From the NCBI GenBank assembly GCA_035477215.1, contig DATIKU010000023.1:1-33341 (forward strand): 33,341 bases of DNA. The letters run 5' to 3'. Made by a program: the position numbers and the translations under genes. The stretch comes from Spirochaetota bacterium. Lineage in GTDB: Bacteria; Spirochaetota; UBA4802; UBA5368. Positions 1-33,341 of this stretch are shown here, one piece after another (the stretch's first letter is position 1; each line of letters opens with the position of its first letter). The notes under the pieces were generated by a model, which worked only from the letters and a program-made list of their open reading frames with translations, made no database searches and was not told the origin of the DNA.

Positions 1-327
1 ATCGGAATGCTGGAGGATGAATTCAATCTCCAGCGGCACCAAGCGCACGTTGATAGGGACAAACATCGCCCCGAGCTTATGCACCGCCAGATAGCTGTAA
101 TACGCCTCGATGCTGTTCCCGTGCATGAAGGCCACCTTGCAGCCTTTTTTAACCTCGAACTCCGCAAGGCCTGCGGCAAGGGGATCGGTGATCTCATCAA
201 GCTCTTTCCACGTCTTGCGATCCCATTCGTCGGTCCGGTAATTGACGGCGACGACCGCTTCCCTGTCAGGAAAATCGACGACGTTCCTCTGGAGCATTTC
301 AGGAATGGTTTTCGGTATCATATACAT
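1..327 (-). CDS. AMP-binding acyl-CoA synthetase, N-terminal part (runs off left edge)
   Basis: The minus strand is open from an ATG at 327 to the window edge (109 codons). The protein begins MYMIPKTIPEML and continues with DREAVVAV, RTDEWDRKTWKELDEI, KKGCKVAFMHGNSIEAYYSY and LGAMFVPINVRL. This order is the usual N-terminus of ANL-superfamily (AMP-dependent) acyl-CoA synthetases. These enzymes activate carboxylic acids with ATP and CoA. A strong Shine-Dalgarno AGGAGG lies 8 nt upstream and fixes the start. The AMP-binding P-loop and the C-terminal domain lie outside the window, so chain-length specificity cannot be judged. It is the last gene read in this direction, downstream of decayed DNA. 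It could equally be a benzoate- or other acid-CoA ligase of the same superfamily. Confidence 0.8.
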   Translation of the reverse strand, partial: MYMIPKTIPEMLQRNVVDFPDREAVVAVNYRTDEWDRKTWKELDEITDPLAAGLAEFEVKKGCKVAFMHGNSIEAYYSYLAVHKLGAMFVPINVRLVPLEIEFILQHSD

Positions 328-633
328 GCGGCATTCCTCCTCTTGGTTGTATGGGATTCTGTTTCTGTTTAATGAAATCCCGATTGCAAATTCCCTGCGA
401 CGCACCACTTGTGTGATGAGGTTACCACTATACTTTTATCCTAAGGGTGGCCCGGTGCTGCGCAAATACGGCTTCCATGGCAATATTGTGAAATATCACT
501 TAATATTTGATAGAAGTAGTTAAATAATACAAATTAAATATCCAGGAAAGTACCCTCCCCTCGGAGCACAGTTCCTCCCGACATAAGGCATGATATCGGA
601 AGTGACTTCAAGGGGAAAACGCCCTCTCCCCGC

Positions 634-655
634 AAAAAAGCCCCTTGACAGGGGC
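634..655 (-). terminator. Rho-independent terminator, minus strand
   Basis: A perfect 6-bp stem (GCCCCT/AGGGGC) with a 4-nt loop occupies 640-655. Read on the minus strand it is followed by six T residues (634-639). It sits after hicB and the short CsgG-like remnant, so it would end transcripts coming from the hicAB side before the acyl-CoA synthetase gene. Confidence 0.75.
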
Positions 656-754
656 CTTAAAATTTTGCGCGAACTCGGCGATACTCTTTTCCACGTCTAT
701 GATGCGCCCGTTGATGAACACCTTGTTGCTCCACGATTCCACGGTGCCCACCAA
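656..754 (-). pseudogene. CsgG-like protein fragment (second copy, C-terminal piece only)
   Basis: The minus strand between hicB and the terminator encodes LVGTVESWSNKVFINGRI followed by IDVEKSIAEFAQ. It is nearly the same as a segment of the CsgG-like pseudogene at 1429-1883 (LVGSVESWSGKVFINGPI, IDVEKGIAEFAH). No start codon or upstream part of the gene is present, because the upstream sequence is directly replaced by hicB. After IAEFAQ the similarity stops and the reading frame runs into the terminator hairpin. It is a leftover of a duplicated gene and not functional. Confidence 0.7.
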
Positions 755-774
755 CGAAGTAGAGTGGAAAAAGA

Positions 775-990
775 TCAGGCGTAGATCAGTTTTCCGCGAG
801 GTTTCGGGATCTCCCTTCCCATCTTATGGGCCGTTTCGATCCATTCATCGATAATTCCATGTACGTTTGCAAGCGCATCCTCATAGCTTGCACCGTCGGA
901 CATGCAGCCGGGAAGCTCGGGCACCTCGGCGAGAAACGCCTGATCATCCTCGCTCCAGTAAATGATTACTTCATATTTATGCCTGTTCAT
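775..990 (-). CDS. hicB: HicB-family antitoxin
   Basis: The 71-residue protein has the small HicB fold: KYEVIIYWSEDDQAFLAEVP, then ELPGCMSDGASYEDALANV, then a helix (IIDEWIETAHKMGREIPKP). HicB neutralises the mRNA interferase HicA by direct binding. This short form ends after the partial RNase H-like domain and lacks the C-terminal DNA-binding helix-turn-helix found in longer HicB proteins, so autoregulation may rely on another arrangement. Its start overlaps the 3' end of hicA by 14 nt, the usual tight coupling of this toxin-antitoxin pair. The assignment is firm; whether the pair is active is not shown. Confidence 0.88.
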   Translation of the reverse strand: MNRHKYEVIIYWSEDDQAFLAEVPELPGCMSDGASYEDALANVHGIIDEWIETAHKMGREIPKPRGKLIYA

Positions 991-1240
991 CGTCGTCTCC
1001 TAACTTGTACTTGGTGATCACATTTCTCACCTGCTTTACCTGGTACGGTTTCGCCTTGCTTCCCAACGGCTGAATGTTGATGATTTCAACAACGTTGTCT
1101 TTATAATAGATATGGTGGTCACCCTTGATTCGTTCACTGAATCCCAGGCGTTGTAACACGCCGCATAGCTCCTGAAATTCGATGTTTTTGTCATGGCGTC
1201 CTGTAAGAATTTTGTTCAGCAGTTTTTCAAATTGACTCAT
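977..1240 (-). CDS. hicA: HicA-family mRNA interferase toxin
   Basis: The 87-residue protein contains the double-stranded-RNA-binding-like HicA fold. It has FQELCGVLQRLGFSERIKG, then DHHIYYKDN with the conserved histidine expected to cleave RNA, then QPLGSKAKPYQVKQVRNVI. Family members cut mRNA during translation and are held inactive by HicB. A GGAG Shine-Dalgarno stands 4 nt before the ATG. The toxin comes first and overlaps the antitoxin. The pair sits between two remnants of a decayed ankyrin/CsgG-like gene unit, which suggests it arrived by insertion or recombination into dispensable DNA. Confidence 0.88.
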   Translation of the reverse strand: MSQFEKLLNKILTGRHDKNIEFQELCGVLQRLGFSERIKGDHHIYYKDNVVEIINIQPLGSKAKPYQVKQVRNVITKYKLGDDDEQA

Positions 1241-1285
1241 AGTTCTCCACGTGATTCTTCAAATATAGCGGCATGGTCATATTTT

Positions 1286-1399
1286 TCAAATCATTTTATT
1301 GATGTCGCCGTCAAATGAAGCTCCCATGAGAGGCGTACTTCAACCCCCAAGCGATAGTAATAAAACGATAAATATTGAAAAATTCCTTATTTTCTTCAT
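1286..1399 (-). pseudogene. Ankyrin-type lipoprotein remnant with nonsense codon at the lipobox
   Basis: The minus strand from the ATG at 1399 reads MKKIRNFSIFIVLLLSLGG, a lipoprotein-like signal peptide. It is followed by a TGA stop (1340-1342) exactly where the lipidated cysteine would be. Continuing in frame gives STPLMGASFDGDINKMI, the start of an ankyrin repeat, and then another TGA at 1286. After that no coding similarity is visible. This looks like the head of a second copy of the ankyrin lipoprotein found at 1889-2245, killed by at least two nonsense changes and truncated just upstream of hicA. Confidence 0.6.
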
Positions 1400-1428
1400 G
1401 GTTAGATGTTCCTGCTTATTATAATTTA

Positions 1429-1883
1429 CTACATCCCATTTATCCTCTTTGCCAGGTTCTTCGTGAAGTTCGCCGCCCCCGTGTCCAGGTCCAGCATGGA
1501 GCTCACGGCCTCCTTGTGGGCGAACTCGGCGATACCCTTTTCCACGTCGATGATGGGCCCGTTGATGAACACCTTGCCGCTCCATGACTCGACGCTTCCA
1601 ACCAGCATTTTCTCCGCCGATAAAAGTTTCCCCACCTGCACCGCGCAGGACGTGTCCGTGCAGCCGTCTTGACGAAGGCTTGCTCTTTCAGGATGGCGTT
1701 CATTGCCGACCGTTCGATCACCTTGAACTGGCCGGTGTTGATGAGCTCCGTGCGGAGCCATTCGCTCACGCGCGAGGCGTCGGCCTTGGACACGCCCTTT
1801 CCGTCGAAGTCGATGACGGCGATGAGGAGCATGTCAGTGTTTTTTACCATAGTAATAGTTTTTGATTGTGCTGATTTCAGCAT
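1429..1883 (-). pseudogene. CsgG-like (curli-secretion-family fold) protein, frameshifted
   Basis: Two overlapping minus-strand frames together encode one domain. The first frame gives LLIAVIDFDGKGVSKADA, WLRTELINTGQFKVIERSAM and NAILKEQAF. The second gives QDGCTDTSCAVQVGKLLS, AEKMLVGSVESWSGKVFING and AEFAHKEAVSSMLDLDTGA. This is the CsgG-like lipoprotein domain that spirochaetes carry in several copies. The frames meet near 1670-1676; adding one base there restores AFV-QDGC, so a 1-nt deletion is the simplest explanation. There is no signal peptide. The ORF starts 5 nt after the ankyrin gene ends, so the N-terminal export signal also seems to be lost. The family's role in these bacteria is not established. 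A sequencing error cannot be excluded. Confidence 0.7.
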
Positions 1884-1888
1884 CTGAA

Positions 1889-2245
1889 TTATTTGTGAAT
1901 TTCCTTCTTTTCCGCGAATATTAAATCATCGATGTACACAACGGCACCCTTTCTAAGCAGCATTTGAACAATAGTGGAATGATTAGTCCGTACTGTATAG
2001 GTCAAAGCAGTCCAACACCTCCCCCGTTCGCACACTCGAGAATTTTCATCGGCTCCTTTTTCAAGCAGAAACTTTACCATATCGGTTTTTCCTTGATAAG
2101 ACGCATACATCAGTGCTGTCACTGTTCCCGATATTTCATTTATATCGGTTCCTTTGTCCAGCGGGGCTTTTACCGTTATAACATAACCTTCACCCGCTGC
2201 ACGAGAGAGCGGAGAAAGACAACCCACAAGCGTTAGTAAACACAC
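1889..2245 (-). CDS. Ankyrin-repeat lipoprotein (signal peptide out of frame)
   Basis: The open frame begins at GTG (2245) and reads MCLLTLVGCLSPLSRAAGEG, containing the lipobox LVGC. It continues with ankyrin repeats (VTALMYASYQGKTDMVKFLL, EKGADENSRV, TALTYTVRTNHSTIVQMLLR). The natural start is probably the ATG at 2277 (MNKAK), which lies in another frame. One extra A in the run near 2262-2267 would join it to give MNKAKNILLLLVCLLTLVGC, a textbook lipoprotein signal. So either the gene carries a 1-nt homopolymer deletion that blocks export, or the assembly has an error. Ankyrin repeats mediate protein-protein contacts; a specific partner cannot be named. An IS5 element ends about 40 nt upstream of the ATG and may have displaced the promoter. 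Confidence 0.65.
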   Translation of the reverse strand: MCLLTLVGCLSPLSRAAGEGYVITVKAPLDKGTDINEISGTVTALMYASYQGKTDMVKFLLEKGADENSRVCERGRCWTALTYTVRTNHSTIVQMLLRKGAVVYIDDLIFAEKKEIHK

Positions 2246-2319
2246 TAAAAGCAGTAAAATATTTTTGCCTTATTCATAAATGGATATCCTCACATTTTAT
2301 TAGCTTTTTGACATTTAGG

Positions 2320-2334
2320 GAACCTCTATAAATT
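2320..2334 (+). repeat. IS5-type terminal inverted repeat, left end
   Basis: GAACCTCTATAAATT matches the inverted sequence at the other IS end in 12 of its first 13 positions. It marks the left boundary of the element. Confidence 0.65.
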
Positions 2335-2454
2335 ACCCTTTGCTTGCTTTTTAATGTTTTTTAAGTTTCACCAATTGGGTTTTACCCATGGCGTGCCTGC
2401 CAGCACTTGCATCATTACAATAATCCCATGTACTTTTACCGCTCAGCATCAATT

Positions 2455-3474
2455 CTATGCATAGGAGCAGTATCGCCGCATATTATACGCCAGGTTGATC
2501 ATTCCAACCGATTCCGAAATTCGTTTCAATCCAATGCATCGCAGATAATTACCTTTCATCCAGTGTATCATTCCGAAAACATGTTCAATGCGAGCCCTGG
2601 TGCGTGATTTCTTACTATTGTGTTCCCGTTGCTTCGCCGTCAAACATTTATGCCGATATCCTTTTTAATGAATCTTGCTGATAAACCCCCGCCTGACAAA
2701 ACGCTTTCCGATGTATTCAGGTCGATACGCACCATCTCCTCATACGGGCTCCTTTTTCCCACGCGGCGTACCTATGATTTCGAAAAGTGGGCGGGAGTCG
2801 TGAACCTCGGCGCCAGGGACCGTATAATCGAGAATAAATTTTCGCTTTCGGTCTACCGCAAGATGGTTCTTATAGCCGAAATATGTACGATCATTTTCTC
2901 CGCCCACCGGGCCTCTATGTCTTTCTGCCTTTTCTTGTTCTCGCCCCGGGCTCAAGGAGAAGTTCACTCCTCCTTGATATACCTGTTCACCTCACGCGTG
3001 TTCCTCTGGCGAGGCACCTCCACAAATGAAGCATCCACTATCTTGCCCGATTTCGCCATCAAATTCGCCTTCTCGATCTGATGGTTGAACTTTCTAAAGG
3101 CCTTCCTGGAAATACCATGCTCCCTGAAGCGTTCCTTAATATAGCCATATCGTCTTCGCGTCCGGCATCTGATGCATCGTCTCTCCACCGGATACAAAAC
3201 GCTCGAAGCTTCGCCGGTCTTTGAGCTGAAACTCCATCTGGTCATCTGAAAGACCTTAAAGATGCTGCAATATAACCACGCGAAACATCATCACTTCGTC
3301 AAAAGGCTTCCGCCCGGCATTCCTTATATTGTCAGGGTTCTCAATTCGTATCTCTTTAAGTATAGGACGAAACGATTCCCATTTTATTTTCTCATTAAGC
3401 ACAAGCAATGGATCGCCAAGCTTCGTCAACTCCTCCAAACGCTCGATCTCATCGAACAATCCACGCTGTTTCAT
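2455..3474 (-). pseudogene. IS5-family transposase, broken by several frameshifts
   Basis: Four consecutive minus-strand fragments cover the whole transposase in order. The N-terminus (3474-3256) has MKQRGLFDEIERLEELTKLG, AGRKPFDEVMMFRVVILQHL. The middle (3245-2964) has YIKERFREHGISRKAF, GKIVDASFVEVPRQRNTREV. The next part (2967-2740) has TYFGYKNHLAVDRKRKFI and VHDSRPLFE. The C-terminus (2643-2455) has RTRARIEHVFGMIHWMKGNY. Another piece, LSDDQMEFQLKDRRSFERFV, is read in a third frame around 3170-3250. IVDASF and GYKNHLAVD hold the family's catalytic-core surroundings. At least three frameshifts or stops separate the parts, so it cannot make an active enzyme. It could only be mobilised in trans, if its ends still work. 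Confidence 0.85.
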
Positions 3475-3550
3475 AATTTACGCCTTTTTGTGATTGATTT
3501 CTGTGGACTATTTCGCCATACTCCCCCTTGTCAATTAATTCACCTGATAA

Positions 3551-3569
3551 AATTGATTTTTAGAGGTTC
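3551..3569 (-). repeat. IS5-type terminal inverted repeat, right end
   Basis: Read on the minus strand this is GAACCTCTAAAAATCAATT, the partner of the left terminal repeat at 2320-2334. Confidence 0.65.
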
Positions 3570-3579
3570 ACTTATTAAT

Positions 3580-4521
3580 ATGGATAAAATGATTTATAAT
3601 ATGATTTTGACAGCCATACTTCTTCCTCTACCGGATTATTTTTTAATGCATAGAGATATCCATCCAGAAAGCGAAAAGATCAGCACTCCCGAAAAGGAAA
3701 TGATTGCCTTATATGGAAGGGAGAAAGTTGCGCGGTTTATCGATCCGGAGCTTTTTGAGAAAAATCATGTAGTTGCGTATTACGGGCACCCGAATTCAAA
3801 AATTATGGGTATTGTTGGGCGGCTTTCAAAAGAAAAACTAGCTGCTACCCTGAAGGAAAAAGCAGCGCTGTATGACAACCTGAACGGCGAAAGAGGGGTC
3901 ATTCCGGCAATTTACATCATACACGGAACCTGTCAACCGGCCGGGAATATCAATATCATCAACCAGGACCTTGTCAAATCATATATTGATCTGGCAATTG
4001 AAAATGATTTTCTTGTGTTCCTTGATCATCAGATCGGCAAGTATTCATTGCAACACGCAATGAATTTGCTGCTTCCCTATCTGAAATATCCGAATGTGCA
4101 TCTCGCCATAGATCTGGAATGGCGGACAACGCGACCGATGGAAGTAATCGGATTTATAACGGGAAACGAGTTGAATGATATTCAGGCGATGATGCAGAAA
4201 TATATCATTGATAACAATATTCCGGGGAAAAGAAAGCTCGTTTTCCATCAGTTTAATTACAAAATGCTCAGAAATTCGTCGCTTGTTAAAGCGGCCTATG
4301 ATCCGGTTCTTCTTGTGCACACCACTTCCGGCTGGGGCAGGCCGAAAGAAAAGCTGGCCACTCATGAGCGCAATGCCAAGGTATCGAATATTCCGTACAA
4401 GGGGTTTAAACTCTGGTATTACTATTCATCTAAAAAGGGGGTTCATTATGATGAACCGCTGATGTCCCCTTCCGAAGTTCTTGCTCTGAAACCCCAGCCG
4501 GGCCTTATCATTTATCAGTAA
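3580..4521 (+). CDS. Conserved protein of unknown function, possibly a secreted TIM-barrel protein
   Basis: I do not recognise a named family with confidence. The frame is open from inside the IS (3262), but its part before 3570 is translated IS DNA. The first ATG after the IS end, at 3580, gives a 313-residue protein. It has a hydrophobic N-terminus (MIYNMILTAILLPLPDYFLM) that could act as a signal or anchor. Then come VVAYYGHPNSKIMGIVGRLS, PAIYIIHGTCQPAGNINI, ENDFLVFLDHQIGK, HLAIDLEWRTTRP and KLVFHQFNYKML. Alternating hydrophobic strands ending in charged or aromatic residues (FLD, IDLEW, FHQF) look like the strands of a TIM barrel, as in glycoside-hydrolase-like proteins. This is inference. 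No good Shine-Dalgarno is visible, and the IS may have replaced its promoter or original start. Confidence 0.65.
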   Translation: MDKMIYNMILTAILLPLPDYFLMHRDIHPESEKISTPEKEMIALYGREKVARFIDPELFEKNHVVAYYGHPNSKIMGIVGRLSKEKLAATLKEKAALYDNLNGERGVIPAIYIIHGTCQPAGNINIINQDLVKSYIDLAIENDFLVFLDHQIGKYSLQHAMNLLLPYLKYPNVHLAIDLEWRTTRPMEVIGFITGNELNDIQAMMQKYIIDNNIPGKRKLVFHQFNYKMLRNSSLVKAAYDPVLLVHTTSGWGRPKEKLATHERNAKVSNIPYKGFKLWYYYSSKKGVHYDEPLMSPSEVLALKPQPGLIIYQ

Positions 4522-4614
4522 AAGCGATTATTATTCTAAGATGATCGTGGACAGAGCTGTATTTTATATAAAAACAGTTTATTCGTACACCTCAAATGAA
4601 TGATAGAAATAAAA

Positions 4615-4679
4615 AAAATCTGGATTCCCGCAAAGTCAATTGATAGGAGTATCGAAAATCAGGATTCCCGGAAAGTTAA
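4615..4679. repeat. Two tandem copies of a 25-nt direct repeat, period 40
   Basis: Copies at 4615-4639 and 4655-4679 share AAAATC-GGATTCCCG-AAAGT-AA, differing at only three positions, with 15 nt between them. They lie in AT-rich DNA after the unknown gene. They could be binding sites or remains of a longer repeat family; nothing in the sequence decides this. Confidence 0.55.
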
Positions 4680-4884
4680 CCCAAATTCCCTGTTTTTTCA
4701 AAAAAATCGCGCAGTTTTTCTAAAAGCAGAAGAGAAAAAAAGCGGTTCACACAAAATGTTTCGATCAGGCATGCTTTTCACAAGAAAAGCAGTAACAAGA
4801 TAGAAAATGAAGGGATTTTTTACCGGCAGGACATAGTAAACCGTATATCGGAAAAGCGCTGAAAAAAAGAACCGCATAAAAAAA

Positions 4885-4956
4885 TCATTCATCCACTAAA
4901 ACCTTCTCGTCAAGTCCAGGAGGAGCTTTATTCGAATTTTGTGCTGAATGATTCAT
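4885..4956 (-). CDS. Possible 23-residue small protein
   Basis: The ATG at 4956 is preceded by GGAGGC with 4 nt spacing, one of the better ribosome-binding sites in the region. It opens a short frame: MNHSAQNSNKA then PPGLDEKVLVDE and stop. The Shine-Dalgarno itself forms one arm of the hairpin at 4961-4980, so its access could be controlled by RNA structure. Its stop codon overlaps the ATG of a 64-codon hydrophobic, Phe-rich ORF (4892 down to 4698). There is no recognisable family. It may be a real small protein, a leader peptide, or the tail of a lost gene. Confidence 0.25.
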   Translation of the reverse strand: MNHSAQNSNKAPPGLDEKVLVDE

Positions 4957-5120
4957 GTTTGCCTCCATGTTTTTGGAGGCATTATATTTCAAGGCCCCAC
5001 GCAGGGGATAACGTGGGGAAATTGACGCTTGCCATTCGATGAACTTTCCGTGTTGATTATTATTTAATTTGATTCCATGACTTCGCCGGCCGGCCCGGGA
5101 GTCCGAGAAAAAAAGCGATA

Positions 5121-5945
5121 CTATTCCACCCACGCATCCACCGGCCCGCCGCCGAGGATGCTCCGCACCGCGTTCACTTTCGCGTAGTGCCCGCCGGTAA
5201 TGTAGAACATGGCGCCCTCGCGCCCGAGGAGCTTTCGAGCGCTCGCCCGGGGTGAAAGGCCCCTGCCGTGCAGCTCGAGCACGTCGTCGCGCAGCCGCGT
5301 CATGAAGGCGACCTTTTCCCCGAGCTGTTTGGTCCCGTCGCGCACCACGCCGAGCAGGCCGCAGAATATCGTATCGACATCGAGTTTCGCGAGATCCATG
5401 AGAGATTGAAGTAGAAGGCCGTAGTCCTCGTCGCGCCTGAAGTATTTGATCTTTCTGCCGCAGAAGACGTCGCCGGTGAAGAGCCATTTTCTGTCGGGCT
5501 CGTAGAGGCAGATATGGTCGCAACTGTGCCCCGGGGCGAAGAGCACGCTGAAGGAGTGGTTCGCGGTGCGAATGGTTTCCCCGATCGGCTGCGCCGCGGA
5601 GCCGTCCGGACGCTTCCAGACCACGAGCTGGTAGGGCTCCAGGGGCATCCTGCCGGGATCGGCAATCCAGGGGATGGCGCGATCGTGAGCGTAGATTGTC
5701 GGACCCTGGGCCGCGGCCAGGGCTGCGTTGTTGCCGGTGTGGTCCTCGTGGTGGTGGGTGTTTACGATTGTCCGCACCGTCCGTCCACGCAGGGCGTCCA
5801 TGAATTCGCGACGCGCGGCGATGGTGCCGGTGTCGATGAGGAGGTCGTCGACGAGAAAGGCGCGCACCCAGTAGGGCACCACCGGTCCGAGGCTCCTGCC
5901 CATCCTGAAAAGCGTTACGTCCTTATGCGTTGATGTGATCAGCAT
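5121..5945 (-). CDS. Metallo-beta-lactamase-fold hydrolase
   Basis: The 274-residue protein has the zinc-site motifs of the superfamily: THHHEDHTGN (His64, His66, Asp68, His69), APGHSCDHI (His140), FTGDVF (Asp159) and a late GGHYAK. The metal site therefore looks complete. The superfamily hydrolyses thioesters, lactones, phosphoesters and similar bonds; nothing here fixes the substrate. There is no signal peptide, so it is probably cytoplasmic. Its ATG overlaps the end of the MarR gene by 7 nt and has a GGGAGG Shine-Dalgarno inside that gene. The two are almost certainly one transcript, which suggests the regulator senses the substrate or product of this enzyme. Confidence 0.85.
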   Translation of the reverse strand: MLITSTHKDVTLFRMGRSLGPVVPYWVRAFLVDDLLIDTGTIAARREFMDALRGRTVRTIVNTHHHEDHTGNNAALAAAQGPTIYAHDRAIPWIADPGRMPLEPYQLVVWKRPDGSAAQPIGETIRTANHSFSVLFAPGHSCDHICLYEPDRKWLFTGDVFCGRKIKYFRRDEDYGLLLQSLMDLAKLDVDTIFCGLLGVVRDGTKQLGEKVAFMTRLRDDVLELHGRGLSPRASARKLLGREGAMFYITGGHYAKVNAVRSILGGGPVDAWVE

Positions 5946-6433
5946 GCCGCCTCCCTGCCGGGCGTGATCCCGCGGGCTTGCCGCCGGTCCCTGGTTTCGT
6001 CGTATTTCAGATTGGAGCTCATCTTTTCGAGCAGCAGAAAGAGCGTCCGCGACTGGCGCGCGGAGAGCCCGCCGAACAATCGCTCGTTCATCAGCGCCGA
6101 AATCTCACCGAGGGCGGGTATAATCTTTACGGCTTTTGGCGTGATGGATATCAGCGTGGCGCGGCCGTCCTCCGGGTCGGCGACCCGTTTGAAGTAGCCG
6201 TGCCTCTCGAGGGCCTTCACCACGCCCGTGATGGTCGACTTATCCTTGTACGTGCGCCGGGCGATCTCTTTCATGGACATCGGACCGCCGGCGGCGACGA
6301 TCATGAACACGTCGCCAAAGGAGGGGGCTATGCCGTTGATGCCCCTGCGGGTCATTTCGCGCTCGAGAATGCAAAGCGCCCGCCGGCGCAGCCGCCCGAG
6401 GGCGTAGACGAGGTTGTTCCTTTCGATCTTCAT
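5939..6433 (-). CDS. MarR-family transcriptional regulator
   Basis: The protein is about 164 residues from the ATG at 6433. An upstream in-frame TTG at 6445 would add four residues. The winged helix-turn-helix is clear: GPMSMKEIARRTYKDKSTIT, GVVKALERHGYFKRVADPED, GRATLISITPKAVKIIP. The last segment contains the beta-wing with the conserved D-x-R, here DGRA. MarR proteins bind palindromic DNA as dimers and usually let go when a small molecule binds. It heads a two-gene operon with the metallo-beta-lactamase-fold hydrolase, and a perfect inverted repeat lies just upstream. Autorepression is the likely mode of control. The C-terminal tail is basic and longer than usual. Confidence 0.88.
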   Translation of the reverse strand: MKIERNNLVYALGRLRRRALCILEREMTRRGINGIAPSFGDVFMIVAAGGPMSMKEIARRTYKDKSTITGVVKALERHGYFKRVADPEDGRATLISITPKAVKIIPALGEISALMNERLFGGLSARQSRTLFLLLEKMSSNLKYDETRDRRQARGITPGREAAC

Positions 6434-6454
6434 CGCGGTATGCAATGCAGGATA

Positions 6455-6474
6455 ATAGTTTGGTAGTAAACTAT
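6455..6474. promoter_or_regulatory. Palindromic operator candidate for the MarR regulator
   Basis: ATAGTTT and AAACTAT form a perfect 7-bp inverted repeat with a 6-nt centre, 21 nt upstream of the marR-type ATG. A TTGACA hexamer on the minus strand (6487-6492) lies immediately upstream, so the palindrome falls where the -10 region should be. MarR family operators are typically palindromes of this size overlapping their own promoter. Confidence 0.6.
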
Positions 6475-6548
6475 GTGCGGGCGTTCTGTCAAGTCCTTTT
6501 GGTATTCGGTGGGCGGCACGATGATTCTCCGCTCTAAAAAACTTCTTG

Positions 6549-6554
6549 TATAAT
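6549..6554 (+). promoter_or_regulatory. Possible -10 box for the acylase gene
   Basis: A perfect TATAAT hexamer stands about 50 nt upstream of the acylase start. No good -35 hexamer is seen at the right distance, so this is only a candidate. Confidence 0.3.
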
Positions 6555-6601
6555 TTCGAATTCAGTGCACATCATCGGGCTTCCCCATATCGAATAATTG
6601 C

Positions 6602-9022
6602 ATGGAGCGGCCCATGAATCCCACGCTCAGTAAGTGGTTTAAAATCTCCGCGATCGCAATTGTCGCGCTTGTCGTCATCGCATTCATTTCTTTCCAGGTA
6701 TTTTTCAGGCTCGCGGTACCGTCGTATACCGGCACCGTCGACATTCCCGGCCTGAAAGAACCGGTCGAGGTCCGCACTGATGACCATGGCATTCCGCACA
6801 TCCTGGCCAAAAACGACGAGGACCTGTTCTTCGCGCAGGGCTACATCACGGCCCGCGAGCGGATGTTTCAGATGGACCTCACGCGCCTGGCCGGCAGGGG
6901 CGAGCTCTCCACGTTCTTCGGCGAGAAGACGCTGGAGACCGACCGGTATTTCAAGACGCTCGGCTTTTATCGCGCGTCGACAGACGAGTACAGACGACTT
7001 TCGCCGCCAACGAAACTCGCGGTCGACGCGTACACCCGGGGCGTGAACGCGTACCTGGCCACGACGAAGCGCCTGCCGCGCGAATATTTCATTCTGGGAG
7101 CGAAGCCTTCTGAGTGGAAAGCCGAGGACTGCCTGGTCGGGGCGCTCCTCATGTCATACCGCCTCAGCGCGCCGCGCTCGACCAAGGCGATCCTGCAGCG
7201 CATTTACGACTACGCCGGCGCGGCGACGCTGAACAGGCTGCTGCCGTGGGTGCCCGCCGACGCGCCGGTGATCTCCGGCGAGCCGCCGCGCGCATCGTCG
7301 GCCGTCACCGTTCGTGACCCGGGGACTCGAAACGCGCGTCGCGACGAGACCGCCGCTGCTGAGCCCTTTTGTCCGGTCCTCATGCGCCAGCGCGCGAGCA
7401 ACTGGATGATCTTCTCCGGCTCCCGCACCGCCACGGGCAAGGCCGTCTTTACGGGAAGCCCGGACCTCGAGGCCGTCATCCCCTCGCTCTTTTACCTGGT
7501 GCACCTAAAGGGCGGCTCTTATGACGTCATCGGCGGTTCGATCGCGGGTCTGCCGGGCGTGCACGCGGTCGGCTTTAATGGAAGGATAGCATGGAGCATC
7601 ACCGTGGGGAACGGCGACAATGTGGACTTTTTCGTCGAGAAGCCGGATCCGGCGAACCCGAACCGGTACCTCACGGAAAACGGATACAGGAATTTCACGG
7701 TCATCGAAGATCCGATAAAGGTTAAAGTTAAGGGCGGTTTCCGCGAGGAGAAGCTCACCGTGCGCGTGTCGCGCCATGGCCCCGTGATAAGCGCGGTGAT
7801 GAAGGCCTTCCCGCCGAACTGCGCCATGCTGTGGCCGGGGCTCATGGGGCGTGATGGATCCATGGACGGCCTGCTCACGCTCAACCGGGCGCGTACCTTC
7901 GCCGAGTTTCGCTCGGCGCTCGGCATGGTGCGCGGGGCGAGCGTCCATTTAGGTTACGCCGACGTCGATGGCAACATCGGCTACCAGTACGTGTCGACCC
8001 TGCCGGTGCGCAAAGGCGGCGAGAACCCGGTGGCCATGCCGGGCGAGAAGGGCGCCCATGACTGGACGGGCTTTCTCCCTTACGAGCGGCACCCGTACGA
8101 ATACAATCCGAAAAAGGGGTACGTCGCCTCATTTAACCAGATGCCGGAGACCGCGCCCTTCTACGGCACGGCCTTCTTCCTCTTCGAGCGCGGCTACCGC
8201 TTCGAGGAGATGGTGCGCACGAAGGAGCGTTTCACGATCGACGAGATCCGCGCCATGCAAAACGACACCGGCTCGAACCTGGCGAAGCGCTTCGTGCCGT
8301 ATATCGCCGCCGCCTGCGCGAAGGACGCGTACCTCGCGCCCTACGCGAAGAGGCTCGAGGCATGGGACCGTTTCGTGAGCACGGAGAGCGTCGAGGCGAC
8401 CATCTTCAACGCATTCGTGACGAAGCTCATCGGCAACACCTTCACCGACGAGCTCGGCGCGAAGATCGTCGACGAGTTTTTCAAGGACCTGTATGTCTCC
8501 ATTCCCGTGCAGTGGCTCATCCGCTACCTTGACGAGCCGGGCGGCGGCTTCTGGGACGATATGACGACGAAGGACGTCCGCGAAACGCGCGACGACATGA
8601 TCGCCAAAAGCATGAGGGACGCCCTCGCGCAGATCGGCGAGAAGTTCGGCGCAAACGAGAAGAAATGGGCATGGGGGCGCGTCCACAAAATGATGATCAA
8701 GCACCCCCTGGGCACGGTCCTGCCTTTCCTCAATCTGGGGCCCTACGAGTACGCGGGCGACGATTTCACGATCCACGCCGGATGGTGGGACCGTTACAAT
8801 CCCTTCGATATGAAAAGCGGCGCGGCCATCCGTCTCGTCGTTGACATGGCGGACCTTTCGACCATGACGGTGATGAGCCCGCCCGGGCAGTCGGGCCATT
8901 ACCTGAGCCCGCATTACGCCGACCTGGCCGAGACCTGGGCGAAGGGCGGACAGGTGAGCGCTCACTATACGTCGGCGGAAAAGCTCGACAGGGTGCTCTC
9001 GCTCGCGCCGGCGAAGCGGTGA
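6602..9022 (+). CDS. Penicillin acylase family (Ntn-hydrolase) protein
   Basis: The 806-residue protein matches the penicillin/acyl-homoserine-lactone acylase family along its length. An N-terminal membrane segment (about residues 13-36) exports or anchors it. The alpha-chain has PVEVRTDDHGIPHILAKNDE, DLFFAQGYITARERMFQMDL and GRGELSTFFG. The expected autocleavage site and catalytic N-terminal serine of the beta-chain is Ser266 in RQRASNWMIFSGSRTATGKA, where ASNW replaces the commoner GSNNW. Then follow GLPGVHAVGFNGRIAWSITV and GDNVDFFVE. These enzymes hydrolyse amide bonds of acylated compounds in the periplasm; the natural substrate could be an N-acyl amino acid, a signal molecule or a beta-lactam. 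Translation may start at the second ATG (6614), which has GGAG 6 nt upstream. No neighbouring gene hints at the substrate. Confidence 0.9.
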   Translation: MERPMNPTLSKWFKISAIAIVALVVIAFISFQVFFRLAVPSYTGTVDIPGLKEPVEVRTDDHGIPHILAKNDEDLFFAQGYITARERMFQMDLTRLAGRGELSTFFGEKTLETDRYFKTLGFYRASTDEYRRLSPPTKLAVDAYTRGVNAYLATTKRLPREYFILGAKPSEWKAEDCLVGALLMSYRLSAPRSTKAILQRIYDYAGAATLNRLLPWVPADAPVISGEPPRASSAVTVRDPGTRNARRDETAAAEPFCPVLMRQRASNWMIFSGSRTATGKAVFTGSPDLEAVIPSLFYLVHLKGGSYDVIGGSIAGLPGVHAVGFNGRIAWSITVGNGDNVDFFVEKPDPANPNRYLTENGYRNFTVIEDPIKVKVKGGFREEKLTVRVSRHGPVISAVMKAFPPNCAMLWPGLMGRDGSMDGLLTLNRARTFAEFRSALGMVRGASVHLGYADVDGNIGYQYVSTLPVRKGGENPVAMPGEKGAHDWTGFLPYERHPYEYNPKKGYVASFNQMPETAPFYGTAFFLFERGYRFEEMVRTKERFTIDEIRAMQNDTGSNLAKRFVPYIAAACAKDAYLAPYAKRLEAWDRFVSTESVEATIFNAFVTKLIGNTFTDELGAKIVDEFFKDLYVSIPVQWLIRYLDEPGGGFWDDMTTKDVRETRDDMIAKSMRDALAQIGEKFGANEKKWAWGRVHKMMIKHPLGTVLPFLNLGPYEYAGDDFTIHAGWWDRYNPFDMKSGAAIRLVVDMADLSTMTVMSPPGQSGHYLSPHYADLAETWAKGGQVSAHYTSAEKLDRVLSLAPAKR

Positions 9023-9082
9023 CGCGGGGGCCACATAAAACGCACGCTGTCACTACTGCTCGACGCGCTCGAAGAGTTCTAC

Positions 9083-9766
9083 ATGATACCGATCGTCGCG
9101 CTGGGCATCGCGGCGATCGGCTGGTTCATCATCCCCGACTTTTTCCGCGTCACCCTGGCCCGCGAACCTGCCGCCGCGACGGTGCGCCAGGTGATCGAAG
9201 GCCGCTCGCCGAAGTTCGTCGTCGTGAAGGGCCGCTTCGATTATACGGGCATCCGGTACCGGTGCAGGAAAAACGAGGAGCTTGAGCGATGCCTGCCCGA
9301 GGCCTATCTCTATCCCCTCTTCGACGCGTCCACCGGCGAGGGCGTTTACGTGGAATCGCCGCTCGACCCCGATATCTTTCTCCCCATGCATCCGGGCGAA
9401 ACGGCCGTCACCGCCGTTACGAAAAACATCTCGGCAAACGACCGTAAATACCACCTGTTCCTCAATATTACCGAAATTTCGGAATGGTCGGAGAGGCGGT
9501 TGAAAGCATACCGGAAGATCAATATAAACAGCCCGGCGATGGAGGATATCATTAACCTGCTTTCGGGAAGCGTGAAGGCCCCGTTGAAGGTGAGTGACGA
9601 AACCTATCTTGACGCCGACTATTCCATATACAGGGGCTTCTCGGGCTATTTCATCGGAGGCTTCGCGATCGTCATCGTTCTGGCCGGCATTCCGCTTGTT
9701 GTCTTCGGCGCGGCCTCGGGAGTTGATAACCTCAGACGGAAATACCGCGACGGCACGGACGCTTAA
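9083..9766 (+). CDS. Membrane protein of unknown function, two transmembrane segments
   Basis: The 227-residue protein has a membrane segment at each end (MIPIVALGIAAIGWFIIPDF near the start; YFIGGFAIVIVLAGIPLVVF near residues 190-212). The 160-residue domain between them would be extracytoplasmic. That domain contains KFVVVKGRFDYTGIRYRCRK, YVESPLDPDIFLPMHPGE and many short beta-like strands. I do not recognise the family. The gene begins about 60 nt after the acylase and may be co-transcribed. The frame is open upstream to an ATA codon at 9035, which follows a GGGGG run and would add KRTLSLLLDALEEFY; translation from there is possible but unproven. It converges on the next gene with a 4-nt overlap. 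Confidence 0.7.
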   Translation: MIPIVALGIAAIGWFIIPDFFRVTLAREPAAATVRQVIEGRSPKFVVVKGRFDYTGIRYRCRKNEELERCLPEAYLYPLFDASTGEGVYVESPLDPDIFLPMHPGETAVTAVTKNISANDRKYHLFLNITEISEWSERRLKAYRKININSPAMEDIINLLSGSVKAPLKVSDETYLDADYSIYRGFSGYFIGGFAIVIVLAGIPLVVFGAASGVDNLRRKYRDGTDA

Positions 9767-10104
9767 TCCTCTTTCCGAATCCTCAGGTTTTTCATCAGCA
9801 GTACGGCGCAGAACGCGATATCCAGCATGAAGACCGCGACCGGGGCCAGAAGCATAATCGCCATCCATCCCATTTCGAGCCGCGCGGCGGGTGCATCCCT
9901 GGTGAGGAACATGGCCAGTATCACGGCGAGGACGGCCAGGAGCGAGCCGGCGAAGAGGATGATGAGGAAGATCGCGCCGCAGCCAAGTACGACGAGCGCG
10001 TTGTAGAGCGGGGGATTGGCGGCGTACGCGTCGGGGAAAAGGACCGGAAAGAAGGCCAGACGGCTTTTTCTCCTTTCATGTGATGAGCTGATCGCGCTTT
10101 TCAT
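9763..10104 (-). CDS. Small membrane protein of unknown function
   Basis: This is a 113-residue protein with a basic N-terminus (MKSAISSSHERRKSRL). It has two strongly hydrophobic helices (ALVVLGCGAIFLIILFAGSL with LAVLAVILAMFL, and WMAIMLLAPVAVFMLDIAFC) and a charged tail (LRIRKED). No family is recognised. Its 3' end overlaps that of the facing membrane-protein gene by 4 nt. The distribution of charges suggests both ends are cytoplasmic. The composition and placement look like those of a real gene, but nothing further can be said about function. Confidence 0.6.
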   Translation of the reverse strand: MKSAISSSHERRKSRLAFFPVLFPDAYAANPPLYNALVVLGCGAIFLIILFAGSLLAVLAVILAMFLTRDAPAARLEMGWMAIMLLAPVAVFMLDIAFCAVLLMKNLRIRKED

Positions 10105-10217
10105 GTGCTTTTCCCATTCCCGGGAGGGTGAAACCCATATTGGCTTTGTATCACTGTCCGGCAGCGCACGTCAAACCCAATACGCGCCGGGGGTGCCCGG
10201 GTCGGCATGAAAGCTCG

Positions 10218-10247
10218 TTGACAATCCATCGGGCTTTTCCACAGAAT
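10218..10247 (+). promoter_or_regulatory. Candidate sigma-70 promoter for the pseudouridine synthase gene
   Basis: A perfect TTGACA at 10218-10223 is followed after 18 nt by CAGAAT (10242-10247), four of six matches to the -10 consensus. It lies about 65 nt before the start codon at 10313. Confidence 0.35.
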
Positions 10248-10312
10248 ATTGTCCGGCCTGTTTATGGCGTCTGTATTCCCCCGCGAAGGGAAAGTAAGAT
10301 GGAGTTGATGGG

Positions 10313-11209
10313 ATGAACGTCACCGCGAGACATATCGTTCCTCAGGGAGCGCACCGGGTCCGTTTCCGCGAGTACGCCTGCGAGATGTTCGCCGTGTTCC
10401 CCTCGCGCAAGGGGATCGTGAAGGCGATCAAGCGGGGCGAGTTTACCATCGATGGAACGGTCGCCTGTACCGGTTCGTGGGTGCTGCCGGGCCAGGTCAT
10501 CGAGCACGTCGATCCGGAGCGTTCCGGGCCGAAGCCCTTCGTGCTGCGCCTGCGCGTGGTGTTCGAGGACGAGCATATCGCCCTCATCGAGAAACCGGCC
10601 GGCATCGTGGTGAACGGCAACCGCTTCAGGACGATCGAAAACGCGCTTCCGTTGAACCTCGCCACCTCGCCCTGTTACGACGCCCTGCGCCGTCCGCGTC
10701 CCGTGCACCGGCTCGACGGGCCCACGGGCGGGCTTCTCCTTGTCGCAAAGACTTCCCGTGCGATGGTCGAACTGGGAAGGCAGTTCGAGGATGGCGCGGT
10801 GGACAAACGCTACCGCGCCATCGTCATGGGGTGCGTCGAGGGCGAGGGGCTCATCGACGCGCCGGTCGACAGACGCCGGGCCGTCACCGCGTATCGCTCC
10901 GTGCGGCACGTGCCCTCGCTTCGAAGCGGCCGGCTCTCGCTCCTCGATCTGTGGCCGCGGACCGGGCGTACGCACCAGCTTCGCCGCCACCTGGCGGAGG
11001 CGGGCTTTCCCATCCTGGGAGACGCGGCCTATGGCCCGGAAGGGCTCGTCTTAAACGGCAAGGGACTTTTTCTCGCGGCGGTCGGGCTGTGCTTCGACCA
11101 TCCGCTGACGGGAACGCGGCTGGACTTGGCGATGGACGATCCGCCGAAGTTCGCAAGCCTGCTCGACCGTGAGGAGCGTCGATGGCGGAAGTTCAACGAA
11201 CCCAAGTGA
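10313..11209 (+). CDS. RluA-family pseudouridine synthase
   Basis: The 298-residue enzyme converts uridine to pseudouridine in structured RNA. The N-terminal 70 residues resemble an S4 RNA-binding domain (SRKGIVKAIKRGEFTIDGTV, then WVLPGQVIEHV). The catalytic domain has IALIEKPAGIVVNGN and the signature VHRLDGPTGGLLLVAK with the catalytic Asp135. Then come KRYRAIVMG, the late RTGRTHQLRRHLAEAGFPIL and GDAAYGPEG. GPTGG replaces the more common xxTSG after the active-site aspartate, a mild variation. Targets (23S rRNA or tRNA) cannot be read from the sequence. The start has no strong Shine-Dalgarno, although a possible promoter lies upstream. Confidence 0.88.
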   Translation: MNVTARHIVPQGAHRVRFREYACEMFAVFPSRKGIVKAIKRGEFTIDGTVACTGSWVLPGQVIEHVDPERSGPKPFVLRLRVVFEDEHIALIEKPAGIVVNGNRFRTIENALPLNLATSPCYDALRRPRPVHRLDGPTGGLLLVAKTSRAMVELGRQFEDGAVDKRYRAIVMGCVEGEGLIDAPVDRRRAVTAYRSVRHVPSLRSGRLSLLDLWPRTGRTHQLRRHLAEAGFPILGDAAYGPEGLVLNGKGLFLAAVGLCFDHPLTGTRLDLAMDDPPKFASLLDREERRWRKFNEPK

Positions 11210-11226
11210 CGCTCCTTCAGGCTCGT

Positions 11227-11709
11227 CTACTTTCCGTCGCGCTTCGCCTGATCGCGTCTGTTCCTCGAGGAGATGTGTCCCTTTATTTTCGCGGGCGTGC
11301 CGAGGTCCTTCCTGGCAATCGCGGCCTTTCCGGCTTTGGCCGGCTTTGCCGCCGCGCGGGTTTTCTCCCGGTCCGGGCCGGTCGTACGAAGCGCCTCCCT
11401 GTGTTGGCGGGCCTTTTCCCTGAGGGCCTGGCGTTCAAGCTCGATCTGGCGCTTTTCGTACGAGCGTACGACAACGGCGAAAAGGCGCGCTTTTTCATTC
11501 GATCGCAGGGCCGTTTCGCGTTTCCCGGCCTCCCTCTTCTGTCGTATGGCCAGGTTGCGCCATTTTTCAAGGAGACGTCGTGTGGCTGCGAGCTTGGTTT
11601 TGATTTTCGCCGCTGAAAACGACTCGATGGCGCCGGGCAAGCTTTCCTGCGCCAGTTTCCATTCCGATGCGGAGCAGAGCTGTTTGTACTGGTTGATGGG
11701 CATGGTCAT
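11227..11709 (-). CDS. Highly basic coiled-coil protein of unknown function
   Basis: The start at 11709 (MTMPINQYKQLCSASEW) is preferred because GGGAG lies 6 nt upstream; the frame is open further but without a ribosome-binding site. The 160-residue product begins with a short conserved-looking segment (PINQYKQLCSASEWKLAQES). Next is a long helical, Arg/Lys/Glu-rich coiled coil (KLAATRRLLEKWRNLAIRQK, EKRQIELERQALREKARQ). The tail is Ala/Lys/Arg-rich and disordered (KTRAAAKPAKAGKAAIARKD), as in histone-H1-like or ribosome-associated proteins. Nucleic-acid binding is a reasonable inference from the charge. It is transcribed divergently from hrpB and faces the pseudouridine synthase gene. Confidence 0.65.
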   Translation of the reverse strand: MTMPINQYKQLCSASEWKLAQESLPGAIESFSAAKIKTKLAATRRLLEKWRNLAIRQKREAGKRETALRSNEKARLFAVVVRSYEKRQIELERQALREKARQHREALRTTGPDREKTRAAAKPAKAGKAAIARKDLGTPAKIKGHISSRNRRDQAKRDGK

Positions 11710-11847
11710 TCTATCTCCCGTAGAATTTTTCCCCGTGCATGAGGATTCTGAACAGTATAGTCGATCCGGAATATCCATTCAAGGCAAAAACAGATGTAAT
11801 CATGCGGCGATGATTGCACTTCCGCTTGACGAACCGAAGCCCATACC

Positions 11848-14352
11848 ATGGAAATACCCGGCATGACGCGCGACGAAATAAGCTCCCTTCCTCTCCATCC
11901 GCGGCTCGACGAAGTCGCCGACGCGTTCGCCCGGTCGGGCCTCCTGCTCCTCTCGGCCGAGCCGGGGGCGGGGAAGACCACGCTCGTGCCGTGGCGCCTG
12001 CTTGCACACCCCGATTTCGCCGGTTCGAAGATACTGCTCCTCGAGCCGCGACGCATCGCCGCGCGCATGGCGGCCGACCGTATCGCCGCGCTCCTCGGCG
12101 AGGAGGTGGGGAAGAGCGTCGGGCTTCGCACGCGGCGCGAGACCATCGCGGGTCCGTCGTGCAGGCTCGAGGTGGTGACCGACGGCGTGCTGGTGCGCAT
12201 CCTCCAGTCCGACCAGGCGCTCGGCGGATACGGAGCGGTCATCTTCGACGAGTTTCACGAGCGCGGCCTCATGGCCGATCTCGCCTTCTCGCTCGCCTGG
12301 GACTGCAGGCGGCACCTGCGGGGCGACCTTCGCATCATGCTCATGTCGGCCACGCTTCCCGCGGGCGATTGTACGTCGGCCTTCGGCGAATGGCCGCGCC
12401 TCGAGGCGCCGGGAAGGAGCCATCCGGTACGCGTCGAGTACCGCCCGCCGCGCGCGCGTGAGCGGATTGAAGAGGGAGCGGCGCGCCTCGCGCTCGAGGC
12501 AATGGAATCATTGAACGGCGAACCGGGAGGCGTGCTGGTGTTCCTTCCCGGCTTTCGCGAGATAAACCGCGCGGCCGATATCCTCGCCGGCAGGGTCCGG
12601 GCGCGCGCCGCCGTGGAGGTGTTGCACGGCCGCCTCTCCCTGGAACAACAGCGGCGCGTGGTGCGGGGGACCGGCCGCGACGGACGGCGTATCGTGCTCG
12701 CCACCAACGTGGCCGAGTCGAGCCTTACCATCATGGGAGTCCGTGCCGTTGTCGATACGGGTTTCGAACGCCGCGTGCGCTTCTCTCCGCGCACCGGCAT
12801 GGGGCACTGGGAGACGGTGCGCATATCGGACGCATCGGCCGTGCAGCGTTCCGGCCGGGCGGGGCGCCTGGGGCCGGGGCTGTGTCTTCGCTGGTGGGCC
12901 GGGGACGAGCCTCTCGCGCCCTTCAGCCCGCCGGAGATACTGGAGGCCGATCTCGCGCCGATGTATATCGAAACGGCGGCCTGGGGCGCCGCTTCGCCGC
13001 TCGATCTGGTGTGGATGACGCCGCCGCCGGAGGCGCATTTGAAGAGGGCCGCGGCGCTGCTCGATGAGCTTGGGCTCGTGCTCGGCGGCGCGATCACGCC
13101 GGAGGGGGCGCGGGCCGCGCGACTGGGGCTGCATCCGCGACTCGCGCGCATGGTGCTTCGCGCCGACGCGGCCGGGCTCGCGCCGACAGCATCGCTCATG
13201 GCGGCGATTCTCGAAGAGGGCGAAGGTCCGCGTCCGGAGAGCGCCGATTTCAGCGAGCGCATGGAGGACTGGCGTGCGTGGGAGCGCGGCGTACGGGGGT
13301 CCGTTTCTGATTCACGCGCCGGGCGCATACGGGACGAGGCGCGCCGCATACTGCGCCAGTGCGGCGGCGGTTCGTTCAGGGGGGATGATGTGGACGTCTC
13401 GCGCGCCGGGGAGCTTCTGCTGTGGGCCTACCCTGACCGCGTCGCGCGCAGGGCCGGCGCGGACCGCTGGGTGATGGCCGCGGGCCGGGGGGCGCGGATG
13501 GCCGCCCGCTTTCCCTGTGCGGAGGATTTCCTCGTGGCGCCCGAGATGGACGGCGGCGGTACCGAGGCGCGCATCTTCAGCGCGGCGCCGGTGGCGCGGG
13601 AGGCGATCGAACGCGCGTTCGCGCCGCTTCGCGAGGAGGCCCGGTTCGAGTGGAGGGGTTGGAAACCTGTGGTGACGGTCGGCGTGTTCGCCGGGGGGCT
13701 GCTTCTAAACGAGCGGCGCTCTGGCGCTCCCGGCGGGGACGATCTGCGCGAAGCCGTTATGCGTCGCCTCGAGGCGGAGGGGCTTGAAGTCCTGCCTTGG
13801 AGCGATGGTACGCGCCGTTTGCTTGCGCGCTGTCGCTTCGTTCAGCGGCGCGGCCGCGTGCGGGCATGGCCCGATTTCTCCGACGAGGCGCTCCTTCGCG
13901 ACGCGCGGGAATGGCTGCCGCCCTTCGGGAACTATGGCGGCGGCGAGGTATTCGGCGAGGGCTCGCTCGCAAGCGCGCTCGCGTACCGCCTGGGGCGCGT
14001 CATGCGCGCGCGGCTGGACGCCGAGGCCCCGGAGAGCGTGGAGCTCCCATCTGGTTCGCGCCGCGCGGTCGATTACGAAAGCGGCGATATCCCGGTAATC
14101 GCGGCGCGCCTGCAGGAGTTTTTCGGCTGCACCGAGACGCCCCGCATCGGCGGCGAGGGCGCGCTTGTGCATCTCCTGAGTCCAGCCGGACGCCCGGTGC
14201 AGATAACCCGCGACCTGGGCGGTTTCTGGGAGCGCTCCTACGAGGAGGTCCGCAAGGAGCTGGCGGGGCGTTATCCGAAACATCACTGGCCGGCCGATCC
14301 CCTCGGGGCAAAGCCCACCGCGCGGGCGAAGCAGCGCAAGGGCCGGGGATGA
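11848..14352 (+). CDS. hrpB: ATP-dependent helicase HrpB
   Basis: The 834-residue DEAH/RHA-type helicase is of normal HrpB length. Motifs appear in order: Walker A SAEPGAGKTTLVPWR (about 37-50), EPRRIAARMAADRIA (Ia), VIFDEFHERGLMADL (DEFH at 134-137), LMSATLPAGD (III), VLVFLPGFREINRA, ATNVAESSLTIMGVRAVVD (V) and SAVQRSGRAGRLGPG (VI). The C-terminus has the HrpB-specific region GRPVQITRDLGGFWERSYEE followed by YPKHHWPADPLGAKPT. HrpB is a putative RNA helicase whose precise role is uncertain in most bacteria. An alternative ATG at 11863 is possible. All catalytic motifs look intact. Confidence 0.95.
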   Translation: MEIPGMTRDEISSLPLHPRLDEVADAFARSGLLLLSAEPGAGKTTLVPWRLLAHPDFAGSKILLLEPRRIAARMAADRIAALLGEEVGKSVGLRTRRETIAGPSCRLEVVTDGVLVRILQSDQALGGYGAVIFDEFHERGLMADLAFSLAWDCRRHLRGDLRIMLMSATLPAGDCTSAFGEWPRLEAPGRSHPVRVEYRPPRARERIEEGAARLALEAMESLNGEPGGVLVFLPGFREINRAADILAGRVRARAAVEVLHGRLSLEQQRRVVRGTGRDGRRIVLATNVAESSLTIMGVRAVVDTGFERRVRFSPRTGMGHWETVRISDASAVQRSGRAGRLGPGLCLRWWAGDEPLAPFSPPEILEADLAPMYIETAAWGAASPLDLVWMTPPPEAHLKRAAALLDELGLVLGGAITPEGARAARLGLHPRLARMVLRADAAGLAPTASLMAAILEEGEGPRPESADFSERMEDWRAWERGVRGSVSDSRAGRIRDEARRILRQCGGGSFRGDDVDVSRAGELLLWAYPDRVARRAGADRWVMAAGRGARMAARFPCAEDFLVAPEMDGGGTEARIFSAAPVAREAIERAFAPLREEARFEWRGWKPVVTVGVFAGGLLLNERRSGAPGGDDLREAVMRRLEAEGLEVLPWSDGTRRLLARCRFVQRRGRVRAWPDFSDEALLRDAREWLPPFGNYGGGEVFGEGSLASALAYRLGRVMRARLDAEAPESVELPSGSRRAVDYESGDIPVIAARLQEFFGCTETPRIGGEGALVHLLSPAGRPVQITRDLGGFWERSYEEVRKELAGRYPKHHWPADPLGAKPTARAKQRKGRG

Positions 14353-14395
14353 CCGCCCGAGATGAAAGGACTTATCACGGTGAAAATATGAATTG

Positions 14396-14511
14396 TGTCA
14401 TTGCGAGGAGCGCAGCGACGTGGCGATCTCTAAAGGCAACACGTTGCTTCATGGGGCTTTGCATTAAAAGAGATTGCCACGCCCCGATACGGCCCGGGGC
14501 TCGCAATGACA
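14396..14511. repeat. Extragenic palindromic repeat element, complete copy
   Basis: The left arm (14396-14430) begins TGTCATTGCGAGGAGCGCAG and ends GTGGCGATCTC. The right arm (14470-14511) begins GAGATTGCCAC and ends CTCGCAATGACA. The arms pair at both outer and inner ends and would fold into a long interrupted stem. This sequence type (TGTCATTGCGAG...CTCGCAATGACA) is a widely found intergenic palindrome in many bacterial genomes. It follows hrpB directly. Confidence 0.8.
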
Positions 14512-14540
14512 GGGTAATTCAGGAGCCCGTACGCCCCCGA

Positions 14541-14562
14541 ACGACCGGGGCTCGCAATGACA
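14541..14562. repeat. Extragenic palindromic repeat, right-arm half copy
   Basis: ACGACCGGGGCTCGCAATGA continuing CA repeats the right arm of the complete element at 14470-14511, but without its own left arm directly before it. Confidence 0.65.
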
Positions 14563-14611
14563 GAACATCGCGGGTGGCCGAGCGATGCGGCGATAGTGCA
14601 TGCTGCCAAAC

Positions 14612-14650
14612 GGTCATCGCGAGGAGGCCGCAGGCCGACGTGGCGATCTC
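14612..14650. repeat. Extragenic palindromic repeat, left-arm half copy
   Basis: GGTCATCGCGAGGAGGCCGC then AGGCCGACGTGGCGATCTC repeats the left arm of the complete element with a few changes (GCCGCAGGCC in place of GCGCAGC). It has no matching right arm after it. Confidence 0.65.
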
Positions 14651-14820
14651 ATTAAACCTGGAGTTTCAAATATTGAATAAAAGTTTTAATAGGATTGCGC
14701 TGGTTAGGATGGCCGTGCGCGCCGGACTGGCCCACGCACCGGATCTTTGGCATTTTCTTCCGGACCGGTTGCGGTCCGTCCGTTAAATTGAACGCGGCGG
14801 ATGCCGCAATTGGAGAAGGC

Positions 14821-15711
14821 ATGAAACTGATCAGCGAAAACGACATCAACACGGCCGTCGCGAAGATGGGCGCGTATGGCGACAATCCCATACAGAGCCT
14901 TATATCGGTGATGAACGGGGAGCAGGGAGACCTGCTCGATTACCTTGTCGAAGTCGAGGCGGACGACTTCAACCGGGACGAGCGCGACCTGCTCCTTACA
15001 GTCGTCGTCACCGCCTGGTTTATTCTTAAAGACGCCGCGGGCAGCATGCCTCCGAAGAGCGGTGCTTTCATAGATTATTTGCTCGAACGTAATCTCGACC
15101 GCTACGAGGAGATAGGCGAGGAGGAGGAGGTGACGGCGGACGGCTTTTTCGACGAGCTGTTCGCGGAAGGGGCGGAACAGCCCATACTCATGGGATTCCT
15201 CTCGGGGCTGGTGCTCGACCGGCCGGAAAGTTACGCCGGCGAAATCCGCGACGAGCACGTGCCTGCCATTCTGCTGCATGTAAAAACCGTCGTGGACGCG
15301 CTGGTCCTCGACGAGGAGGAATGGTCGGCCGAGCGGGAGGTGGGCGAGTTTTCGCAGGAGGACTTTGACGAAGCGGCTATGATCGTCATCGGTCTGTACG
15401 AGGAATACGAAAATAGCGCGAACTTCGAAAAACTGGGCGGGCGCGAAAGGGCGAACTCGCGAATGATCGTTACCGGTTTCGGCGAGTTCATGTATAATTA
15501 CTTTTTGCTCATGCCGGCGGCATGGACGTCGCAGCGCGCAGCCGAGGTGTGCGCGGAGCTCATGCCGCGCAAGGTCCTCGCACCCGACGACTTCTTCGCA
15601 TCGTTGTATCCGGTGTTGATCTCATTCATGGGTTTTGTCGCGGAAAAGGGGGCGGTGCCCCATGCGGATCGCATCGCCAGGCGGCTCCTTGCATCCGGGG
15701 GGAAGCCCTGA
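14821..15711 (+). CDS. Acidic helical protein of unknown function
   Basis: The ATG at 14821 is chosen because GGAG lies 5 nt upstream; the frame is open to 14695 but that part covers intergenic sequence. The 296-residue protein is strongly acidic and mostly helical: MKLISENDINTAVAKMGAYG, GEQGDLLDYLVEVEADDFNR, DERDLLLTVVVTAWFILKDA, LDRYEEIGEEEEVTADGFFD, LVLDEEEWSAEREVGEFS. It has no signal peptide or clear membrane helix. I do not recognise a family. It is followed at about 160 nt by gapN, so the two may be expressed together, but no functional link can be inferred. Confidence 0.7.
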   Translation: MKLISENDINTAVAKMGAYGDNPIQSLISVMNGEQGDLLDYLVEVEADDFNRDERDLLLTVVVTAWFILKDAAGSMPPKSGAFIDYLLERNLDRYEEIGEEEEVTADGFFDELFAEGAEQPILMGFLSGLVLDRPESYAGEIRDEHVPAILLHVKTVVDALVLDEEEWSAEREVGEFSQEDFDEAAMIVIGLYEEYENSANFEKLGGRERANSRMIVTGFGEFMYNYFLLMPAAWTSQRAAEVCAELMPRKVLAPDDFFASLYPVLISFMGFVAEKGAVPHADRIARRLLASGGKP

Positions 15712-15872
15712 TACACCGCTCTCCTCAAACCTGAATTCGGACCGAGGCGACATCTTCCCATCGGTTTCGGATGAGACACCGCTTCGGGTTCGAAGGATCC
15801 ATAAAATGCGCTGGTAATTTTGTCGGCCGCGTGCTGCGATACGGACTGCATCGGAAACAGGGGGGAACGGCC

Positions 15873-17372
15873 ATGACGAAATTATCATCGTTTAACGATG
15901 TCTCATCCGGCGGCGTGTACAATTATTTCGCGCAGGGGGCATACACGGCTTCCGGATCGGGAAAACTGATCGAGGTAAATAATCCCGTTGACGGCGGGCT
16001 CCTCGGCACGACCCAGGCGATAACACGGGAAGAGCTCGACGCGGTGATCGAATCGGCATGGAGGCGGTTCCCCTGCTGGCGCGATACACCGCTTCGGGAG
16101 CGCGCGGAGCTGTTGCACCGGGCCGCCCGGATAATGGAGCGCGAGGCCGACGTGCTCGCCGAAATCCTCTGTGACGAAATCGCCAAGCCGATAAAAAGCG
16201 CGCGCGAGGAGATCGTCCGCACCGCGGAGATCTTCGACTTTACCGCCGAGGACGCGCTTCGACTTGAAGGTGAGACGAAATTCAGCGACGTTTTCGCCCA
16301 GCAGAAGCGCGACAAGATTTCCCTCTCATACCGCGTGCCGCTCGGCGTGGTTCTCGCAATCGGGCCGTTCAACTACCCGTTCAACCTCACCGGGACCAAG
16401 ATCGCGCCGGCGCTGGCGGGCGGGAACGCCTGCATTGTCAAGCCCCCTTCGGCGGGCGCCATGACCTGCCTGTACTTCGGCGCGATCATGCGCGAGGCGG
16501 GCCTTCCCCCGGGCGTACTTTCGATCGTAACGGGCAAAGGGGATGAGATCGGCGATTACATCGTCTCGCATCCCGGCATAAGCATGATCGCGTTCACCGG
16601 CAGTTCCGCCACGGCGCGGCGGATAGCCTCGAAGGCCTCCATGGTGCCGCTCCTCTTCGAGCTGGGCGGCAAGGACGCGGCGCTCGTGCTTCCCGACGCG
16701 GACCTCGAGCTCACCGCCTCGCAGATCGTCTCGGGCGCGTTCTCATACTCGGGTCAGCGCTGCACGGCGGTCAAGCGGGTGCTCGTCTTCGAGGACAACG
16801 CGCGGGAACTTGCGGACAGGATAACGGCGCTTGCCGGGAAGCTCACCGTGGGATTGCCGCGCGAGGACCCGGTTATTTCGGCCCTCATCTCGCCCGCGCA
16901 ATGCGATTACGTACAGGGACTCATCGACGACGCGCTGGCGAAAGGCGCGTCGCTGTTATGCGGCAACCGGCGCGAGGGAAGCATAATGCGTCCCACGGTG
17001 CTGGACCGCGTGACCGCGGACATGCGCGTGGCGTGGGAAGAGCCCTTCGGGCCGGTGCTTCCGATTATGCGTGTGAAGAGCATCGCCGAGGCCGTCGAAA
17101 TCTCGAACCGCTCGGAGTACGGGCTGCAGGGGAGCATCTTCACCGGCGACATCAACTCCGCCATCAACATCGCCATGCAGCTCGACGTGGGCACCGTGCA
17201 GATTAACTCGAAGACTCAGCGCGGGCCCGACCACTTTCCCTTCATGGGCACAAAGTCGTCGGGACTGGGCACGCAGGGCACGCGCTACTCCATAGAGGCC
17301 ATGACGAGGATGAAGTCCATCGTCCTGAACCTCTCGGAGAAGGGGAAGGTGGAGCTGGCATGTTCGTCTTGA
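15873..17372 (+). CDS. gapN: NADP-dependent glyceraldehyde-3-phosphate dehydrogenase (non-phosphorylating), GapN-like
   Basis: The 499-residue aldehyde dehydrogenase has every catalytic element: Asn167 in LAIGPFNYPFN, Glu263 in LLFELGGKDAA and the nucleophile Cys297 in SYSGQRCTAVKRVLV. The Glu-Cys spacing of 34 is as in GapN. The segments RLAWEEPFGPVLPI-like (MRVAWEEPFGPVLPIMRVKS), NSKTQRGPDHFPFMGTKSSG and YSIEAMTRMKS are characteristic of GapN and distinguish it from general aldehyde dehydrogenases. GapN oxidises glyceraldehyde 3-phosphate straight to 3-phosphoglycerate, yielding NADPH without ATP. It is cytoplasmic. The start at 15873 has a GGGGGAA Shine-Dalgarno; the frame is open further upstream without one. 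A related succinate-semialdehyde-type substrate is less likely. Confidence 0.88.
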   Translation: MTKLSSFNDVSSGGVYNYFAQGAYTASGSGKLIEVNNPVDGGLLGTTQAITREELDAVIESAWRRFPCWRDTPLRERAELLHRAARIMEREADVLAEILCDEIAKPIKSAREEIVRTAEIFDFTAEDALRLEGETKFSDVFAQQKRDKISLSYRVPLGVVLAIGPFNYPFNLTGTKIAPALAGGNACIVKPPSAGAMTCLYFGAIMREAGLPPGVLSIVTGKGDEIGDYIVSHPGISMIAFTGSSATARRIASKASMVPLLFELGGKDAALVLPDADLELTASQIVSGAFSYSGQRCTAVKRVLVFEDNARELADRITALAGKLTVGLPREDPVISALISPAQCDYVQGLIDDALAKGASLLCGNRREGSIMRPTVLDRVTADMRVAWEEPFGPVLPIMRVKSIAEAVEISNRSEYGLQGSIFTGDINSAINIAMQLDVGTVQINSKTQRGPDHFPFMGTKSSGLGTQGTRYSIEAMTRMKSIVLNLSEKGKVELACSS

Positions 17373-17399
17373 AGAAAAAGTCGGCGCAGGGGCGGCGGT

Positions 17400-18146
17400 T
17401 CAGGCCTGGCCCAACTCCTCCTGTAAGCGCAGGCGCTCAGTATTGATCGTTTCCCACAGCCGCCTGGAGAGCTCCTCCTCGCTCGCGTCGGCGAAGCTTT
17501 CATACGGCACCTCGTCGAGCACGCGCACGCGTATGCGGTGCGTGCCGTGGTAGTTCACGCTGTACTTGGGCAGGGCGTGGCGCGTGCCCTCCACCACGAC
17601 GGGCAGTATCGGCACCTTCATCTTCTTGGCGAGGATGAATGCCCCCATCTTGAAGGGCTTGAGGTTTCCGTCGGGCGAGCGCGAGCCCTCGGGGAAGATG
17701 AAGATGGAGCTCCCCTCGGCAAGTCGTTCCTCGGAGTCGGCCATCATCTGCGCGATGCTTCCCTTGTCTCCCCTGCGAAGTTTGATGTAGCGGTTCAACA
17801 CCATGTTCCAGCCGATAAGCGGAATCTTGAATATCTCGCTCTTGGACACCCACTTGAAGTGGACGTAGAGCCTGAAGAGCACCAGAATGTCGAGTTGTGA
17901 CTGGTGGTTGGAGACGATGACGTAAGCGGCGTCGCGGCGGATCTTTTCGCGTCCCTCGACGCTGACCTTCCAGGCCGGCACGATGTAGGTGTAAAAAGCC
18001 CCCCAAAAGCAGGTGTAAAGGTGCAGCAGGCGCAGCCGCCGGTCGAAGGGGCGCGTGACGAGCCAGATGAGCACTGCCATGAAGTAATAGAAGATCGATG
18101 TGGTGATGATTACGGTCAGAATGAGTACCGCTATAAATCTTTCCAT
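17400..18146 (-). CDS. plsC: 1-acyl-sn-glycerol-3-phosphate acyltransferase
   Basis: The 248-residue membrane enzyme has an N-terminal hydrophobic helix (IAVLILTVIITTSIFYYFMA, continuing VLIWLV). It has acyltransferase motif I NHQSQLD (Asn80, His81, Asp86: the H-x4-D pair) and motif III FPEGSRS (151-157) followed by KPFKMGAFILA. Motif IV-like VPILPVVVEGT comes next. It transfers an acyl chain to lysophosphatidic acid at the inner membrane, the second step of phospholipid synthesis. The gene converges on gapN with 27 nt between, in which no terminator is visible. NHQSQLD rather than NHxSxxD with an earlier HQ is within normal family variation. Confidence 0.92.
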   Translation of the reverse strand: MERFIAVLILTVIITTSIFYYFMAVLIWLVTRPFDRRLRLLHLYTCFWGAFYTYIVPAWKVSVEGREKIRRDAAYVIVSNHQSQLDILVLFRLYVHFKWVSKSEIFKIPLIGWNMVLNRYIKLRRGDKGSIAQMMADSEERLAEGSSIFIFPEGSRSPDGNLKPFKMGAFILAKKMKVPILPVVVEGTRHALPKYSVNYHGTHRIRVRVLDEVPYESFADASEEELSRRLWETINTERLRLQEELGQA

Positions 18147-18391
18147 CGGATTTTCCTGGATTGGAGTATGCGCACGGATAGGGTATTTCTTTCAAAAAGG
18201 GCCGATTTATGCAATATTTTTATGCGAGGCCGGGCGGAAATAGGCGGACTCGGGAAAGTGTACAATCGAAGGAAGATCATCTAGCGGGCCTCGAGCCGCG
18301 TCCGCCATAATGATGGACCGGCTTGACATCCGGCTTCCGGTATGATAGGCAGACGACTGGACTTCTCACTCTTTATTCCCGAGGTGTTATT

Positions 18392-19624
18392 ATGACAAAT
18401 GCTATGATGCTCACGCTCCGGGCGGTCCTCGTTCTTGCCTTAGTGGTTGTCGCGTCGTGCTCCGCGGAAAGGGCGGGCGACGGGAAAATCGTCGACCAGC
18501 ACGGCAAGGCGATCGAACCGATACCGGAGCCCGCGGCCCTGGATTCCGCGCAGGTTGAAATTCGAAGGGCCGTGGACCTCCTCGACGCGGATGGAAAGCT
18601 CGCCGTGACGGGGTGGGCCCGCGCCCCGGTGGCGCGCTTCAATCCGGAGAACATACGGGCAGACGCGCGGCGCGTGAAGAAATGGGAGCACTACACCTTT
18701 TACGGCGGCCGCTACGCCGGCGGCGTAACGATCTCCGACATCGCCACGGTGGGCATGGGGAGCGTCGAGCTCTTCGACATGGAGACCGGCAGGGAGGTCC
18801 TCGCCCGCACGCTGATGGTGCGCCCGGGCGCGATCGCCTTCCCCGACGACACGAAGGGCGACCTGGAGTTCCGGAAGGGGAGCTCCTTTATGGTTATACG
18901 AAAACGGAACGGCCTCAGGACGGCGGAGTTCCGCTTCGACGAGCGCGAAGGCGGCGAAACTATCGTCGGGCGGCTGGTCTTCCGCGAGCACGGAGAGGAG
19001 GCGCTGGCAATCATCACGCCCTTCGAAGACCCGCTCCATTTCTTCTACGAGTACAAGGTGCCGTCCCTCTCGGTCGAGGGGGAGATGTCCTATCGCGGAA
19101 AGACCTATCCGGTGAAGAGCGGCGAAAGCTACGGCGTGCTGGACTGGGGCCGCGGGGCGTGGCCGCAAAAAAACCGGTGGCTGTGGGCCGCGGGCGGGCA
19201 CACGGTGAAGGGAAAGCTCCTGAGCTTCAACCTGGGCTACGGCTTCGGTTCGAAGGCCGGCGCCACCGAGAACGGCATCGTATACGGCGGCCGCGTCCAC
19301 AAGCTCGGCCGGGTGGTGTGGAAGTACGACATATCGGATTACATGAAGCCGTGGACTTTTAAATCGGCCGACGGCAGGTGCGAGATGAGCCTGCGCCCGG
19401 TATATCTCCTGCACTCGGACATCACCCTGGCGCAGATGTTCGGTTTTCTCAAACAGCTATGGTCGCTTTTCTCGCTTTCCGAGATCAGGGAAATTGTTGC
19501 TACCGAGGCCTACCTGAACAAGGTCATAGGGTATTATACGGGCTTCGTCGTGCTCGACGATGGTACGCGGCTCGAGGTGAAGGACATGCCCGGTTTCGCC
19601 GAGGTGATGTACCAGGTGTGGTGA
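18392..19624 (+). CDS. DUF2804 family lipoprotein
   Basis: The ATG at 18392 has GAGGTG 5 nt upstream. The 410-residue product starts with a lipoprotein signal (MTNAMMLTLRAVLVLALVVV then ASC, with Cys23 as lipid attachment site). The mature part is DUF2804: ALDSAQVEIRRAVDL, KKWEHYTFYGGRYAGGVTIS, YGVLDWGRGAWPQKNRWLWA, SFNLGYGFGSKAGATENGI, VWKYDISDYMKPWTF, and a closing GYYTGFVVLDDGTRLEVKD. The family is beta-rich and structurally reminiscent of hydroxyneurosporene-synthase/lipocalin-like proteins that handle hydrophobic molecules; its function is not established. An attached lipoprotein form suggests action at the membrane face. It converges on the DUF2905 gene. Confidence 0.82.
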   Translation: MTNAMMLTLRAVLVLALVVVASCSAERAGDGKIVDQHGKAIEPIPEPAALDSAQVEIRRAVDLLDADGKLAVTGWARAPVARFNPENIRADARRVKKWEHYTFYGGRYAGGVTISDIATVGMGSVELFDMETGREVLARTLMVRPGAIAFPDDTKGDLEFRKGSSFMVIRKRNGLRTAEFRFDEREGGETIVGRLVFREHGEEALAIITPFEDPLHFFYEYKVPSLSVEGEMSYRGKTYPVKSGESYGVLDWGRGAWPQKNRWLWAAGGHTVKGKLLSFNLGYGFGSKAGATENGIVYGGRVHKLGRVVWKYDISDYMKPWTFKSADGRCEMSLRPVYLLHSDITLAQMFGFLKQLWSLFSLSEIREIVATEAYLNKVIGYYTGFVVLDDGTRLEVKDMPGFAEVMYQVW

Positions 19625-19629
19625 GCGCC

Positions 19630-19854
19630 TCACCGCACTCTGCCCGCCAGGTAAAGGATCAGGCTGAGGACGACGCTTATGACCAGGCCGCTGGCGAGTG
19701 GTATGTGGACGCTGAAATGCTCCTTCCTGATGGTGATGTCGCCCGGGAGCCTGCCGAGGTTACGTATGACAGGCAGGGAGTCCCCATACAGGAAAAACAC
19801 ACCGGCCAGAGCGATGACGATGCCGAGGATAATGAGCGTTTTACCGATGTCCAT
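19630..19854 (-). CDS. DUF2905 family small membrane protein
   Basis: The ATG at 19854 gives a 74-residue protein with two membrane helices (TLIILGIVIALAGVFFLYG and LASGLVISVVLSLILYLAG). Between them lies the conserved loop LPVIRNLGRLPGDITIRKE, the hallmark of DUF2905. The upstream part of the open frame is antisense to the radical SAM gene and is excluded. Function is unknown. It faces the DUF2804 gene with 5 nt between their stop codons, and its start lies about 90 nt from the divergent radical SAM gene. Confidence 0.85.
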   Translation of the reverse strand: MDIGKTLIILGIVIALAGVFFLYGDSLPVIRNLGRLPGDITIRKEHFSVHIPLASGLVISVVLSLILYLAGRVR

Positions 19855-19945
19855 GATGCATACGTACGGAGAAAACGATGATCCGTAAAGCACAATTCGC
19901 GGCGTGCCGGCCAACCCTCCCCGTGCCACCGAGGACGGGAGTCCG

Positions 19946-21238
19946 ATGAGCACCGCCCACACCGCCTCCCTCGAGCCCTTCGAGACCTGCTCGATCAGGC
20001 CGCCCACCGAGAACGCCAGTCTGAGCTTCCGGCTGACGCGCAACTGCCACTGGAACAAATGCGCCTTCTGCCCGGTCTACAAGTGCGGCGCGCGCTTCTC
20101 CCGGCGCTCCCTCGACGAGGTGTTCGCCGACATCGAGCGCGCCCGCGCGCTCGATGATTACCTCTACGAGCGCGGCATCGGCTTTCCCGTCTACACCCCT
20201 GCCGATTACGCGCGCGCCGCCGGTGTGGCCGAAGAGATCGGCAGGGCGCGCCGGGAGGCGGGGGTGCCCGACCCCGTCACGCCGGAGGGAGAACCGGCCG
20301 CGGTGAGCCCCCGCATGCGCTGGTTTATGCAATGGTTCCGGGACCGTCCTTCCATAGAGGACTGCGTTTCACAGCTCGTAAGCTGGCGAATTGCCGGTGG
20401 GACGACCTGTTTCCTCGGCGATTCGGACGGCCTCGCCCTCAAAGCGGATTTTCTGTGCGCGGTGCTTCGGCGGGTGCGGGAGCGCTTCGGAACGGTGCGG
20501 CGCTTCACGGTGTACGGCAGGACCCGTTCCGCCGCGCGGCTGCGCACACTCCGGGAGCTGGAGCGCATGCGCGAGGCGGGGCTCGACCGCGTGCACTTCG
20601 GCCTCGAGAGCGGGAGCGACCGGGTGCTCGCCGCGGTGCGCAAGGGCGCCACCTCGCGCGACCACGTTGACGGCTGCCGCACTACGCGCGAGGCGGGGTT
20701 GTCGTGCTCGGTGTACGTTATGCCCGGGCTCGGCGGCGCCTCGCTCTCGGACGAGCACGCGCACGAGACGGCGCGCGTGCTGAGCCTGGCCCGCCCGGAA
20801 TACGTCCGCCTGCGGAGCCTCGAAATCTTCCCCGATTCGCCGCTCGAGGAGGAATTCCTGTCGGGCCGTTTCGTTCCCTGTACCGAGGAACAGGTGGTGC
20901 GCGAGATACGCGTTATGATCGAGGAAAGCGAAGGGGAGATGGAGATCGCAAGCGACAGCGCATCGAACCTCCTGGACCTGTACGGCCGACTGCCGGAGGA
21001 CCGCCCGGCGATGCTGGAGGAGATCGACCGCTACCTCGCGCTCTCCCCGCGCGGGAAACTTGAGTTCAGCCTCGTTCGCCGGCTGCGCGCCTTCGCCGGG
21101 CAGTACGGCGGCCTCTCGGACGACGTCGACGAAGCCGTACTGCCGCTTGTCGGGAACGGCCGGATCGATCTCTCCCGCGCCGACGACGCGCTCCTGTCCT
21201 CGCTCATCGCGCTGATCCGGGGGAAACTCATGCCCTGA
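19946..21238 (+). CDS. Radical SAM protein
   Basis: The 430-residue protein (start at 19946; GGGAG just upstream) has an N-terminal cluster motif NCHWNKCAFCPVYKCG with Cys spacing Cx4Cx2C. It is preceded by LSFRLTR, where the strand leading into the Fe-S loop is expected. Further elements fit the radical SAM barrel: CFLGDSDGLALK (GGTTCFLGDSD), FTVYGRTRSA, AGLDRVHFGLESGSDRVLAA, AGLSCSVYVMPGLGG and YVRLRSLEIFPDSPL. These enzymes use a 4Fe-4S cluster and S-adenosylmethionine to make a radical. The Elp3/MiaB-like barrel is clear but the reaction is unknown. About 80 residues inserted after the cysteines (ARALDDYLYERGIGFPVYTP) are not typical of the core and may shape the substrate site. It is followed by a peptide deformylase remnant. 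Confidence 0.88.
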   Translation: MSTAHTASLEPFETCSIRPPTENASLSFRLTRNCHWNKCAFCPVYKCGARFSRRSLDEVFADIERARALDDYLYERGIGFPVYTPADYARAAGVAEEIGRARREAGVPDPVTPEGEPAAVSPRMRWFMQWFRDRPSIEDCVSQLVSWRIAGGTTCFLGDSDGLALKADFLCAVLRRVRERFGTVRRFTVYGRTRSAARLRTLRELERMREAGLDRVHFGLESGSDRVLAAVRKGATSRDHVDGCRTTREAGLSCSVYVMPGLGGASLSDEHAHETARVLSLARPEYVRLRSLEIFPDSPLEEEFLSGRFVPCTEEQVVREIRVMIEESEGEMEIASDSASNLLDLYGRLPEDRPAMLEEIDRYLALSPRGKLEFSLVRRLRAFAGQYGGLSDDVDEAVLPLVGNGRIDLSRADDALLSSLIALIRGKLMP

Positions 21239-21298
21239 GCCGCACAAGGCGGGCATAAAAAACCGGACAGACGAGCGGCGCGGTGGCATCAGGTTTAC

Positions 21299-21526
21299 AT
21301 GAAGAAGTCGAATATCATACTGTTCGGTGATCCGGCGCTCTGGGAGGAGGCGAGGCCGGTCATCGCGTTCAATAAAAAGCTCGACCATCTCGACGGCGTG
21401 CTTTTCATCGACCGGATAAAGGACGCATTTATCGTCAATACAACCGATGGGAGCGGGCTTTCGGTCAGGGGAATGCTGATCGCTTCTCCGCCGGCGGAAC
21501 GGCGATCGGCGGGGATCAAAGATTGA
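21299..21526 (+). pseudogene. Peptide deformylase remnant with large internal in-frame deletion
   Basis: The 75-codon frame begins like peptide deformylase (KSNIILFGDPALWEEARPVI, then AFNKK), matching the usual GDPVLREKARPV-type N-terminus. It then jumps directly to LDHLDGVLFIDRIKD, which is the HExxH-containing C-terminal end of the same family (normally HExDHLxGVLFIDR). The roughly 100 residues in between, including the GxGxAAPQ and EGCLS metal-site motifs, are absent. Only the last histidine of HExxH remains, so the product cannot bind metal or act as a deformylase. The join is near residues 27-29 (about 21377-21385). It is open and in frame, so a small protein could still be made. Confidence 0.6.
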
Positions 21527-21529
21527 GCC

Positions 21530-22909
21530 CTATGTCCGCGAGCTTATCCGCTCGCGTATCTCGCGCACCATGCGGCCGTGAAACTCCTCGGTAATGGGGA
21601 AGCGCGCGATGAGGATCATTCCCGCGATTACGAAGACGACCGGTATGATGGTAAGAAGGGCCTTGATGCCGAAGAGCGCCTCCGGCCCCTGCGGTCCGGC
21701 GGGGGTGTAACCCGAGAGCGAGAGCACCGTCCCCACGATGAGGCCCGGAAACGCCACCGAAAGCTTGAAGGAGAAAAAGAAAAAGCCGTAGAGCATCCCC
21801 TCCTGTCGCCGGCCCGTCTTCCACTGCGCGTACTCAACCGTGTCGGGGACCATCGCCCAGGGCGAAAGGTACACCGTCCCAAGGCCGAATCCCACCAGAC
21901 CGAAGAGCGCTACGGTCAGCGCAGGATCCATTTCCGCGAAAAAGAAGATGGGTATTGAGAGCGTTGCCATAATTCCCATCCCAAGGTTATAGGCGAATTT
22001 CTTGCCTCGCCTGCGCGAAACGCGCAGGTAGAAGGGGATGGATAACGCTGATGCCGACATGAGCACCACAAAGGCGACCGGGATGAGGTTCTCCGCGCCG
22101 AGGTTGTATTTGAAAAAGTAGACCACCACGCCCGACATGGTATTGAGCGCCACCTGATGCATCATGACGCCGAGGGTGAGTATGATAAAGGGCCTGTTTT
22201 CGAGGACGGCCCCGAGGTCCCGGGCGAGCGCGACGCCGTCTGTGTCTTTAGGGGGCCGTGCCGTGCGCTCGCGCACCGCGAAGAACGTTACGAAAATGGT
22301 AATCGCCATGATGACGGCGTAAAGTGTTCCTACCGCCCGGAATCCCTCCACCGGCCCCCCGCCCAGGGTGGCGACCAGGGGCATGGTCGCCGCCGCTCCG
22401 ACGAGCGTACCGGCGATGGAAAAGAACATGCGATATGCCGTCAAGACCGAGCGCTCGTGGGAATCGTCGGTGAGATCGGCGGTAAGGGAAGCGTAGGGTA
22501 TGCTGAGTATGGTCGTGAGCAGGCAGAAAAGCGTAAACGCGCCCATCGCGTACGCGACGCGCCAGGCCTCCTGGGAAATTGCCGGAGAAGCGTACAACAT
22601 GGCCATGCTGAGCGCGGCGGGGATCGCCCCGAGAAGGAGGTAGGGGCGCTTTCTTCCCCAGCGTGTCGACGTATGGTCCGAGAGATAGCCCATCGCCGGC
22701 GACACGAACGCGTCGATGATTTTGGCGAAAAACAGGATAAAACCCGCGGCTGCCGACGAAATGAAAAATACATCGGTTAGATAATACAACAGGAACAGAG
22801 CGGGCAGGTTGAATCCAAGGCTCAGGCCGAAATCGGCCGCGCCATAGCCGAGCCGTGCGCCCACGCTTACTCTGTCCGCGGCCGCGCCGCCCTGGTGCTT
22901 TTCGGTCAT
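21530..22909 (-). CDS. GPH-family sugar/cation symporter (MFS)
   Basis: The 459-residue protein has about 12 hydrophobic segments and the glycoside-pentoside-hexuronide:cation symporter features. These are GYGAADFGLSLGFNLPALFL, LFFAKIIDAFVSPAMGYLSD with HTSTRWGRKRPYLLLGAIPA (loop 2-3), LSIPYASLTADLTDDSHERS and, in the second half, YLSPWAMVPDTVEYAQWKTG with RRQEGMLYG. These match MelB-type transporters, which import sugars or sugar-like solutes with Na+, H+ or Li+. The substrate is not readable. It is transcribed alone, ends 3 nt beyond the deformylase remnant, and its upstream neighbour is the methyltransferase. Confidence 0.88.
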   Translation of the reverse strand: MTEKHQGGAAADRVSVGARLGYGAADFGLSLGFNLPALFLLYYLTDVFFISSAAAGFILFFAKIIDAFVSPAMGYLSDHTSTRWGRKRPYLLLGAIPAALSMAMLYASPAISQEAWRVAYAMGAFTLFCLLTTILSIPYASLTADLTDDSHERSVLTAYRMFFSIAGTLVGAAATMPLVATLGGGPVEGFRAVGTLYAVIMAITIFVTFFAVRERTARPPKDTDGVALARDLGAVLENRPFIILTLGVMMHQVALNTMSGVVVYFFKYNLGAENLIPVAFVVLMSASALSIPFYLRVSRRRGKKFAYNLGMGIMATLSIPIFFFAEMDPALTVALFGLVGFGLGTVYLSPWAMVPDTVEYAQWKTGRRQEGMLYGFFFFSFKLSVAFPGLIVGTVLSLSGYTPAGPQGPEALFGIKALLTIIPVVFVIAGMILIARFPITEEFHGRMVREIRERISSRT

Positions 22910-23009
22910 TGGATTGCGGGTGAATCCGGATTATCGTTTACGGAGACCGTTATGCATAACACGGCCGGTTCGGAGTGTCAATACCGTAATTCGGTGCGGG
23001 CATTAATAG

Positions 23010-23819
23010 TTATTTCACCACCTTCACCATTAACGTCACACCGAAGTGCCTGAGAAAGGGAAGGCGGCCGTTGGCCAGCGCCTCGATCCGGTCCGATATA
23101 CGGCGAAGCGCGCGGTGGAATCGCCGCGGAACGAGGATGTAGTGCCAGGTCCACTTGGTGTGGATGTTCCACGGGGGGCGGAATTCGTGCGCCGTTGTTT
23201 CGCATTGCGAAAAGAGGCCGCGGCATAGTTTTTTGATTTCGCCGATACGGTAAAAGCGCATCCGGATGGGGTCGCGGTAGCGAAAGACATGTATGCTTAT
23301 AAACTGGAGGAAGGCAAAGAGCAGGTTCTCCGGCGCGAAGCGGGAGGGCACACGGATGTAGGCCGTACCGCCGCTCTTCAATACCCGGTGTACCTCGCCG
23401 AGGACAAGCCTTCCGTTTGCCTTTGAGAGGTGCTGAAGAACGAGAAGCGAATAGGCCATGTCGAAGCTGTCGTCCCTGAAGGGGAGCCTGGTGCCGTCGC
23501 CGCGCAAGAGTACCGGCCGGTGGCCGTTCTTTTCGAGATGCTTTTTGCTCTGCTCGAGCATCGCCTGGGAGATATCCAGTCCAACGCCTCGCGCGCCCCG
23601 GTCCAGCACGGGCTTGAGCACCCGGCCCCAGCCGCAGCCCAGGTCGAGCGTGAGCGCACCCTTTTGGACGGGGAAGGGCGGCGGTGCGTCGAGGAGGTTT
23701 CCGTAATAGTCCGTGAGGATCGCCTCCACGCCCAGCGTTATAAAAGGGGCGTCTTTGATGGCCCCCTCGTTCCAGACGTCCAGGTATGCACGGTAAAAAT
23801 CGCTGTCCTTTACGATCAC
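23010..23819 (-). CDS. Class I SAM-dependent methyltransferase
   Basis: The 269-residue protein has the Rossmann methyltransferase motifs: TLDLGCGWGRVLKPVLDRGA (motif I), GVGLDISQAMLEQSKKHLEK (motif II), LLRGDGTRLPFRDDSFDMAY (motif III region) and LQHLSKANGRLVLGEVHRVL followed by GGTAYIRVPS. The C-terminal 100 residues are basic and rich in aromatic residues, probably giving substrate specificity. The start codon is GTG at 23819, overlapping the TGA of the upstream glycoside-hydrolase-like gene by 4 nt (GTGA). The two are therefore likely translationally coupled, suggesting a shared process, possibly modification of an envelope glycan or lipid. That is inference. Confidence 0.9.
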   Translation of the reverse strand: MIVKDSDFYRAYLDVWNEGAIKDAPFITLGVEAILTDYYGNLLDAPPPFPVQKGALTLDLGCGWGRVLKPVLDRGARGVGLDISQAMLEQSKKHLEKNGHRPVLLRGDGTRLPFRDDSFDMAYSLLVLQHLSKANGRLVLGEVHRVLKSGGTAYIRVPSRFAPENLLFAFLQFISIHVFRYRDPIRMRFYRIGEIKKLCRGLFSQCETTAHEFRPPWNIHTKWTWHYILVPRRFHRALRRISDRIEALANGRLPFLRHFGVTLMVKVVK

Positions 23820-25291
23820 TGTTTGCGTTCCTTTCCGGCATGTTTTAGCTTTTCGGCCGCGGTCAGCCTCTGCATCGCCGCGTGGACGGGATCGTACGAA
23901 TTCGATGCGTTCCAGAAGAGATAGCCGCGCGCGCCCGCGTCGACGGCGCCGCGGATCTGCTCCAGGATGTAGTCGTCGTTGTACGATTTAGTCCTCCACC
24001 TGAAGGCCTGAAGCCACGGGCGCACCGTCGTCTGCGGCGCGAGCGCCTTCACGCGCGCGCACCCCCGGTTGATGAAATAATACGGCTGGTCGCCAGGATT
24101 GGCGTGGCCGTCGAAATGGTCGTTGAAGTGCGACGGGTACAGCATCGGCGAGATCACCTCGCAGTGCTTCGCCATCTGCTCAATCCTCTGGCCGATATTT
24201 CGAATGTCGATCTCCTTTCCCCACGCCGCCACGCCGAAGATATCGACGGAGAGATTGACGTGCCGCCCGGCCAGCTCGGTGTGCGCCCGCTGCAGAAATC
24301 CGGTGATCGTCGCGTCCCTGGGTATCTGGCCGAAGTGGTGCGCATAGGCGGCGTCACCGAGGTTGCCGGAGGTGGGGAAGCGGATGTAATCGAACTGGAT
24401 TTCGTCGACGCCCTTTTCGGCAATCTCGATCGCCAGCGCGATGTTGTAATCCTGCACGTACTTGTTGGTCGGATCGCACCACAGTTCGGCCCCGGCGCTC
24501 CACGGGCTTCCGCTTTTCTTCGAACGGATTGCGTATTCCGGCTTCTTCCGGTACAGCGCGTGGTCGTGGAACACGGCGATCCGGGCGATCACGTATATAC
24601 CCTTGTCCTTAAGGTATCGTATGAGCTTGTCGACGTCGTCGATGCATCGCTTCTCGTGTGTATTGTACTCGATCGCGGCGGGGACATGGCTTCGATAGTT
24701 CACGATTCCGGTGATGTCCTTGACGTCGAAAACCACCGTATTGATCCCAACGGCGAGGAAGCGCTCGAGCGACCGAAGCGTATTTTCGCTCGCCATCGCT
24801 CCCCCGGTGTAGTAGAGCCCCCGGCTCTCGATGATCGGCGGCTTGGCGGTTCTTTTGAAGGATGGAACGCGCGGCGGGACGGAGTACGGGATGTACACGA
24901 CCGAGCCTTTCGCCAGGGTGTCGGCCCCGAGCGCGTTATATTCCTTAATCGTCCGCTCGAGATGGTAGCGCCTGAAAAAGTGCGTATAGCGGAGCGCGGA
25001 CTCGGCGACCTCCCTGAGACGAATATCGCGCGGCGCCTGAAAGAGCAGCGTTCGGCCGCAATGGTTGAAGCCGGGGGGAAGGCTTCGGTAAACCGCGATA
25101 TGGTCGCGTCGTTCCTGCGTCCCCATGATGGTAAAGGTGCTTTTGGGGAAGACCGACCGGTAGAGACCGAGAAAGGCCCCCCGGACGCTGTCGGCGAGGA
25201 GGGTGACGGCGCCCGCGTTTATTACGACAAGCCACTGGAGCATGAACGTGCAGAGGAGCAGGGTGAGGATCTGGCGGTTTCGTTTATTCAT
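23816..25291 (-). CDS. Putative glycoside hydrolase (DUF4015 family)
   Basis: The 491-residue protein starts at MNKRNRQILTLLLCTFMLQW, a signal anchor. Residues about 90-136 resemble a degenerate LysM-like carbohydrate-binding module (TIKEYNALGADTLAKGSVVY then IP). The TIM-barrel domain follows: SRGLYYTGGAMASENTLRSL, NTVVFDVKDITGIVNYRSHV, GIYVIARIAVFHDHALYRKK, LWCDPTNKYVQDYNIALAIE, DEIQFDYIRFPTSG, VDIFGVAAWG, VISPMLYPSHF and GYLFWNASNSYD. This is the DUF4015 putative glycosyl hydrolase. FDVKD and the QFDYIRFP acid site are present. It is expected outside the inner membrane, cutting an unidentified glycan. It overlaps the methyltransferase gene by 4 nt. The upstream extension of the frame to 25492 lacks a start signal and is excluded. 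Confidence 0.85.
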   Translation of the reverse strand: MNKRNRQILTLLLCTFMLQWLVVINAGAVTLLADSVRGAFLGLYRSVFPKSTFTIMGTQERRDHIAVYRSLPPGFNHCGRTLLFQAPRDIRLREVAESALRYTHFFRRYHLERTIKEYNALGADTLAKGSVVYIPYSVPPRVPSFKRTAKPPIIESRGLYYTGGAMASENTLRSLERFLAVGINTVVFDVKDITGIVNYRSHVPAAIEYNTHEKRCIDDVDKLIRYLKDKGIYVIARIAVFHDHALYRKKPEYAIRSKKSGSPWSAGAELWCDPTNKYVQDYNIALAIEIAEKGVDEIQFDYIRFPTSGNLGDAAYAHHFGQIPRDATITGFLQRAHTELAGRHVNLSVDIFGVAAWGKEIDIRNIGQRIEQMAKHCEVISPMLYPSHFNDHFDGHANPGDQPYYFINRGCARVKALAPQTTVRPWLQAFRWRTKSYNDDYILEQIRGAVDAGARGYLFWNASNSYDPVHAAMQRLTAAEKLKHAGKERKQ

Positions 25292-25470
25292 CGGGTGATG
25301 GCGATCTCGTTGCAGCGCGCCGCTCCGGTTTTCGATTTTAGTTGCAATTACAGCGGCGGTGGACGATAAATGTACATCGCGCACGGCCCTTCCCGGCCCG
25401 CCTTTCGCGCCGGAAGCGGTAGGACTATGAATAATCGTTGAGCCCAAAAAGCAACAGAAAAAAAACGACC

Positions 25471-26265
25471 ATGCTGAAAATTGAAATGGCATTGAATACG
25501 CCGGTAAGAAAGATCATCGCCTTAGGGGAGGGGGTGAGGAATTTTTACAGTTTCGTCGAGTCGATCGTGGTGTCGTTTCGCTCGATCAAGTACCTTCGAT
25601 TTCGGTCAATCTATTCCATCGTGGTCAACCAGACCCGCTTCACCGGAATCGACGCACTTCCCATAATCGTTTCGATCGCGCTCCTGCTCGGTGCGACCAC
25701 GATCATCCAGGCCACCAAGAACTTTCCGAAGTTCGGGATCGAGGGATTTATCGGGAACCTCCTCGTCATCATCATCGCCAGGGAACTGGGGCCGCTCGCC
25801 ACCGCCATAATCGTCGTGAGCCGTTCGGGCTCTGCGATCGCCGCGGAGATCGCCACGCAGAAACAGAACAGGGAGATTCTCTCGCTCGAGCTCATGGGGA
25901 TCGACACCAAGCTCTATATCGTTTTCCCGCGCATCCTCGCGACGATCATGGCGATCTTCTCGCTGATCATCATCTTCGACATCACCGCCTTTTTCGGTGG
26001 CTATCTAATTTCACTCAGCACGGTATACATCCCGGCGGGCGTGTTCGTGCAGACCGTGCTCGACGCGTTCAGCTTCAGCGACCTTGCCATCACCATCCTT
26101 AAAAGCGTGCTCTTCGGCATTCTCATCCCGCTCATCTGCTGCTACTACGGTTTTATGCCGCAATCCGACTTCCAGATACCGATATTCGTCTCGCGCGCCG
26201 TGGTGCGTACGCTCGTAATATTATTTGTGATAAACGCCTTCATTTCGGCGCTCTTCTATTTTTAG
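25471..26265 (+). CDS. mlaE: MlaE-type ABC transporter permease
   Basis: The 264-residue integral membrane protein has the MlaE family core: FTGIDALPIIVSIALLLGAT, IIARELGPLATAIIVVSRSG, SAIAAEIATQKQNREILSLE and LMGIDTKLYIVFPRILATIM. The last part contains the coupling-helix region that normally contacts the ATPase. It forms the membrane channel of the MCE/Mla system, moving phospholipids or other lipids between membranes. Start at ATG 25471; an upstream in-frame TTG (25438) exists, and neither has a good ribosome-binding site. It is first of three genes with 9 and 13 nt gaps (mlaE, mlaF-like, mlaD). It is divergent from the glycoside-hydrolase-like gene. Confidence 0.92.
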   Translation: MLKIEMALNTPVRKIIALGEGVRNFYSFVESIVVSFRSIKYLRFRSIYSIVVNQTRFTGIDALPIIVSIALLLGATTIIQATKNFPKFGIEGFIGNLLVIIIARELGPLATAIIVVSRSGSAIAAEIATQKQNREILSLELMGIDTKLYIVFPRILATIMAIFSLIIIFDITAFFGGYLISLSTVYIPAGVFVQTVLDAFSFSDLAITILKSVLFGILIPLICCYYGFMPQSDFQIPIFVSRAVVRTLVILFVINAFISALFYF

Positions 26266-26274
26266 GTGGCGTAT

Positions 26275-27036
26275 ATGAACCGGGAAGAACTGCTCAGAGT
26301 CGAATCGGTCAGTTTAACCGACGCGGGCGGGGCCGCCTGTGGCGACGTTTCGTTCTCGATGACCAGGGGAGAAAACCTGGTCATCTTCGGTCCCGAGGAC
26401 TCGGGGGCCGAGGTCGTCTGCCCGCTCATCGCCGGCACGGTGATTTCGTTCGACGGCGAGATATTTTTCAAGGGCCGTTCGGTCGAGAGTTACGACTATG
26501 TCGAGCGCCACAATTACCGCAAGGAGCTCGGATATCTCCAGAAGAATTACGGCCTGATCAACAACATGTCGGTCGAGGAGAACATCGAGCTCCCGCTGCG
26601 CTATCACTCGAGGCTCTCGTCAGGGGAGATCGGGTCGCTCGTAAACCGTCTTATTGGCGAGCTGGGACTCGAGCACTGCCGCGCCCTCCGTCCGGTTTCA
26701 CTGTCGGGCTCGGAGACCCTGCGGACCGCGTACTGCCGCTCGATCGCGCTCGACCCGGACCTGCTGCTCATAGAGCACGCTCTCGAAGGGCAGTGTCTTC
26801 TCAATTCCCGGCAATTCCTGAGGGCGCTGGGGCGATGGTGCCAGCGCGACGATCGCTCGGTCATCATCGTCACCTATGAGCCGGGGCCTTTTGTGGACTT
26901 TTCCGACCGCTTTATCATGCTGTACGAGGGCAACATCGTCTTCTCGGGTTCGCGCGGGGACTTTCTCGCGCGGCAAAACGACTATCTCGACCAGTACATG
27001 CGTTCGTCCCTTGACGGGCCGATGAAAGTACGGTAA
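26275..27036 (+). CDS. MlaF-like ABC ATPase with lost catalytic residues (pseudo-ATPase)
   Basis: The ATG at 26275 is preferred: AGGTGG, overlapping the mlaE stop, lies 7 nt upstream (a GTG at 26266 is also open). The 253-residue protein lines up with MlaF from end to end but the nucleotide site is altered. Walker A reads GPEDSGAEVV (39-48), with Ala and Glu in place of Lys and Ser/Thr. The Q-loop is kept (LQKNYGLINNMSVEENI, Gln89). The signature is LSGSETLR instead of LSGGxxQR. Walker B is LLLIEHAL, with His168 in place of the catalytic Glu. The H-loop His is Tyr201 (VIIVTYEP). The frame is intact, codon use matches its neighbours, and mlaE and mlaD flank it, so it is probably expressed as a non-hydrolysing partner. 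Its role could be structural or regulatory. Confidence 0.85.
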   Translation: MNREELLRVESVSLTDAGGAACGDVSFSMTRGENLVIFGPEDSGAEVVCPLIAGTVISFDGEIFFKGRSVESYDYVERHNYRKELGYLQKNYGLINNMSVEENIELPLRYHSRLSSGEIGSLVNRLIGELGLEHCRALRPVSLSGSETLRTAYCRSIALDPDLLLIEHALEGQCLLNSRQFLRALGRWCQRDDRSVIIVTYEPGPFVDFSDRFIMLYEGNIVFSGSRGDFLARQNDYLDQYMRSSLDGPMKVR

Positions 27037-27049
27037 TCGGAGGCAGGCT

Positions 27050-27733
27050 ATGAAACTGGAAAAAAACGAGCTGCGCGTCGGTATATTCATCATAATACCG
27101 GTGGCCATACTCCTGCTCTTTGTAGTGCTGAAGCTCGGCTACTCCTTCGCGAGCTCCACCATCGACGTATATCTGAAGATCGACAGCATCGCCGCGATCA
27201 AGGAGGGCACGCTGGTGAAGATCAAGGGCTATACGGTGGGCCGGGTGATCGATATAAAGCCGGTCTACAAGCCGGCGCTGCATTTCCTCGCGGTCATGCG
27301 CATACGCCGCGACATCGACCTCTACGAGGACTGCTCGGCGGTGATACAGAACCAGAACATCATCGGCGACCCGGTCATCGACATCCGCAATCCCGAGAAG
27401 AAGGGGGAGCTTCTGCGTTCCGGCTCGGTCATCGAGGGGGTCGAGTACGTCAACCTCGAGGCCATTTTACAGGATGTCCATGCCCTGCTTGCGACGTTGC
27501 AGGGCGCCGTCGGCGTTATCCGCGATATCTCTCTCGACAGCCGGAGCAACCTGCGAACGCTCCTCGCCAACCTTTCGGGCAGCATGGCCACCGTCAACGA
27601 CCTTCTGCTTAATTCACAGAAGGACATCCTCGAGATCCTGACCTCGTTCAGGCAGACGGCGAAGACCATGAACGAGATCTCGGAGGAGCTCAAGAAGCAT
27701 CCGGTTAAATTCCTGTTCAAGGGACAGAAATAG
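27050..27733 (+). CDS. mlaD: MlaD-type MCE-domain lipid-binding protein
   Basis: The 227-residue protein has one N-terminal membrane helix (ELRVGIFIIIPVAILLLFVV, about 7-30) and an MCE domain (VYLKIDSIAAIKEGTLVKIK, GYTVGRVIDIKPVYKP, SAVIQNQNIIGDPVIDIRNP). After it comes a helical tail (AILQDVHALLATLQGAVGVI, TVNDLLLNSQKDILEILTSF, RQTAKTMNEISEELKKHP). MCE proteins form hexameric rings in the periplasm that bind and ferry lipids through a central pore; the tail probably extends the ring. GGAGGC lies 6 nt before the start. It is third in the operon after mlaE and the mlaF-like gene. Confidence 0.92.
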   Translation: MKLEKNELRVGIFIIIPVAILLLFVVLKLGYSFASSTIDVYLKIDSIAAIKEGTLVKIKGYTVGRVIDIKPVYKPALHFLAVMRIRRDIDLYEDCSAVIQNQNIIGDPVIDIRNPEKKGELLRSGSVIEGVEYVNLEAILQDVHALLATLQGAVGVIRDISLDSRSNLRTLLANLSGSMATVNDLLLNSQKDILEILTSFRQTAKTMNEISEELKKHPVKFLFKGQK

Positions 27734-27748
27734 CCCGTGCGTTACGGC

Positions 27749-27794
27749 GTTACGGCGCAGGCGCGGATTCGAATCCGCGCCGTAGCGCCGTAAC
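27749..27794. repeat. Long GC-rich hairpin after the mla operon
   Basis: Outer arms GTTACGGCGC (27749-27758) and GCGCCGTAAC (27785-27794) enclose a perfect 22-nt palindrome, GGCGCGGATTC/GAATCCGCGCC (27760-27781). Only one base interrupts the left side and three the right. GTTACGGC is also repeated directly at 27741-27748. No T tract follows on either strand, so it is not a standard intrinsic terminator, although it could protect or attenuate the mla transcript. Confidence 0.75.
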
Positions 27795-27808
27795 CGAACC
27801 AGTCCATC

Positions 27809-28678
27809 ATGCATCTGTTCTCAGTCATAATCCCGGTGTACAACCGTCCCGTTCCGCTCCGGCGGGCGATCGAGTCAGTGCTCGCGCAGAGCTTTCGCGA
27901 TTATGAGATCATCGTGGTGGACGACGGCTCCACCGACCACACGGGGACGGCAGCGCGCTCATTTCCCGCCGTCCGGTATTTCAGGCAGGAGCGCCGCGGC
28001 GTGAGCGCGGCGCGCAACCGTGGGGCCGCCGAATCTCGCGCGCGGTACCTTGCCTTTCTCGACTCGGACGACGAATGGCTGCCCGGAAAGCTCGGGGCGC
28101 AGCGTGAATTTATCGAACGAAATCCCCTCGTGCGCATACATCAGACCGACGAGACCTGGATACGCCGAGGCATCAGGGTTAACCCGATGAAGAAGCACCG
28201 CAAGCCCGAGGGCGATATCTTCATTCCATCACTCGACCTGTGCCTGGTGAGCCCTTCGGCCGTCGCGATCGAGCGCTCGCTTTTCGATCGCGTTGGCGGT
28301 TTCGATGAGCGCCTTGAGGTGTGCGAGGATTACGACCTGTGGTTGCGGATTGCGCTCGACGAACGGGTGGGCCTTGTGGACAGGAAGCTCGTGGTGAAAC
28401 ATGGCGGGCACGACGACCAGCTCTCGCGTCGGCACTGGGGGATGGACCGGTTCAGGGTGTACGCCATCATGAAGCTTCTGCGCGAAAGGGCGGACGACAT
28501 GGCGTCCCCGCGTCGCGATGCGGCGAGGGAGGCGGCCCGGAGCAGGTGCGTCATACTGGCACAGGGGGCGCGAAAGCGGGGCAACAACAAGCTCGCCGTC
28601 ATTCTTGAATCGGTGATGCGGGCTATCGATGATGAAGACTATAGCAATACAGCGTTTGAGAGCCTCGCAGAAGCATGA
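27809..28678 (+). CDS. Family 2 glycosyltransferase
   Basis: The 289-residue enzyme has the GT-A nucleotide-sugar fold of GT2: FSVIIPVYNRPVPLRRAIES, VLAQSFRDYEIIVVDDGSTD, GVSAARNRGAAESRARYLAF and the metal-binding LDSDDEWLPGKL (Asp85-Asp88). Acceptor-side elements follow (GGFDERLEVCEDYDLWLRIA, the ED-Y motif). It transfers a sugar from a nucleotide donor to an unidentified acceptor, probably an envelope glycan, at the cytoplasmic face. No clear Shine-Dalgarno precedes the ATG. Its last 56 nt overlap, tail to tail, the 3' end of the facing beta-propeller gene, an unusually long convergent overlap. Confidence 0.9.
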   Translation: MHLFSVIIPVYNRPVPLRRAIESVLAQSFRDYEIIVVDDGSTDHTGTAARSFPAVRYFRQERRGVSAARNRGAAESRARYLAFLDSDDEWLPGKLGAQREFIERNPLVRIHQTDETWIRRGIRVNPMKKHRKPEGDIFIPSLDLCLVSPSAVAIERSLFDRVGGFDERLEVCEDYDLWLRIALDERVGLVDRKLVVKHGGHDDQLSRRHWGMDRFRVYAIMKLLRERADDMASPRRDAAREAARSRCVILAQGARKRGNNKLAVILESVMRAIDDEDYSNTAFESLAEA

Positions 28679-29699
28679 CGGACGCCTTGAGGGAGGCCTG
28701 CAGGTACGACTCTATCGGGAAGTTGCGGGCGAAAAGCACGGTGCCGTCGGGGAGAAACGCGAGCGCCTGTGCGCCGCCTTCGGACCTCGTATAGCCGGCG
28801 ACATAGATGCCGCCGTCGTGATCGAGCGAGGCCATTCCCGTACGCGCGGCGGGGATTTTTAAAAGCGCAAGGGTCTTCGCTTTCCGGTTTACGACCAGAA
28901 TCCTGTTATAGTCGAGTATCGCCGCGGTGCCGTCGTCCAGAACGGTAAGCGCCGTACGCGCCACATGCACCCGCGAGAGCGCCGAGGCCGATGCCTTCCT
29001 GTCCACGGTCGCGATGATCGCGATATAGTCTCCCCTCTCGTTTCCGTAGTGGAGCGCGACGTACGCTCCCGAAGGCGATACAGCGATGCTCTTGATAAGG
29101 GTGCCACCGCCCGTCCCGGCGCTCAGAAGCCGCCTTCCCGTCGAGTCGATCACATGGTAGCTTCCGTCAAGGAAGCCCAGCGCCGCGATGTCCGTTCCCT
29201 TCGAAAAGGCGAGGACCGTCAGGAACCGTCCGGAAACGGGTTCCCCCGTCTGATTGCCGTGAAAGTCGAGCGCCCTTACCCGGGTCTGGTCGCTGTTGAC
29301 AAGGAGAACGATTTTTCCGTTATACGATAGATGCGGATACTCGCGCGAGTCGGACTTCCAGAAGGGGCTGCCGTCGGCGGCGAAAAACTCCACCTCGGCG
29401 CCGAGCTTCTGATAGGCGGCGTAATATCCGCCGTTCCCGCTTGCGGCGAAGAGCGTCTCACCGAACGCGCGCCTGGAGATGAGCCGCCCGTCGGCGGCCA
29501 GCAGTGTAAGCGTATTCGCCGAAATGATCGGCGGGAGGGCGCGCGCAAAGAGCGCTCTGTTGGGCGAGCGTTCGATCGATTCCGGGGTCGCAATCGGGCC
29601 GTGCCATTCGGGATACAGCTCGATCGCCGGATCCGCCTGCCATAGGGGAGTTAGGCCCAGAACGGCGCCCGTGATGATTCCTATTAAAAGATAGCGCAT
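28623..29699 (-). CDS. Exported beta-propeller-like protein
   Basis: The ATG at 29699 has GGAG 5 nt upstream, inside the end of the sigma factor gene. The 358-residue protein begins with a signal or anchor (MRYLLIGIITGAVLGLTPLW). It then has regularly spaced strand patterns typical of a PQQ/WD40-like beta-propeller: TLTLLAADGRLISRRAFGET, VEFFAADGSPFWKSDSREYP, VRALDFHGNQTGEPVSGRFL, AALGFLDGSYHVIDSTGRRL, SIAVSPSGAYVALHYGNE, YVAGYTRSEGGAQALAFLPD. Repeated (D/G)G and SG turns mark the blades. It would lie in the periplasm or inner-membrane face; function is unknown. It starts 2 nt after the sigma factor stop (TGACCATG) and is probably translationally coupled to it. Confidence 0.75.
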   Translation of the reverse strand: MRYLLIGIITGAVLGLTPLWQADPAIELYPEWHGPIATPESIERSPNRALFARALPPIISANTLTLLAADGRLISRRAFGETLFAASGNGGYYAAYQKLGAEVEFFAADGSPFWKSDSREYPHLSYNGKIVLLVNSDQTRVRALDFHGNQTGEPVSGRFLTVLAFSKGTDIAALGFLDGSYHVIDSTGRRLLSAGTGGGTLIKSIAVSPSGAYVALHYGNERGDYIAIIATVDRKASASALSRVHVARTALTVLDDGTAAILDYNRILVVNRKAKTLALLKIPAARTGMASLDHDGGIYVAGYTRSEGGAQALAFLPDGTVLFARNFPIESYLQASLKASVMLLRGSQTLYCYSLHHR

Positions 29700-29701
29700 G
29701 G

Positions 29702-30751
29702 TCACTCCAGCATGAAGCTTTTAAGACGATGGCTGCGCGATGGATGACGGAGCCGGCGGATGGCCTTTTTTTCGATCTGGCGGATCCTCTCCTTGGACAG
29801 CTTGAACTTCTCGCCTATCTGCTGGAGGGACAGCGGTTTCTCGCCGTCCAGTCCAAAGCGCATTTTAAGTATCTCGCGCTCCGACGCGGTGAGGGTGTTG
29901 AGCACGGCGTTGAGCGCGTCCTTCAGCGAATCTTCAAGGAGCTGGCGGTCCGGTGCGTCGACCCGGGCGTCCTCGAGCATGCTGATTATGCTGGTGTCGT
30001 CGGAATCGCCGAATGTAGCGTCGAGCGAGATGTGGTCTTGCGAGATGTTGCGCAGATAATTGATCTCTTCGTCGTCCATGTCCAGCTCCTCCGCTATCTC
30101 GTGCGCGGAGGGTTCGCGCCCCAGCTTGTGCTCGAGCTTTTTGTGCATCTTCTCGATCTTCTGCATGTCGGCGGTGCGGTTGAGCGGCAGCCGGATGAGC
30201 GAAATCTTCTGGCTGATGGCGAGGATGATGGCCTGGCGTATCCACCATACGGCATACGAGATGAAGTGATAGCCTCTTTCGGGATCGAACTTGTCGGCCG
30301 CCTTGATGAGCCCCATGTTTCCTTCGTTGATGATGTCGAGGAGCGAGATCCCGCTGGTCTGGTATTTCTTCGCGATGGAGACTACGAAGCGAAGATTGGA
30401 CTTTATCAGCTTCTCCTTGGCCTTTTCGTCGCCGTCGCGTGCGGCCCTGGCGCACGTCTCTTCCTCCTCGCGGCTGAGGAGGGGTATCTTGTTAATTTGC
30501 TCCAGGTACCATGTTATGGAGGAATCGGAGAAGCTGTCGCCCCGGGCCTTTTTCGCTCGCCCGGGGGCCCGCTTCGTCCCGGTGTGGAAAGAATCGGAAT
30601 CGGACTCGTCATCGTCGAACAGGTCCTCGTCGACCTCGCCGTCGAAGCCGTCTTCGAGTACGTCGAGGTCGTGTTCTATGGAGTCGGTCTCTAAAGACCG
30701 CGCTCTGCCGGGGGTATCACCCGCCGCGGATGTCGTTTTTTTCCGGGCCAT
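29702..30751 (-). CDS. Sigma-70 family RNA polymerase sigma factor (group 1/2)
   Basis: The 349-residue protein has a disordered acidic N-terminus (DLDVLEDGFDGEVDEDLFDD), then regions 1.2 to 4.2 in order. These are SSITWYLEQINKIPLLSREE, KSNLRFVVSIAKKYQTSGIS, LLDIINEGNMGLIKAADKFD, SYAVWWIRQAIILAISQK (region 2.3/2.4), the region-3 segment IRLPLNRTADMQKIEKMHKK, and region 4 SLQQIGEKFKLSKERIRQIE followed by RLRHPSRSHRLKSF. It recognises -10/-35 promoters for RNA polymerase. It is shorter than a typical primary RpoD and lacks region 1.1, fitting an RpoS-like or alternative housekeeping factor. It is immediately upstream of the exported beta-propeller gene, so the two may share a transcript. Confidence 0.92.
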   Translation of the reverse strand: MARKKTTSAAGDTPGRARSLETDSIEHDLDVLEDGFDGEVDEDLFDDDESDSDSFHTGTKRAPGRAKKARGDSFSDSSITWYLEQINKIPLLSREEEETCARAARDGDEKAKEKLIKSNLRFVVSIAKKYQTSGISLLDIINEGNMGLIKAADKFDPERGYHFISYAVWWIRQAIILAISQKISLIRLPLNRTADMQKIEKMHKKLEHKLGREPSAHEIAEELDMDDEEINYLRNISQDHISLDATFGDSDDTSIISMLEDARVDAPDRQLLEDSLKDALNAVLNTLTASEREILKMRFGLDGEKPLSLQQIGEKFKLSKERIRQIEKKAIRRLRHPSRSHRLKSFMLE

Positions 30752-30842
30752 AGTGTTCTTATGATGGTTGATCGCCGTTCCGCGGCTTGGGATGTTCCGC
30801 AGGATTGGATACGGTCAACGGGCGGGGGGGAAAAATCAAGTA

Positions 30843-31655
30843 TTATTTGGGGCCCCAGAGCGAGGCGAGCCTGCCGGGAAGATCCTGGATCGACGCGGCG
30901 TATCCGGGGGTTTCGATGAGCGCATCGAGTCCGTGTTCCGCGAAGAGGAGCCGTGCTTCATCCCTTGATTTAATGGTGGTGCCGGCGAGCCTGTCTTCGG
31001 CGCGCGAAGGCCGACCGCCGTCCATCGTGAAGAGCAGGTGACGCGATGATTTCAGCCTTTGCCTGGATTTAACCGGAGAGAGAAACAGCATCTCGACCGA
31101 TGAAAGTTCCTTCCCCCTGTAGGCGAGAGAGACCTCCCTGCGGAACACCGTGCCGTCCACCAGTATCTTCACGAGGATTCCATCGATATACGAAAACCTT
31201 GTGATTACGAGCGGCGTCCGGTTCCTGGCGATGCTGTGCGAGCTTTTAAAGGATGTTTCGGTGCGGACGAGGTCGCCGCCGCTTCCATAGAAGAAGGATT
31301 CGACCCAGGCGTCGTCGATAGACGATCCGTCGCGGATTTCACGCGCCCGGTGCGACTGGATGCGGAGCCTTCCGGTCTGATCGTAGGAGAATGTTCGCGT
31401 AATGAGCGTTTCTCCGCCCGGCGACGTCAGCCTGGAGGCCTTTGACAGCCTGCCGGCGGCGTCGTATTCGAGCGATATTCTTCCGGTTACAACTCCTTTT
31501 TCGACGAAATGTATTTCGCGGAGCCGGCCGTCGTCTCCCGTAATCCGAACCGTCTTATATGAACCGCACGCGGTAAGCGCGAACAACAGTGCCGGTATGA
31601 TGATGGTTGCCCGGGCGTTAAGGGCCGGGAGGTATCTTGTGTTTGTCGTGCTCAT
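30843..31655 (-). CDS. Predicted lipoprotein with YD-type repeats, function unknown
   Basis: The ATG at 31655 puts a lipoprotein signal peptide at the N-terminus (ARATIIIPALLFALTAC, Cys as lipid site); an in-frame ATG at 31691 is also possible. The mature protein has repeated beta-hairpin strands resembling YD repeats (RISLEYDAAGRLSKASRLTS and TRTFSYDQTGRLRIQSHRAR). It continues with FSYIDGILVKILVDGTVFRR and a less regular C-terminus (LLFAEHGLDALIETPGYAAS). Such repeats bind carbohydrate or form shells in other proteins, but no function can be assigned here. It is divergent from the response-regulator/phosphatase gene, 265 nt from its start. Confidence 0.7.
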   Translation of the reverse strand: MSTTNTRYLPALNARATIIIPALLFALTACGSYKTVRITGDDGRLREIHFVEKGVVTGRISLEYDAAGRLSKASRLTSPGGETLITRTFSYDQTGRLRIQSHRAREIRDGSSIDDAWVESFFYGSGGDLVRTETSFKSSHSIARNRTPLVITRFSYIDGILVKILVDGTVFRREVSLAYRGKELSSVEMLFLSPVKSRQRLKSSRHLLFTMDGGRPSRAEDRLAGTTIKSRDEARLLFAEHGLDALIETPGYAASIQDLPGRLASLWGPK

Positions 31656-31765
31656 GGTGCGTTCGCGGCCGCCTGTGCTCCGTAACGACATGCTGGCTTC
31701 AACCCCGGGACCTCCAATGTTTCACTTTGCATTTCCAAGTTTAGAAAGCGCCGAAAATGTCGATT

Positions 31766-31778
31766 TTGTCAATGACAA
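31766..31778. promoter_or_regulatory. Palindrome in divergent promoter region
   Basis: TTGTCA-A-TGACAA is a perfect 6-bp inverted repeat around one central base. It lies between the divergent lipoprotein and response-regulator/phosphatase genes. It could be a regulator-binding site; its length also allows chance occurrence. Confidence 0.3.
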
Positions 31779-31920
31779 TTTACCCGCACCGCTCCGGCAT
31801 GGAGGTGCCGGGAGTGGTGCCCTGCTCCGGGCTAACGGGACGGCCAAAGGTATAAACTTGTTGATTTTTTATTATTATGAATTATTAGTGTGGCAAACAC
31901 CGTCCCGCCTGGAGAGTACT

Positions 31921-33072
31921 GTGCCCGCATCGAGCGCGAAAAATTCCGAGAAGCGCAGCGTCCTCATCATCGATGACAGCAAGCTCAACAGGGCGGTGGT
32001 GCGCAACACCCTTTCGAAGCTCGACATGGAAGTTGCCGAGGCCCGGGACGGCATCGAAGGCCTGGAAATACTGGGGCGGCGGCGCTTTGACCTTGTGCTC
32101 GTCGATAACATCATGCCGAACCTCGACGGTTTCGGTTTCATCGAGCGTTTCAAGAAAAAAATTGGAAACGAGTTTATCCCCGTCATACTCATGACAGGCT
32201 CTGAGGATCTCAACACGAAGATCGCGGGGCTCAACATCGGTGCGGATGATTATCTAATCAAGCCGCTGAACGAAAACGAGCTTTCAGCCCGGGTCAACTC
32301 GCTTCTCCGCCTGAAAAAAACCCACGACGAACTCTATAAAAAAAACCTCCTCGTCAAAAAGGAGCTCGACATAGCCAGGAGGGTGCAGCAGTTCATCATC
32401 CCCAGGGACTTCTCCTGCATTTCGTACCCGTCCATAAGCGGACGCTATCTCCCCATAGAGGACATCGGGGGAGATTTTTTTGACTGCTACAGGCTCGGGG
32501 ACGACACGGGAATTCTCATCGCCGACGTGACGGGCCACGGCATACCCGCCGCCATGGTGATGACCATGTCGAAGATGATGTTCGGCCTCTACGCGGCCCA
32601 GATCGATTCTCCAGGCGTGCTGCTCTCGCGCGTGAATAACGAGCTCAGGAAGCTCATCCTGGACAACCAGTATATCACTGCTTTTTATATCATTTACGAC
32701 GCCCGGAGGCGCCAGCTCCGCTTCACCAATGCCGGGCACGCCCGACCGCTCTATTACCGGCGGAGCAGCGGGAGGATGCTGGCCCTGGACACCGACGGTC
32801 TCTTCGTGGGCATCAAGGACGGCGCCGAGTACCAGGAAAAAACCCTCAATATCGAGGAGGGGGACCGCCTCCTCCTCTACACTGACGGAATCACCGAGCT
32901 AAAGAACTCCCGGCGCGAGGAATTCGGCGAGAAGCGCCTGGCGAGGTTCATCATCGACAACTCCGGGGAAACCGGCGCCGCATTCTGCGACGACCTTCTT
33001 TCGGAAATACGTTTTTTCTCGGGCGGCGAGCCCCCCGACGACGACATAGCCTTCCTGTACGTGGAGTTCTAA
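31921..33072 (+). CDS. Response regulator fused to PP2C-type (SpoIIE/RsbU) serine phosphatase
   Basis: The start is GTG at 31921, preceded by GGAGAG with 5 nt spacing; the frame is open far upstream but without a signal. The first 125 residues are a receiver domain (SVLIIDDSKLNRAVVRNTLS, acidic Asp18/Asp19; phospho-acceptor Asp62 in LVDNIMPNLDG; Thr92; Lys114 in YLIKPLNENE). After a linker helix (ELYKKNLLVKKELDIARRVQ) comes the SpoIIE-type phosphatase: DIGGDFFDCYRLGD, LIADVTGHGIPAAMVMTMSK, FTNAGHARPLYY, LLLYTDGITELKNSRREEFG and PPDDDIAFLYVEF. Metal-binding aspartates are present. Phosphorylation of the receiver should control the phosphatase, which normally acts on an anti-sigma-factor antagonist (partner switching). 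No such partner is encoded in the window. Confidence 0.92.
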   Translation: MPASSAKNSEKRSVLIIDDSKLNRAVVRNTLSKLDMEVAEARDGIEGLEILGRRRFDLVLVDNIMPNLDGFGFIERFKKKIGNEFIPVILMTGSEDLNTKIAGLNIGADDYLIKPLNENELSARVNSLLRLKKTHDELYKKNLLVKKELDIARRVQQFIIPRDFSCISYPSISGRYLPIEDIGGDFFDCYRLGDDTGILIADVTGHGIPAAMVMTMSKMMFGLYAAQIDSPGVLLSRVNNELRKLILDNQYITAFYIIYDARRRQLRFTNAGHARPLYYRRSSGRMLALDTDGLFVGIKDGAEYQEKTLNIEEGDRLLLYTDGITELKNSRREEFGEKRLARFIIDNSGETGAAFCDDLLSEIRFFSGGEPPDDDIAFLYVEF

Positions 33073-33221
33073 CAGTTTCCTGAAAAACCAGGGTATACTG
33101 CTCAAAATATTTTCTGAAATTCGTTGCGTTAGATCTTTTAAAACCTACAAGTGCATTTTTACCTGAACCTGAATGCTTTTCGTCGACAAACAGCACTTGT
33201 CACACCCTATATTGCCCTAAT

Positions 33222-33341
33222 TTAACCTGAAACAGCCAGGATATTTCGAATACGCAATATATTGTAAACGCTTACTGCAAATTTAAAAAGATACTCGACC
33301 CGATCCAGTCCGCGAAAGTGAGGCCGTCGCATAATTGAAAA
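33222..33341 (-). CDS. Transposase C-terminal fragment (runs off right edge)
   Basis: The minus strand is open from the window edge to TAA at 33222-33224 and encodes 39 residues: RRPHFRGLDRVEYLFKFAVS then VYNILRIRNILAVSG. The pattern (HFRGLDRVEYLF...VYNILR) resembles the C-terminal tail of DDE transposases of the IS1182/IS5-like kind (RGLE-KV, L-NL-R). The rest lies outside the window. The 149 nt between it and the phosphatase gene hold no gene; an 8-bp inverted repeat (ACAAGTGC 33147-33154, GCACTTGT 33193-33200) there could be part of the element's end. Confidence is moderate because so little of the protein is visible. Confidence 0.5.
   Translation of the reverse strand, partial: FSIMRRPHFRGLDRVEYLFKFAVSVYNILRIRNILAVSG

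Follow-up and report, generated by a model that had tools for sequence, protein, structure and literature searches.

In a family of environmental spirochaetes, the motor subunit of a putative lipid transporter appears, under long-standing natural selection, to have held on to its shape and its partner while losing everything it needs to use ATP, suggesting a lipid channel in the cell envelope that runs without the usual fuel. This subunit, here called pMlaF, is encoded in an mlaE-mlaF-mlaD-type operon within the window (the whole stretch of 33,341 nucleotides analysed, which is contig C23 of a 3.57 Mb draft genome, 95% complete). Alignment shows that it has lost all the motifs with which ABC ATPases handle ATP, and that it is a retained non-motor subunit, a conserved pseudo-ATPase, is well supported. 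We put the probability at roughly 60% that it is a structural pseudo-ATPase holding the permease MlaE3 and the MCE protein MlaD3 together as an ATP-independent lipid conduit. Within the literature searched, this pseudo-ATPase branch of MCE transporters is real, conserved and previously undescribed.

The pMlaF frame is open from GTG 26266 to TAA 27036 and probably starts at ATG 26275, before which an AGGTGG overlaps the mlaE stop. The clean frame and AGGTGG reported in the original prediction are thus borne out by the sequence, as is its description of the neighbouring mlaE and mlaD genes as normal-looking (domain matches in Table 1). The three genes run mlaE-pMlaF-mlaD on one strand, separated by 9 and 13 bases, and Pfam calls the three products MlaE, ABC_tran and MlaD; like other MlaF-subfamily proteins, pMlaF is encoded together with an MlaE and an MlaD. 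The permease, MlaE3, falls in its own clade (support 100 in one MlaE tree and 100/98 in another).

Table 1. The operon and the former catalytic motifs of pMlaF, in window coordinates.
Feature	Position	Strand	Basis
mlaE3, MlaE-family permease of a distinct clade	25471..26265	+	PF02405 E 6.6e-56; own clade in MlaE trees
mlaE3, alternative in-frame upstream TTG	25438	+	possible start
pMlaF, MlaF-type ABC subunit without ATPase motifs	26275..27036	+	sequence, Pfam ABC_tran, profile, AlphaFold2, Foldseek
former Walker A, GPEDSGAE (Lys to Ala, Ser/Thr to Glu)	26389..26412	+	alignment, conservation
former Q-loop, GYLQK (Gln displaced by one residue)	26530..26544	+	alignment
Q-loop and next segment, most conserved stretch, expected to face the permease coupling helix	26533..26610	+	conservation; PMC7790496 and family knowledge
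former ABC signature, LSGSE	26701..26715	+	alignment
former Walker B, LLLIEH (Asp to Glu, catalytic Glu to His168)	26761..26778	+	alignment, conservation
former D-loop, EGQCLLN (Asp to Cys)	26785..26805	+	alignment
former H-loop, His to Tyr201	26875..26877	+	alignment
mlaD3, MCE-domain protein; membrane helix at the N-terminus, long helical-looking tail at the C-terminus	27050..27733	+	PF02470 E 4.5e-11; sequence

Set against an active ABC ATPase, every motif of the window protein is changed: the Walker A Lys, the signature Gly-Gly, the Walker B Asp, the catalytic Glu, the D-loop Asp and the H-loop His are altered, and so is the Q-loop. Our reading of Walker A, the signature, Walker B and the H-loop agrees with the original prediction and adds the D-loop, where the Asp is lost (GQC). 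That prediction had also taken the Q-loop to be canonical, which proved wrong. In an alignment with 22 canonical MlaF proteins the Gln column is occupied by Lys in the window protein and never by Gln across the window lineage, whereas Gln89 lies one residue before the column, at a position filled by His in 13 of the 35 orthologues. All 22 canonical proteins keep the Walker A Lys, Q-loop Gln, Walker B Asp and H-loop His. In the window lineage the second Gly of the LSGG signature is Ser in 26 of 28 sequences.

These losses are shared throughout the lineage. Of 39 genomes searched, all uncultured Spirochaetota drawn from the window's own genus, family and order, 35 carry a pMlaF orthologue with the same losses (39-91% identity outside the window's own genome); the named relatives are all Spirochaetota metagenome assemblies, for example UBA5368, UBA2205 and UBA5550. 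The listed orthologues contain no stop codons, independent assemblies show the same motif changes, and the mlaE-pMlaF-mlaD order is held, with few exceptions, wherever the contig is long enough. An mlaE3 orthologue occurs in the same 35 genomes and is absent from the other four (G009, G016, G018 and G025). Within the genus, dN/dS (Nei-Gojobori) is 0.09-0.17 for pMlaF, close to the 0.08-0.15 of a nearby sigma factor; MlaE has 0.04-0.11 and MlaD 0.03-0.06. The comparison proposed in the original prediction gave a clear outcome: the substitutions recur in the orthologues that occupy this place in the operon, at a dN/dS far below 1. The substitution pattern shows that pMlaF is under purifying selection and is not dying, and the core idea of a pseudo-ATPase in an MCE transporter is accordingly supported.

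Constraint is distributed unevenly along the protein. The most conserved stretch of pMlaF is the Q-loop and groove segment, at the 99.6th percentile of windows, and the pocket segments taken as wholes lie between the 55th and 89th percentiles. In ABC proteins, the Q-loop and the segment that follows it contact the coupling helix of the permease. For the role of this segment towards the coupling helix we relied on the MlaFEDB structure (PMC7790496). At individual positions that were once catalytic, a new residue has become fixed across the 35 orthologues (Glu41 and Gly44 in 35/35, Ser43 in 34/35, His168 in 33/35), and the position of the Walker A Lys always holds a small or apolar residue.

Structural modelling and profile searching indicate that pMlaF belongs to the MlaF subfamily by fold and descent. 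Its AlphaFold2 model (pLDDT 93.1, pTM 0.90) has the MlaF fold of MlaFEDB, and the top ten Foldseek hits are MlaF chains without exception (TM 0.86-0.92). Over the profile and structure comparisons together, the best matches are 6xgy, 6xbd and 7d06. VIA-align gave Z 30.3 against both 6xbd and 7ch8, in a tie with several other ABC nucleotide-binding domains (NBDs). In a profile search MlaF chains hold the top ranks (E 2.7e-38), the best solved structures being the A. baumannii and E. coli proteins. With 85.7 bits, pMlaF misses the 441-bit cut-off of the NCBI MlaF equivalog NF008809; because canonical spirochaete MlaF proteins also fall below it (187-210 bits), this cut-off is uninformative here and is no argument against MlaF descent. 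A tblastn search of plasmids returned nothing beyond ordinary ABC ATPases, which were about 30% identical.

A sister form of pMlaF occurs in 13 of 48 genomes of the class that contains Turneriella. There the same mlaD3 gene adjoins pMlaF (the MlaD alignment excludes the out-of-frame L068 row), and in the loci examined the pMlaF-mlaD pair and mlaE3 are unlinked. Co-occurrence of pMlaF and MlaE3 is nonetheless perfect, with 13 genomes having both, 35 neither and none discordant (Fisher p 5e-12, a value that overstates independence since the genomes share ancestry); the window lineage has 35 with both and four with neither. Since the genes are unlinked in that class, the tie between pMlaF and MlaE3 does not depend on linkage. 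In evolutionary terms pMlaF belongs with a single permease clade, MlaE3, and a single MCE protein, MlaD3.

Once the motif columns are masked, the MlaF tree places the window lineage and the Turneriella form as sister clades set apart from canonical MlaF (SH-aLRT 100; 99/96), and the MlaE tree repeats this pairing. The Turneriella-type proteins are less thoroughly altered. They keep the Walker A Lys in 12 of 13 cases, the Walker B Asp in nine and the catalytic Glu in one; the signature Gly-Gly and the D-loop Asp are gone from all 13, and the H-loop His is Tyr in all 13. One member (L101/L176) has lost the Walker A Lys separately. A third operon, found in genomes G141 and G133 of the same phylum (loci L247 and L248), has the E-F-D order and an MlaE sister to MlaE3 (100/99) and in these respects resembles the window operon; unlike pMlaF, its MlaF is nearly intact, with only the H-loop His changed (to Asn) and Walker A, Walker B, the catalytic Glu, the signature and the D-loop preserved. 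From these sequences the likely order of loss is the His, then the Glu, signature and D-loop, then the Lys. We also considered the 117-130-bit MlaE matches of the Turneriella class as ancestors of MlaE3, and rejected them: most have an ordinary MlaF as neighbour and branch outside MlaE3, the one sister to it being the G141/G133 type.

Two further observations arose from these searches. In other families of the Turneriella class (L245, L246, L249 and L251), MlaE is about 370-440 aa long and has an N-terminal extension of about 100 aa that looks STAS-like, perhaps MlaB fused to MlaE. A Verrucomicrobia bin encodes a MlaF-like ATPase (L136:1132-1899) whose Walker A, GGLQGSGVTAF, has no Lys and whose H-loop His is Glu, the Walker B Asp being kept; it may be a second, unrelated instance of MlaF degeneration.

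The complex and the lipid flow that we infer would work as follows. Two pMlaF would dock onto two MlaE3 by way of the coupling-helix groove, which is retained, with pMlaF serving as scaffold and not as motor. Without ATP, the MlaE3 dimer would stay open and V-shaped, like nucleotide-free canonical MlaFEDB, and would be continuous with the pore of an MlaD3 hexamer. Lipid could then move between the inner membrane and the periplasm or outer membrane down its own gradient or affinity; passive transport of this kind has a presumed direction as well, and our simplest guess is net flow outward from the site of synthesis. The reasoning is that a complex incapable of using ATP would sit in the open apo state. 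In the canonical system the apo form of MlaE has a V shape that opens onto the MlaD channel, lipid is reported to pass spontaneously from MlaD to MlaC without ATP, and ATP hydrolysis blocks this outward transfer (PMC10212509). Against an ATP-free reading, E. coli MlaF Walker mutants fail to complement, and K47A, K47R or E170Q abolishes Mla function (PMC7367683, PMC5016091), indicating that canonical Mla needs ATP. The fuller account, in which a primary pump was converted step by step (the His; the Glu, signature and D-loop; the Lys) until its NBDs neither bound nor hydrolysed ATP and left a permanently open MCE lipid conduit between the spirochaete membranes, strikes us as an even bet.

The strongest rival, because the pocket residues are fixed, is a repurposed nucleotide pocket: pMlaF would bind a metal, a lipid headgroup or a signalling molecule and gate MlaE3 as a sensor. 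Glu41, Ser43, Gly44, Glu167, His168 and Tyr201 have settled on new identities without drift, and such constraint could mean a new ligand in place of a silent scaffold, which counts against our preferred explanation. The same residues could, however, merely pack an emptied site, and the pocket segments as wholes are conserved well below the groove segment, so we regard a repurposed pocket as rather unlikely.

Less probable still is a heterodimer in which a canonical MlaF supplies ATP hydrolysis to pMlaF, a variant of the separate active ATPase suggested in the original prediction. The second MlaF that it proposed to look for does exist; in fact the genome has two canonical MlaF, on contigs C2 and C40, and heterodimeric ABC transporters in which one site is degenerate are a familiar class. 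The pairing itself fares worse, because both composite sites would be broken. Known degenerate heterodimer partners keep the signature Gly-Gly, and no orthologue of pMlaF in the window lineage or its sister clade does. The genome's counts also suit one ATPase per permease: with three MlaE (C2, C23 and C44), two canonical MlaF and one pMlaF, the two ATPases that look functional could suffice for two of the permeases, and pMlaF, which tracks MlaE3 only, fits the third. The three MCE proteins lie on C2, C23 and C53, and another MCE system in this genome (G000) is scattered without an operon, its mlaE on C44, its canonical mlaF on C40 and its MCE protein on C53.

It is also conceivable, if very improbable, that another energy source drives transport, such as the proton motive force through an ExbBD/TonB-type partner. 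In one genome (L242:3335-5776, contig C6 of G151) an orphan mlaE3 immediately follows a same-strand run of exbB-, exbD- and tonB-like genes, but no such neighbours were seen at the other mlaE3 loci examined or beside the window operon. That pMlaF binds or hydrolyses ATP with unorthodox residues is harder yet to credit: the modelled fold appears retained and the sister clade mostly keeps its Walker A Lys, but the window protein has lost that Lys together with the Walker B Asp, catalytic Glu, second signature Gly, Q-loop Gln, D-loop Asp and H-loop His. Finally, although lost catalytic motifs might also mark a dead or decaying copy or an assembly artefact, conservation in two Spirochaetota groups (35 of 39 genomes in the window lineage), open frames, the low dN/dS and recurrence of the same changes in independent assemblies rule this out, and with it the very recent dead copy offered in the original prediction and a sequencing error.

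The operon can be set beside several known systems. Like MlaFEDB of E. coli, A. baumannii and P. aeruginosa, it joins mlaE, mlaF and mlaD homologues in one operon; unlike them, its MlaF homologue is without any ATPase motif, and searches with PF05494 and PF04333 found no MlaA or MlaC in the 95% complete genome, which thus presents no canonical Mla pathway. Unlike E. coli MlaF, pMlaF also ends just past the GPM motif, with no C-terminal extension. Another parallel is the minimal MlaEFD type of diderm bacteria, represented by Veillonella parvula, which likewise has MlaE, MlaF and MlaD, no MlaA or MlaC, and an MlaD longer than the E. coli type (PMC10665443); MlaEFD-only systems have been argued to be ancestral (PMC10665443). 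The V. parvula MlaF is described as close to that of model diderms (PMC10665443), in contrast to the window pseudo-ATPase, and MlaD3 has 227 aa against 419 aa in V. parvula MlaD, without an evident beta-barrel region. Degenerate-site heterodimers (PatAB, BmrCD, MsRv1273c/72c, TAP and CFTR) likewise have an ABC nucleotide-binding subunit kept by selection without catalytic residues. They retain one working composite site, however, and the other usually still binds ATP, whereas in pMlaF every motif including the signature is changed and the operon encodes no active partner. The literature searched, whose coverage excluded most subscription papers, describes no degenerate or pseudo MlaF, no ABC subunit without ATP binding and no spirochaete MCE system, and the titles and abstracts on degenerate or inactive nucleotide-binding sites mention no fully degenerate transporter subunit.

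Opinion remains divided on whether Mla-type MCE systems push lipid outward, pull it inward or let it flow, a debate centred on the role of ATP. A lineage that has kept the permease and the MCE protein and dropped the ATPase chemistry is a natural evolutionary experiment on that role and, if we are right, would mean that ABC architecture can be retained for lipid transfer without ATP. Its graded relatives (only the His lost; ATP binding possibly kept; all lost) make the step-by-step route testable, and the middle state is found in the cultured genus Turneriella.

The operon's flanks hold two other features. A gene for a DUF4015 putative glycosyl hydrolase (23816-25492 on the minus strand of the window) is the divergent neighbour of the mlaE3 operon in most genomes of the lineage, and the two may be functionally linked. 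Between mlaD3 and the next gene, at 27736-27802, is a GC-rich, near-perfect palindrome with partial matches on both strands of several other contigs, 19 matches in total; because of these matches we read it, on sequence grounds, as a dispersed palindromic (REP-like) repeat and not a simple terminator.
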